NCBI GenBank assembly: GCA_947644305.1
Contig: CANRYS010000021.1
Span: 1 to 50,344 of the forward strand
DNA length: 50,344 bases
DNA from: an uncultured Roseburia sp.
Lineage (GTDB): Bacteria; Bacillota; Clostridia; Lachnospirales; Lachnospiraceae
Reading direction: 5' to 3'
How positions within the stretch are numbered: position 1 is the stretch's first letter; each line of letters begins with the position of its first letter. Shown here piece by piece: positions 1 through 50,344 of the stretch. Under the pieces are notes generated by a model. The model had not been told where the DNA came from and made no database searches. It saw only the letters and a program-made list of their open reading frames with translations. The position numbers were made by a program, and so were the translations under genes.

Positions 1-410
1 ACAGCTTATTCAAGTGCGCCAATTTAGGGTTTTCCTCTACTTTCTTTCACACTATCCCTTCTTTATAAAATTGTAGTAATAAATATATCAACAATATTTT
101 ACAAGATTTTTCCTATTTTGTCAAATAGCATCTACTTTAAATATTGCATTTATATTCTCGCTATTCAGAGTTATCCTTATCTTAGGATAAGCAATATACC
201 CATCAAAAAATAATCACAAAGGAAATATTCAAGAAAGCGAACGAGACCTTTCATTTTCCCAAATAATTATAGTATATATGGAACATTATGGCGCCAAAAC
301 AAACGCGAACGTCATAAATGTGTAAACCGTGTATAATCATGGTGCAATACGGCGTCTTTGTATCATTCGTGACGTCTACACACAGGACTAGAACATTGCC
401 TCCTCCCCCC
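1..410. other. Non-coding stretch, no gene recognised
   Basis: No open frame with a ribosome binding site was found on either strand. The sequence is AT-rich with a short inverted repeat (TTATCC/GGATAA near 171-190). The first 35 bases contain AGTGCGCCAATTT, which loosely resembles the termini of the 270-bp element described below, but the match is too poor to call. Confidence 0.4.
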
Positions 411-438
411 TTGACAACCACTTCCCTCCTATTATAAA
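411..438 (+). promoter_or_regulatory. SigA-type promoter for the 61-aa protein
   Basis: TTGACA at 411-416 and TATAAA at 433-438 are separated by 16 bp. They lie 45 bp ahead of the start at 483. Confidence 0.6.
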
Positions 439-482
439 ATTATCTCGACGGCAACAAATCTTACTGGAAAGAAGGGTATTAG

Positions 483-668
483 ATGTCAGAAGAATATAGC
501 ATAAAGAAAAAAATTTCAGATATTATTAACGGAGAATCCGACTCCGAACGAGCCAGAAAAGAAAGCATGAAGGGGAAAATTGACCGAGCTGATGATATAT
601 TTCAATTTTTCTTACTTTTATTTGGACTTGGCTTCTGGGTCGTCATGATCCTTAAAATGTTTTTGTAA
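483..668 (+). CDS. Small C-tail membrane protein, unknown function
   Basis: A 61-residue protein whose first 38 residues are highly charged (many Lys, Glu, Asp, Arg) and whose last 20 or so residues form one hydrophobic segment (FFLLLFGLGFWVVMILKMFL), so it is probably anchored by its C-terminus in the membrane. GAAAGAAGGG lies about 6 bases ahead of the ATG. A clear SigA promoter precedes it and the DUF951 gene follows 38 bp downstream in the same direction. I do not recognise the family. Confidence 0.6.
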   Translation: MSEEYSIKKKISDIINGESDSERARKESMKGKIDRADDIFQFFLLLFGLGFWVVMILKMFL

Positions 669-706
669 GTATAAAATGACCAGCGCAATGAAAGGAGTTC
701 ACAAAA

Positions 707-880
707 ATGGATTTTGAATTAGGGCAGATTATAAAAATGAAAAAAGCACATCCATGTGGCGAAAACCGCTGGGAGATTTTACGAGTAGGCATGGACTTTC
801 GCCTCAAATGCATGGGTTGTGGTAGGCAGGTCATGGTGCCAAGAAAACTGGTAGAAAAAAACTTCAAAGGCTTTTTATAA
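707..880 (+). CDS. DUF951 family protein
   Basis: A 57-residue protein beginning MDFELGQIIKMKKAHPCGEN and carrying the family's pattern: a KKxHPCG motif near residues 12-18, RWEILRVGMD, then a CxxC (CMGC, residues 35-38) likely to bind zinc. DUF951 proteins are small, nearly universal in Firmicutes and often sit just ahead of rpsF; their function is not established. AAAGGAG is placed 9 bases before the ATG. The gene falls below the usual ORF length cut-off and could be missed by automated calling. Confidence 0.9.
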   Translation: MDFELGQIIKMKKAHPCGENRWEILRVGMDFRLKCMGCGRQVMVPRKLVEKNFKGFL

Positions 881-886
881 AAACCT

Positions 887-936
887 AGCTGGGCGGTGCC
901 AATTTGAACCCTGTTTCAGACTGACGCCGCCTAGCT
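887..936. repeat. Miniature (50-bp) copy of the 270-bp palindromic element
   Basis: The left 31 bases match the left end of the full elements at 2187 and 47906 (GGTGCCAATTTGAACCCTG plus TTTC). The right end, GACGCCGCCTAGCT, pairs back with the left end, AGCTGGGCGGTGCC, as a stem with two wobble pairs and one mismatch. The stem uses GGGCGG/CCGCC where the subtilase copy uses CAATGG/CCATTG, so sequence differs while pairing is kept. It sits between DUF951 and the rpsF promoter. There is no T-run, so it is not an ordinary terminator. Confidence 0.65.
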
Positions 937-956
937 TAATTTACATCACTTTTTCC

Positions 957-985
957 TTGCATTTCCAACTTATCCATGCTATAAT
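957..985 (+). promoter_or_regulatory. SigA-type promoter of rpsF-ssb-rpsR
   Basis: TTGCAT at 957-962 and TATAAT at 980-985 with a 17-bp spacer. The roughly 105-nt leader before rpsF could hold an S6:S18 binding structure, but I could not identify it with confidence. Confidence 0.75.
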
Positions 986-1098
986 GATATTCCGTGATGT
1001 TAAAAATCATATTCCTTGTTCTTCCCTAAGAAGGTTTTACATCAGAGCCACATTTCTTTTAAGGAAGAGCCAGAGACCAAAAGGAGGTGCAGGCAACT

Positions 1099-1386
1099 AT
1101 GAATAAGTATGAATTAGCTTTAGTTGTTAGTGCAAAAGTTGATGACGAAGTAAGAAATGCCACTGTCGAAAAAGCAAAAGAAGTTATTACTACTTTCGGC
1201 GGTACAATCACAAACGTCGATGAATGGGGCAAGAAAAAACTTGCTTATGAGATTCAGAAGATGGGCGAAGGCTTTTATTACTTTATTCAGTTCGACTCTG
1301 AGCCAGATACACCAGGCGAGATCGAACAGCGACTTCGCATTATGGACAACGTGCTTCGATACTTATGCGTAAAACAGGAAGCATAA
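1099..1386 (+). CDS. rpsF: 30S ribosomal protein S6
   Basis: Ribosomal protein S6, 95 residues, which pairs with S18 in the platform of the small subunit. The typical start MNKYELALVV and the internal region FGGTITNVDEWGKKKLAYEI are clear. An upstream in-frame GTG at 1087 is part of the Shine-Dalgarno sequence AGGAGGTG, so the ATG at 1099 is preferred. It is the first gene of the conserved rpsF-ssb-rpsR operon, with a strong promoter at 957-985. Confidence 0.97.
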   Translation: MNKYELALVVSAKVDDEVRNATVEKAKEVITTFGGTITNVDEWGKKKLAYEIQKMGEGFYYFIQFDSEPDTPGEIEQRLRIMDNVLRYLCVKQEA

Positions 1387-1405
1387 GAATAGGAGGAATC
1401 CTTCC

Positions 1406-1858
1406 ATGAATAAAGTAATTTTAATGGGTAATTTGACAAGAGACCCTGAGATCAGATATTCCCAGGGTGAAAATTCGTTGGCAATTGCTAGATTTAGTAT
1501 TGCAGTAAACCGCAGATTCGCTCGTCAGGGTGATACTGACACAGATTTCTTCAACTGTACTGCTTTTGGCAGACAGGCTGAGTTTGTAGAGAAATATTTC
1601 AAACAGGGATCCCGTATGCTGCTCACTGGGCGCGTTCAGAACGACAACTACACCAATAAAAACGGTGAAAAAGTGTACAGTGTACAGATCATTGCAGAAG
1701 AAGTTGAATTTGCCGAGAGAAAGAGTACTGCCGATGCCAATGCAGCCACAAGAAACAACGGTGGTTTTGGTGGTGGAGCTCCAGAACCAGCTATGGCGGC
1801 GGATGATGACTTTATGAACATCCCAGATGGCATAGAAGATGGTTTACCATTTAACTAA
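1406..1858 (+). CDS. ssb: Single-stranded DNA-binding protein
   Basis: SSB of 150 residues. An N-terminal OB fold (about 1-105: MNKVILMGNLTRDPEIR, FFNCTAFGRQAEFVEKYFKQG, LLTGRVQNDNY) is followed by a short Gly/Ala-rich linker and the acidic tip DDDFMNIPDGIEDGLPFN. The canonical tip ends DDDIPF; here it ends GLPFN, so the last Asn follows the Pro-Phe pair that docks partner proteins. It lies 19 bp after rpsF with AGGAGGA as binding site and is presumably co-transcribed with it. Confidence 0.97.
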   Translation: MNKVILMGNLTRDPEIRYSQGENSLAIARFSIAVNRRFARQGDTDTDFFNCTAFGRQAEFVEKYFKQGSRMLLTGRVQNDNYTNKNGEKVYSVQIIAEEVEFAERKSTADANAATRNNGGFGGGAPEPAMAADDDFMNIPDGIEDGLPFN

Positions 1859-1900
1859 ATCCTTTGACAACTCATATTCGTTTATAAGGAGGCAATCAAA

Positions 1901-2167
1901 ATGGCTTATAACAAGGGAAACGGTTCAGATTCTCCAATGAGAAGAAGAGGCCCTCGCAGAAGAAAAAAAGTATGTGCATTTTGCGCTGACAAAGAGCACG
2001 ATTATATCGATTACAAAGATACAAACAAGCTGAAAAGATACATGTCCGAGAGAGGTAAGATCCTTCCTAGAAGAATTACCGGTACATGTGCAAAACATCA
2101 GCGCGCTCTTACAGCAGCGATCAAACGTTCTCGTCACGTAGCATTGATGCCATATACATTAGACTGA
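1901..2167 (+). CDS. rpsR: 30S ribosomal protein S18
   Basis: Ribosomal protein S18, 88 residues, binding partner of S6. The hallmark segments are present: [29 protein letters not shown], and [22 protein letters not shown] Cys pair at the N-terminal CAFC with CAKH further on is the zinc-retaining form. AAGGAGG precedes the ATG. The transcript continues through a 271-bp palindromic element (2187-2457) before it meets the terminator at 2461-2489. Confidence 0.97.
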
Positions 2168-2186
2168 TTTGAATAATAGCTGATTT

Positions 2187-2457
2187 AGCCCGACGGTGCC
2201 AATTTGAACCCTGTTTCGTACTGCGCTAGCAGCAAAATAGCGTTGTTGCTTTCATTCGATGATGTCACCACATCACCTCATTCAAGCGCCTAGCTATTTT
2301 GCTGCTATCACAATCCGAAATCTTCGACCTCCGCTTGTGATTTTCCAATTTACAAGGAAACGGAATGAAACGTACTGGAGGTACGTTGATTGACGTTGAC
2401 GTAGCAAATTGGAAAATCACAAGTCGGAGGCAGGGTTCAAATTAGCGCCATCGAGCT
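2187..2457. mobile_element. 271-bp palindromic structured element, copy A
   Basis: Imperfect 27-bp terminal inverted repeats (2187-2213 and 2431-2457, sharing the inner 13 bases AATTTGAACCCTG) enclose two long internal hairpins. Arm I pairs AGCAGCAAAATAGC (2228-2241) with 2293-2306 and carries an apical stem-loop at 2258-2277. Arm II pairs 2328-2352 with 2405-2430 and contains the 7-bp hairpin AACGTAC/GTACGTT. Copy B at 47906-48175 has the same architecture. No open frame of note lies inside. It behaves like a MITE or a structured RNA repeat; I know no named family that it matches. Confidence 0.8.
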
Positions 2458-2460
2458 AAC

Positions 2461-2489
2461 AAAGGGACACCGACAGGATGTCCCTTTTT
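2461..2489 (+). terminator. Rho-independent terminator of rpsF-ssb-rpsR
   Basis: AAGGGACA and TGTCCCTT form an 8-bp stem around a 9-base loop, followed by T residues. Confidence 0.8.
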
Positions 2490-2534
2490 CTGTGCCGATT
2501 TCTCGATCTTCTATCCCAAAAAAGTAAACCAATA

Positions 2535-2569
2535 TAAAAAAGGGAGATCCTTTGAAAAAGAATCTCCCT
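2535..2569 (-). terminator. Rho-independent terminator of the GH43 gene
   Basis: Read on the minus strand, AGGGAGAT pairs with ATCTCCCT and runs into six T. It lies just past the GH43 stop. Confidence 0.8.
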
Positions 2570-2591
2570 CTAAATTTATCCTATTCGTTCA

Positions 2592-5585
2592 TTATACGGC
2601 AGGACCTGGTACTATTTCTTTGCTAAATCTCCATGTGTCAACCAGAATACCCTCTGCTTTGAATACAAAGAACAATCTGTGTGTTCCTGTGATCGGAGCT
2701 GCGAAATTCACTGACATGTCGGCGAATGTTGTATCACTTCCAGTTGATGTAACTGCAAGTTCGCCAACCTTGTTTTCCGCTTCCATATTATCGATATAAA
2801 CCTCAACAGTTCCTGTTTCACCAGCATTCGCTATACTCATTGTAAGAGACTTTGCTCCATCCGTGCCAAATGCCACTTTCTCAAGACCAACATAATCACC
2901 AGAGTCGATAGAAGAAAGAACACGGTTATTTCGATTGTTATCCTGCTTTGGTCCTACGATCGTAGATGTTCCAACTGACCAGGCAAAGGTCTCAGCCTCT
3001 ACCATAGCATACGGATTAAAGTCAAGAGTTGACTCCACACCAGTTGTTGTCATCTCAGCGGTAAGGTTTCCATCCGCATCGATCGTCACCATATCTACTC
3101 CTGATGTACGGTATCCCTGTGTAAGTCCCATATCCACTCCCGGTTTCTGGGAATGATAGAACATATAGAGCTTATCACCTCTCTGCAGCATGCAGTGATG
3201 GTTGTTGTTAAATTCGTTGCTTGGCACATCCGGGAAGAAATATGTTGGATTCTTCAGCACTACTTTTGCCTCAGACCACGGTCCCATCGGATTGTCACTT
3301 ACCATATAAGCAATGTTGGCAATACCAAGCTTGTTTGTATCCGGACGCTTATCTGCGCCATCCCAGTTTGTACAGTAGCTGTAATAGTATTTTCCGTTGA
3401 TCTTATTGATTCCAGAGTCCTCAAACATAGCCGGTGCATCGATTTCAACTGGATCACCCTTCAGGCTGATCATATCGTCACCAAGTTTAACTACTCTTGC
3501 ACATTTCGGATGGTCTCTGTCTTTTGCTTCACCAATTCCACCAAAATACAGATAACCCTGTCCGTCGTCATCTACAAATACCGCTGGGTCAAACAACCAA
3601 GGAACTTCAGCTCCTCCACAGTTCGGCGTCTCACGGCTGATCAGCTGTTTTCCGATCGGATCACGCCATGGACCTGTCGGGCTATCTCCCTCAAGTACAC
3701 CGATACCACTTCCATTGTCTGCAAAATAGATAAAGAACTTATCTTTTCCATTGATCTTTTTATATGTCACCGCAGGTGCCCAGCTGTTTGCTGCCCATTT
3801 TGCAGGACCGTTCTTACCAGCCACCTGGATGATTCCCTCATCGGTCCAGTTCACCATATCTTTGGATGAATAACAGTTCAGTGTTTTTATGTGAGAATAA
3901 CTGTTCTTTGGAATCTCTCCATCCTCACCAATGATCATCGCCTGGCTGTCATTGGTTCCATAAACATAGACAGTCCCCTCATACTCGATGGCAAATGGAT
4001 CTGCCATAAAACGCTGGGATGCAATTGGATTGTTGTTTCCAACCGGCTTATTCGCCTCAGTCAATCCGTCCGTATTGACCGGCGCATCTCCACCCTTTAA
4101 TGTAATTGAAGTAAGATTAAAGTTCACAGTTGGTCCCTCGCTTCCTTTCGTACCAAGAATCAGAAAATATGCATAACCGGAGCCATCAAATTTCCATTCC
4201 CCTTTTCCGTCAAATGCCGATGGATAATTCCATTCATCCGGCTTTTCCGGGCTGGTTATGAAGAATGTACCAGCATTATCTTTGAAACATATACGATAGT
4301 CACCGGATATGCTTCCTTCAAACTGAACGCTTGAGAATTTCGACACATCAACTGGATGATCAAAAGCGATAGCATAATATCTCCAGCCGGATTCCAGATC
4401 CACACTTCCGTCTTCTTTTAAAGTCCCGGAAGCATTCCCATCTTTATCAGATGGCTTAAGCTGATCACCTGTCATAGTGAAGGTCTCAGTCAGAGCATCC
4501 TCCGGAGCCGGTTCTTCAATCTCCGGTGTCATCACTGGCTCCTGCTCCCCATCCTTCAATATTCTGGCTTCCATCTTATCAATGCCAAAATCAGCAGCCG
4601 TACAGATCACACGAACTTCACGGAATTTACCAGCAGGAACGGTGATCACTTTGAGGATCTGCTCCCACTCTGTATTCAGCTTCCGGCTGACGATCGTATC
4701 ATATTTCTCTGCGAGGTAAGCACTGTCGTCGTATGTATTTCCTCCATAGAAGATCGCCTTTTTATATTTATCTGCTTCACTTTCTGCCTTTACATAAGCA
4801 GAAACCACATATTTCACAGATGACTTGCCAAGACGGTTATCCAGGAATACTACTGGACCGCTCCACTGGCTCTGCTTGATCACCGCATATCCGCTGTTGT
4901 CAAGTCCGCCTTCTGGCATGTAAATCGTCTTTCCTTCTGCTGTATCGCTATTTTTGATCACCGCATCTTCAGCGCTCTCAAAATTCTCGATCAGCGGCAG
5001 ATCCGGCCACGTCACACCGTATGTCGAATCATTTGGATCAATCGGTGGTTTCGCTGTCGGGCTTGCCGTCGGCTCTGCCGATGTTCCTGGCTCGTCTGTC
5101 TTATCTGCCGGCGGATTTGTCGGTGTCCCTGGCTGGTCTGTATTTCCTGCTGGCGGATTTGTCGGTGTTCCTGGCTGAGTAGAAGGAGCCGGCGGATTTG
5201 TTACAGGTGGTTTTTGTGTAACAACAGGAACTTTCTTTTTTGTTACTGTAACCTTAACAGTACCTACTTTACGTTTTTTCTTACCTTTTTTCTCTGTAAC
5301 AACAATGGTAGTCTTTCCAGCCTTAACGCCTTTTACAACACCTTTCTTTGTAACAGATGCAACCTTTTTCTTCTTACTTTTAAAGGTGTATTTTGCTTTT
5401 TTCACCTTGTTTTTAATGACAATCGTCTTCTTTTTGCCAACTTGCACAGAAATCTTTTTCGTCTTCAGCTTGGCTTTTTTGGCCGCCTCAGCCGTCTGAC
5501 CATTTCCCGGTGCGAATACGCTGACACACATCAGTGCAGCAGCTGACAAAAGGGATATTGCTCGCATTCCCATTCGCCTCGTCAT
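2592..5585 (-). CDS. Secreted modular GH43 glycosidase with CBM6, arabinoxylan-active type
   Basis: A 997-residue exported enzyme. Order: signal peptide (1-35), Lys-rich Big_2-like module (36-117), Pro/Thr linker with repeated PGTPTNPPA (118-185), a carbohydrate-binding-like beta-sandwich (about 190-350), a second one (about 365-498), a five-bladed GH43 domain (about 515-840), and a C-terminal CBM6-like module (about 860-990). The GH43 triad is visible: Asp529 (FMADPF), Asp666 (WLFDPAVF) and Glu722 (MFEDSG). The arrangement GH43-CBM6 resembles arabinoxylan arabinofuranohydrolases and xylosidases, but exact specificity cannot be read from sequence. It has no LPXTG motif. AAAGGAGG precedes the ATG. 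It is divergent from an AraC-type regulator and has its own terminator, so it is a single-gene unit. Confidence 0.88.
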   Translation of the reverse strand: MTRRMGMRAISLLSAAALMCVSVFAPGNGQTAEAAKKAKLKTKKISVQVGKKKTIVIKNKVKKAKYTFKSKKKKVASVTKKGVVKGVKAGKTTIVVTEKKGKKKRKVGTVKVTVTKKKVPVVTQKPPVTNPPAPSTQPGTPTNPPAGNTDQPGTPTNPPADKTDEPGTSAEPTASPTAKPPIDPNDSTYGVTWPDLPLIENFESAEDAVIKNSDTAEGKTIYMPEGGLDNSGYAVIKQSQWSGPVVFLDNRLGKSSVKYVVSAYVKAESEADKYKKAIFYGGNTYDDSAYLAEKYDTIVSRKLNTEWEQILKVITVPAGKFREVRVICTAADFGIDKMEARILKDGEQEPVMTPEIEEPAPEDALTETFTMTGDQLKPSDKDGNASGTLKEDGSVDLESGWRYYAIAFDHPVDVSKFSSVQFEGSISGDYRICFKDNAGTFFITSPEKPDEWNYPSAFDGKGEWKFDGSGYAYFLILGTKGSEGPTVNFNLTSITLKGGDAPVNTDGLTEANKPVGNNNPIASQRFMADPFAIEYEGTVYVYGTNDSQAMIIGEDGEIPKNSYSHIKTLNCYSSKDMVNWTDEGIIQVAGKNGPAKWAANSWAPAVTYKKINGKDKFFIYFADNGSGIGVLEGDSPTGPWRDPIGKQLISRETPNCGGAEVPWLFDPAVFVDDDGQGYLYFGGIGEAKDRDHPKCARVVKLGDDMISLKGDPVEIDAPAMFEDSGINKINGKYYYSYCTNWDGADKRPDTNKLGIANIAYMVSDNPMGPWSEAKVVLKNPTYFFPDVPSNEFNNNHHCMLQRGDKLYMFYHSQKPGVDMGLTQGYRTSGVDMVTIDADGNLTAEMTTTGVESTLDFNPYAMVEAETFAWSVGTSTIVGPKQDNNRNNRVLSSIDSGDYVGLEKVAFGTDGAKSLTMSIANAGETGTVEVYIDNMEAENKVGELAVTSTGSDTTFADMSVNFAAPITGTHRLFFVFKAEGILVDTWRFSKEIVPGPAV

Positions 5586-5613
5586 AAAAAATACCTCCTT
5601 TAGGTTTGTGTTT

Positions 5614-5658
5614 TATATATCAAAAGAAACAAAAAAGGAAACGCTTTCTTGATATATA
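5614..5658. promoter_or_regulatory. Inverted-repeat operator with cre-like core between GH43 and AraC
   Basis: TATATATCAA (5614-5623) and TTGATATATA (5649-5658) are perfect 10-bp arms. Between them lies GGAAACGCTTTC (5637-5648), whose minus strand GAAAGCGTTTCC resembles a CcpA cre site with about three departures from consensus. It sits 30-70 bp ahead of the GH43 start, in the region shared with the AraC gene. Binding by the AraC protein or CcpA is inference. Confidence 0.5.
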
Positions 5659-5795
5659 TGTGATTAATTTATATAATTTTAATAATATATGGCAAGCAAT
5701 GTTTTTTCAATGATTTATCCCGAAACAAACTTGATTTATTCCGCAACCTGGTGTATAATTTTTGATATATTATCATCTTGAAAGGGGGAGGAATT

Positions 5796-6584
5796 ATGAT
5801 CAAAATTATTTATGCCATGATGGAAGACCATAAAGCTGAGGACTTTGAGGATAATTTGGTTTTCGGTCCGGGGGAGTACGAAATTATGCTTTTTGAAGTT
5901 CCTGTAAAGATAGAGGTGAACGGGGTCATGGAACATTGTCCAGAATATACCTGTATCCTGTATAAACCTGGCCAGCGCGTCCACTACTATGCCGCTTCCG
6001 GTGAACTGATCTATAACTGGATCCGCTTTAACTGCAACGAAGCCCTCTATACAGAATATTTCCTGCCTTATGGTATCCCCATCGTATGTCCAGACTTTGG
6101 CTGCTATGTCACTTACTGGCAGATGGTCGCCAACGAGAACTACTGGCAGTACAACAGTTCCAGTTATGTGAATGAACAGTTGATGCACATTATTTTCCAT
6201 CGTCTGCATGATTACGCCATGTCCTCTGACCCTTTTGTCTACCGGGATGTATTTATCAAATTGAGAAATTTGATCTATCAATGTCCAGAAGAAGCTTGGA
6301 CCCTCGAAAAAATGGCTTCTATTGTAAATCTGAGCACCCGCTCCCTGCAGAAATTTTACAAAGAATTTTTTCATACCACATGTATTAACGAAGTGATTAA
6401 CAGCCGAATCAACCAGGCAAAATTTCTTTTGGCACATACCAGCAGCAGTATACAAGAGATCAGTGAACACTGTGGCTATAACAGCATTGAGCACTTTTGC
6501 CGTCAGTTTAAAAAAAGTGAGGGGATGTCCCCTTCTGTCTACCGGAAACAGCCAGAGATTCTGGATCAGGCCGATGAATGTTAG
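5796..6584 (+). CDS. AraC-family transcriptional regulator
   Basis: A 262-residue regulator. The N-terminal 160 or so residues form a cupin-like sensing domain (PGEYEIMLFEVPVKIEVNG and CILYKPGQRVHYY). The C-terminal 100 residues hold the two-helix-turn-helix DNA-binding domain (LEKMASIVNLSTRSLQKFYKEFF, then IQEISEHCGYNSIEHFCRQFKKSEGMSPSVYR). A TTG start at 5778 would place the GGGGGAGG binding site inside the gene, so the ATG at 5796 is chosen. Divergent from the GH43 gene, it most likely responds to a xylan-derived sugar and controls GH43 and perhaps the downstream esterase. The sugar is unknown. Confidence 0.88.
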   Translation: MIKIIYAMMEDHKAEDFEDNLVFGPGEYEIMLFEVPVKIEVNGVMEHCPEYTCILYKPGQRVHYYAASGELIYNWIRFNCNEALYTEYFLPYGIPIVCPDFGCYVTYWQMVANENYWQYNSSSYVNEQLMHIIFHRLHDYAMSSDPFVYRDVFIKLRNLIYQCPEEAWTLEKMASIVNLSTRSLQKFYKEFFHTTCINEVINSRINQAKFLLAHTSSSIQEISEHCGYNSIEHFCRQFKKSEGMSPSVYRKQPEILDQADEC

Positions 6585-6775
6585 CCAGACATAAATAATT
6601 GTTGTCGTGCACCATCGAACCAGACGGAATTTTTTTGTGGGAAAAGAGAGAAAATGTTCCGAAACAGACGCAAAATGTTTTTCCTTATCGTGACGGTCTT
6701 CGTTTAAATACACTGGCACAACGGGCTCCCGAATCTTCACTGCTACATATATCAAGTTTTGGGCGCAATTAATCA
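6585..6775. other. Intergenic region between AraC and the esterase
   Basis: No gene or clear hairpin seen. The long antisense frame spanning this region and the AraC gene has no ribosome binding site and is not counted as a gene. Confidence 0.4.
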
Positions 6776-6804
6776 TTGAGCCCTTGTCTGGTGTTTTGTA
6801 TAAT
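6776..6804 (+). promoter_or_regulatory. SigA-type promoter of the first esterase
   Basis: TTGAGC (6776-6781), 17-bp spacer, TATAAT (6799-6804), 50 bp before the ATG. Confidence 0.6.
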
Positions 6805-6853
6805 AATTTTTAAAGATTAATAAATAAGAAAAACGTCCATAGGAGGATTACAT

Positions 6854-8161
6854 ATGATTAAACACACAAAATCATCCCGCGTTTTATCAGGTCTGGTACT
6901 TGGTTCCCTTGTCATCGGACTTATTAGTGCGCCAGTTTCTGATGCTGCTAAAAAAGCTGCCTTGAAGACAAAAAAAATCACATTAACAGTTGGACAAAAG
7001 AAACAAATTCAAATAAAAAACAAAAAGAAAAAAGCTGTATACAGTTTTAAATCCAACAAAAAAGCCTTGGCATCCGTTTCCAAAAAGGGTGTCGTTCTGG
7101 CAAAAAAAGCGGGAAATGTTAAAATCACCGTAAAAGAAAAATACAAAAAGAAAAATAGATCCCTGGGGACGGTACAGATTCAGATCAAACAAAAGACGAA
7201 ACCGATCCAATCTTCAAAACCGACACCGGCGGTGCCAGCGACTTCAACTCCGGCAGTCACAAATACTCCACCGGCAAATGTCACGGCATCACCTGAACCT
7301 ACGATTACTCCAACTCCAGAGCCAACTCCGACGCCGATCGCGACTCTTCCCCCAAGAGAAGAGGATGACAATTACGACACTCCAAAAGGGTTTGATCAGA
7401 AGAAAAGTGGTGTGACATATGGCAGTCTGCGTCAGATCAGTTATAATTCCACCACAACGGGAACGAAACGTATCGCCAACGTAATTCTCCCCGCTAATTA
7501 TTCCGAAGAGAATGAATATCCTGTTCTTTATCTTCTTCACGGAATTGGCGGCGACCACACCGAATGGCTCGGCAGCAATCCGGTCCAGGTGATCGGAAAT
7601 CTGATCGCCGAAGAGATGGCGCCTGAAATGATCGTTGTTATGCCAAATGTCCGCGCCCGCGCCGACGATAAGAAAGATCCAGATGACCAGTTTACTGTTG
7701 AACACTTTAAAGCATTTGACAACTTCATCAATGACCTGCGAGATGACCTGATGCCTTACATGAAGGCCAATTATCCTATCGCTGAGGGACGGGCAAACAC
7801 TGCCATTGCCGGACTCTCCATGGGAGGGCGTGAATCAATTTACATCGGACTTACCATGCCGGATACCTTTGGCTATATCGGCGCCTTTGAGCCCGCTGTC
7901 GGGGTACTTCCATATAACCACGAAGGGGATGATGGGCTTTTCACGGAGGACACCTTAAAACTTCCAGATGAATATAATGACAGAACCTACATTTTGATCT
8001 GCAAAGGCACGAAAGATACTACCGTGGGCGACGCTCCATTAAATTACCATAATGCCCTTACGAAAAATGGAACACCTCATGCTTATTATACCGTAGATTT
8101 CGGTCATGACCATTCAGCATGGAAAAATGGTTTGTACAACTTTGTAAGACGGATATTCTAA
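6854..8161 (+). CDS. Secreted CE1-type esterase (feruloyl/acetyl-xylan esterase-like)
   Basis: A 435-residue exported alpha/beta hydrolase of the esterase D/CE1 group, which removes acyl groups such as ferulate or acetate from xylan. Signal peptide (1-30), Lys-rich Big_2-like module (31-112), Pro/Thr linker (113-168), hydrolase domain (about 185-435). Visible catalytic parts: the oxyanion segment LLHGIGGDHTEW, nucleophile Ser322 in GLSMGG, Asp388 (KGTKDTT) and His418 (FGHDHSAW). AGGAGG precedes the ATG. It follows the AraC gene but has its own promoter and terminator. A paralogue with the same architecture lies at 28008-29390. Acyl specificity cannot be decided. Confidence 0.88.
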   Translation: MIKHTKSSRVLSGLVLGSLVIGLISAPVSDAAKKAALKTKKITLTVGQKKQIQIKNKKKKAVYSFKSNKKALASVSKKGVVLAKKAGNVKITVKEKYKKKNRSLGTVQIQIKQKTKPIQSSKPTPAVPATSTPAVTNTPPANVTASPEPTITPTPEPTPTPIATLPPREEDDNYDTPKGFDQKKSGVTYGSLRQISYNSTTTGTKRIANVILPANYSEENEYPVLYLLHGIGGDHTEWLGSNPVQVIGNLIAEEMAPEMIVVMPNVRARADDKKDPDDQFTVEHFKAFDNFINDLRDDLMPYMKANYPIAEGRANTAIAGLSMGGRESIYIGLTMPDTFGYIGAFEPAVGVLPYNHEGDDGLFTEDTLKLPDEYNDRTYILICKGTKDTTVGDAPLNYHNALTKNGTPHAYYTVDFGHDHSAWKNGLYNFVRRIF

Positions 8162-8275
8162 AAACTCTTTTTCAGTAAAGGGTAATATAAAAATAGCTAT
8201 ACGCACTTGAAGACAGACCTACATAGAAGAATAGAAAATATTTTAAAACTCTTTTCAACTAATTTTTATATGAAA

Positions 8276-8322
8276 ATACCACTGCCCACCAAAAAATAGG
8301 TATGTGCAGTGGTGTTTTTTTG
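8276..8322 (+). terminator. Rho-independent terminator after the first esterase
   Basis: ACCACTGC pairs with GCAGTGGT across a 20-base loop and is followed by seven T. Confidence 0.7.
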
Positions 8323-8411
8323 TTGTTTCAAGGATTTATTTTTCTTTCCTTTTCCTTTGAATGATGGTATAATGACTTTATATAGCCAGATTTGGGAATG
8401 GAGGGAAAGGA

Positions 8412-10466
8412 TTGAAGGGAAATAGAATTCAGGGGACATTACGTTCCTACCTGAGATGGCCGCTGCTTCTTTCACCACTGCTGCTCGCCATGAACATTCA
8501 TATCTATACGATGAGTATAAAAGCCGGTGCTCTGATGACCGGATATGTTCTTCTTTATATTATATTAGCATTCTTGCTATTTTACTTTAAACGCCGGGAA
8601 CTTCTTCGGGACATCGTACAGTACGCCGTTCGTTTTAATCAGACTGCCGAGCGATTGGCAGGCGATCTGGCGATTCCCCTTGTGATCACCGATTGGGCTG
8701 GTTCCTGTCTCTGGTGCAACAAGCGTTTTCTTTCTACTTTTTACCCGGAGGGTGCAAAAAAACGATTTGCGATAGATTCTGTGATCTCAAATCTAACCGT
8801 TGACACTTTTCCAAAAAGTACCACAGAAAACTCAGAGATTCACTTTCATACAGAAAATGAATATTTTAAGGCGGTGATCCAAAAAGTAAATGTGGCTGAC
8901 ACCACAAAAAATATTGCAGAAGATGCTGCTACCATGGGGCTGGGAGACAACTTCTATGTGTTCTACATTTTTGACGAGACTGAGATCATCCGTTACATGA
9001 AGGAAAATAACGAACAACGACTGGATGTAGGTCTGCTCTATATTGATAACTATGATGAATCCTTGGAGCCGATTGATGAAGTCCGTCGTGCCCTTTTGGT
9101 GGCACTGATCGACCGTAAGATCAATAAATATATGATGCGGATCGATGCCATTACAAAAAAACTGGAAAAGGACAAATATATTTTTCTGTTCCGCCACAAA
9201 TACCTGTCTGAGCTTCAAAATGATAAATTCTCTCTTTTGGATGAGATCCGAAACGTAAATGTGGGGGATGACGTATCCATCACCATAAGCATGGGAATCG
9301 GCATTCAGGCGGACACCTACAAGAAGCGCCAAGAATACTCCCGCAGTGCCATTGACCTGGCTCTTGCCAGAGGCGGGGATCAGGTTGTGATAAAAACAAA
9401 GGACAACATTCTCTATTATGGCGGGAAAAGTATCCAAAAGGAAAAAAATACCCGGGTCAAGGCGAGGGTCAAAGCACATGCTCTCCGGGAATCCATCGAA
9501 GCAGCGGAACAAGTCATCATTATGGGACATCAACTGCCGGATGTGGACGCCATGGGAAGCGCCATCGGTATTTACCGTATCGCCAATGCACTTGGAAAAA
9601 AAGCTCATATCGTCACAAATAAAGTAACATCCTCTCTGCGTCCTGTCCTAACAATGCTCATGAAAAATGGGGATTACGATGACGATCTGTTCATCACCGG
9701 AGACAGCGCCAAAGGACTGATGACCAGCGGAACTCTTCTGGTAATCGTAGACGTAAATGTTCCATCCTACACAGACGAGCCGGAACTGGTACATCTCGCC
9801 TCTTCCCTGGTGGTTTTCGACCACCATCGTCAGGCAGGCGAATCCTTTGAAAACCCTACCCTGTCCTATGTAGAACCCTTCGCCTCCTCAACCTGTGAAA
9901 TGGTGGCAGAAATCCTACAGTATGTAGGGGAAGAAATACGACTCAAATCTTACGAAGCCGATGTATTGTATTCGGGTATCATGGTGGACACAAATAATTT
10001 CATGAACAAACCTGGTGTGAGGACTTTTGAAGCGGTGGCGTTCCTGCGCCGTTCTGGGGCAGATATCACGAGGATTCGTAAACTCTTCCGCGCCGATCTG
10101 GATGAATATAAGGTGAAAGCAGAGGCAATCCAGAACACAGAAATTTTCATGAAAAGCTATGCCATTGCGCTCTGTAATGCAAACCAGTGTGAATCTCCAA
10201 CGATCGTCGGGGCAAAGATCGCCAACGAACTTCTCGATATCGACGGTATCAAAGCTTCTTTTGTCTTGACGGAATTTGACGGAAAAATATATATTAGCGC
10301 CCGATCCATCGACGAACTTAATGTACAAGTCGTCATGGAAAAGCTAGGTGGCGGCGGGCATATCACCAGCGCTGGTGCACAGTTGGAGGGACGTACCCTT
10401 CAAGATGGCCGGACCGTGATCCGAGATATATTGACTAAAATGAAAGAAGAAGGTGAACTCCAATGA
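8412..10466 (+). CDS. gdpP: Cyclic-di-AMP phosphodiesterase GdpP
   Basis: A 684-residue membrane protein that hydrolyses c-di-AMP to pApA. Two N-terminal membrane helices (about 15-60), a PAS-like domain (about 75-175), a degenerate GGDEF domain (about 190-340, with no GGDEF sequence), then the DHH/DHHA1 phosphoesterase. Metal-binding motifs are seen: [25 protein letters not shown], and [10 protein letters not shown], with [12 protein letters not shown] in DHHA1. The start is a TTG supported by GGAGGG 8 bases upstream; the next in-frame ATG would remove the first membrane helix. The stop overlaps the rplI start as ATGA, so the two are translationally coupled, in the order gdpP-rplI-dnaB common in Firmicutes. 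Confidence 0.95.
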
Positions 10467-10909
10467 AAGTAATACTTTTAGAAGATGTAAAATCCCTTGG
10501 AAAAAAGGGTGAAGTTGTAAATGTAAGTGATGGCTATGCCAGAAACTTTATTTTCAAGAAAAATCTTGGTCTGGAGGCCACTCCAAAAGCACTCAATGAT
10601 CTGAAGCTCCAGAAGCAGAACGATGAAAAAATCGCTGCTGAGAACTTGGAAAAGGCAAAAGCACTTGCCGGAGAGCTTTCCGGAAAATCGGTAACTCTCT
10701 CCATCAAGGCTGGTTCTGACGGACGTGCTTTCGGTTCTGTCTCCACAAAAGAAATTTCCGCTGCCGCAAAAGAGCAGCTTGGCTATGATCTGGATAAAAA
10801 GAAAATGCATCTCGCAGAACCGATCAAAAACGTGGGCAGCTTTACGGTTCCGATAAAGTTACATCCAAAAGTAACAGCAGAACTAAAAGTAATTGTAAAA
10901 GAGAAATGA
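10463..10909 (+). CDS. rplI: 50S ribosomal protein L9
   Basis: Ribosomal protein L9, 148 residues. The N-terminal rRNA-binding domain ([30 protein letters not shown], residues 1-30) is joined by a long charged helix to the C-terminal domain ([12 protein letters not shown] and later [18 protein letters not shown]). Its ATG overlaps the gdpP stop, and its own binding site GAAGGTGAA lies inside gdpP. Confidence 0.97.
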
Positions 10910-10916
10910 GACCAGC

Positions 10917-12254
10917 ATGGAAGAACAAATGATCAAGCGAATCCTTCCCCACAGCACAGAAGCAGAACAATCTGTGATCGGAGCCATGCTTCTGGATCAG
11001 GAGGCGATCATCACCGCCTCTGAGATCTTAGTGGCGGAGGATTTTTATAATCCTCAATTCAAAACACTGTATCACGCCATGATCACTCTGTATCAGGAAG
11101 GCAAACCGGCAGACCTGGTTACTCTGCAGAATAAATTGAAAGAGCAGGAAGTTCCAGTTGAGTTATGCAGTGTCGAGTTTATCAGTGGCATCATTTCCTC
11201 TGTTCCTACCTCTGCCAATATCAAGTATTATGCAGATATCGTAAAGGAAAAAGCTGTGCTCAGAAGGCTGATACGGGTATCCGAATCCATCACCAACGAA
11301 TGTTATCAGGATACAGAAAATCTGGATCAGCTTCTCGAACAGACAGAAAAACAGATTTTCGACGTGGTACAGAATCGTTCTACCAGTGATTTTGTCCCCA
11401 TTCGCCAGGTAGCATTGGAGACTCTCGAAAGCATCCAGAATGCCGCCAAAACGGTGGGGGCGGTAACTGGCATATCCACAGGCTTTTATGATCTGGATGC
11501 CAGGACTGCGGGACTGCAAAAATCCGATCTAATTCTAATCGCCGCCCGTCCTTCCATGGGGAAGACGGCATTTGTCCTGAACATCGCAGAGACCGTCGCC
11601 ATAAAAAACAACGTTTCCACAGCTATTTTCAGCCTGGAGATGTCAAGAGTCCAACTGGCAAAACGACTGATCTCCATGAACTCAAAGGTAGATTCCCAGC
11701 ATATACGTGTGGGAAACCTGGCAGATGAGGAATGGGGAAAGCTTACAGAAAGTACGATTCTCCTCGGAGAATCCCCTCTCGTTATCGACGATACACCCGG
11801 CATCAGTATTGCACAACTGCGCTCAAAATGCCGAAAGCTTAAACTCGAAAACAATCTCGGATTGGTGATTATCGACTACCTGCAACTGATGTCAGGCTCA
11901 GGAAGCCGGAAAAATGAATCCCGCCAACAGGAGATCTCCGATATTTCCCGCTCCCTCAAAGCACTGGCAAGAGAGATTGACTGTCCGGTCATCGCTCTCT
12001 CCCAGTTGAGCCGAGCAGTAGAGAGCCGGGAAGACAAACGCCCCATGCTTTCCGATCTCCGTGAATCCGGTGCCATCGAACAGGACGCCGATGTTGTTAT
12101 GTTTATTTACCGGGATGAATATTACCACAAAGATTCTGAAGAAAAAGGTGTGACGGAGATCATCATTGGAAAACAACGAAACGGTCCCACCTGCACCATC
12201 AAACTAAAATGGCTGGCAGAATACACGAAATTTGCCAATCTTGAGACAAATTAG
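10917..12254 (+). CDS. dnaB: Replicative DNA helicase DnaB
   Basis: Hexameric replicative helicase, 445 residues. N-terminal primase-interacting domain (about 1-110; STEAEQSVIGAMLLD) and RecA-type ATPase (about 170-445) with Walker A ARPSMGKTAF, Walker B LVIIDYLQLM, the DnaB motif SQLSRAVESR and RESGAIEQDADVV. It begins 7 bp after rplI. The binding site before the ATG at 10917 is weak (ATGAGA), so translation may be coupled to rplI; an ATG four codons later is an alternative. Confidence 0.96.
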   Translation: MEEQMIKRILPHSTEAEQSVIGAMLLDQEAIITASEILVAEDFYNPQFKTLYHAMITLYQEGKPADLVTLQNKLKEQEVPVELCSVEFISGIISSVPTSANIKYYADIVKEKAVLRRLIRVSESITNECYQDTENLDQLLEQTEKQIFDVVQNRSTSDFVPIRQVALETLESIQNAAKTVGAVTGISTGFYDLDARTAGLQKSDLILIAARPSMGKTAFVLNIAETVAIKNNVSTAIFSLEMSRVQLAKRLISMNSKVDSQHIRVGNLADEEWGKLTESTILLGESPLVIDDTPGISIAQLRSKCRKLKLENNLGLVIIDYLQLMSGSGSRKNESRQQEISDISRSLKALAREIDCPVIALSQLSRAVESREDKRPMLSDLRESGAIEQDADVVMFIYRDEYYHKDSEEKGVTEIIIGKQRNGPTCTIKLKWLAEYTKFANLETN

Positions 12255-12328
12255 CAGTTTTATTCCCTATTTTGTCATATCACGGCGAAAGCCGTCGGAC
12301 GAATCTCGCAAAATATGCGGACCACTAC

Positions 12329-12381
12329 TTGAAGTCCTTATCCTTAATGCTATACTTAAATAGAACATTAAGGAAAGGACT
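12329..12381 (+). promoter_or_regulatory. Promoter framed by a long inverted repeat, ahead of the MerR-like gene
   Basis: TTGAAG (12329-12334), 16-bp spacer and TATACT (12351-12356). The -10 box lies in the loop of an inverted repeat: 12333-12349 (AGTCCTTATCCTTAATG) pairs with 12366-12381 (CATTAAGGAAAGGACT) with one bulged base. The same DNA could be an operator or form a leader hairpin. Confidence 0.6.
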
Positions 12382-12392
12382 GATTTTATTTT

Positions 12393-12983
12393 ATGAAAGA
12401 ACCAGTACAGTTATGCTACTCCATATCGGAAGCCGCCAAGCTCATGAACGTGGAACCCCATGTATTACGCTACTGGGAGGACGAGCTTTGCCTTAACATT
12501 ACACGCAACTCCATGGGACACCGCATATATACAGACGACGACCTGAAGATTTTTAAATCCATACAAAATCTCAAGGCAAATCATATCTCTCTCAAAGATA
12601 TCAAGAGCCAGATTCCATCTTCGGGACAAGTCTCTGACACAGCAGTCAGTCCCTCCGGACAAAGTGGAATAAAAACAAATGATGATGCACAACATGGCGA
12701 CAAAATGACACAATTTAAGTCTATACTTACTAATATCATAAAAGATGCCATGAGTGAAAATTCAAGAGAGCTTAGCGATCATATCAGCTCAAGGGTTTCT
12801 GAGGATGTGCGCAAGGAAATTGACTATTTGGTCAGACAGCGTGAGGAATCAGAAGAGGCCCGGTTCAAACAGTTGGACGAGACCATTCGAAATTTTCAGA
12901 AGGCGAGACAAGAAGCTGCCGTAGCTAAAGTGAACGAAAAAAATAAGGGAAAAAAGAAACGCATATTCCATAAGAAGAAGTAA
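12393..12983 (+). CDS. MerR-like helix-turn-helix protein with coiled-coil tail
   Basis: A 196-residue protein. Residues 1-75 form a MerR-type winged helix (SISEAAKLMNVEPHVLRYWEDEL, GHRIYTDDDLKIFKSIQNLK). Residues 105-180 are rich in Glu, Arg and Lys with heptad-like spacing, suggesting a coiled coil, and the end is strongly basic (KGKKKRIFHKKK). There is no metal- or drug-binding Cys. The architecture recalls chromosome-anchoring RacA-like proteins as much as classical MerR activators. It has its own promoter within an inverted repeat, suggesting autoregulation. Confidence 0.7.
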   Translation: MKEPVQLCYSISEAAKLMNVEPHVLRYWEDELCLNITRNSMGHRIYTDDDLKIFKSIQNLKANHISLKDIKSQIPSSGQVSDTAVSPSGQSGIKTNDDAQHGDKMTQFKSILTNIIKDAMSENSRELSDHISSRVSEDVRKEIDYLVRQREESEEARFKQLDETIRNFQKARQEAAVAKVNEKNKGKKKRIFHKKK

Positions 12984-13012
12984 AAATTCCCATATTAATT
13001 TTCCATTAGTAC

Positions 13013-13041
13013 TTGCATTCCCTTTATGAAAATGTTATAAT
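13013..13041 (+). promoter_or_regulatory. Strong SigA-type promoter of the 309-aa secreted protein
   Basis: TTGCAT (13013-13018), 17-bp spacer, TATAAT (13036-13041), 70 bp ahead of the start. Confidence 0.75.
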
Positions 13042-13111
13042 GTCTTCACAATATCGCTTTGCCTATTAGTGATTTTTCACAAATATGGAGGCAAATTAAA
13101 AAGGAGGAAGA

Positions 13112-14041
13112 ATGTTTATGTTCTCAAAAGTTTCAAAGAAAATCGTAGCAGGAACATTGATTATGGCAGTAGCTGTATCCTGCGCAAGCGTTTCTGCACC
13201 GGAAGCTTCCGCAGCTCCTAAGTTGAACAAGAAGAAACTTACTCTTACAGTAGGTGGAAAAGATGCTAAACTTACAGCAGGCGCTAAAGCAAAATGGTCA
13301 ACCAGCAATAAGCAGGTAGCTAATGTTAAAGGAAAAGGGAAATCTGCTACTGTAACAGCAACAGGAGCAGGTAGTTGTACAATTACAGCTAAAGTGGGAA
13401 GTAAAAAACTTAATTGTAAAGTAACCGTTAAAGCAGCTAAATCTGGTACTGTTATTTATGATCTTGCAAAGGAGACTGGATCCAATTCTGAGACCGGTGA
13501 GTCTTTTGCAGCACCAGTAAAATGTCCTTACAGCACATTTAAGTATGACAGCTTCAGCATGTGGCTTTGCCGCGCTGTATTCTATGATCCAGCAAACGGC
13601 GGAAAAGACTTTAGAGGAAAGAAGATCAATATCTCTGTAACAGTTAAGAACTCTGGTAAGAATGACCTTGCCGAGCTCGGATTCTGCTTCAATTATACAT
13701 CTGGTGGAGCTGCTTCTTATCCATTTGCTTACCATGTAATTGACTCTAAGCTTCGTACTCAGATCGCAAAGAAAGCAAATCAGAAATGGAGCCTTGCTTC
13801 TGTAAAGAAGAACAAGTCACATAAAGGTGCCGTAGTTAAAGAAGGTAAGATTAAGAAGGGTAAGACCTATACATACAACTTTAGCTACACCATTCCTAAG
13901 AACGCTATGAACGGCGACAAGGATCCTGATACCAACATCAACTACCCAATCATGTTCTACATCCCGAACCTGAAAGACAATTGTCCATATCAGACAGGTG
14001 ATGAAATTACAGTATTGAAAGCGAAATTCACTGTAGCATAA
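13112..14041 (+). CDS. Secreted Big_2-domain protein, unknown function
   Basis: A 309-residue exported protein. Signal peptide (1-35, ending ASA-AP), a Big_2-like Ig module (about 36-110: KLTLTVGGKDAKL, WSTSNKQVANVKGKGKSATVTATGAGSCTITAKV) and a C-terminal beta-rich domain (about 115-309) that I cannot assign. That part contains ISVTVKNSGKNDLAELGFC and SFSMWLCRAV, which fits a carbohydrate-binding-like sandwich, but there is no catalytic motif. An ideal promoter, GGAGGAAG binding site and perfect terminator make it a single, probably highly expressed gene. It may be a surface or matrix protein. An ATG two codons in is an alternative start. Confidence 0.75.
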   Translation: MFMFSKVSKKIVAGTLIMAVAVSCASVSAPEASAAPKLNKKKLTLTVGGKDAKLTAGAKAKWSTSNKQVANVKGKGKSATVTATGAGSCTITAKVGSKKLNCKVTVKAAKSGTVIYDLAKETGSNSETGESFAAPVKCPYSTFKYDSFSMWLCRAVFYDPANGGKDFRGKKINISVTVKNSGKNDLAELGFCFNYTSGGAASYPFAYHVIDSKLRTQIAKKANQKWSLASVKKNKSHKGAVVKEGKIKKGKTYTYNFSYTIPKNAMNGDKDPDTNINYPIMFYIPNLKDNCPYQTGDEITVLKAKFTVA

Positions 14042-14062
14042 TTTGTTATGATTGAGTTTTTA

Positions 14063-14097
14063 ACAGACATCTTCTTTGGAAGATGTCTGTTTTTTTA
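14063..14097 (+). terminator. Rho-independent terminator after the 309-aa protein
   Basis: A perfect 12-bp stem, ACAGACATCTTC with GAAGATGTCTGT, TTTG loop, then seven T. Confidence 0.92.
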
Positions 14098-14173
14098 AAC
14101 AATAAAAGAAGATTATGTGCCCAAACACTCTGTGCTGTGTAACTCTCACAGTCTTTGCCTTCTTGATAGATAT

Positions 14174-14217
14174 AAAAAACCGCGTATCTGCTGATCTCTC
14201 ACAACAAATACACGGTT
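14174..14217 (-). terminator. Rho-independent terminator of the hrcA-grpE-dnaK-dnaJ operon
   Basis: On the minus strand AACCGTGTATTTG pairs imperfectly with CAGATACGCGGTT and is followed by six T. It lies 61 bp past the dnaJ stop. Confidence 0.7.
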
Positions 14218-14277
14218 CATAGACCCTGTGCTCAGTGCAGTTTTTCACCGCAACATATTTATCTCATATAGACGTAT

Positions 14278-15381
14278 TCAACGTCTCTTATGCTTTTTCC
14301 CATCCTTTTCGTTGAAGCTGTCTTCTAGCTGCTGTAACAGCTTCTTCTGCTCCTTACTTACCGTTGTGGGAACATCAACCACAATATCTACATAGTGATT
14401 TCCTCGAAGCTTTTTGTTTCTGAGAGAAGGAACTCCCTTGCCTCTCAGTCTTACTCTCGTTCCATTCTGAGTTCCTGCTTTCACAGTATAAGCCACTTCG
14501 CCATCGATGGTTTTTACTACAATCTCTCCTCCCAACACCGCCTTAGGATAAGATATCTTAACGGTAGAGAAAATATCATAATCACGTCTCTCAAAGTCTG
14601 GATTACGCTCCACAAATACCTCTACCAGTAAATCTCCTCTTGCACCACCATTGGTTCCAGGCTCTCCCTTCCCGCGGATACGAACGCTCTGGCCATGGTC
14701 GATCCCGGCTGGTATCGATACCTGAATTTTTTTGCGGCTTGATGTATAACCCGTTCCATGGCATTCTCCACATTTATCTTTGATCACCTTTCCGGAACCA
14801 TGACAATGAGGACATGTCGTCACATTTTGTACCATACCAAACAGGGATTTCTGCGTTGTAACCACCTGTCCCTTACCACCACAGGTAGCACAGGTCTCCG
14901 GCGTAGTTCCTGGTTTAGCCCCTGTTCCATGACAAGTGCTACATTCATCTTTTAAATTTAGCTCCAGTTCCTTATCTACACCGAAACAGGCTTCCTCCAG
15001 AGTGATCCTTACCTGAGCACGAAGATTGGCTCCCCTGGTAGGTGCATTGGGATCACGACGCCTTCCACCGCCAAAAAAATCTCCAAAGATATCCCCGAAG
15101 ATATCTCCCATATCCATACCAGAAAAGTCAAAACCGCCAGCTCCACCGCCATTTTCAAATGCCGCGTGTCCAAACTGGTCATACTGCCTTCTCTTTTCCG
15201 AATCACTCAGTACCGCATACGCCTCCGAAGCCTCCTTGAACTTTGCCTCTGCCTCGGCATTCCCTGGATTTGTATCAGGATGATATTTTTTCGCCAGCTT
15301 ACGATAAGCACTTTTTAATTCGCCGTCGCCAGCATTCCGGTCGACGCCTAGCACTTCATAGTAATCACGTTTCTCAGCCAT
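14278..15381 (-). CDS. dnaJ: Chaperone DnaJ
   Basis: Hsp40 co-chaperone, 367 residues, which stimulates the ATPase of DnaK. J domain (1-70, [12 protein letters not shown] and the HPD motif in [10 protein letters not shown]), Gly/Phe region (about 75-115), four zinc-binding CxxCxGxG repeats ([32 protein letters not shown]), and the C-terminal substrate-binding domain. An upstream in-frame start would add 13 residues, but GGAGAGA lies directly before the ATG at 15381. An 8-bp hairpin (15411-15434) separates it from dnaK and may influence processing of the mRNA. Confidence 0.97.
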
Positions 15382-15461
15382 TTTCTCTCCTCCAAAACAA
15401 AGAACTTTGACTCGTGCCAATACAACAGCACGAGCCCCAGTTCCATATTATCAGCCCAATT

Positions 15462-17363
<1,902 letters not shown>

Positions 17364-17408
17364 TTAAAATTTATATGAATGATATAAAATAACGCTTTTC
17401 AATGTGGC

Positions 17409-18032
17409 CTAATTAACCACCTTGACCATGGAATGTCTTACCACACTCTCCTTGTACATATATCCCTTCTGGAATTCTTCAGAGATAATGTTGGCTTCCA
17501 TGGAGTCATCCTCATCATGCATCACTGCATTGTGTAAATTGGGATCAAATTCTTTTCCCACTGCTTCGATGGGGACAACCCCAATCTCTTCAAGCACCGT
17601 GGAAAACTGCTTATATACCGCTTCCATACCTTTGACAAAGGCATTCTCTTTTTCCTCTTCCGTAACTGCCCCCAGACCTCGTTCAAAATTATCCACCACG
17701 GGAAGAATTTTTTCAACCACGGACTTGGCACCGATCTCAAACATCAATGTTTTTTCCTTTTCTGAGCGGTTTCTAAAATTCTCAAACTCTGCCATATTTC
17801 GCAGAAGTCGATCATTTAATTCTTCGATTTTTTCATCTTTTTTATCTTTTCTCTTTTTCTTTTTTTCCTTTGTCGAAGCTTTGGAATCTTTTTTTTCCTC
17901 TGATTCCGGCGCCGTCTCCCCGCCAGAAGTCATATCCTCTTCCTTTTGGATATCCTCTGCCTTTTCTTCCGCAGCGATCTCTTCTGTATCGTTCTCGTTG
18001 TCTATCTGCTCGTTTACCTTTTCTTCTTCCAC
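17409..18032 (-). CDS. grpE: Nucleotide exchange factor GrpE
   Basis: GrpE, 207 residues, which releases ADP from DnaK. The first 80 residues are acidic and then very Lys-rich (KEKKKKRKDKKDEK) and poorly conserved in the family. Residues 85-130 form the long dimer helix (LNDRLLRNMAEFENFRNRSEKE) and the C-terminal beta domain ends EEFQKGYMYKESVVRHSMVKV. The start appears to be a GTG at 18032, 24 bp after the hrcA stop, with only a weak binding site (AAGGCGG). Confidence 0.95.
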   Translation of the reverse strand: MEEEKVNEQIDNENDTEEIAAEEKAEDIQKEEDMTSGGETAPESEEKKDSKASTKEKKKKRKDKKDEKIEELNDRLLRNMAEFENFRNRSEKEKTLMFEIGAKSVVEKILPVVDNFERGLGAVTEEEKENAFVKGMEAVYKQFSTVLEEIGVVPIEAVGKEFDPNLHNAVMHDEDDSMEANIISEEFQKGYMYKESVVRHSMVKVVN

Positions 18033-18056
18033 GTTCTCTACCGCCTTTCCATCTAT

Positions 18057-19085
18057 CTATTCCTTAGCTTTAAAAATATCATCCAACTGCTGCATACAGT
18101 TCTCCAGAGTCCCGACCACCTTCTCATAATCCATACGTTTCGGTCCAACGATTCCGATCTTTCCATAAACGCCTTCTTTGATCTTATAAGTAGCGGTCAC
18201 CACAGAACAGTTTTTCATGGCTTCCACTGGCGATTCGTCACCAATATATACCTGAATCCCATGTTCTTCTGGATCTGCCTCATCGTTGACCCACGCTTCC
18301 AGTCTCTGCTTTTCCTCAAAAGTGGATAATAATTCTACCATCTTCTCTTTATCACTGAGTTCTGGATATTTCAAAATATTGGTAGCACCGGATGTATAAA
18401 TCTCTGATGTTTCCTCATCCTTCAGCGCCTCTCCAACGCAGTCGAGAATACTAGAAGCAAGATCCCCGTATTCTCCTGCCTTCTCTTTGATGTCCTGCAT
18501 GATCGCCAGATTGATCTCTGTCACATCCAGACCGTTTAAGGCTGCATTTATCAGGAAATTCAACTGTGAGACAATATTATCGTCAATCGGGTATGCCAAA
18601 TCAATAAACTTGTTATTTACATGGTTATTATCCAGAACAACAATGACAAGAAGCTGTACGTCAGATATCTGATTCAGTTGAATAAACTTAATCTTCTTAT
18701 GTTCATATCTCGGTTTGGAAACCATGGTGGTATAATTCGTATTCTCAGCAAGCAGCTTCGCCACCTGTTTCAAAAGCAGATCAATCTTATCCGCCTTCTC
18801 GATCAGCACTCCCTTCATATCGTCTACTTCTTTTTCTTTATTTTTCAGAACTGTGTCTACATAAAGACGATATGCTTTGTCTGAAGGAATCCTTCCCGCT
18901 GAAGTATGGGGCTGGAGAATATATCCCATTTCCTCCAGATCTGCCATCTCATTTCGGATCGTCGCGGAACTCAGATTCAGATCCGTATACTTGGAAACAG
19001 TTCGTGAACCAACCGGCTCCCCGCTCTCCATGTAATTATGGATGATCGCTTCCAGAATCTTCTGCTTCCGCTCATCCAATACCAT
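18057..19085 (-). CDS. hrcA: Heat-inducible repressor HrcA
   Basis: Repressor of class I heat-shock genes, 342 residues. N-terminal winged helix (VLDERKQKILEAIIHNYMESGEPVGSRTVSKY, SSATIRNEMADLEEMGYI), a GAF-like middle and the C-terminal part ending KRMDYEKVVGTLENCMQQL. A longer frame to 19115 would start within the CIRCE operator, whereas GGAAGTG before the ATG at 19085 gives the normal start. First gene of the operon and target of its own repression via CIRCE. Confidence 0.97.
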   Translation of the reverse strand: MVLDERKQKILEAIIHNYMESGEPVGSRTVSKYTDLNLSSATIRNEMADLEEMGYILQPHTSAGRIPSDKAYRLYVDTVLKNKEKEVDDMKGVLIEKADKIDLLLKQVAKLLAENTNYTTMVSKPRYEHKKIKFIQLNQISDVQLLVIVVLDNNHVNNKFIDLAYPIDDNIVSQLNFLINAALNGLDVTEINLAIMQDIKEKAGEYGDLASSILDCVGEALKDEETSEIYTSGATNILKYPELSDKEKMVELLSTFEEKQRLEAWVNDEADPEEHGIQVYIGDESPVEAMKNCSVVTATYKIKEGVYGKIGIVGPKRMDYEKVVGTLENCMQQLDDIFKAKE

Positions 19086-19101
19086 GTAATCACTTCCTTT
19101 G

Positions 19102-19128
19102 TTAGCACTCAACAATATCGAGTGCTAA
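19102..19128. promoter_or_regulatory. CIRCE operator
   Basis: A perfect TTAGCACTC-N9-GAGTGCTAA, the binding site of HrcA, between the hrcA promoter and start codon. Confidence 0.97.
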
Positions 19129-19143
19129 TCATTGACTAAATTA

Positions 19144-19172
19144 AAGATAACACCCTTGCACGCGTTTGTCAA
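19144..19172 (-). promoter_or_regulatory. SigA-type promoter of the heat-shock operon
   Basis: On the minus strand TTGACA (19172-19167), 17-bp spacer, TATCTT (19149-19144). The whole promoter except the end of the -10 lies in a 10-bp inverted repeat (AACACCCTTG at 19149-19158 with 19170-19179) that could also end transcription arriving from the cvpA side. Confidence 0.8.
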
Positions 19173-19204
19173 GGGTGTTTTTTAGATTTATGATGAAATT
19201 TCCA

Positions 19205-19708
19205 TTATATCATTGGGAAATCAAACTGTTTCAAAAAATTTGGAATCGGGTTGCATTTTTGAAACCACATCACTCTGTCACTGCCTCTGGCTGCCTTGAC
19301 AATCTCTCCAACCCATTCATATTCTTGTAATGCTCCCAGTAGCGCCAATATACTCCAAACAACAAAAAAACCTGTGATAATACCAAATAGCGCGCCCCCC
19401 AACTTATTCAGCCCTCCAAGAATGGGTGTATCACCAATAATCTGTAGCAAATGGTCAATGATATTGAATACGATAATGGCCACCAAAAGCGCTATGATAT
19501 ATCCAATCCCTTCCCTCGCTGTAAGCGTGTCGGGAAGCCGCTTCGCAACAACCGGTGCAATACCGATGGTTGCGGCGATAATAAGCAGATTTTTAATCAC
19601 ATGGTACAGGCTGAGAAGCAATCCATGTTTGGCTCCGATCAAAATACAGCAAAGTATGACCACTAATAAAAATATTTCTAGCACCCGTCCTTGCAATTCT
19701 ACTGACAT
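19205..19708 (-). CDS. CvpA family membrane protein
   Basis: A 167-residue protein with four predicted membrane helices (about 10-30, 36-55, 70-88, 107-125) and the CvpA-type segments GAKHGLLLSLYHVIKNLL and GGLNKLGGALFGIITGFFVVW. CvpA homologues are linked to colicin V export and cell envelope resistance; the role in Firmicutes is unclear. GAAAGGAGAAAGG precedes the ATG. It is last in a three-gene run with a DUF5711 and an MPN-like protein. Confidence 0.85.
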   Translation of the reverse strand: MSVELQGRVLEIFLLVVILCCILIGAKHGLLLSLYHVIKNLLIIAATIGIAPVVAKRLPDTLTAREGIGYIIALLVAIIVFNIIDHLLQIIGDTPILGGLNKLGGALFGIITGFFVVWSILALLGALQEYEWVGEIVKAARGSDRVMWFQKCNPIPNFLKQFDFPMI

Positions 19709-19740
19709 ATGCCCTTTCTCCTTTCATTTCCCCGCAGCGA

Positions 19741-20916
19741 TCAGGCGATTTTTATCTTCTTGATCGTTGTCCCATCCAAAAGAAAGTACTGGTTGTCGCT
19801 CTGCGCAGGAAAAAAGTATTCATATTTCTTTCCAAAATCAAAGGAAAACTTATCTTTTCCATTCTTCCTCAATATATGACAGCTCTGATCATCTGTGAAA
19901 ATAATTTCTTGATCTGCCATTATAATATTCGTATATTTATAGCCAATCTTTTCTGACATCTCTTCCTTCCCCCGAAAAGAAAAGAGATGTGCAAACTGGT
20001 CTTCTGTACTTCCGGCATTTCCCGTAAGCACTAAAATATGATCTTCATCGTATGCCAGGCTTTTGATGTCTTTCTCAAAGGTTTTTTCAAATACCATCTC
20101 CGGCTTTTTCATATTTTCAAAAAAGGAAAAACCATTTTCATAAAAGATAGCTACCTCATCCTCTGCAATAAATTTGATGCAGGATATCATATTCTTTTCA
20201 AAAGATTTTCCACCTACAAGAGTATTCTGGTCTTGACCGACTTCAGTAAAATTATAAAAACAGACTTTATTTTCCATGCCTCCGTCAGCAAGCATATAAG
20301 CAGCCACCAAGCTGTCACCATCTGGAGAAATATCAAAATCCAGTGGATAGCCATTGTCCGTCACATTGGTGGGCACCTCTACCATCAATGGCTCTACCGT
20401 ATTATAGGGATCGTATATATTGATCACATCCGAATCCTCATCGTGGAGCAGCACCGCCACCTTTCCGTTGGCTGCCACCTTCAGACGCCCAATAGGAAAA
20501 GCCATCTCCATATCCACACCCGAATCCTTGCCATTGTACACATAAAATTTCTTGGCGCCGATATCCGCCACAGCCACATAATCCCCACATACATCTACCA
20601 TGGGATTTTCCATCTCATATCCGCCGTTCCACAATGTCTTTCCATTTCCATCGAGAAGGGAGATCCCATCACGGCTGTACTTCAAAAGTTTATTTTGAAA
20701 GGAACGATAGGTCACATTGTTGCTGTCTGCTCTGGCAACCTCACTCACCACATCATACCCAGAAAAAGATCGGTTCATGTAATAATAGGATACGGTAACG
20801 ATCGCCGCAATTCCTATAACCAGCGCCGCCCCTATGAAAATAACCAGCAACCGGAACCGGCGTCTCTTTTTTTTCTTTCTCTCATCTTCAAAATCCTTTT
20901 CCGAAAAATCATACAT
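19741..20916 (-). CDS. DUF5711 family single-pass membrane protein
   Basis: A 391-residue protein with a charged N-terminus (KKKKRRRF), one membrane helix (about 24-46) and an extracytoplasmic region with repeated beta-propeller-like strands (LLDGNGKTLWNGGYEM, YVAVADIGAKKFYVYNGK, HLFSFRGKEEMSEKIG). The family is common in Clostridia with no known function. It is 32 bp ahead of cvpA and 97 bp behind the MPN-like gene, so probably in one operon. Confidence 0.8.
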   Translation of the reverse strand: MYDFSEKDFEDERKKKKRRRFRLLVIFIGAALVIGIAAIVTVSYYYMNRSFSGYDVVSEVARADSNNVTYRSFQNKLLKYSRDGISLLDGNGKTLWNGGYEMENPMVDVCGDYVAVADIGAKKFYVYNGKDSGVDMEMAFPIGRLKVAANGKVAVLLHDEDSDVINIYDPYNTVEPLMVEVPTNVTDNGYPLDFDISPDGDSLVAAYMLADGGMENKVCFYNFTEVGQDQNTLVGGKSFEKNMISCIKFIAEDEVAIFYENGFSFFENMKKPEMVFEKTFEKDIKSLAYDEDHILVLTGNAGSTEDQFAHLFSFRGKEEMSEKIGYKYTNIIMADQEIIFTDDQSCHILRKNGKDKFSFDFGKKYEYFFPAQSDNQYFLLDGTTIKKIKIA

Positions 20917-21013
20917 CTGCCAGCTTCACCCCGTTCCCGATATCCAAAACATCATCTATTCGACAGTATACCATATGAAATCTTTTTTTTCAATCGGATT
21001 CTACCATATACGG

Positions 21014-21952
21014 CTATTGCGGCGGCTGGCCTCCTTCTATTCCGCCCTGGGAGACTGCCGCTGCTGGCACCTCTGGAACAGCGGCCGTTCCAGAAACTGC
21101 AGCACTGCTCGTCCCTGCTACCGCATTGCCACTGACTACACCGCTGCCGATGGTCTCTACTGTGGTCTTTTTATCCTTATCTTTGCCCCCCAGCACAGCG
21201 GTTTGAAGCCCCGTGATCTGATTTTTTAATTCGGTAAGGCCGTTTTTATTTCCCCAAGCTACCACTCCTAGAGCCAGTCCTAGCACAACCACCATCGCAG
21301 CCAGTCCATAGGTCCATTTTCCCTCTTCTTGCTTTTTCTTTTCCTCATTTTCCCGGAGAACTCCCCGGATATTCCGAAGCACCCGGTCATCCTCCTGCTC
21401 CACAATATGCACGAACCGATTTGCTTCCTCCATCATATAATTGCGCATCTCAGGATTTTTTTCATAATATATGTAGTATCCCTCCTGGCGGCAAAAGCTA
21501 CTATTTTCATAGAGGTAGAAGTCGTCTCTCGCTCCATTTTCTTCATATATATATAGTAGCTTATCCCCCTCCGAAAAATTCCGCCGATGTATCTCCAGAA
21601 GTCTGTCCATCCCATCCCTGCTCTGTCCCTTTCCAGAGTAGTACCAGCCCACGATGTCCAGATCTGTGAAATTCTCTTTAATATCCGTATAGATGCCTGT
21701 CCACATTTCCTGTGAGAATGTATCACTATCCCGCTTATGAAAGTCCTTGATGGAGACCATTCCCGATATTAGAAATACCTTTTCTCTGGCATGATAAAAA
21801 CGATGTCCCAGAAGCACACCGCCCAACTCTGTACCTTTTCTCTCTTTAGACATCCTTCTGGCAAAAGACATCACATAGTCCTCTACATATATCTTTGTCT
21901 TCCCTTTTGTATCACCTATCTGACGTACGCTTTTTGGTGCTTTCCAGTCCAT
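21014..21952 (-). CDS. Degenerate MPN/JAB-like domain protein with membrane anchor
   Basis: A 312-residue protein. Residues 1-150 look like an MPN/JAB fold: ELGGVLLGHRFYHAREKVFLISG and DLDIVGWYYSGKGQSRDGMDRL. In active JAMM proteases the second segment reads GWxHxHP with a later Asp; here the metal-binding His are replaced (WYYSGKG), so it is probably not a peptidase. A charged region and a membrane helix (about 230-250) follow, then a short coiled coil and an Ala/Val/Gly-rich tail ending QPPQ. A longer frame would add 50 basic residues, but CGGAGGGAAATC sits before the ATG at 21952. The JAB assignment is mine and moderately sure. Confidence 0.65.
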   Translation of the reverse strand: MDWKAPKSVRQIGDTKGKTKIYVEDYVMSFARRMSKERKGTELGGVLLGHRFYHAREKVFLISGMVSIKDFHKRDSDTFSQEMWTGIYTDIKENFTDLDIVGWYYSGKGQSRDGMDRLLEIHRRNFSEGDKLLYIYEENGARDDFYLYENSSFCRQEGYYIYYEKNPEMRNYMMEEANRFVHIVEQEDDRVLRNIRGVLRENEEKKKQEEGKWTYGLAAMVVVLGLALGVVAWGNKNGLTELKNQITGLQTAVLGGKDKDKKTTVETIGSGVVSGNAVAGTSSAAVSGTAAVPEVPAAAVSQGGIEGGQPPQ

Positions 21953-22149
21953 GATTTCCCTCCGTTTTATTGGTTTTGCTCTCATTATAAAACAAGGAAA
22001 ATAAAATTTTTGTCGCATTCTGAAAAGAAAATCAGATTTTTTATTTTTCATGAGTATTTTTCGTTTATCTGCCAATACTTTTCTTAGATAAGCAGTTATC
22101 ATGGTAGTGCCGTCGTAGCGGCATGTCCATTTAGAAAGGGAGTACGCAA

Positions 22150-22740
22150 ATGATTTATTATTTTAATCCTGCCGACCGGCACGCATTAAGTGAATTTTCT
22201 AGAACTTTGTCTATTTTAATGAGAAAACATGATATTTCAAATAGAGAAACTGTAATTGTATGTATCGGCTCCGACCGGGCAACCGGGGACTCACTGGGGC
22301 CTATCGTCGGACATTTTCTTGCTATGCACCAAAAAAACTTCCATCTTTATGGCACTCTGGAAAATCCAGTCCATGCCAAAAATCTGGAAGATGCTCTTGA
22401 ATTTATAAGAAAAAATCACAGAAACCCCGTAATCATCGCCGTTGATGCTTCTCTTGGCATCGCGGAGCACGTCGGTTACATCACCGTGGGGGAGGGATCT
22501 CTCGCCCCTGGTGTGGGAGTCTCCAAAGAACTTCCCTCTGTGGGAGATCTGTTTATCACTGGCATCGTCAACCTGTCAGGGTTTGGTGGACAGATGCTTC
22601 TACAGACCACCAGACTGAATCTTGTCATGCGCTTGGCAGATTTCATCTACCGCGGACTGAACCGTAGCTTGATTCGGGAATACGCCTCGTCCTCCTCAAG
22701 CCATTCAAAGCTCAGTCCTGCCCTGCAGCGCGCGGAATAA
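22150..22740 (+). CDS. yyaC: Sporulation protein YyaC (DUF1256)
   Basis: A 196-residue protein of the YyaC family, distantly related to the germination protease GPR and to hydrogenase-maturation proteases. Hallmarks: [21 protein letters not shown], the [13 protein letters not shown] segment, IIAVDASLG, and [18 protein letters not shown]. Presence indicates a spore former. GAAAGGGAGT precedes the ATG. Its last 36 bp overlap the end of recR tail to tail. Confidence 0.92.
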
Positions 22741-23301
22741 TGTCACTTCATCAATATATTCCAAATCACCGCCCACCGGCACTCCGCTGGCGATTCGGGT
22801 CACCTTGATACCAGCCGGCTTCAAAAGTTTACTGATATACATCGCCGTAGCCTCTCCCTCCAAAGTTGAATTGGTGGCGATGATAACTTCATCCACATCC
22901 GTCTGAAGGCGCTGCATCAGTTCCTTTAGGCGGATGTCTGCCGGTGTCACTCCCAGCGTCGGATTGATGGCTCCGTGAAGCACATGATATACCCCCTCAT
23001 ACTGCCCAGTCTTCTCATAAGCGATAAGATCTCTCGTATCCTCTACCACCATAATGGTTTTCTTATCCCGCTTGGGATTTGCACAGATAGGACAGATCTC
23101 ACTGTCAGTCAGGGTAAAACACTCTTTACAATACCGTACATTCTTTTTCGCTGAGAGAATGACAGACGATAGTCTCTCGGCCCGTTCCTCCGGCATGTTT
23201 ATGATATGAAAAGCGAGGCGCTGCGCCGATTTCGCACCTATACTTGGCAACTGTGCCAATTCTTCAATCAACTGATTGATTGACTCCGAGTAGTAATTCA
23301 T
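22705..23301 (-). CDS. recR: Recombination protein RecR
   Basis: RecR, 198 residues, acting with RecO and RecF to load RecA at gaps. Helix-hairpin-helix ([16 protein letters not shown]), zinc finger ([16 protein letters not shown]), Toprim domain with [14 protein letters not shown] and [13 protein letters not shown], and the Walker-like end [18 protein letters not shown]. The usual LHGxxSPLxGIGP reads [13 protein letters not shown] here. The start overlaps the ybaB stop by one base (TGATG). Confidence 0.97.
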
Positions 23302-23651
23302 CAGAATGGAAATCCTCCGCCCAGATTTAGACCGCCAGTAAGTGCCTCCATCGCCTTTGCATTATCTGCTTCCATCTTACGCAGAGCCTCATTGGTGGCT
23401 GCCACGATCAAATCTTCCAGCATCTCAATATCATCTGGGTCCACGACCTCCTCCGAGAGTTTCACAGAAAGAACCTCCTTTTTTCCGGAGACTTTTACAG
23501 TCACAGCGCCACCGCCGGCAGTCGCTTCAAATTCTTTATCTTCCATTTCTTTCTGTTGCTCTTCCATCTGGCGCTGCATTTTCTGCGCCTGCTTCATAAG
23601 ATTGTTCATATTTCCAGGCATTCCTCCCTGGAATCCACCACGTCTAGCCAT
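23301..23651 (-). CDS. YbaB/EbfC nucleoid-associated protein
   Basis: A 116-residue DNA-binding protein, usually a dimer. Gly-rich N-terminus ([19 protein letters not shown]), long helix ([37 protein letters not shown]) and C-terminal helix ([22 protein letters not shown]). GAAAGGAAG precedes the ATG. The order dnaX-ybaB-recR is conserved across bacteria. Confidence 0.95.
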
Positions 23652-23685
23652 TGTTGTCTTCCTTTCAATTTGAATCTTTTATTTT

Positions 23686-25269
23686 TTAGTCCATAGCCTC
23701 GATCTCAATATCACTGTCCGCAAACAACCCTCTCAATTCAGGAAGCGCGTCGTATTCTCTCTGATCTGCCACTAGACGAAATTCAATGTTTATACTCTTT
23801 CTAATAAGTTTCTCTGCCACATGACACAGCTTCTCTTTGTGGTCCTCTTCTCCTGTAAAATACGCATATGCTGTATCTTCTGAAAAGGCGATTACCAACG
23901 CACCAGCATCATCTACTGTCAGAGTCACATGATTCAGCATGTTTTTGCTGACCGGGTCCAGTTGATTCAGAACTTGATGCCAGTTTCCCACCAGAGATTT
24001 CACCTCGGCCGGAACCGCACTCTCCAGAATCTTCTTCGAGGGGACTTCTACTGCGTTATTGTCAGGCGTTGCAGGTGTTGGTTGTAAGTTCTGTACCGTC
24101 TGTGTCGCCACAAGCCCATGTTCCAGCTTCTCTTCTATATTATGAATCCGGTTCACGATGGATTCATAATCCTTCTCCATCTCCGGCCGGCTAAGCCGAA
24201 TCAACGCCACCTCAAACAGTACTCTTTTCTGATCGGAATATTTCATCTGATTTTCCACATCAGACAGTACCCGGATGTAGCGGAAGATCATATCCAGCTC
24301 CAGTTCCTTCGCCGTCCCGATCAGGGTGTGCAGATTCTCCTGAGACATATCTATGATTTCCTCCGGATGCTCTGTGCTCTTTACGATCATCAGATTTCTC
24401 ATATACCAGATCAGCTCGTCACAAAACCGTGCCAGATCCTTTCCCGCGGATATGATCTCATCAATGATCTGCATCATTCCAGCCACGTTTCCCGCCGCCA
24501 GCGCTCCCGTAAAGGAGGCATATACCTCATTGTCCACAGCTCCCAGCACTTTGAGGACTTTTTCATAAGTCAGTTCCTCACCAAAATAAAAGGAGATGCA
24601 CTGCTCCAGAAGGCTCAGACCATCTCGCAGGGCGCCGTCAGCAAGTTTGGCGATATACGTCAGAGCCCGTTCCTCTGCTGCGATCTCCTCCTGATCTAAC
24701 AACTCTCTCAGTCTCGCAGCGATGGTCTCCACTGAAATTCTCTTAAAATCATATCTCTGGCACCGAGACAGAATAGTCATGGGAATTTTATGAACTTCCG
24801 TCGTCGCCAGTATAAAGATCAGATAAGAGGGCGGCTCCTCCAATGTCTTTAAGAGCGCATTAAATGCACTTGTGGTAAGCATATGCACTTCGTCAATAAT
24901 ATATACTTTATACCTGCCCTGTGCCGGAGAATACTGAACCTCTTCGATCACCTGGCGGATATCGTCTACTTTATTATTGGATGCTGCATCCATCTCCACC
25001 ACATTCATGGAATTTCCCGCCGCGATCGCCTGACACATATCACACTCACCACAAGGTCCCTTTTCCCCAGGGTTTTCACAGTTTACTGCCTTGGCAAATA
25101 TCTTTGCCACCGTCGTCTTTCCGGTTCCCCGGGTTCCACAGAACAGATAGGCATGTCCAACATGGTCGGATCGGATCTGGTTCTTTAGAGTGGTTACGAT
25201 ATGATCCTGTCCCTTTACCTCCTCAAAATTGTCCGGTCTGAATTTGCGGTACAGCGCCTGATAAGACAT
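23686..25269 (-). CDS. dnaX: DNA polymerase III subunit gamma/tau
   Basis: Clamp-loader ATPase, 527 residues. Residues 1-240 hold Walker A (GTRGTGKTT), the zinc module CENPGEKGPCGECDMC, Walker B (VYIIDEVHML) and sensor 1 (LATTEVHKI); a helical collar follows, and the last 150 residues form the tau part that meets the polymerase. The longer frame to 25287 begins within the AGGAGGAGAC binding site, so the ATG at 25269 is used. I did not see an obvious slippery site for a short gamma form. Confidence 0.96.
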   Translation of the reverse strand: MSYQALYRKFRPDNFEEVKGQDHIVTTLKNQIRSDHVGHAYLFCGTRGTGKTTVAKIFAKAVNCENPGEKGPCGECDMCQAIAAGNSMNVVEMDAASNNKVDDIRQVIEEVQYSPAQGRYKVYIIDEVHMLTTSAFNALLKTLEEPPSYLIFILATTEVHKIPMTILSRCQRYDFKRISVETIAARLRELLDQEEIAAEERALTYIAKLADGALRDGLSLLEQCISFYFGEELTYEKVLKVLGAVDNEVYASFTGALAAGNVAGMMQIIDEIISAGKDLARFCDELIWYMRNLMIVKSTEHPEEIIDMSQENLHTLIGTAKELELDMIFRYIRVLSDVENQMKYSDQKRVLFEVALIRLSRPEMEKDYESIVNRIHNIEEKLEHGLVATQTVQNLQPTPATPDNNAVEVPSKKILESAVPAEVKSLVGNWHQVLNQLDPVSKNMLNHVTLTVDDAGALVIAFSEDTAYAYFTGEEDHKEKLCHVAEKLIRKSINIEFRLVADQREYDALPELRGLFADSDIEIEAMD

Positions 25270-25302
25270 GCCTTGTCTCCTCCTCACATTTTTCCAGTCT
25301 GT

Positions 25303-26376
25303 TTAATCACCAAAACAGATGCCAAGATTTTTTGCTTCTTGAATGATCGATGAATCTGGATCTACCATTTTCAATTTCCCCGCCACTTCACTCAAAGGCA
25401 CAGGAACGATCTCATTTCCTTTAAAACCTACCATATAACCATATTTTCCCTCTAGAATCAGATCTGCTGCCGCTGCTCCGAGCCGACTAGAAATCACCCG
25501 GTCATAAGCACACGGACTTCCTCCCCGCTGGGTATGTCCCGGCACCGTAATCCGAATCTCCTGCCCGGTCCGCTCCTGAATCTCCGCTCCGATTTTGTAG
25601 GAAATACTTGGATATGGATTATTCTTTAATTTCTCTTTATATTCTTTTTTGGAAAGAGCAGCATCTTCTTTGGAAATAGCTCCCTCTGCCACGGCAAGAA
25701 TAGAAAATCGTTTTCCCGCCTCTGTTCTCTTTTCGATGGCTGATATAACAGAATCAATGTCATAGGGAATCTCTGGGAGCAGGATCACGTCTGCCCCACC
25801 TGCGATACCAGCATGAAGTGTGAGCCAACCTACCTTATGTCCCATTACTTCCACAATAAACACCCTGCCATGAGAATACGCTGTAGTATGAATACAATCA
25901 ATGCAGTTTGTCGCTATATCCACTGCACTCTGGAAACCAAAGGTCATATCTGTACCCCAGATATCGTTGTCAATGGTCTTAGGCAGTCCTACAACATTCA
26001 GTCCTTCTTCTCGCAGAAGGTTTGCTGTCTTCTGTGTTCCATTGCCCCCCAATATGACAAGACAATCCAATTTTAGTTTTTGATAGGTATTTTTCATAGC
26101 AAGTACTTTATCCATGCCATTGGCATCTGGCTTTCTCATATGTTTAAACGGCTGTCTGGAAGATCCGAGAATCGTCCCGCCTTCCGTTAGAATCCCTGAG
26201 AAATCAGACGGTTTCATTTTCACGTATTTTTCATACATGAGACCCTTGTACCCTTCTAAAATACCCAGAATCTCCACATCCTTATCCGCCTCATAAAGAG
26301 TCTTTGCCACTCCCCGCATCGTTGCGTTCAGTGCCTGGCAGTCTCCGCCACTGGTCAAAAAAGCTACTCTTCTCAT
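25303..26376 (-). CDS. pfkA: 6-phosphofructokinase, group III type
   Basis: A 357-residue glycolytic enzyme making fructose 1,6-bisphosphate. N-terminal FLTSGGDCQALNATMRGV, donor site GGNGTQKTA, catalytic PKTIDND and the sugar site MGHKVGWL. A Lys in PKTIDND is typical of PPi-dependent and mixed (group III) enzymes, while the Gly after GGN points to ATP; the usual Asp of GGDG is Asn. On family knowledge, an ATP-using group III enzyme is likely, with PPi use not excluded. A GTG two codons upstream lies in the GAGGAAGGTG binding region, so the ATG at 26376 is preferred. Confidence 0.92.
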   Translation of the reverse strand: MRRVAFLTSGGDCQALNATMRGVAKTLYEADKDVEILGILEGYKGLMYEKYVKMKPSDFSGILTEGGTILGSSRQPFKHMRKPDANGMDKVLAMKNTYQKLKLDCLVILGGNGTQKTANLLREEGLNVVGLPKTIDNDIWGTDMTFGFQSAVDIATNCIDCIHTTAYSHGRVFIVEVMGHKVGWLTLHAGIAGGADVILLPEIPYDIDSVISAIEKRTEAGKRFSILAVAEGAISKEDAALSKKEYKEKLKNNPYPSISYKIGAEIQERTGQEIRITVPGHTQRGGSPCAYDRVISSRLGAAAADLILEGKYGYMVGFKGNEIVPVPLSEVAGKLKMVDPDSSIIQEAKNLGICFGD

Positions 26377-26472
26377 ATGCACCTTCCTCTCATTGCCCGT
26401 TTACAAGCATTTTTTATAATCTACATCGTCTAAACTCTATGATATCATATTTGCAAATGGTTTTCAATTCAT

Positions 26473-27780
26473 TTAACAGGGAGGTGCAGCTACTTTCACA
26501 ACCCCCACCTGCACGCGGTCCCTGCCGCTTTCCTTTCCTTCATAAAGTGCCTGATCCGCTGCTTTGATCAATTCATCCATATTTCTTTTTGGATTCCCCT
26601 CTATGATACCTATGGTTACCGTTACCCCTAGTTCTTTATCCCCATAAGGAATCCTAAGTTTTCGTATCTTTTCCGAAATCTTTTCGGCTTCTTCTAATGA
26701 TGTATCCAATCCCTTCTCGGAAAAAACGAGAAGAAATTCTTCCCCGCCCCATCTGGCGGCGCACCCCTGCTTTTTCATATTTTTCCTCATAATATTTGAC
26801 ACCTTCCGCAGCACCAGATCCCCACAGTCATGTCCATAATTATCATTAAATTTTTTAAAAAAATCGATGTCTGCGATCGCCACAGAAAATGCAGAGTTCC
26901 TTTCCTTCGCACCATCTATCACCTTTTTAAGCCAGTTTTCACCGTAATGGCGATTATATAACCCCGTGAGTGAATCCCGTTCTACCAGCTCCCGCAGCGC
27001 ACACTGCATCTGCACAGCGGATTTTCCAATCCTCCCCAGCTCATCCTTTCGTTGTTCCACGACCTCTCCTAGCTCCGCTGTAAAATCTCCCCGTTCCACC
27101 TTCATAAGAAATGTCTGAAGGTTCCTCATCGCCCCGGTCAACCGCTCCGAATACTGCCACATAATCACACTCATAGCTAACACCGCTAAAATAATAATCG
27201 TCACGATGGGAAGCACTCCCTGTAGCACAATCTCTCTGACATAGTAGGACGGTTTTCCTGCAAATATCATGCCGGTACACTTTTTCTGGGAATCATACAT
27301 GGGACAATAATACGCAAAATAATCTTGGCCATTGATACTTGTCTCAGCATAAAAGCGCTCTGTTTCTCCTTTATATACATCTCTGATAATCACGGCATTT
27401 GCTTTGGATCCTACAATCGGCTTATTCTCTTTGTTGAGAATCGTGGTAACGACACGGGTGTCTTGATAAAAAATGCTTATATCTGCACCGGAAATCTCTT
27501 TTAATGTCTCCAGAATCTCTGCCGCCTCCTCTGTCTTCCTGTCCCCCTTAAATATCCCTGTACTCCCAGAATTTTGCTGGTACTCTCCCGGAAACTCTTT
27601 TTCAAAAATATAGGCCGCTGACTGCGCCACATTTTTCAACCCGGATTCCACTTCTTGATGGACGGATTTCGCCAGTCGGTTGCAACTGCACAATATGATC
27701 ACGATCCCGAATAAAAGAATGGGAATTAGAGTGACGCCCAACAGTCTTTTTCTCAAACCTAAACCTGCTCTCTTCTTCAT
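26473..27780 (-). CDS. Membrane diguanylate cyclase (Cache-HAMP-GGDEF)
   Basis: A 435-residue enzyme making c-di-GMP. Membrane helix (about 13-33), a single-Cache-like sensing domain (about 36-180, DISIFYQDTRVVTTIL and GMIFAGKPSYYVREIV), a second helix (about 187-208), HAMP (about 210-265) and GGDEF (about 270-425) with RDSLTGLYNRHYG, IADIDFFKKFNDNYGHDCGD and the active site RWGGEEF. The sequence five residues before GGEEF lacks the RxxD inhibitory site, so product inhibition is not expected. GGGAGG precedes the ATG. Two perfect TGTCGAA boxes lie upstream of its promoter, suggesting Spo0A control. Confidence 0.93.
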   Translation of the reverse strand: MKKRAGLGLRKRLLGVTLIPILLFGIVIILCSCNRLAKSVHQEVESGLKNVAQSAAYIFEKEFPGEYQQNSGSTGIFKGDRKTEEAAEILETLKEISGADISIFYQDTRVVTTILNKENKPIVGSKANAVIIRDVYKGETERFYAETSINGQDYFAYYCPMYDSQKKCTGMIFAGKPSYYVREIVLQGVLPIVTIIILAVLAMSVIMWQYSERLTGAMRNLQTFLMKVERGDFTAELGEVVEQRKDELGRIGKSAVQMQCALRELVERDSLTGLYNRHYGENWLKKVIDGAKERNSAFSVAIADIDFFKKFNDNYGHDCGDLVLRKVSNIMRKNMKKQGCAARWGGEEFLLVFSEKGLDTSLEEAEKISEKIRKLRIPYGDKELGVTVTIGIIEGNPKRNMDELIKAADQALYEGKESGRDRVQVGVVKVAAPPC

Positions 27781-27813
27781 AGTACCTCCCGATTTTATGT
27801 ATATATATGTCTA

Positions 27814-27843
27814 ATTATACTATAATTTATGGAGAGATTTCAA
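27814..27843 (-). promoter_or_regulatory. SigA-type promoter of the diguanylate cyclase
   Basis: On the minus strand TTGAAA (27843-27838), 18-bp spacer, TATAAT (27819-27814). Confidence 0.55.
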
Positions 27844-27865
27844 CAAAAAAAACATTCTATCATTC

Positions 27866-27892
27866 CTCGATTTCATTCGACATCATTCGACA
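27866..27892 (-). promoter_or_regulatory. Tandem Spo0A-type boxes ahead of the diguanylate cyclase
   Basis: Two exact TGTCGAA boxes (minus strand; 27892-27886 and 27882-27876) spaced 10 bp, with a degenerate third (27872-27866) in phase. They lie just upstream of the -35. The match to the 0A box is established; binding is inference. Confidence 0.6.
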
Positions 27893-27946
27893 AAAAATAA
27901 CCGATTTACGGGATTTACCTCTGTTAGTTTCCATGGAAAATTCCAC

Positions 27947-27986
27947 AAAAAAACTGCCGCCTCGACTATGCGATGCAGCAGTTTTT
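27947..27986 (-). terminator. Rho-independent terminator of the second esterase
   Basis: AAAACTGC and GCAGTTTT pair around a 20-base loop; on the minus strand seven T follow. Confidence 0.65.
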
Positions 27987-28007
27987 ATCTCTTATAAATA
28001 ATGATCC

Positions 28008-29390
28008 CTAATTGCGGTGGAAAATGCGTCGAAGGAAATTATACATTCCCGGCTTATACACACTGCCATCATGACCACCCGGCAGTTCAAAGTAAAGGTG
28101 GGGAACCTGATTCGCAGTCAAAGCATCCGTGTAATCTTTCGGGAAGTTCTTCACCGTCCCATCATTTGTTCCTTTCACGATCATCACAAGGGTATCATTC
28201 ATGTACTGATCCTGCAGAGTAAATGTCTCAGAGGTAAATAATCCATCTTCGTGAACACCATTGTCATTGTGTTCAAAGATGCCAGGAGCCGGACAAAAAG
28301 CCCCAATGTACCGGAACGTATCCTGAAGGGTAAATCCGATATGCAGGCTGACGCGTCCTCCCATGGAAAATCCGCATACTGCCGTATTCTCACGCCCCGT
28401 CATTGTGGAATAATGCTCGTTGATATAAGGCATCAGACACTCTTTCAGGTCATTCAGAAAATTATTATACGCCGCATAGTGTTCCACGCTAAAGAAAGCA
28501 TTGTCCCCTTGATTGCCTTTTTCATTGGCACAACAGCTTGGGAACACGGCGATCATTTCCTCCGCATCTCCATTTGCGATGGCATTCCAGATCAGATTCT
28601 GAACTTTGTCGCCGTAAAATACTTTTTCATCCCCGCCGATACCATGATTCATATATACCACCGGATATTTCTTATCCTCGGTATAGCCCTTCGGCAGAAC
28701 GACCTTTGCCTTTCTCGTAACAACAGCATCTTCTTTGATCACAGTGGAGCCGTATGTAATATCCTCCACCGTTCCCGCCACCTCGTCATTCACTTGATCG
28801 AATCCGTCAGGCACACTGGAATCCGTATCCTCGATATAGGGACCGATCGGCTTCATGACAGGTGCTGGCGTCTCCGTCTCAAGGGGAGCTTCTGTCTGTT
28901 TCGGCTCCTCTGTCTGTTTTGGACCCTCGGTGTTCTGTGGCTGGCCGCTTGGCTGTGGAACCGGTGTCACCACTGGCGTCGCGGCTGGACTTGAAGACGG
29001 AACTGCTGTAGGCAACGGTTTCTTCCCATCGTCTTTCTTTTTGATCGTAACTACCGTCTTCCCAAGCTTCTTCGTCTTTTTCTTATAAGTTTCTTTTACC
29101 GTGATGGTAACTTTTCCTGCTTTTTTAGCTGTGACTACGCCGCTCTTAGACACACTTGCCTTTGCCTTTGAAGATGAAACAAAACGGTAAACTGCTTTTT
29201 TCTTTTTTCCGTTTATCGCAATCTTCTTTTTCTGGCCAACTTTCATTGTGATCTTTTTTGTCTTGAGCTTTGTCTTTTTTGCCGCCTGTGAATCCACAGG
29301 TAATGAACTTGAAAAAGCAAGTCCGAGGATAAGCAGCATACAGATCACTCTCTTACTTGAACTTTTAAACAATGTAAACACTCCCTTCAT
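28008..29390 (-). CDS. Secreted CE1-type esterase, paralogue of the 6.9-kb gene
   Basis: A 460-residue exported hydrolase. Signal peptide (about 1-36), Lys-rich Big_2-like module (about 37-118), Pro/Thr/Glu linker with repeated EPKQTE (about 120-190), esterase domain (about 200-460). Catalytic parts: MNHGIGGDEKVF, nucleophile Ser342 in GFSMGG, Asp in KGTNDGT, His in LPGGHDGSVY; it ends FLRRIFHRN, like FVRRIF in its paralogue. The ATG at 29390 lacks a good binding site, while AAGGGAGTG is 6 bases before a TTG at 29372, which may be the real start. It is 29 bp behind nfnB, an odd partner. Confidence 0.86.
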   Translation of the reverse strand: MKGVFTLFKSSSKRVICMLLILGLAFSSSLPVDSQAAKKTKLKTKKITMKVGQKKKIAINGKKKKAVYRFVSSSKAKASVSKSGVVTAKKAGKVTITVKETYKKKTKKLGKTVVTIKKKDDGKKPLPTAVPSSSPAATPVVTPVPQPSGQPQNTEGPKQTEEPKQTEAPLETETPAPVMKPIGPYIEDTDSSVPDGFDQVNDEVAGTVEDITYGSTVIKEDAVVTRKAKVVLPKGYTEDKKYPVVYMNHGIGGDEKVFYGDKVQNLIWNAIANGDAEEMIAVFPSCCANEKGNQGDNAFFSVEHYAAYNNFLNDLKECLMPYINEHYSTMTGRENTAVCGFSMGGRVSLHIGFTLQDTFRYIGAFCPAPGIFEHNDNGVHEDGLFTSETFTLQDQYMNDTLVMIVKGTNDGTVKNFPKDYTDALTANQVPHLYFELPGGHDGSVYKPGMYNFLRRIFHRN

Positions 29391-29419
29391 CTATACTTGC
29401 GCCGGCGTTCCGGCTATTA

Positions 29420-30814
29420 TTATTTACTTTTAATATACTCATCGATTGCCTTGGCTGCTGATTTGCCCGCTCCCATAGCAAGGATCACAGTAGCTGCGCC
29501 TGTCACGGCGTCCCCACCGGCATAAACGCCCTCACGGGTCGTCTCACCCTTGTCATCCTTTGTGATCAGACATCCATGATTATTGGCATCCAATCCTGGT
29601 GTGGTAGAACGGATCAGCGGATTCGGGCTGGTTCCGATAGACATGATCACAGAATCCACATCGAGAACAAACTCACTGCCTTCCTTCACGATCGGACGAC
29701 GGCGACCGCTCTCATCCGGCTCACCAAGTTCCATCTGCACACACTTCATACCGGATACCATGCCGTCCTCATTGCCAAGGATCTCCACTGGATTGTGCAG
29801 TGTCTTGAAGATGATTCCTTCCTCTTCTGCGTGCTCAACCTCTTCTTTTCTCGCTGGCAATTCTTCCATGCCGCGACGGTATACGATATACACTTCCTCT
29901 GCGCCGAGACGCTTTGCACTTCTTGCGGCATCCATCGCCACATTTCCGCCGCCCACGACAGCTACTTTTTTCGCATGTTGGATCGGTGTCTTGGAATCTT
30001 CTTTATATGCTTTCATCAGATTGATACGGGTCAGGAACTCATTGGCAGAGTACACGCCTTTCAAACTCTCGCCCGGAATATTCATAAAGCGTGGAAGCCC
30101 TGCTCCAGAACCTACAAATACTGCCTCATTTCCCATCTCAAACAGCTCATCTATGGTAAGCACTTTACCGATGACCATATTGGTCTCCACATCAACTCCG
30201 ATGGCTTTCAGATTGTCAATCTCCTTCTGAACGATCGCTTTGGGAAGACGGAACTCTGGAATACCATAAACCAGCACTCCTCCAGCGAGATGGAGCGCTT
30301 CATAGATCGTTACTTTATATCCCATCTTGGCAAGGTCTCCCGCCACCGTAAGTCCGCTTGGTCCTGCTCCGATCACTGCCACCTTATGTCCATTCTGCTC
30401 TGGCATCACTGGACTGTCGGTGCAGTGCTCTCTGTGATAATCCGCCACAAAACGCTCCAGACGGCCAATACCTACTGGCTCACCTTTGATTCCCCGCACA
30501 CATTTTCCCTCACACTGGCTTTCCTGCGGGCACACACGTCCGCACACTGCTGGTAGGGAAGTAGACTTGGAAAGGATTTCAAAAGCTCCCTCCATATCCT
30601 CATTTGCCACTCTCTCGATAAAAGCAGGGATATCAATCTGTACCGGGCAGGCACTAACACAAGGCTTTTTCGGACAATTCAGACATCTTCTCGCCTCATT
30701 TACCGCCATGTCATAAGTATATCCCAGCGCTACCTCTTCAAAATTTTTATTTCTGACGTCCGGATCCTGTACCGGCATCGGACATTTGTTCATATCCATA
30801 TTACGTTCTGCCAT
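29420..30814 (-). CDS. nfnB: NfnB / glutamate synthase small subunit-like flavoprotein
   Basis: A 464-residue iron-sulfur FAD protein. N-terminal Cys clusters for two [4Fe-4S] centres (CLNCPKKPCVSACPVQIDIP, CGRVCPQESQCEGKCVRG), FAD fold (VAVIGAGPSGLTVAGDLAKMGYKVTIYE) and NADPH fold (KVAVVGGGNVAMDAARSAKRLGAEEVY). Alone it would be called gltA/gltD, but the NfnA-like subunit sits immediately upstream (1-bp gap), so the pair is best read as NfnAB, the electron-bifurcating NADH-dependent reduced ferredoxin:NADP+ oxidoreductase of anaerobes. No large glutamate synthase subunit is present. Confidence 0.9.
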   Translation of the reverse strand: MAERNMDMNKCPMPVQDPDVRNKNFEEVALGYTYDMAVNEARRCLNCPKKPCVSACPVQIDIPAFIERVANEDMEGAFEILSKSTSLPAVCGRVCPQESQCEGKCVRGIKGEPVGIGRLERFVADYHREHCTDSPVMPEQNGHKVAVIGAGPSGLTVAGDLAKMGYKVTIYEALHLAGGVLVYGIPEFRLPKAIVQKEIDNLKAIGVDVETNMVIGKVLTIDELFEMGNEAVFVGSGAGLPRFMNIPGESLKGVYSANEFLTRINLMKAYKEDSKTPIQHAKKVAVVGGGNVAMDAARSAKRLGAEEVYIVYRRGMEELPARKEEVEHAEEEGIIFKTLHNPVEILGNEDGMVSGMKCVQMELGEPDESGRRRPIVKEGSEFVLDVDSVIMSIGTSPNPLIRSTTPGLDANNHGCLITKDDKGETTREGVYAGGDAVTGAATVILAMGAGKSAAKAIDEYIKSK

Positions 30815-30815
30815 T

Positions 30816-31658
30816 TTACTCTGCTCCTTTCTTCAGCAAGTTGCAGGCTTCTTCGCGTGCATGCGTCTCAAATTCCTTGTACATGGTTCCGCGGTGCATC
30901 GCCTCATCAAAGTCCACCAGATGACCATCAAAGTCAGGGCCATCCACACAGGCAAACTTCGTCTCGCCGCCCACGGTCAGACGACAGCCGCCACACATGC
31001 CGGTACCGTCGATCATAATCGGGTTCATGCTGACCATGGTCTTGATTCCATATTTTTTCGTCGTAAGGCATACAAATTTCATCATGATCAATGGTCCAAT
31101 GGCAATCACTTCATCGTATTCGTTTCCTTCATTGATCAGTTTTTCAAGCGCATCGGTAACCAGCCCTTTTTCCCCATAGCTTCCATCATCTGTCATCATC
31201 ACAAGTTTATCACTTGCGTTCTTAAATTCTTCCTCCAGGATGACCAGATCTTGATTTCTAAATCCTACGATAGAATGCACTTCTGCACCCATTTCATGCA
31301 GCTTTTTTGTCACCGGATAAGCAATGGCACAGCCGACACCACCGCCGACCACAGCGACCTTTTTCAATCCCTCTGTATGAGTAGGAACCCCAAGAGGTCC
31401 CACAAAATCGTGAATATATCCCCCAGCTTCCAGAGTATCTAACTCCATGGTAGATCCTCCAACGATCTGATAAATAATCGTAACCGTTCCTGCTTCCCTG
31501 TCATAATCCGCAATTGTCAACGGAATTCTTTCGCTGTCTTCTTTGGCGCGAAAGATGATAAACTGTCCCGGCTCAGCTTTTTTTGCGATCAGCGGAGCCT
31601 CCACAACCATTTTAGAAACGGTAGGGTTCAGGGACGTTTTCTCTACAATTTTGAACAT
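30816..31658 (-). CDS. nfnA: NfnA / sulfide dehydrogenase-like FAD/NAD-binding subunit
   Basis: A 280-residue ferredoxin reductase-like protein. FAD-binding barrel (1-95, IIFRAKEDSERIPLTIAD), NAD-binding fold (about 100-215, VAVVGGGVGCAIAYPVTKKL) and a C-terminal [2Fe-2S] site (GTGMCGGCRLTVGGETKFACVDGPDFDGH). It matches the small subunit of NfnAB and PyrK-type proteins. AGGAGG precedes the ATG, and a promoter at 31710-31738 overlaps the stop of the upstream gene. Confidence 0.9.
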   Translation of the reverse strand: MFKIVEKTSLNPTVSKMVVEAPLIAKKAEPGQFIIFRAKEDSERIPLTIADYDREAGTVTIIYQIVGGSTMELDTLEAGGYIHDFVGPLGVPTHTEGLKKVAVVGGGVGCAIAYPVTKKLHEMGAEVHSIVGFRNQDLVILEEEFKNASDKLVMMTDDGSYGEKGLVTDALEKLINEGNEYDEVIAIGPLIMMKFVCLTTKKYGIKTMVSMNPIMIDGTGMCGGCRLTVGGETKFACVDGPDFDGHLVDFDEAMHRGTMYKEFETHAREEACNLLKKGAE

Positions 31659-31709
31659 AAAAATGCCTCCTGCCTTGTTTTTAGATAAAAATCGTCAATA
31701 CTTCTATTT

Positions 31710-31738
31710 ATTTTATCATATTTTTAAACCTTAATCAA
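31710..31738 (-). promoter_or_regulatory. SigA-type promoter of nfnAB
   Basis: On the minus strand TTGATT (31738-31733), 17-bp spacer, TAAAAT (31715-31710). The -35 overlaps the stop codon of the preceding gene. Confidence 0.5.
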
Positions 31739-32226
31739 GAATTTCCTTCCTCTGCCGGGTCAAACAGCATATGATCCAAAATTTCACAGGCCTGCCCCAC
31801 CAGTTCTGGGCAAGGTCTCTTTTTGTAATATTCAGAGCTTCGTGGTTCGGGAATAGCCCCTGTCCGATATTCTTCTGACACCGTGGTCTGCCCGCCATCC
31901 AGTCCCAGCAGTTCCCGACAGATAATGCTGCCATTCTGTTTTTCAAACTCTTTGGTCAGCTTCTGTATCATCTCATAGTTTTCCTTTTTCTGTTCTTTGT
32001 CCTTTGGATCTGACGATGCCGTGATCATCCCCGCAACCATAGCCATACCGGATACGGTACCACACACATGGCGGAGCCTTCCCAAACCTCCCCCAAAGGA
32101 AGCAGACATTTTTGCCGCCACATCCCAGTCCAGCCCCAGTACGTCCGCATATGCCAGCACCACCGACTGAGAGCAGTTATATCCCTTCTTAAATAATTCT
32201 ATCGCTTTTTCTTTTCTGGATTCCAT
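31735..32226 (-). CDS. C_GCAxxG_C_C family (putative redox) protein
   Basis: A 163-residue cytoplasmic protein of the C_GCAxxG_C_C family, known for a Cys-rich pattern and for frequent linkage to redox genes; function unproven. Visible: KGYNCSQSVVLAYADVLGLD, MSASFGGGLGRLRHVCGTVSGMAM, then IICRELLG and CPELVGQACEIL. The longer frame adds 11 residues, but GAAAGGAGGAG lies ahead of the ATG at 32226. It precedes nfnAB on the same strand. Confidence 0.82.
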   Translation of the reverse strand: MESRKEKAIELFKKGYNCSQSVVLAYADVLGLDWDVAAKMSASFGGGLGRLRHVCGTVSGMAMVAGMITASSDPKDKEQKKENYEMIQKLTKEFEKQNGSIICRELLGLDGGQTTVSEEYRTGAIPEPRSSEYYKKRPCPELVGQACEILDHMLFDPAEEGNS

Positions 32227-32286
32227 TTTTTCTCCTCCTTTCACGCACAAATCGCACAATAATTCGTGAAGAACACTGCTTTTACA

Positions 32287-32496
32287 TTCTATTCACACTT
32301 CCAGACATGCCGCCACAGGCGGCACAAATAATACTTGAAAAGCGTGTGACCCTGTGCTTCGCACAGGCACAAATAATACTTGAATTAGTGGCGTAGAATC
32401 CGCTTTGCGGATTCTACCAGTGTGAATAGGCAGCTTTGCTGCCGTAGAACTTCTTAGCTTTTGTGTTTTAAAAGCTTAGAAGTTCTATTCACACTT
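32287..32496. repeat. Cluster of five hairpins with nested direct and inverted repeats
   Basis: Five stem-loops in 180 bp: TGCCGCC/GGCGGCA (32308-32324), CCTGTGC/GCACAGG (32351-32367), TAGAATCCGC/GCGGATTCTA (32394-32416), GGCAGC/GCTGCC (32429-32443) and a 17-bp stem with one mismatch (32446-32486). The first four have three-base loops. A 19-bp direct repeat (GGCACAAATAATACTTGAA) lies at 32321-32339 and 32366-32384. TTCTATTCACACTT occurs at 32287-32300 and 32483-32496, and AGTGTGAATAG (419-429 of this kilobase) is its inverse. No coding frame is seen. Confidence 0.85.
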
Positions 32497-32601
32497 TATC
32501 CTGCCACATTTTATTGACAAAATCAAGGTTTCGTAATAAAGTAAATTTATAATGGTTGTTGCACAACCATATATTTTGTGAAAGAGAGGCATTATAGTTC
32601 T

Positions 32602-33432
32602 ATGAGTGAATGCAATCATGATTGTTCCAGTTGCAGTTCAAACTGCGCGGACAGATCGCCCGAATCTATGCTGGAAAAACCACATCCCGACAGCAGTGTT
32701 AAAAAAGTAATCGGCGTTGTCAGCGGTAAAGGCGGCGTGGGAAAGTCCATAGTCACTGACCTTCTCGCAGTGGCATTTAGCAGGAAAGGATATCACTGTG
32801 GTATTCTGGATGCGGATATCACCGGTCCCTCGATTCCGAAAGCCTTTGGGATTAAGGAAAAAGCCATGGGAAATTCCACGACTATATTTCCGGTTAAATC
32901 AAAAACGAACATAGATATCATGTCCATCAATCTTCTATTGGAAGATGAGACCGATCCTGTCATCTGGAGAGGACCTGTCATCGCTGGAACTGTAAAACAA
33001 TTCTGGACCGATGTTCTTTGGGAAAATGTAGATTATCTCTTTGTGGATATGCCTCCTGGAACGGGAGACGTTCCGCTGACCGTATTCCAATCTCTGCCCC
33101 TGGATGGCATCGTTGTCGTAACCACTCCTCAGGATCTGGTATCTCTGATCGTAAGCAAAGCAGTAAAAATGGCAGAAATGATGAACATACCAGTACTGGG
33201 AATTGTAGAAAACATGAGTTATGCTTTGTGTCCCGACTGCGGTAAACATATTTCCGTATTTGGAGAGAGCCATGTGAAGGAGATCGCCGATCAGTATGGG
33301 CTGGTCGTCCTCAGCCAGCTTCCCATCAATCCAGAACTCACCAAAGCCGTGGACCACGGAAATATTGAAGATTTTTCCTTTGATTACATGGATGACGCGG
33401 TGAAAATCATCGAAAACCTGGAGGTATCATAA
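32602..33432 (+). CDS. Mrp/NBP35-type iron-sulfur carrier ATPase
   Basis: A 276-residue P-loop ATPase thought to carry or insert Fe-S clusters. Cys-rich N-terminus (CNHDCSSCSSNC), deviant Walker A (GKGGVGKS), switch (DADITGPS), Walker B-like (LFVDMPPGTGDVPLTV) and the C-terminal pair CPDCG. The frame could begin at a GTG (32578), but that lies in the AAAGAGAGG binding region; ATG 32602 is the likely start. It overlaps nothing and is followed one base later by thiN. Confidence 0.92.
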   Translation: MSECNHDCSSCSSNCADRSPESMLEKPHPDSSVKKVIGVVSGKGGVGKSIVTDLLAVAFSRKGYHCGILDADITGPSIPKAFGIKEKAMGNSTTIFPVKSKTNIDIMSINLLLEDETDPVIWRGPVIAGTVKQFWTDVLWENVDYLFVDMPPGTGDVPLTVFQSLPLDGIVVVTTPQDLVSLIVSKAVKMAEMMNIPVLGIVENMSYALCPDCGKHISVFGESHVKEIADQYGLVVLSQLPINPELTKAVDHGNIEDFSFDYMDDAVKIIENLEVS

Positions 33433-33433
33433 C

Positions 33434-34078
33434 ATGGATACTCCTGTCTGTTATATTTTTGGCGCAGGGGAATTTTCCTCCTGCGACATATCACTTACGG
33501 ATGAAGATCTGGTCATTGCTGCCGATGGTGGCTATGACCACCTGATTCAAATTGGGCTTCGGGCAGATATTGCCCTGGGAGATTTTGATTCTATTCAATC
33601 CCATGATATATGGGAAGATACGATCTGTGAAAAGTATACCTATCCTTCAGAAAAGGATGATACCGATATGATGCTTGCCATCAAACTGGGGCTCTCCAAA
33701 GGCTACCATACTTTCGAGATCTATGGTGGACTGGGTGGACGATTAGACCACTCCATAGCCAATATTCAGGCACTGTCCTACCTTGCCGCCGAAGGGGCCC
33801 GGGGAGTTCTCCATCACGCTCAGTACGACCTGACCGTGATTCAAAATTCCGGTTTTACAATCCCAAAGAATTTTATCGGTTATGTCTCCGTATTCTCCCT
33901 CAGTGACAAAAGTCAGAATGTAACGATCAAAGGCTTAAAATATGAAATTGAAGGAAGCACCCTGACAAATCACTTCCCCTTAGGAATCAGCAACGAAGCT
34001 ATTGGAAAAAAAGGAAGTATTAGTGTAGAAAAGGGAACCCTTCTGATCTTATGGCAAGGAAAAAATTTATCTTTATAA
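33434..34078 (+). CDS. thiN: Thiamine diphosphokinase
   Basis: A 214-residue enzyme converting thiamine to thiamine diphosphate. Motifs: IAADGGYDHL, ALGDFDSIQ, EKDDTDMMLAI, GGLGGRLDHSIANI, and the C-terminal thiamine-binding part SVFSLSDKSQNVTIKG with HFPLGISNEAIG. The start is 1 bp after the mrp stop. Its last 6 bp overlap the end of the opposing BtrH-like gene. Confidence 0.94.
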   Translation: MDTPVCYIFGAGEFSSCDISLTDEDLVIAADGGYDHLIQIGLRADIALGDFDSIQSHDIWEDTICEKYTYPSEKDDTDMMLAIKLGLSKGYHTFEIYGGLGGRLDHSIANIQALSYLAAEGARGVLHHAQYDLTVIQNSGFTIPKNFIGYVSVFSLSDKSQNVTIKGLKYEIEGSTLTNHFPLGISNEAIGKKGSISVEKGTLLILWQGKNLSL

Positions 34079-35023
34079 CTGATATATTTCCCGCTCTCTC
34101 TCAAGAAGCGCTTTATAATTATATACAAGAGTTTCCTGATCTGCAAAATCATACTCAAAACTACCTTTTAGAAAACGATATGACATCAGAGTCCAGTCAT
34201 TGCAAAGCTGGTTCATTTTTATGTAATAATCTTGTTGTTTCTTATCTGCAAACAAATTTATAAGCATCTTTAACTGAGGAACGTGGGTGTCTGTCATAAT
34301 ATTATGGGAAATTTTACGAAGTTCAAATCCCCTTAACAAGGATAAATCCGAGTAAAGATATTCACAATAATCCAGTCCTGTCCTCAACCTACTGCCCTGC
34401 TCTAATTTTATATTCTCTTCTATATGATTTTTCTTAGCCTGTACCCAGTTAACCTCTTTCTCTTTTTTATCCCAGGTAACTTCCCCTTCTATGTAAGCAA
34501 TGGGAATTGGCTGATGCTGACCAATTTCAAGAATGTTCTCAAAAGGAAGAATCCCCTTATGTGTCGTCGGCTGAGAAGATGAAGCACAGGCATCCACAAT
34601 GTGCAGCCCCTCCTTATCAACTCCTGTCACCAGTGCGCAATGCTGTATCCCATCATTGACAAAGGCCTTATAATATCCATAATCTCTCGAATTCAATGAA
34701 ATCATAAATGCACCATGTTCCGACAGAATCTCATATGCCACTTCTCCGATGTGCTGTGGCAAAATCTCTCCCGTCTTATATGCAATCTGATTTTCCGAAC
34801 AAAAATAATGTATGCCCTGAATAAAGTTAGCACTCAGACTGATTCCATCCTGATATGACAAACTGAGTCTGACACCAGCATAGGGAAGCTGCACTTCTAA
34901 TTCACTTAATCTCACTCCCTTATAGCGCATCATTTGAAGAAATGATCCCATAAAGCAATTATTGCATTCGCACATTGGGAAGTTCGCTTCCAATACCAGT
35001 TCCATACCTAATTCCATATCCAT
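34073..35023 (-). CDS. BtrH N-terminal-like papain-fold protein
   Basis: A 316-residue protein. The first 150 residues resemble the BtrH_N domain, a papain-like fold used in acyl transfer or peptide cleavage in secondary metabolism: CECNNCFMGSFLQMMRYKG with a likely nucleophile Cys, and GIQHCALVTGVDKEGLHIVDAC with the likely His. The C-terminal half is helical and charged. There is no signal peptide. GGAGG lies 8 bases before the ATG. It is divergent from agrB with a long hairpin in the shared upstream region, so it may be under agr control. Substrate unknown. Confidence 0.65.
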   Translation of the reverse strand: MDMELGMELVLEANFPMCECNNCFMGSFLQMMRYKGVRLSELEVQLPYAGVRLSLSYQDGISLSANFIQGIHYFCSENQIAYKTGEILPQHIGEVAYEILSEHGAFMISLNSRDYGYYKAFVNDGIQHCALVTGVDKEGLHIVDACASSSQPTTHKGILPFENILEIGQHQPIPIAYIEGEVTWDKKEKEVNWVQAKKNHIEENIKLEQGSRLRTGLDYCEYLYSDLSLLRGFELRKISHNIMTDTHVPQLKMLINLFADKKQQDYYIKMNQLCNDWTLMSYRFLKGSFEYDFADQETLVYNYKALLEREREIYQL

Positions 35024-35096
35024 AATCAGTTCCTCCTTAAAAATTCTTTTGTTCTTTAACTATTATACAGTAAATGAGGAAAAGATGGTATAGTTT

Positions 35097-35192
35097 TGCG
35101 CGAATCGTGCGATTTCGTGTCTGAAATAACGATGCTTCGTTGTTTGCGGCCATTTTTTATGATTTCAGACACGAAATAACACAGTTCGCGCA
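35097..35192. repeat. Long nested inverted repeat between the BtrH-like gene and agrB
   Basis: ATTTCGTGTCTGAAAT (35112-35127) is exactly complementary to 35162-35177, and TGCGCGAA (35097-35104) to TTCGCGCA (35185-35192). A short inner stem (AACGA/TCGTT at 35128-35141) lies in the loop. No T-run follows, so it is not an ordinary terminator. It sits 8 bp ahead of the agrB -35. Confidence 0.8.
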
Positions 35193-35199
35193 CTCCCCC

Positions 35200-35227
35200 T
35201 TGTTTTTGTCTTTTTTTGCGCTATACT
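35200..35227 (+). promoter_or_regulatory. Putative promoter of agrBD
   Basis: TTGTTT (35200-35205), 16-bp spacer, TATACT (35222-35227). Confidence 0.5.
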
Positions 35228-35289
35228 ATTACACAACAAGTCGACTGCACCGGTGCATTGCATATTTTTCTTAAGGAGGATATTGCAAT

Positions 35290-35877
35290 ATGGCAGTCAT
35301 TCATACAGAACAGTTTCTAAAACAGATCCAGTCATCCTATCAATTCACGGATCTGGAAATGAAGCGGTTAAAATACACATTAAAGGCTGTAAGTTCAGAA
35401 CTAATCAAGACATTAGTGCTTTCTGTTTTATTTTATAAACTGGGACACCTCCCTGAATTCTTTATCGGGGTTTTAGTTCTTATAACCATCCGGTGTAATT
35501 CAGGTGGTCTTCATATGGAGCACTTTATTACCTGTCTATTGTTTACACTTACATTTATGTTGTTATCAATTATTATACTGCCGTCTTGTGTACCAGTCCC
35601 GTATCCGATCAAACCCGTGATTCTGGCTCTATGCATCCTGATCACATTTCTGATGTCACCAGTGGCATCAAAAAAAAGACCCCCCGCAGCACCAGAAGCC
35701 AAACGTCGGTACCGCAACAGGGCAACAGGACTTTTGTTAATCTACGCTGTTGTTATAATCATTTTGAAAACAACTCCAATCGCAGAGATCTGCTTCTGGA
35801 TTATTGTTTTACAGACATTACAACTACTTTGTGCCGCTGCCGCACAGAAAGGAGGGAACAATGAAAAAATTCAATAG
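35290..35877 (+). CDS. agrB: AgrB-like autoinducer-processing protease
   Basis: A 195-residue membrane protein with several helices that cleaves and cyclises the AgrD precursor. The catalytic His and Cys are visible in RCNSGGLHMEHFITC (about residues 61-75). AAGGAGG precedes the ATG. Its end overlaps the start of agrD by 17 bp and supplies the GGAGGG binding site of agrD, so the two are coupled. Confidence 0.92.
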   Translation: MAVIHTEQFLKQIQSSYQFTDLEMKRLKYTLKAVSSELIKTLVLSVLFYKLGHLPEFFIGVLVLITIRCNSGGLHMEHFITCLLFTLTFMLLSIIILPSCVPVPYPIKPVILALCILITFLMSPVASKKRPPAAPEAKRRYRNRATGLLLIYAVVIIILKTTPIAEICFWIIVLQTLQLLCAAAAQKGGNNEKIQ

Positions 35878-35989
35878 CAGTCTTTTATTCAAAATCTGCA
35901 GTTTATGCATTGCCATGGCTGCCATGATGACCACCGGTGTTATCAGCTACTGTTTCTGGGGCGAGCCAGAATATCCGACAGAAGGCTAA
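35861..35989 (+). CDS. agrD: AgrD-like cyclic lactone autoinducer precursor
   Basis: A 42-residue prepeptide. An amphipathic, membrane-associating leader (MKKFNSSLLFKICSLCIAMA) is followed by the likely signal region SYCFWGEPEYPTEG. The Cys at 31 would form the thiolactone; the acidic, Pro-containing tail EPEYPTEG matches the AgrB recognition tail of the family. The exact cleavage site is not clear: a five-member ring would be CFWGE. GGAGGG is 5 bases before the ATG. It is too short for ordinary ORF lists. Confidence 0.88.
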   Translation: MKKFNSSLLFKICSLCIAMAAMMTTGVISYCFWGEPEYPTEG

Positions 35990-36035
35990 ACACAAACCAT
36001 TAAAAAAACGAATTAAACCAACCAGACACTAAAAT

Positions 36036-36065
36036 AAAAAGGCTTATTAACATGTAAGCCTTTTT
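36036..36065. terminator. Bidirectional terminator between agrD and agrC
   Basis: AAAAAGGCTTA (36036-36046) pairs with TAAGCCTTTTT (36055-36065), giving T-runs both ways. It overlaps the last codons of agrC. Confidence 0.88.
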
Positions 36066-37318
36066 ATTTTGATCCGCACTGCAAACCAGTCCGTTTCTTC
36101 GACTGTGTACTTATTCATATACAGTTCTCCCTTATAATGATTCATTGTATCCAGCACATTATACAGTCCGAGCCCCCTTAATTCTCCATTTTCCTTTGTA
36201 CTGTATCCCTTCTTTGAAAAATTAGTGATCTCATGCAAATCTGTGTTACGGATCGGATTACATATAAGAAATTCATACCGATCCCCCTCTTCATGCAAAG
36301 ACAGCCGGATCTCCTTTTTGAGATAGTTGGTCTCAACCTCCTCAATGGCATTATCGATCAGATTGCCAAAGGTACCGATCAACTCTGTTAGAGGAATATT
36401 AGTATTTATCTTCTTCACAGATATCTCCTGTGAAATATGGATGCCCCGGTTTACCGCCTCCGAAAATTTGACTCCAAGAAAACCTGACAGCACTGGATCC
36501 TCAATCTTAATCAGGCTGTAAAACGCATCCATTCTCTGAATCTTAGACATATAATCTTCCAGCGTCGCCGCCAAACAGTCGTAGGTTTGACAACGGTTAA
36601 TTATCCCATAGATCGCCTGCAAATGGGCATCGAACTGATGTTGTTGCTGACGGATCCTTGTGATCACATCCCGCATAGGCTTTTCAAATTTGCTGCGCTC
36701 CTTCAATTCGACCTCATTTTTGATAAACTGTGACATCATTGGAAATATAATAACGATCAAAAGGAGCAAAAAGATAAAGCTGTACATAGGCATACTTTCC
36801 AAAACCCGAAAATATGACACAGCAAAAAGCATGATACTCCCCACCGCTGCACAGATATAGCACAACATCTTGTAACGGCATTTCACAAAATCCTGAACCA
36901 TATTCCAGTTGATCCACCTCTTTTTGCAGGCGACACACACCACAAGCAGCGTACCACCGGTTCCGATAAGCCCAGCCCGAAGATCTCCCACCATCTCCTT
37001 CCAGAAAAAGGCGAAGGGAATATAAAGCATAAGCTCAATGGCACTTACCATCAAAAATGCAATAATGCAGTACAGAACACTAATACTTATGTTTCCGTGG
37101 TAGATCAGCTTCACACCTGCGATCATAATGGCATATACTAAGAACATCCACAATCCGGTCAACTGATACATATTAAAAATGCTCAATACCAAAGTCTGCA
37201 GCAATGTCAATCCTAATTTCTTTCCTATATCCTTTTTCAGCTCACCTCCAAACAGACTGTCAACAACCATTATATTAGCCGCCTGCTCTATACCTACCAT
37301 TAATATACTACTAATCAT
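36047..37318 (-). CDS. agrC: AgrC-like sensor histidine kinase
   Basis: A 423-residue receptor kinase. Five or six membrane helices (about 1-195), then a cytoplasmic kinase with the phospho-accepting His near 227 (RQQQHQFDAHLQAI), N-box (NLIDNAIEEVETN) and G-box (GELRGLGLYNVLDTM). The usual HD of AgrC is HQ here. A TTG six bases earlier is possible, but AAGGAG fits the ATG at 37318. The start overlaps the end of agrA. It faces agrBD tail to tail, so receptor and signal genes are in separate convergent operons. Confidence 0.9.
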   Translation of the reverse strand: MISSILMVGIEQAANIMVVDSLFGGELKKDIGKKLGLTLLQTLVLSIFNMYQLTGLWMFLVYAIMIAGVKLIYHGNISISVLYCIIAFLMVSAIELMLYIPFAFFWKEMVGDLRAGLIGTGGTLLVVCVACKKRWINWNMVQDFVKCRYKMLCYICAAVGSIMLFAVSYFRVLESMPMYSFIFLLLLIVIIFPMMSQFIKNEVELKERSKFEKPMRDVITRIRQQQHQFDAHLQAIYGIINRCQTYDCLAATLEDYMSKIQRMDAFYSLIKIEDPVLSGFLGVKFSEAVNRGIHISQEISVKKINTNIPLTELIGTFGNLIDNAIEEVETNYLKKEIRLSLHEEGDRYEFLICNPIRNTDLHEITNFSKKGYSTKENGELRGLGLYNVLDTMNHYKGELYMNKYTVEETDWFAVRIKIKRLTC

Positions 37319-38057
37319 GCTCAATTACTCCTTGTATTTCTGAAAACCATTTCGTTCTTCCAAAGTCGATCATTTGGTCTTCTTTATATACTTTCAGATA
37401 TTTATTTACTCTGTCGATATGTTCCACATGATCCAGATTCACCAAAATCCCGCGACGGCACTCCACAAAGGGATTGAATCCCATGTCATTCAATTCTTTC
37501 TGGATCTGTTTTAGAGTTAACTTGTTCACATAAAATTTATCCGATATCGTATGGATAAGCAATCTTCTGTTAATACAGCGAATCGTAATAATTTCATCTA
37601 TTTTTATCGGATAAAACACGGAATCGACCTTAAAGTAAAGATACTGCTCCCTACTTACAGACTTTCTATCTCTGAGAAGCTTGTCTATTTCTTCAGCAAG
37701 CTGTTTTTGCTTCACTTCATCAATCGGTTTTAAAATATAGCTATAACAGGAAACTTCACGATAAGAATGGAGTTCAAGATTGGCAATAGACGTCACAAAG
37801 ATAATCGGTGTAACCTCGTAATATTCAATATTACGAATCTGTTTGGCAAATTTTACGCCTGACACATCATTTCCCTGCAGGTCATGTAAGGAAATGTCAA
37901 CCAAAAACAGATCCATATGACATTCGAGTGCAATCTGCATCGCCTCCTTTTCATCAAAAGCCGGATAAACCGTTACACTTTCCTTGCTTGTAGTAACAAT
38001 ATCACATAATAGCTGGTTGCACTCAACTTCATCTTCAAGTACAAGTATGTTTTTCAA
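37311..38057 (-). CDS. agrA: AgrA-like LytTR response regulator
   Basis: A 248-residue regulator. Receiver domain (1-125) with Asp54 (LFLVDISL) as phosphorylation site and Lys in YILKPID; LytTR DNA-binding domain (about 140-245; YLYFKVDSVFYPIKIDEI, FVECRRGILVNLDHVEHIDR). It is the first gene of agrA-agrC with a good promoter (38144-38172). Likely target: the agrBD promoter, perhaps through the inverted repeat at 35097-35192. Confidence 0.92.
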   Translation of the reverse strand: MKNILVLEDEVECNQLLCDIVTTSKESVTVYPAFDEKEAMQIALECHMDLFLVDISLHDLQGNDVSGVKFAKQIRNIEYYEVTPIIFVTSIANLELHSYREVSCYSYILKPIDEVKQKQLAEEIDKLLRDRKSVSREQYLYFKVDSVFYPIKIDEIITIRCINRRLLIHTISDKFYVNKLTLKQIQKELNDMGFNPFVECRRGILVNLDHVEHIDRVNKYLKVYKEDQMIDFGRTKWFSEIQGVIEHD

Positions 38058-38143
38058 TTTATCTCACCTAACACTTTCACTGAACGTATCAGCTCAACGT
38101 TTCATCTCTAAAAGCGGACGGAGCGAGCTGTCCCCCTGACCAT

Positions 38144-38172
38144 ATTATACCTGTATTGTGATAAAATGTAAA
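38144..38172 (-). promoter_or_regulatory. SigA-type promoter of agrAC
   Basis: On the minus strand TTTACA (38172-38167), 17-bp spacer, TATAAT (38149-38144). Confidence 0.72.
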
Positions 38173-38202
38173 CAAAGAGAACGGATATATTATCCACATT
38201 AT

Positions 38203-38556
38203 TTAGGACAATCTATCCGTTTCGTCGTTCCCTTGATATTTTTGCGCTTTCAGCGTCATTTCCAAAATATATTTCTTCATGTTCTCATTCAGTTTTGAAT
38301 AATACTTTAACAACAAAATCTCCCTGTTTCCACGCACCAGACCCTCCATCTCTGCAAAGGGATTCTTTCTTGGGCTGATCTCTAGCACATAATCTGCAGA
38401 CACATCAAAATACGTAGCGTACTTTGTAATCTCGATGGAATTTGGATAACTTTTGCCTTGTTCCAGTAGACTGATTCGCTGTTGTGTCAAATCCAGAGCT
38501 TTGCCAAGCTCTTTCTGTGATAATTTATTTGAAATACGCAATTCCAGTAATCTCAT
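38203..38556 (-). CDS. XRE-family transcriptional regulator
   Basis: A 117-residue protein with an N-terminal helix-turn-helix (LLELRISNKLSQKELGKALDLTQQRISLLEQGKSYP, residues 2-37) and a helical C-terminal part (REILLLKYYSKLNENMKKYILEM). A longer frame to 38610 has no binding site; AAAGGATG lies before the ATG at 38556. It is upstream of agrAC on the same strand, separated by the agrAC promoter. Its targets are unknown. Confidence 0.82.
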   Translation of the reverse strand: MRLLELRISNKLSQKELGKALDLTQQRISLLEQGKSYPNSIEITKYATYFDVSADYVLEISPRKNPFAEMEGLVRGNREILLLKYYSKLNENMKKYILEMTLKAQKYQGNDETDRLS

Positions 38557-38825
38557 AAGCACACATCCTTTATACAATATAGCATAAATGTAAATATGAG
38601 ACTTTTTCACATTAAATATACGTAACCGGGTACGTATTCACACTATTTCAAAGTAGATGGTACTTGTATTGCATGTAAATCACTATTTTTTACCTTTTAT
38701 CCCAGAAAAATAATGTCACGGGGCCAGATAAAAACTACGTCGAGCTAGGAAAACCGCTCAGGAAATTAACAAAAGAGACAGTATAAATACCGCCTCCTTT
38801 GCTTTTCGTACAAAAATTCTAAATC
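38557..38825. other. Intergenic region between the XRE gene and tRNA-Leu
   Basis: No gene recognised. It contains a short near-palindrome (TACGTAACCGGGTACGTA) and one TATTCACACT, the motif repeated in the hairpin cluster at 32287-32496. Confidence 0.4.
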
Positions 38826-38907
38826 TGCGGTTAACAGGACTTGAACCTGCACGGGATCCCCCACTAGAACCTAAATCTAGCGCGTCTGCCAATTCCGCCA
38901 TAACCGC
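38826..38907 (-). tRNA. tRNA-Leu (anticodon UAG)
   Basis: An 82-nt class II tRNA. Acceptor strands GCGGTTA and TAACCGC, D-arm with AATTGGCAGACGC, anticodon stem CTAGA/TCTAG around TTTAGGT (anticodon TAG), variable arm, and T-loop GTTCAAGTC. The 3' CCA is not encoded. It reads CUA and, by wobble, other CUN Leu codons. Confidence 0.95.
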
Positions 38908-38917
38908 AAGCATAGAT

Positions 38918-38947
38918 ATTATAACAGAAAAGATAACCTCATGTCAA
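38918..38947 (-). promoter_or_regulatory. Promoter of tRNA-Leu
   Basis: On the minus strand a consensus TTGACA (38947-38942), 18-bp spacer, and consensus TATAAT (38923-38918), 11 bp before the tRNA. Confidence 0.85.
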
Positions 38948-38965
38948 ACACAATTCAATTTTTTT

Positions 38966-38980
38966 AGCCCAATGGCGCTA
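38966..38980. repeat. Solo terminus of the 270-bp element family
   Basis: AGCCCAATGGCGCTA, identical to 40257-40271 and close to the outer ends of the full elements (AGCTCAATGGTGCC at 47906; AGCTCGATGGCGCTA at the right end of copy A). A related GGGCGGCACT lies 40 bp on. Probably a decayed copy. Confidence 0.5.
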
Positions 38981-39021
38981 TTAAGTCAGGCTAACAGCAT
39001 TAAGGAGTTGGCCGGGCGGCA

Positions 39022-39861
39022 CTAAAGCCCCAGAAACCGCCGAATCCTCTTCATCTTTTCTTTTGTCATACGATATCCATGCCAGTATGCGGTCTCCAAT
39101 TTCTGTACATTGCTCTCAAAGCTGTTCAGCAGATAATTGGGTCGCAGGATCATAACCTTTCCCTCCCGCTCCCATTGTTCACAGAGGCGGACAATCTTAT
39201 TATAGCGGTCCGGCCTGGACAGAATCGTCTCTCTGACAGCCGGGTACTTGCGTGCAAGAATCCTCGCCCCCAGTTTGTCATATTTTCCAAGACGTTTGAC
39301 AAACCCCTTCGGCTGGGTCAGCACCACCAGAAGCTTTTCACATCCGTCTGCAAATGCCTTCTCCAGTGGAATAGGATCCGCAATTCCACCATCGTAATAT
39401 TTTTCACCATTCAACTCAATTGCCGGAAAAAAAAGGGGCATGGCACAGGTAGCACGAAGCATCGAATACCGCTCATCCATATCCATCGCATCCATATATT
39501 GCGCTTCCCCTGTGGACGCATTTGTCACTCCAACCAGACAGGTTCCTTCGTATTTTTTAAATGTATCCATGTCAAAAGGAATCAGGTTATTGGGAATCTC
39601 TCCAAACACAAAGTCCAGACCGAACAGACTTCTATGCTTCCGATAATTAGATCTTCCCATATATCTCTTATCATTTCTATATTTTTGCAGAATCTCCAGA
39701 TTTCTTCCCTTTTGACGCGATATATAAGACACACCATCCGATATTCCCGCGGACACCCCGATACAATAGGGCAGCATAATATCCTCAGACAGTAATGCAT
39801 CCATCACCCCGCAGCTAAATACCGGGCGAAACGTCCCACCCTCTAAAACCAATCCATTCAT
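39022..39861 (-). CDS. Patatin-like phospholipase family protein
   Basis: A 279-residue cytoplasmic lipid acyl hydrolase. Visible: LVLEGGTFRPVFSCGVMDALL (oxyanion region; the usual GGGxRG reads GGTFR), catalytic Ser in IGVSAGISDG and catalytic Asp in DGGIADPIPLEKA. The family hydrolyses phospholipids or other esters; substrate unknown. TAGGAGGAAAG lies before the ATG. It is a single gene. Confidence 0.88.
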   Translation of the reverse strand: MNGLVLEGGTFRPVFSCGVMDALLSEDIMLPYCIGVSAGISDGVSYISRQKGRNLEILQKYRNDKRYMGRSNYRKHRSLFGLDFVFGEIPNNLIPFDMDTFKKYEGTCLVGVTNASTGEAQYMDAMDMDERYSMLRATCAMPLFFPAIELNGEKYYDGGIADPIPLEKAFADGCEKLLVVLTQPKGFVKRLGKYDKLGARILARKYPAVRETILSRPDRYNKIVRLCEQWEREGKVMILRPNYLLNSFESNVQKLETAYWHGYRMTKEKMKRIRRFLGL

Positions 39862-40157
39862 ATCGCTTTCCTCCTAATTCCAACAAGCCTTCCCTGATCA
39901 TTTCTACTACAATATATTTATGGTTAATATCCCTTACAGCCAGTAAGGAATTACCCATCTTGTTGCTTAAACTGCTATAATGATGGAGCAATCGGTATAT
40001 CGGCTTCATTTCTGTGAATTTTTAATATTTATTATACTAGTATGAGAGTATCACAAATTTTTTATGATGTCAATATAAATACCCCAAAACATAGTTTTTA
40101 ATACTACTTCCCAACTTTTTACATGTTCATATGGTTTTTTCCGATAACCTGTACATG
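39862..40157. other. Intergenic region upstream of the patatin-like gene
   Basis: A 64-codon minus-strand frame (39815-40009) runs from here into the patatin gene, but it has no ribosome binding site and I do not count it. Otherwise AT-rich with no clear signal. Confidence 0.35.
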
Positions 40158-40197
40158 AAAAAAAGCCGCAAAGCCTCTCTTTTAAGACTTTGCAGCT
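40158..40197 (-). terminator. Rho-independent terminator after the 207-aa gene
   Basis: On the minus strand AGCTGCAAAG pairs with CTTTGCGGCT (one mismatch) and runs into seven T. Confidence 0.72.
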
Positions 40198-40256
40198 CAA
40201 ATATAAACCAATTTAATTCAATATGGTAGTTTCTATTATAAATAATAAAATAAAGT

Positions 40257-40271
40257 AGCCCAATGGCGCTA
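40257..40271. repeat. Second solo terminus of the 270-bp element family
   Basis: AGCCCAATGGCGCTA, identical to 38966-38980, directly after the stop of the 207-aa gene. Confidence 0.5.
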
Positions 40272-40274
40272 ACA

Positions 40275-40898
40275 TTAACAGTAGGAATTGAACAACATTC
40301 CAGTATACACAGACGAAGCATAGGCATACCCGATATCACTCCGGTGAAGATGTGCATAACTGAACACCTTTTTCTCCACATATTCCATCGGATTCATACT
40401 CATATATTCACATTTGTCTTTCAATTCTTTCATAAATTTAGTAGGAATCTTAAACTCTTTTTCTTTATTAATGCTGAGAAATCCGTCCTCTGCGACGGTA
40501 AATCCTGCCGCTTCCAGATCTTCTTTATTGGCTGCTACCAAATTCCGAAGCTCGCATCCCGGACGAGAAGGTTTGTGCTTTAACTCCCCATACTCATCAC
40601 TTCTCGATAAAAGTTTATTGAACAGATTGAGTGTCTTCTCTGCATGTTCTTCTGCCTTTTCCGGTTTTCCATCGAGAGTATTCTGTGCAGCCTCCCCCAT
40701 CTCCATCGAGATCTCTTTTACATCAAGAGCATAAATCTGTGTGTCCGGGGAAAGCCGGATCATAGCAAGCGGATTTGCATTATTCAGTGAAACAATGCTC
40801 TTATATTTATTTTTCAGCTCTTTTCTATCATGTACATTGGTCTTCGGAGATACCTTCGGAATATATCCCCCTATAAAATAATTGTATGCTTCAACCAT
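40275..40898 (-). CDS. Conserved hypothetical protein, unknown function
   Basis: A 207-residue soluble protein that I cannot assign. It starts MVEAYNYFIGGYIPKVSP, is rich in Lys and Glu, and is mainly helical in look. There is no signal peptide, membrane segment or known catalytic motif. AAAGAGGTG lies before the ATG and a terminator follows, so it is a real single-gene unit. It is divergent from the isomerase and shares with it the upstream region that holds the 41004-41031 inverted repeat. Confidence 0.7.
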   Translation of the reverse strand: MVEAYNYFIGGYIPKVSPKTNVHDRKELKNKYKSIVSLNNANPLAMIRLSPDTQIYALDVKEISMEMGEAAQNTLDGKPEKAEEHAEKTLNLFNKLLSRSDEYGELKHKPSRPGCELRNLVAANKEDLEAAGFTVAEDGFLSINKEKEFKIPTKFMKELKDKCEYMSMNPMEYVEKKVFSYAHLHRSDIGYAYASSVYTGMLFNSYC

Positions 40899-41003
40899 GA
40901 AATCACCTCTTTACTTATTAAATATCCTGAAGTAAAGTCCTACCTCCATGTAAAGTGAACTTAAAACTCTGGTTATACAAATTCATTATACTACGAAACC
41001 ATT

Positions 41004-41031
41004 ATTTGTGCAATATGTACACTGCACAAAT
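41004..41031. promoter_or_regulatory. Perfect inverted-repeat operator upstream of the isomerase
   Basis: ATTTGTGCA (41004-41012) and TGCACAAAT (41023-41031) are 9-bp arms with a 10-bp spacer, 27 bp ahead of a likely -35. Seven T follow, so it could also act as a terminator for stray upstream transcription. The cognate regulator is not in the window. Confidence 0.55.
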
Positions 41032-41057
41032 TTTTTTTATAAATATGATGCTTTTTA

Positions 41058-41086
41058 TTGATTTTTTTTTATAAATGCTTTAAAAT
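41058..41086 (+). promoter_or_regulatory. Putative promoter of the isomerase
   Basis: TTGATT (41058-41063), 17-bp spacer, TAAAAT (41081-41086). Confidence 0.5.
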
Positions 41087-41143
41087 AAAGTTACTGATTT
41101 TGATTAAATTTTAACAGAATAAATGAAAGGATGGTTTACAAAC

Positions 41144-42631
41144 ATGAACAACATGCCAGAAATGAAAATCGGAATTGTTGCAGTAAGTCGTGACTGTTTC
41201 CCAGAGACGCTTTCTGTAAACAGAAGAAAAGCTTTAGTTGAGGCGTACACAAAGAAATATGATGCCGCTGACATCTATGAGTGCCCGATCTGTATCGTAG
41301 AGAGTGAAATTCATATGGTACAGGCTTTGGAGGACATTAAGAAAGCCGGATGTAACGCACTTTGTGTATATCTCGGAAACTTTGGTCCTGAAATTTCTGA
41401 GACTCTTCTTGCAAAGCATTTTGACGGACCTAAGATGTTCGTTGCTGCTGCTGAGGAGACCGGAAACAGTCTGTTAGACGGACGTGGAGACGCTTACTGT
41501 GGTATGCTTAACGCAAGCTACAACCTGAAGCTGCGCAATGTAAAAGCATATATTCCTGAGTATCCAGTAGGAACTGCTGAGGGATGTGCTGACATGATTC
41601 ATGAATTCCTTCCGGTTGCTCGTGCCGTATATGCACTGGAGAATCTGAAGATCATCAGCTTTGGTCCTCGTCCACTGAACTTCCTTGCTTGTAATGCTCC
41701 GATCAAACAGCTTTACAATCTTGGCATCGAGATCGAAGAGAATTCAGAGCTTGATCTTTTCGAGGCATTTAATAATCATGCAGGCGACGAAAGAATTCCT
41801 GAAGTTGTAAAAGATATGGAGAACGAACTGGGTGCAGGTAATAAGAAACCTGAGATCCTTGAGAAACTTGCTCAGTATGAGCTGACTCTTCTTGACTGGA
41901 TCGAAGATCACAAAGGCTACCGCAAATATGTTGCTATCGCTGGCAAATGCTGGCCTGCATTCCAGACACAGTTTGGTTTTGTACCATGCTATGTAAACAG
42001 CCGTCTGACAGCAAAAGGCATTCCGGTATCCTGTGAGGTAGACATCTACGGAGCACTTTCTGAGTTCATCGGAACTGCTGTAAGCCAGGATGCTGTAACC
42101 CTTCTCGACATCAACAACTCCGTACCACAGGATCTGTACGATGAGGATATCAAAGGCAAATATGCTAACTATACACTGAAAGATACATTTATGGGATTCC
42201 ACTGCGGAAATACCGCTTCCAGCAAGCTGTCCTTCTGTGAGATGAAATATCAGAAGATCATGGCTCGTTCCCTTCCGATCGAAGTTACCAACGGAACACT
42301 GGAGGGAGATATCGTTCCTGGAGACATCACATTCTTCCGTCTTCAGAGTACCGCAGATACCAAACTTCGCGCTTACATAGCACACGGTGAAGTACTTCCG
42401 GTTGCTACAAGAAGCTTTGGTGCCATCGGTATCTTTGCAATTCCTGAGATGGGAAGATTCTACCGCCACGTACTGATCGAAGGCAACTATCCGCATCATG
42501 GTGCAGTTGCATTTGGACATTTCGGAAAAACATTGTACGAAGTATTCAAATATATCGGCGTAGATGTAAATGAGATTGGATATAATCAGCCAGCAGGCGT
42601 TCGCTATCCGACAGAAAATCCATTTGCATAA
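41144..42631 (+). CDS. L-fucose/L-arabinose isomerase-family protein
   Basis: A 495-residue cytoplasmic aldose-ketose isomerase fold. N-terminal Rossmann-like part (MKIGIVAVSRDCFPETLSVNR, LCVYLGNFGPE), and a C-terminal part holding likely metal ligands: CEVDIYGAL (Glu), TLLDINNS (Asp) and PHHGAVAFGHFGK (His). It is neither a standard AraA nor FucI, and the real sugar is unknown. The frame begins at an ATG at 41123, but AAAGGATGG fits the ATG at 41144. Its codon use (AAG, CTG, GGA-rich) suggests high expression. Xylulokinase follows, pointing to a pentose such as xylose, arabinose or a D-arabinose route. Confidence 0.82.
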   Translation: MNNMPEMKIGIVAVSRDCFPETLSVNRRKALVEAYTKKYDAADIYECPICIVESEIHMVQALEDIKKAGCNALCVYLGNFGPEISETLLAKHFDGPKMFVAAAEETGNSLLDGRGDAYCGMLNASYNLKLRNVKAYIPEYPVGTAEGCADMIHEFLPVARAVYALENLKIISFGPRPLNFLACNAPIKQLYNLGIEIEENSELDLFEAFNNHAGDERIPEVVKDMENELGAGNKKPEILEKLAQYELTLLDWIEDHKGYRKYVAIAGKCWPAFQTQFGFVPCYVNSRLTAKGIPVSCEVDIYGALSEFIGTAVSQDAVTLLDINNSVPQDLYDEDIKGKYANYTLKDTFMGFHCGNTASSKLSFCEMKYQKIMARSLPIEVTNGTLEGDIVPGDITFFRLQSTADTKLRAYIAHGEVLPVATRSFGAIGIFAIPEMGRFYRHVLIEGNYPHHGAVAFGHFGKTLYEVFKYIGVDVNEIGYNQPAGVRYPTENPFA

Positions 42632-42668
42632 GCACGTGCAGTTGAATGATCATTTGTAATTGACATGC

Positions 42669-42717
42669 CAGCGGCCCTGAGGTCGGCACCTCGCCCCTCT
42701 CTGGCCGCTGCTTTTTT
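42669..42717 (+). terminator. Terminator or attenuator between isomerase and xylulokinase
   Basis: CAGCGGCC (42669-42676) pairs with GGCCGCTG (42703-42710), with a small inner stem AGGT/ACCT, followed by six T. It would reduce read-through into xylB. Confidence 0.75.
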
Positions 42718-42790
42718 ATAACTGTCTGGCATTATGATTGCTCACTGCCGGCAGTTATTTCTTAACATAAAGTTTATAGGAGGATTGACT

Positions 42791-42952
42791 GTGAAAAATT
42801 GCATTGATATGCCAATTTATCACAAGGGTATTTGTGCTGAGAACGTCACAAATACCTTCCTTATCCGACACGAGAAAAGTTTTTCTCGTGCGGTTCCTCG
42901 AACAAAAAACGTTCTCGGAATGGAGGATATATATGTATTACATAGGTGTTGA
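42791..42952 (+). CDS. Possible leader ORF overlapping xylB start
   Basis: A 53-codon frame that begins with GTG, 6 bases after a strong AGGAGGA, and stops at 42952, inside xylB. The peptide (MKNCIDMPIYHKGICAENVT at the start) matches nothing I know. The same stretch contains the hairpins at 42839-42916. It may be a regulatory leader peptide or just a decayed start. Low certainty. Confidence 0.3.
   Translation: MKNCIDMPIYHKGICAENVTNTFLIRHEKSFSRAVPRTKNVLGMEDIYVLHRC
42839..42916 (+). promoter_or_regulatory. Nested leader hairpin upstream of xylB
   Basis: GAGAACGT (42839-42846) pairs with ACGTTCTC (42909-42916); inside, CACGAGAAAA (42869-42878) pairs with TTTTCTCGTG (42881-42890). It ends 17 bp ahead of xylB, just before its binding site. 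Confidence 0.55.
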
Positions 42953-44411
42953 CCTCGGTACATCCGCAGTAAAGCTTCTTCTTATGGAGGCAGACGGATC
43001 GATCAAAAACATTGTCTCAAAAGAATATCCCTTGTCTTTCCCAAATCCAGGCTGGTCAGAACAGAGCCCTGAGGACTGGTGGAATGCTGTCGTTGCAGGG
43101 ATCAAGGAACTGACAGATGGTTTCGATGCTTCCAATGTGGCAGGCATCAGTTTTGGCGGACAGATGCACGGACTGGTTATTCTGGATCAGGATGACAACG
43201 TGATTCGTCCGGCAATCCTCTGGAATGACGGACGTACCACAAAAGAAACCAATTATCTGAACGATGTCATCGGTAAAGATAAATTGTCCCAGTACACAGC
43301 AAATATCGCTTTTGCCGGTTTTACTGCGCCAAAAATTCTGTGGGTAAAGGAAAATGAACCGGAAAACTTTGCTAAGATTGCAAAGATCATGCTCCCGAAA
43401 GATTATATCGCCTATAAAATGACAGGCGTTCATAGCTGCGACTATTCCGACGCTTCCGGTATGCTTCTCATGGACGTAAAAAACAAATGCTGGTCAAAGG
43501 AAATGATGGAGATCTGCTCCGTAAATGAAGAACAGCTTCCGAAACTTTTCGAGAGCTATGAGATCACAGGTGCTCTCACAGAAGCTGCTGCCGCTGAGCT
43601 GGGACTTACCACAACATGCAAGATCGCTGCCGGCGCCGGAGACAATGCCGCTGCTGCTGTCGGAACGGGAACTGTAGGCGACGGCGGATGCAACATTTCT
43701 CTCGGAACCTCGGGAACTATCTTTATTTCCAGCAAGGAGTTCGGTGTGGATAAATTCAACGCCCTTCACTCCTTTGCCCATGCCGACGGAAATTATCATC
43801 TTATGGGCTGTATGCTCAGCGCTGCTTCCTGCAACAAATGGTGGATGGACGATATCATCGGCACCAAAGATTATCCGGCAGAGCAGAAGCCGATCACCGA
43901 TGACAAACTGGGCGAGAACAACGTGTATTATCTCCCCTATCTTATGGGTGAGCGTTCTCCTCATAACAATCCAGATGCCCGCGCCCTCTTTATCGGTATG
44001 TCCATGGACTCTACAAGAGCGGACATGACTCAGGCAGTTCTGGAAGGTGTGGCATTTGCCATCCGTGATTCTTTTGAAGTGGCTAAGGATCTTGGCATCA
44101 ACATCACGGAGACAAAGATCTGCGGCGGCGGTGCAAAAAGCCCGCTCTGGAGAAAGATCATTGCTAACGTTCTCGGAATCAAGGTAAACATTATCGAGAG
44201 CGAGGAAGGTCCTGGTCTTGGCGGCGCCATGCTGGCTGCCGTTGCCTGCGGAGAATACGCTTCTGTGGAAGAGGCTGCTGCTAAAATCGTCAAAGTCATT
44301 GACTGTGTGGAGCCGGACGCTGCTCTCACAGCTAAGTACGATGCAAAATATGCTAAATTCAAGGAAATCTATCCGACAGTGAAAAATCTGTATGATACGT
44401 TAAAGGCCTAA
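42933..44411 (+). CDS. xylB: Xylulokinase
   Basis: A 492-residue FGGY-family kinase that phosphorylates D-xylulose for entry into the pentose phosphate pathway. Motifs: YYIGVDLGTSAVKLLLME (ATP site), GISFGGQMHGLVILD and ILWNDGRT (sugar site, typical of XylB), AGAGDNAAAAVGTG, and GGGAKSPLWRKIIANVLG. A longer frame adds 43 residues without a binding site, while TGGAGGATAT lies before the ATG at 42933. It follows the isomerase after a terminator-like hairpin and a structured 300-nt leader, so its expression may be tuned separately. Confidence 0.93.
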   Translation: MYYIGVDLGTSAVKLLLMEADGSIKNIVSKEYPLSFPNPGWSEQSPEDWWNAVVAGIKELTDGFDASNVAGISFGGQMHGLVILDQDDNVIRPAILWNDGRTTKETNYLNDVIGKDKLSQYTANIAFAGFTAPKILWVKENEPENFAKIAKIMLPKDYIAYKMTGVHSCDYSDASGMLLMDVKNKCWSKEMMEICSVNEEQLPKLFESYEITGALTEAAAAELGLTTTCKIAAGAGDNAAAAVGTGTVGDGGCNISLGTSGTIFISSKEFGVDKFNALHSFAHADGNYHLMGCMLSAASCNKWWMDDIIGTKDYPAEQKPITDDKLGENNVYYLPYLMGERSPHNNPDARALFIGMSMDSTRADMTQAVLEGVAFAIRDSFEVAKDLGINITETKICGGGAKSPLWRKIIANVLGIKVNIIESEEGPGLGGAMLAAVACGEYASVEEAAAKIVKVIDCVEPDAALTAKYDAKYAKFKEIYPTVKNLYDTLKA

Positions 44412-44432
44412 TGTAACGCCCCTTTTTTCACA

Positions 44433-44488
44433 ACAGGAATCTCCCACAGAATCCAGTTCTTATCTGGGTTTCTATGGGAGATTCCTGT
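44433..44488 (+). terminator. Rho-independent terminator after xylB
   Basis: ACAGGAATCTCCCA pairs exactly with TGGGAGATTCCTGT; the tail is short (TTTCATT). Confidence 0.72.
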
Positions 44489-44531
44489 TTCATTGTGTTT
44501 CTAAGAATTCTTCTTTGCTAATCTATGACCA

Positions 44532-45518
44532 TCACAGTGTTTTGATCTTTACCTTTTTTTCCAGTCCGCTTTTTCGCAGCATCTTCGTGTACTTTTTCTT
44601 TCGACTTTTCGGAACTTTGATCACTACTTTAGAAGACAGACCGGAAAAGGAGCCTTTGGCAATGCTTTTTACCTTTTTTGATTTTATTTCGATCAGGCGG
44701 AGGTCTTTGGTTGGCAGATCCCAATTATAATTTACGGCAAAAACTTTTCCTCTATAAGACAGTCCTTTTTTTATCGTTGTTACATTTTTCGGCAGCGTAA
44801 TCTTTTTCAGTTTTGTACCGGAAAACGCGGACATGGAAACAGTTGTCACAACTTCCGGGATTTCTAAAGTTTTCAGGTTTTTACAATTGGCGAAATCACG
44901 TGGTTTGATTTCCTTCATGCCTTTTGGCAACTTGATCTTTGAAAGGGATGTACAGTCAACAAATAGCGCCTTATATGTCCTGGATACACTGTCTGGTATG
45001 ATAACTTCTTTCAGTTTAGAACATGACCCAAATGTTCCCAGGGTTTTTAGAGTATCTGGCAGTGTGAGGTGTTCCAATTTGGCACAACGATAGAATGCTT
45101 CCCGTTCTATAGTTGTAACATTCGCAGATAATCTGATAGATTTTAGATTTCTGCAAGCTGAAAAAGCTCCATAACCAATCCGTGTTACTGAATCAGCCAT
45201 GACAACGGTCTTCAATTCTACAAATAAATAGAATGCCCATTGTCCAATTCCTGTAACACCATCGTTTACTATAATATGTTCTGCCTTGTCATGCCAAACA
45301 TACCAGCCTGGCTCCGGACTATGCCCATCAAAAATGTAATCTTCTATGCCTTTATTTCCTGAAAAAGTGAGGGTTTTCGTCTTAACGTTATACACCCAGG
45401 TGTTTCCGTTCCCATCTGTTCCACTGGTCTTTTTGGTTGCAGCATTACAGGGGATAGGGATACTGCCTGCACATAAAATAATACAGAGCAGTATCGCTGT
45501 CCATTTTTTTATTTCCAT
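44532..45518 (-). CDS. Secreted BspA-type leucine-rich repeat protein (paralogue 1)
   Basis: A 328-residue surface or secreted protein. Signal peptide (1-26, ending CNA-AT), an N-terminal GTDGNGNTWVYNVKTKTLTF segment, then LRR_5 repeats of about 23 residues (for example VTRIGYGAFSACRNLKSIRL, VTTIEREAFYRCAKLEHLTL). It ends KYTKMLRKSGLEKKVKIKTL. LRR_5 proteins mediate adhesion in other bacteria; role here is inference. It is nearly identical in layout to the upstream paralogue, from which it is separated by 21 bp. Confidence 0.88.
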   Translation of the reverse strand: MEIKKWTAILLCIILCAGSIPIPCNAATKKTSGTDGNGNTWVYNVKTKTLTFSGNKGIEDYIFDGHSPEPGWYVWHDKAEHIIVNDGVTGIGQWAFYLFVELKTVVMADSVTRIGYGAFSACRNLKSIRLSANVTTIEREAFYRCAKLEHLTLPDTLKTLGTFGSCSKLKEVIIPDSVSRTYKALFVDCTSLSKIKLPKGMKEIKPRDFANCKNLKTLEIPEVVTTVSMSAFSGTKLKKITLPKNVTTIKKGLSYRGKVFAVNYNWDLPTKDLRLIEIKSKKVKSIAKGSFSGLSSKVVIKVPKSRKKKYTKMLRKSGLEKKVKIKTL

Positions 45519-45539
45519 GCTCTTACCACCTTTATGCCA

Positions 45540-46526
45540 TCACAGTGTTTTGATCTTTACCTTTTTTTCCAATCCGCTTTCCCGCAGCATCTTCGTGTAC
45601 TTTTTCTTCCTGCTCTTTGGCACCTTGATCACTACCTTGGAAGACAGACCGGAAAAGGAGCCTTTGGCAATGCTTTTTACCTTTTTTGATTTTATTTCGA
45701 TCAGACGGAGGTCTCTGGTTGGCAGCTCGGAATCATTATTTACTGCAAAAACTTTATCTTTTCCACAATAAGGCATCCCTCTTTTTATCGTTGTTACATT
45801 CTTGGGCAGCGTGATCTTTTTCAGGTTTGTACCGGAAAACGCAGACATGGAAACAGTCGTCACAGCTTCCGGGATTTCTAGAGTTCTCAGGTTCTTACAA
45901 TTAGCAAAATCATACTGCTTGATTTCCTTCATACCTTTTGACAGCTTGATCTTTGTAAGGGATGTACAGTCAACAAATAGCATCTTATATGTCTTGGTCA
46001 CACTATCCGGTATGATAACTTCTTTTAGTTTTGAACATGCTCCCAATGCTCCCAGTGTTTTTAGCGTATCCGGCAGTGTGAGGTGTTCCAATTTGGCACA
46101 ATGATAGAATGCTTCCCGTTCTATAGTTGTAACATTCACAGATAACTTGATGGACTTTAAACTTATACAGGATGAAAAAGCTCCGTACCCGATCCTCGTT
46201 ACCGAATCAGCCATAACAACGGTCTTCAATTCTACAAATGAATAGAATGCCATGTCTCCAATACCAGTAATACCATCGTTTATTATGATGCGTTCTGCCT
46301 TTCCATGCCAGACATACCAGTCTGGTTCCGGTATATGACCATCCATCATAAAATCTTTTATGCCTTTATTTCCTGAAAAAGTCAGGGTTTTCGTCTTTAT
46401 ATCATACACCCAGGTGTTTCCATTCCCATCTGTTCCACTGGTCTTTTTGGCTGCGGCATTACAGGGGATACTGCCTATACATAAAATAATACAGAGTAGC
46501 ATCGCTGTCCATCTTTTTACTTCCAT
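45540..46526 (-). CDS. Secreted BspA-type leucine-rich repeat protein (paralogue 2)
   Basis: A 328-residue protein that aligns along its whole length with its neighbour, most residues identical. Lengths are equal only because two indels cancel: the neighbour has two more residues in the signal peptide, this one has an extra Lys-Asp near residue 260 (CGKDKVF). The ATG lies inside the last codons of the subtilase gene (10-bp overlap), so translation was probably coupled to it. Disruption of the subtilase may therefore affect this gene. Confidence 0.88.
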   Translation of the reverse strand: MEVKRWTAMLLCIILCIGSIPCNAAAKKTSGTDGNGNTWVYDIKTKTLTFSGNKGIKDFMMDGHIPEPDWYVWHGKAERIIINDGITGIGDMAFYSFVELKTVVMADSVTRIGYGAFSSCISLKSIKLSVNVTTIEREAFYHCAKLEHLTLPDTLKTLGALGACSKLKEVIIPDSVTKTYKMLFVDCTSLTKIKLSKGMKEIKQYDFANCKNLRTLEIPEAVTTVSMSAFSGTNLKKITLPKNVTTIKRGMPYCGKDKVFAVNNDSELPTRDLRLIEIKSKKVKSIAKGSFSGLSSKVVIKVPKSRKKKYTKMLRESGLEKKVKIKTL

Positions 46527-47896
46527 CCTTCCACCACCTTTTTGATATTCGCATTCCCAGCATTGTTTACGACCGCATTAAGTTTCGTATTCTTTCCTGG
46601 TTTTAGGAACTTTGTTAAATTCAGTATTCCATAGGATTTTATCACATAGTTTTTCTTATCTGACTCTTTTTTGATCTTCATTGCCTTTTTTACGGATTTA
46701 TAAAAATAAATGTTTTCAAACACCTTTTTATTTCCCGATTTATATTTCGACACAGCTTGATTTATGATGGCACTACATACTCTTTTTGCACTTTTGTTAT
46801 ACCTGCTTGATATACATTTCGTGGAATCTGCAAAGTTTTTATCCACATAAAAAGTCCCATCTTTCTTTTTCGGGCCGTGTTTTAATACTTTCCACTGTTT
46901 GCAAAGAGAGGTTAAGGACTTTTTCTGTAAGCTCTCCCGATTATTTCCTTTCGCTCCCGCTGTGCTGTGGGAAAATATATCAGCCGCCGTATGCAGTGCC
47001 ATTCCATATACAAAGTTTGCCTTATCTTCTTTCTTTTTTATCTTAAAGTTTTTAAACCCGGTATTAGCTGTCATTTTAATGTTATTATAAAAAGCGTTTT
47101 TGTTTTTGGGAAACTTTCCATCTTTATATAGTTTTGCCGCCACTTTTGTCATGGTGATGTAGGCATTTACATAATTCTTTTTATAATATCCATGAAATTC
47201 CGGGTGGTCTTTCATTCCCCCCACTGTGGATTCTTTGTTATCTGGCCATACCGCACCTTCTTTTACAAAATTAAAACCTCCTTTCGCAACGGCTGCTTCA
47301 TGATTTACACCACTCCAGTACCCCCGAACCACTTCGTCGTCCGTCAGCAGTAATGTATGATCATTATCTGCCAGCAGGGACATCTTCTCCGCACCTGATC
47401 CATGATATCCTTCCGCAAATGTTCCGTACTGCTCTAGGGCGTAAGCGCAGTCGATCAGACCATATCCATACTTTGCAGGTTCGCCGAGGGGATGTGCCGA
47501 AGCACCGATCAGCTTCCGAATGAAATCGGCAGACTGGGAAGGGTCCTGCTGCCACAAAATAGCGGCCAGGGCGGACACCTGTGGGGCCGCCATGCTGGTC
47601 CCCGACTGGTTTGTCAAGATCTCGAAGGGGCCGTAGGTGGTTACGTCTTCCCCTGGTGCGACAACTTCAATCTCGTTTCCGGTGGGGGAGGACCCGGTCT
47701 GTTCTCCATTGCATTTCACTGAACCAACTGCCATTACTTCCTCATACTTCGCCGGATACTGGACCGTCTTTCCATCCCCCGCTGCGGCAACGATCAGGGT
47801 CCCCTTGGCAGAGGCGTTTTTGATGGCGTTGTGCAGTTTGGCTGAATCTTTTTCCACTCCGCAGCTGATGTTCAGGATCTTAACCCCCTTTTCCAC
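46517..47896 (-). CDS. C-terminal half of the split subtilase (S8 Ser region plus zinc-PLC-like domain)
   Basis: A 459-residue frame. Residues 1-155 complete the S8 domain: catalytic Ser101 in NQSGTSMAAPQ, and the oxyanion-hole position reads AAAGDG, with Asp for the usual Asn (the same swap is known in the convertase PC2). Residues about 165-459 contain ALHTAADIFSHSTAG, a HxxxD-type metal site like that of bacterial zinc-dependent phospholipase C, and a Lys-rich end. The frame opens with GTG at 47896 but there is no ribosome binding site, so separate translation is doubtful. Confidence 0.75.
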   Translation of the reverse strand: MEKGVKILNISCGVEKDSAKLHNAIKNASAKGTLIVAAAGDGKTVQYPAKYEEVMAVGSVKCNGEQTGSSPTGNEIEVVAPGEDVTTYGPFEILTNQSGTSMAAPQVSALAAILWQQDPSQSADFIRKLIGASAHPLGEPAKYGYGLIDCAYALEQYGTFAEGYHGSGAEKMSLLADNDHTLLLTDDEVVRGYWSGVNHEAAVAKGGFNFVKEGAVWPDNKESTVGGMKDHPEFHGYYKKNYVNAYITMTKVAAKLYKDGKFPKNKNAFYNNIKMTANTGFKNFKIKKKEDKANFVYGMALHTAADIFSHSTAGAKGNNRESLQKKSLTSLCKQWKVLKHGPKKKDGTFYVDKNFADSTKCISSRYNKSAKRVCSAIINQAVSKYKSGNKKVFENIYFYKSVKKAMKIKKESDKKNYVIKSYGILNLTKFLKPGKNTKLNAVVNNAGNANIKKVVEGWK

Positions 47897-47905
47897 GGCC
47901 CAGTT

Positions 47906-48175
47906 AGCTCAATGGTGCCAATTTGAACCCTGTTTCGTCCTGCGCTAGCACCAAAATAGCGTTGTTGCTTTCATTCGGCGATACCACCGCATCGCCTCAT
48001 TCAAGCGCCTAGCTATTTTGGTGCTATCACAATCCGAAATCTTCGACCTCCGTTTGTGATTTTCCAATTTACAAGGAAACGGAATGAAACGTACTGGAGG
48101 TACGTTGATTGACGTTGACGAAGTAAATTGGAAAATCACAGGCGGAGGCAGGGTTCAAATTGGCACCATTGAGCT
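47906..48175. mobile_element. 270-bp palindromic structured element, copy B, inside the subtilase gene
   Basis: Perfect 27-bp terminal inverted repeats (47906-47932 and 48149-48175; outer bases AGCTCAATGGTGCC). Arm I: AGCACCAAAATAGC (47947-47960) with 48012-48025, and an apical stem GGCGAT/ATCGCC (47977-47996). Arm II: 48047-48071 with 48124-48148, containing AACGTAC/GTACGTT (48088-48106). No target-site duplication: the flanks GGAATA and AACTGG (minus strand) join in frame. The copy is in the same orientation as copy A and roughly nine bases in ten agree. It holds no protein gene. Confidence 0.85.
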
Positions 48176-49342
48176 TATTCCATTCACCAGCTGGTCCACG
48201 GTGGTTTTGTTTGATTCGTCCAGGACTTCGGCGGAGTAAAGTTTCACATAGGGATTGATTCCGCTGACTTTTTCTGTGGTCAGTTGTTTCAAGTATTTGT
48301 TATCAAACTGGTACGAGTCTTCATTCCGGGATGGATCCGAAGCGAGGATCCCTGCCACGGCTGTCCCGTGTCCCGATAAGTCCCCAAAGATCGGGTTCTT
48401 TTCGGTATAGGAGGTCACAAAGTTTTCTGCTGCTACCACTTTTATATTCGAGGAATAGTCGATTCCTGAATCAATAACGCCTATTTTTATCGTGTTCTTG
48501 TTTTTTTGAAGCGCTGCCAGTACTTTTTCATCGTTGGCACGGATCATGGTCCGGTTCCATTCCTTGTCAAAGTCAAGATACCAGTCATCTTTCCGGTACT
48601 GGTATAATTTGATGTCATAAGGTTTTTTGAACTCTGCCCCCTCAGGAAAATGGATCTGCATGCCAAAGGTTTCACTCTCTCCGGGCCGGATCACCGAATT
48701 GTACTCACAGTTGGCTAATTTATACGTATTTCCGTTCCGGCTTTCTATTTTAGCCCTCCAGATGTTCTGTATCTCAAAATCAAAACTACATTCCATGGAC
48801 CAGTTTTCGATATTTTTATCTGAGTTGTTGTTCAGGGTGGCGTTCATGATACAGCCGTCATGCCATTGGTTTACCACATCAAATTGGATCTGGCATTCCT
48901 TATTGTTTACCACAAGCCTGTCCCCAAGAATTTTATAGGACCGGGGAATATCCACGGATTCTCCTTTGTATGCCGCCTGAAAGCCAAAGGAAACAGACTC
49001 CCCCGAATGAATGTTTTGATTATGTCCTGCATTTTTTATATTGTAATAGTTTGCCCCGCGATAGTCAACACTGGCATTCCAGATATTGACGTATTCATCC
49101 GAGGATTGATAGGACAATTCCCAGTTTTCTATCGTTGTACTGCCTGTATTGAATATGGTCACATTGGCTATGTAGCCCTGGTTCCACTGGGATACGATCT
49201 GATACTCGATCCTGAAATTGTCTCCGGTATAGGTGGTAGTCTGCTGATTTGTTCCTGCATAGCAGGCTGTTTTGTTGAATGGCTGGCATACCCCCGACAG
49301 CAGCATTCCCATAAACAATAGGATTGCTAAAGCTCTTTTCAT
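48155..49342 (-). CDS. N-terminal half of the split subtilase (CBM2-like modules, Asp and His of S8)
   Basis: A 395-residue frame, the last six residues from the inserted element. Signal peptide (1-30), two CBM2-like sandwiches (about 36-135 and 150-245; WNQGYIANVTIFN, WNASVDY, SGESVSFGFQ and their counterparts), then the start of the S8 domain with Asp291 (GVIDSGID) and His325 (SGHGTAVAG). The catalytic Ser is missing, so this half alone cannot be an active protease, though it could be exported and bind glycans. AAGGTGAA lies before the ATG, and Spo0A-type boxes precede its promoter. Confidence 0.8.
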   Translation of the reverse strand: MKRALAILLFMGMLLSGVCQPFNKTACYAGTNQQTTTYTGDNFRIEYQIVSQWNQGYIANVTIFNTGSTTIENWELSYQSSDEYVNIWNASVDYRGANYYNIKNAGHNQNIHSGESVSFGFQAAYKGESVDIPRSYKILGDRLVVNNKECQIQFDVVNQWHDGCIMNATLNNNSDKNIENWSMECSFDFEIQNIWRAKIESRNGNTYKLANCEYNSVIRPGESETFGMQIHFPEGAEFKKPYDIKLYQYRKDDWYLDFDKEWNRTMIRANDEKVLAALQKNKNTIKIGVIDSGIDYSSNIKVVAAENFVTSYTEKNPIFGDLSGHGTAVAGILASDPSRNEDSYQFDNKYLKQLTTEKVSGINPYVKLYSAEVLDESNKTTVDQLVNGISSMVPI

Positions 49343-49418
49343 ATTTCACCTTTTCCTTTCTGCTGGTTATTTACAACTCCTTCTGTATTTTTGCATTGGT
49401 ATTGTAGTTGTTATTTAC

Positions 49419-49447
49419 ATTATACATAATCAGACATAAGACAACAA
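49419..49447 (-). promoter_or_regulatory. Promoter of the subtilase-LRR operon
   Basis: On the minus strand TTGTTG (49447-49442), 17-bp spacer, TATAAT (49424-49419). Confidence 0.62.
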
Positions 49448-49456
49448 GAACAACAG

Positions 49457-49483
49457 TTCGACGCATATCGACAGAATTCGACA
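49457..49483 (-). promoter_or_regulatory. Three phased Spo0A-type boxes upstream of the subtilase promoter
   Basis: On the minus strand TGTCGAA (49483-49477), TGTCGAT (49473-49467), CGTCGAA (49463-49457), each exactly 10 bp apart and ending 9 bp before the -35, the normal place for an activator. Confidence 0.6.
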
Positions 49484-49658
49484 AGGAAAATGTAACCTTT
49501 TAAGCCACGCCCTCCCTGAATATTCTTAAAAATGAAAAAAGATGGCCAAAGGGTACTTCACATGAGGAAGTGCCTCTTGTGGCATTTTAGGAAATTTGTA
49601 AAGACGATTGGCTATGATGAATTTGTAGGAATAATTAAATATACTGGAGGAAACTACA

Positions 49659-50054
49659 ATGAAATCATTATTTGAGCAATTCGGCGGTATATACCTAAAA
49701 GAAAGCAATTATGCAGTTCCTAAGCTTGAAACACCAGACACAGGAAATTTTTAAATCGGTATTTATGGACAGCGACATTTATATTTTCTACAACATTACC
49801 TTAGAATAACTTATAAAGACTTATTAGACAGAGATTCTAATGTCATTTTGTTAGATGAATTTGATAAAGCAAATCCTGTTTTTCATAGTGCTTTTTATCA
49901 ATTATTTGATGAAGGCGTTTATGAAGACCAAAATCACAAGGTCAATCTGGATTATGTTATTATTATTTGTACTTCAAATTACAAAACAGAAAGCGAAATA
50001 AAGGAACAATTAGGCACTCCTATTTTTAACCGCTTTGATGCAGTTATCCATTAA
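49659..50054 (+). pseudogene. TnpV-like fragment joined in frame to an AAA+ ATPase fragment
   Basis: A frame with one internal TAA (49752-49754). The first 31 codons, MKSLFEQFGGIYLKESNYAV and on, resemble the start of TnpV, a small protein of Tn4451-like transposons; after the stop IGIYGQRHLYFLQHYLRITY continues that similarity. From about 49830 the frame becomes part of a Clp-like AAA+ domain: VILLDEFDKANPVFHSAFYQ (Walker B) and IFNRFDAVIH. The Walker A half is absent. GGAGG lies before the ATG. It looks like a deletion that fused two genes. Confidence 0.65.
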
Positions 50055-50313
50055 AGCGAATCAAATGATTAGAAATAGACTAGAGGTGATGTAAAAATAT
50101 CTCTTAAAATATTGAAAGGAATTTATGAATATGGTGTGTGCGTATCGCGGGACAAAGAATCAAATAAAATTGAACTAAACCGTACGGGTATCCCTCACTG
50201 CTTACTGGCTCTATTTTTTATTCCGCAATTTTTTACAATTCAAATTTTGTGCTTATTGTTATGATATTAACAGGCAGGTACACTGTCAAAAAATTTGAAA
50301 GGAAGTGCTGAGA
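50055..50313. other. Intergenic or decayed sequence
   Basis: No gene recognised. Short interrupted frames suggest gene decay like that just upstream. Confidence 0.3.
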
Positions 50314-50344
50314 ATGGATTATAAAAATCTGTTTGAAAAATTCA
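50314..50344 (+). CDS. Start of a gene cut by the window end, perhaps TnpV-like
   Basis: ATG after GAAAGGAAGTG; ten codons visible (MDYKNLFEKF). The LFEKF resembles LFEQF of the TnpV-like fragment, but this is too short to assign. Confidence 0.4.
   Translation, partial: MDYKNLFEKF

Follow-up and report, generated by a model that had tools for sequence, protein, structure and literature searches.

The window analyzed here is a 50,344-nucleotide stretch of DNA from an uncultured Roseburia sp., and it carries two copies of a short palindromic element. The first copy is placed between rpsR and a terminator-like hairpin (the hairpin was judged by eye), and the second sits inside a subtilase gene. 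The features of the two sites, with their positions in the window, are as follows.

1901 to 2167, forward strand: rpsR (ribosomal protein S18), the host gene upstream of copy 1.
2186 to 2458, forward strand: copy 1, a two-core mobile element with ends TA...TA, 273 bp; in four relatives the empty site holds one TA.
2238 to 2296, forward strand: core hairpin I of copy 1, placed by alignment at the same offset as in copy 2.
2350 to 2407, reverse strand: core hairpin II of copy 1, placed by alignment at the same offset as in copy 2.
46517 to 47896, reverse strand: C-terminal portion of the subtilase gene that copy 2 splits (Peptidase_S8 profile 108-288).
47905 to 48177, forward strand: copy 2, a two-core mobile element with ends TA...TTA, about 273 bp; orthologous sites are empty in relatives G004 and G024.
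47906 to 47932, forward strand: left terminal inverted repeat of copy 2, a perfect 27 bp.
47957 to 48015, forward strand: core hairpin I of copy 2 (84.8 bits with covariance model R1, for which it was a training sequence).
48069 to 48126, reverse strand: core hairpin II of copy 2, the same module on the other strand (39.3 bits; outside the training set).
48149 to 48175, reverse strand: right terminal inverted repeat of copy 2.
48155 to 49342, reverse strand: N-terminal part of the same subtilase gene (CBM_2, CBM49, and Peptidase_S8 2-106).

An initial annotation of this DNA had placed both copies correctly and described them as folding alike, which agrees with their 93% identity over 270 bp and with the strong fold of copy 2. 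The length of 270 bp given there had the right places but stopped short of the element proper, which runs from TA to TA at 2186-2458 and 47905-48177. The forward strand of copy 2 is predicted to fold at -148.5 kcal/mol (z = -17.9; none of 200 shuffles did as well), and the opposite strand gives a z of -16.7. Its termini are perfect 27-bp repeats, and the 37-nt arms are 89% complementary. Neither 47905-48177 nor 2186-2458 fully contains an open reading frame of at least 80 amino acids. Close to the start of the window, at 886-917, a third stretch partly resembles the element end (TAGCTGGGCGGTGCCAATTTGAA).

The element is a repeat in its own genome (3.19 Mb in 37 contigs). There are 74 matches to copy 2, 11 of them nearly full-length including both window copies, and the 23-base end is found, with up to three mismatches, at 66 places compared to 0 for the reversed control. 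Copy 2 splits its gene, since the two flanks hold complementary parts of one Peptidase_S8 profile. The same site is empty in G004 and G024, as read in the sequence, and also in a paralogue on contig C12, as judged from match coordinates only. For copy 1, the flanks are shared by all four relatives that were read (G020, G024, G004, and G017), where they are joined by one TA and the element is absent; in G001, match coordinates alone indicate this overlap of two bases. The pattern at copy 1 would be equally produced by insertion between T and A without duplication, and the T...TTA ends of copy 2 are irregular beside the empty sites CAGTTTATT and CAGTTGATT, a poor fit to TA duplication.

The initial annotation had also drawn attention to three base pairs in which both partners differ between the copies, and the bases of all three read as it gave them. 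The two copies were compared on a consensus structure of 95 pairs, with the expectation taken from random placement of the changes on paired columns. They differ at 21 alignment columns, 10 of which are paired columns, and both-sided changes that preserve pairing are found at column pairs 7-269, 47-117, and 75-90. Three such changes against 0.23 expected (P = 0.0005) upholds the claim of paired double changes. Three further pairs are changed on one side and kept, and one pair is broken. The change at 7-269, A-T to G-C in the terminal repeat, had been missed earlier. One of the quoted pairs, C47984-G47989 (T2265-A2270 in copy 1), has to be given up as a conserved pair, since it is often mismatched in sister copies: among 24 copies of the window type, here called type A, it reads C-G in 10, C.A in 9, T-A in 4, and T.G in 1.

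Across these 24 type A copies, double changes are seen in 10 of 95 pairs, amounting to 28 double-change cells compared to 7.3 when shuffled and at most 12 with slid partners. Pair 47-117, for example, is GC in 14 copies, CG in 5, and GU in 4. A second two-core group, type B, has the same 273 bp and two arms and is 72-73% identical to type A over the first 105 bases. When the types are taken together (34 copies), 28 of 72 pairs carry a double change compared to 24.9 when shuffled, with 3 of 500 shuffles as high, and there are 242 double-change cells compared to 75 shuffled and at most 50 slid. These A/B counts overstate the independent events, because most of the cells are one divergence counted repeatedly, the alignments themselves supplied the structures, and one measure of covariation, the count of pair types, does not rise above shuffles. 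In addition, many of the loci stem from one genome or from closely related genomes, which leaves them non-independent.

The tip of arm I aligns without gaps across three subfamilies (22 sequences, 59 columns) and defines a core of about 59 nt, which covariance model R1 describes. Arm II scores as a core on the other strand (39.3 bits), and the 273-bp form thus consists of two inverted cores. A covariance-model search of the kind that the initial annotation had proposed finds the core, under stricter filters and with the own genome counted, in 61 of 397 sampled Lachnospiraceae genomes, and its stems covary. In a sample of the phylum, the core is found in 9 of 398 genomes: the own genome, one more from Lachnospiraceae, and seven from four other families. 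Among the matches listed, model-confirmed cores belong to at least Blautia, Roseburia, Lachnospira, Mediterraneibacter, and Dorea, and also to Butyrivibrio, Anaerobium, Muricomes, and Faecalimonas. One Sphingomonas metagenome-assembled contig (L252) had the DNA pattern, but the core model gave no match there and the pattern was taken as chance.

Among 99 distinct cores, 89.6% of cells are paired and double changes occur in 15 of the 17 pairs; the double-change cells number 271, compared to 79 when shuffled and at most 46 with slid partners. Another set, of 67 distinct cores, has 87.0% of cells paired, 12 of 17 pairs with a double change, and 108 cells compared to 31 shuffled and at most 26 slid. 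Both sets of figures come from alignments fitted to a model that leans towards pairing, and for loci picked by pattern, the pattern fixes the loop and part of the stem, so that the slid and shuffled controls answer these biases only partly. Together with the 28 cells of the type A copies, the core counts support the earlier proposal of a selected folded structure. The pairing is uneven, as pairs 13-59 and 14-58 of helix 2 are unpaired in about half of the 99 cores (51 and 50 cells). The unpaired columns of the core are at least as conserved as the paired ones (majority share 0.86 compared to 0.79). Several loop letters are strongly kept, one column being the same in 99 of 99, and tandem T.C mismatches recur at set places.

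Rfam offered no family at curated thresholds. A scan of the window and the loci of 20 relatives gave only tRNAs at the gathering score, in keeping with the initial annotation, and the permissive matches were all under their families' thresholds. Phages were searched with the window element and one single-core element, and plasmids with one single-core element, without a match in either.

Many relatives have a single core. These elements are about 163 bp long, and their end sequences differ widely. A loose rule that allowed an end anywhere from 25 to 170 nt on either side of the core located ends for 89 of 107 core matches, with 51 and 53 nt the commonest distances in single-core elements. A narrow rule, which inspected only 46-56 nt to the left and 49-58 nt to the right, gave 99 distinct single-core elements, 44 of which have exactly 51 and 53 nt. 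In the two-core forms, the distance before core I is 52 nt in type A and 51 nt in type B. The spacing was also checked at 11 loci from the phylum outside Lachnospiraceae: four of them (L402, L406, L411, and L412) measure 162 bp and have 50-53 nt to the left and to the right of the core, L407 and L408 are near that layout, and L401, L403, L404, L410, and L414 are not.

Several other observations concern the architecture. Loci L159, L213, L220, L241, L215, and L218 belong to further families, about 275-279 bp long, whose ends read, for example, TACCCTCAGTGTACAA or TAGCGTCGGTGTACAA, and in L159, L213, L220, and L241 a second, inverted core was matched. The left arm of single-core elements has, at positions 35-41, a second conserved internal loop outside the core, with CTTGYC opposite CTGCG; this loop resembles the lower loop of the core.

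The one-core and two-core forms can occupy the same site. A 164-bp single-core form at C16:31181-31344 is found where G024 has a 273-bp form, and the missing stretch is flanked by ATCACAA repeats, so in this one case an arm seems to have been lost in place. In genome G000, thirteen solo hairpins of 34-52 bp, consisting of the two element ends only, are present at different sites (L084, L085, L087, L088, L090, L092 to L096, L098, L099, and L101), and they could be either recurrent in-place deletions or independently mobile units. Genome G006 has 109 element-end matches in total. Matches at contig ends were considered as traces of a long autonomous element, but the simplest reading of them is probably that assemblies break in a short repeat. 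No conserved neighbor gene emerged from the reading frames of 29 loci, which showed few pairwise similarities only. At L162, a frame starting just downstream of the element resembles a serine recombinase by eye.

A source of transposase was looked for among IS630 transposons. Genes with the DDE_3 domain (PF13358) are found in 7 of 39 genomes of the genus and, at an E value of 1e-10, in 32 of 397 Lachnospiraceae genomes; in the own genome, the DDE_3 profile had no match. Reference ends were collected from 16 IS630 loci picked by eye (32 ends, the loci mostly of about 1280 bp), and they are largely of two kinds, TAGTGTACTG... and TAGTAYA.... The comparison covered the 62 single-core elements with located ends among the 107 core matches, some of the loci being redundant. 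At least 17 of 20 bases agree with an IS630 end in 23 of these 62, and at least 16 in 31. With 50 shuffles per left end, the best match was 15 of 20, although each real element was scored by the better of its two ends and each shuffle by a single end. The flanks of the 62 elements have C on the left in 36 and G on the right in 44, which gives CTAG; the target preference named for IS630 in the title of Tenzen and Ohtsubo 1991, listed among the references of PMC2170065, is likewise TA within CTAG. The core model found no core in the 16 IS630 loci, so those transposases seem not to need the core in their own elements.

The window type has ends beginning TAGCTC, and for these no autonomous partner was found in the searches described here, which were not exhaustive. 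At ten DDE_3 loci of the genus, no flanking pair of TAGCTC ends was seen. Among the matches listed, three TAGCTC end pairs spaced by kilobases in G006 and G062 were rejected as separate short or cut elements, as the reading frames between them looked unrelated by eye and no transposon was evident. No TA-bounded end pair was found at 17 of the 45 DDE_3 loci examined, so a partner of the TAGCTC type may exist. The window type does not share the CTAG preference, since C...G flanks occur in 1 of 13 two-core copies among those listed, and the IS630 label for it is drawn only from its TA ends, its architecture, and the shared core. In G006, a full-length IS630 (L130, around 1293-1326) directly adjoins the terminal TA of a solo hairpin of the TAGCTC type, an insertion of a mobile element into the end of a second one.

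Taken as a whole, the empty sites, the split gene, and single-core ends that resemble IS630 ends argue for a mobile element, and the earlier suggestion of non-autonomous mobile DNA gains from the fact that the single-core relatives share such ends with IS630. The two window copies probably belong to a superfamily of miniature inverted-repeat transposable elements (MITEs) of the IS630/Tc1-mariner type with a selected hairpin core that acts as DNA or as RNA. An element would have terminal inverted repeats bounded by TA and, about 51 nt in from the ends, either a single core (total length about 163 bp) or an inverted pair of cores (about 273 bp). Its transposase would act in trans, cutting and pasting it at TA, and the core would be kept because it folds. 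The likeliest place of action would be DNA, where a hairpin or cruciform could form on an exposed strand at a set distance from the ends, and the folded core may help a short element to transpose or to be tolerated. A role at the RNA level is nearly as likely as one at the DNA level, and the leaning to DNA comes from the spacing to the transposon ends, which tends to be held. A broader proposal can be put forward tentatively, with somewhat less than an even chance: the superfamily would extend through the phylum, and its folded core, kept about 51 nt from the ends, would serve as a reusable structural signal. Outer ends would be swapped to suit different IS630 transposases, while the core, single or as an inverted pair, would be retained because its fold, as DNA or RNA, is needed for spread or host tolerance.

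The main alternative to this MITE reading is that the core works as RNA in host transcripts, for example after rpsR, in mRNA stability, processing, or termination, and that elements providing this are tolerated or kept. It is possible, though on the doubtful side. Of 62 co-directional gene pairs, 42 have the core strand as their sense strand (p = 0.007), and with respect to the downstream gene it is the sense strand in 62 of 95 cases (p = 0.004); a smaller first count under a slightly different gene rule gave 26 compared to 10. This sense bias hints at RNA. However, the bias to the upstream gene is nonsignificant (55 of 95, p = 0.15), genes in these orientation tests were simple long reading frames, and the p values are unplanned. 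One T.G pair is kept in 93 of the 98 distinct cores with letters there, and the position of copy 1 between rpsR and the terminator-like hairpin also suits a transcript. Against this, wobble pairs are not favored overall. In 59 elements whose left arms are 51 nt long, the paired columns of the outer arms hold G.T in 36 cells compared to A.C in 65 (10 compared to 13 by columns), and all columns of 99 elements on the core strand hold 134 compared to 277; with no excess of G.T over A.C, there is no sign of RNA from the core strand. The Rfam result at curated thresholds weighs in the same direction.

A second alternative, which is unlikely, removes selection from the double changes altogether. Long palindromes are prone to template-switch correction, and correction at replication, combined with a few master elements, would spread paired changes as one event. 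The double changes do fall in subfamily blocks, with 10 type B rows giving most of the cells, and in the one case traced, on C16, an arm was lost in place between short direct repeats. However, correction would remove mismatched internal loops, and those of the core stay mismatched with their sequence kept across genera. Wobble intermediates are present at flipping pairs, such as the GU copies at 47-117, and the core persists beneath widely differing ends. Finally, a REPIN-like system, in which inverted hairpin pairs are moved by a RAYT (Y1 HUH) transposase via single-stranded DNA, is very improbable: the two-core form does consist of two inverted hairpin modules, REPINs likewise have a fixed length and compensatory changes according to the available part of PMC3116915, and the copy 2 site can be read as insertion without duplication, but the TA ends, the single-TA empty sites of copy 1, and the IS630-like single-core ends fit DDE cut-and-paste better.

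The covariance model offers a means to annotate this abundant repeat, which the Rfam scans assigned to no family. The usual definition of a MITE goes by its ends, and what lies between them can drift freely. In the present elements, conservation falls on the inside, which shows the covariation of a structured nucleic acid and tends to stay at one distance from the ends, and the same core is found with ends similar to at least two kinds of IS630 end. This makes a question testable: can a structural module raise a non-autonomous element's own transposition or its tolerance by the host?

Among known systems, RUP of Streptococcus pneumoniae, a proposed MITE of IS630-Spn1, is likewise a small palindrome with TA targets and IS630-like terminal repeats (PMC2229807, PMC3049150). 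It differs in its 107-bp length, and the available parts of these two sources describe no covarying, set-spaced core and no one-core and two-core forms. The paired inverted hairpins of the REPIN/RAYT system, as far as the accessible part of PMC3116915 goes, are similar in their fixed length and compensatory changes; their ends are conserved and the spacer varies, whereas in the present elements the ends vary, the inner core is conserved, and the termini are TA. The CIR elements of Caulobacter also have a two-armed predicted RNA structure with a linker but are about 110 bp long and contain a GANTC motif, and IS630 ends are unmentioned in the portion of PMC2229807 that was available. The same portion lists ERIC, YAPL/RU-2, and Correia/NEMIS, which are MITEs of about 100-200 bp with long stem-loop transcripts; they belong to other hosts, and the likeness noted here is one of description.

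In the Bacillus cereus group, bcr1-bcr3 are MITE-like and found in transcripts, and bcr10 and bcr18 are said to have conserved secondary structure. In the part of PMC3446304 that covers them, the MITE-like and RNA-like repeats are separate families, and here too the likeness noted is one of description. A literature search, which covered few subscription papers, found no description of the present element family. Its parts are of known kinds, namely IS630 MITEs such as RUP and REPINs with compensatory changes. What is new, as far as these searches reach, is a conserved covarying core held near a set distance from exchangeable ends and used singly or as an inverted pair.
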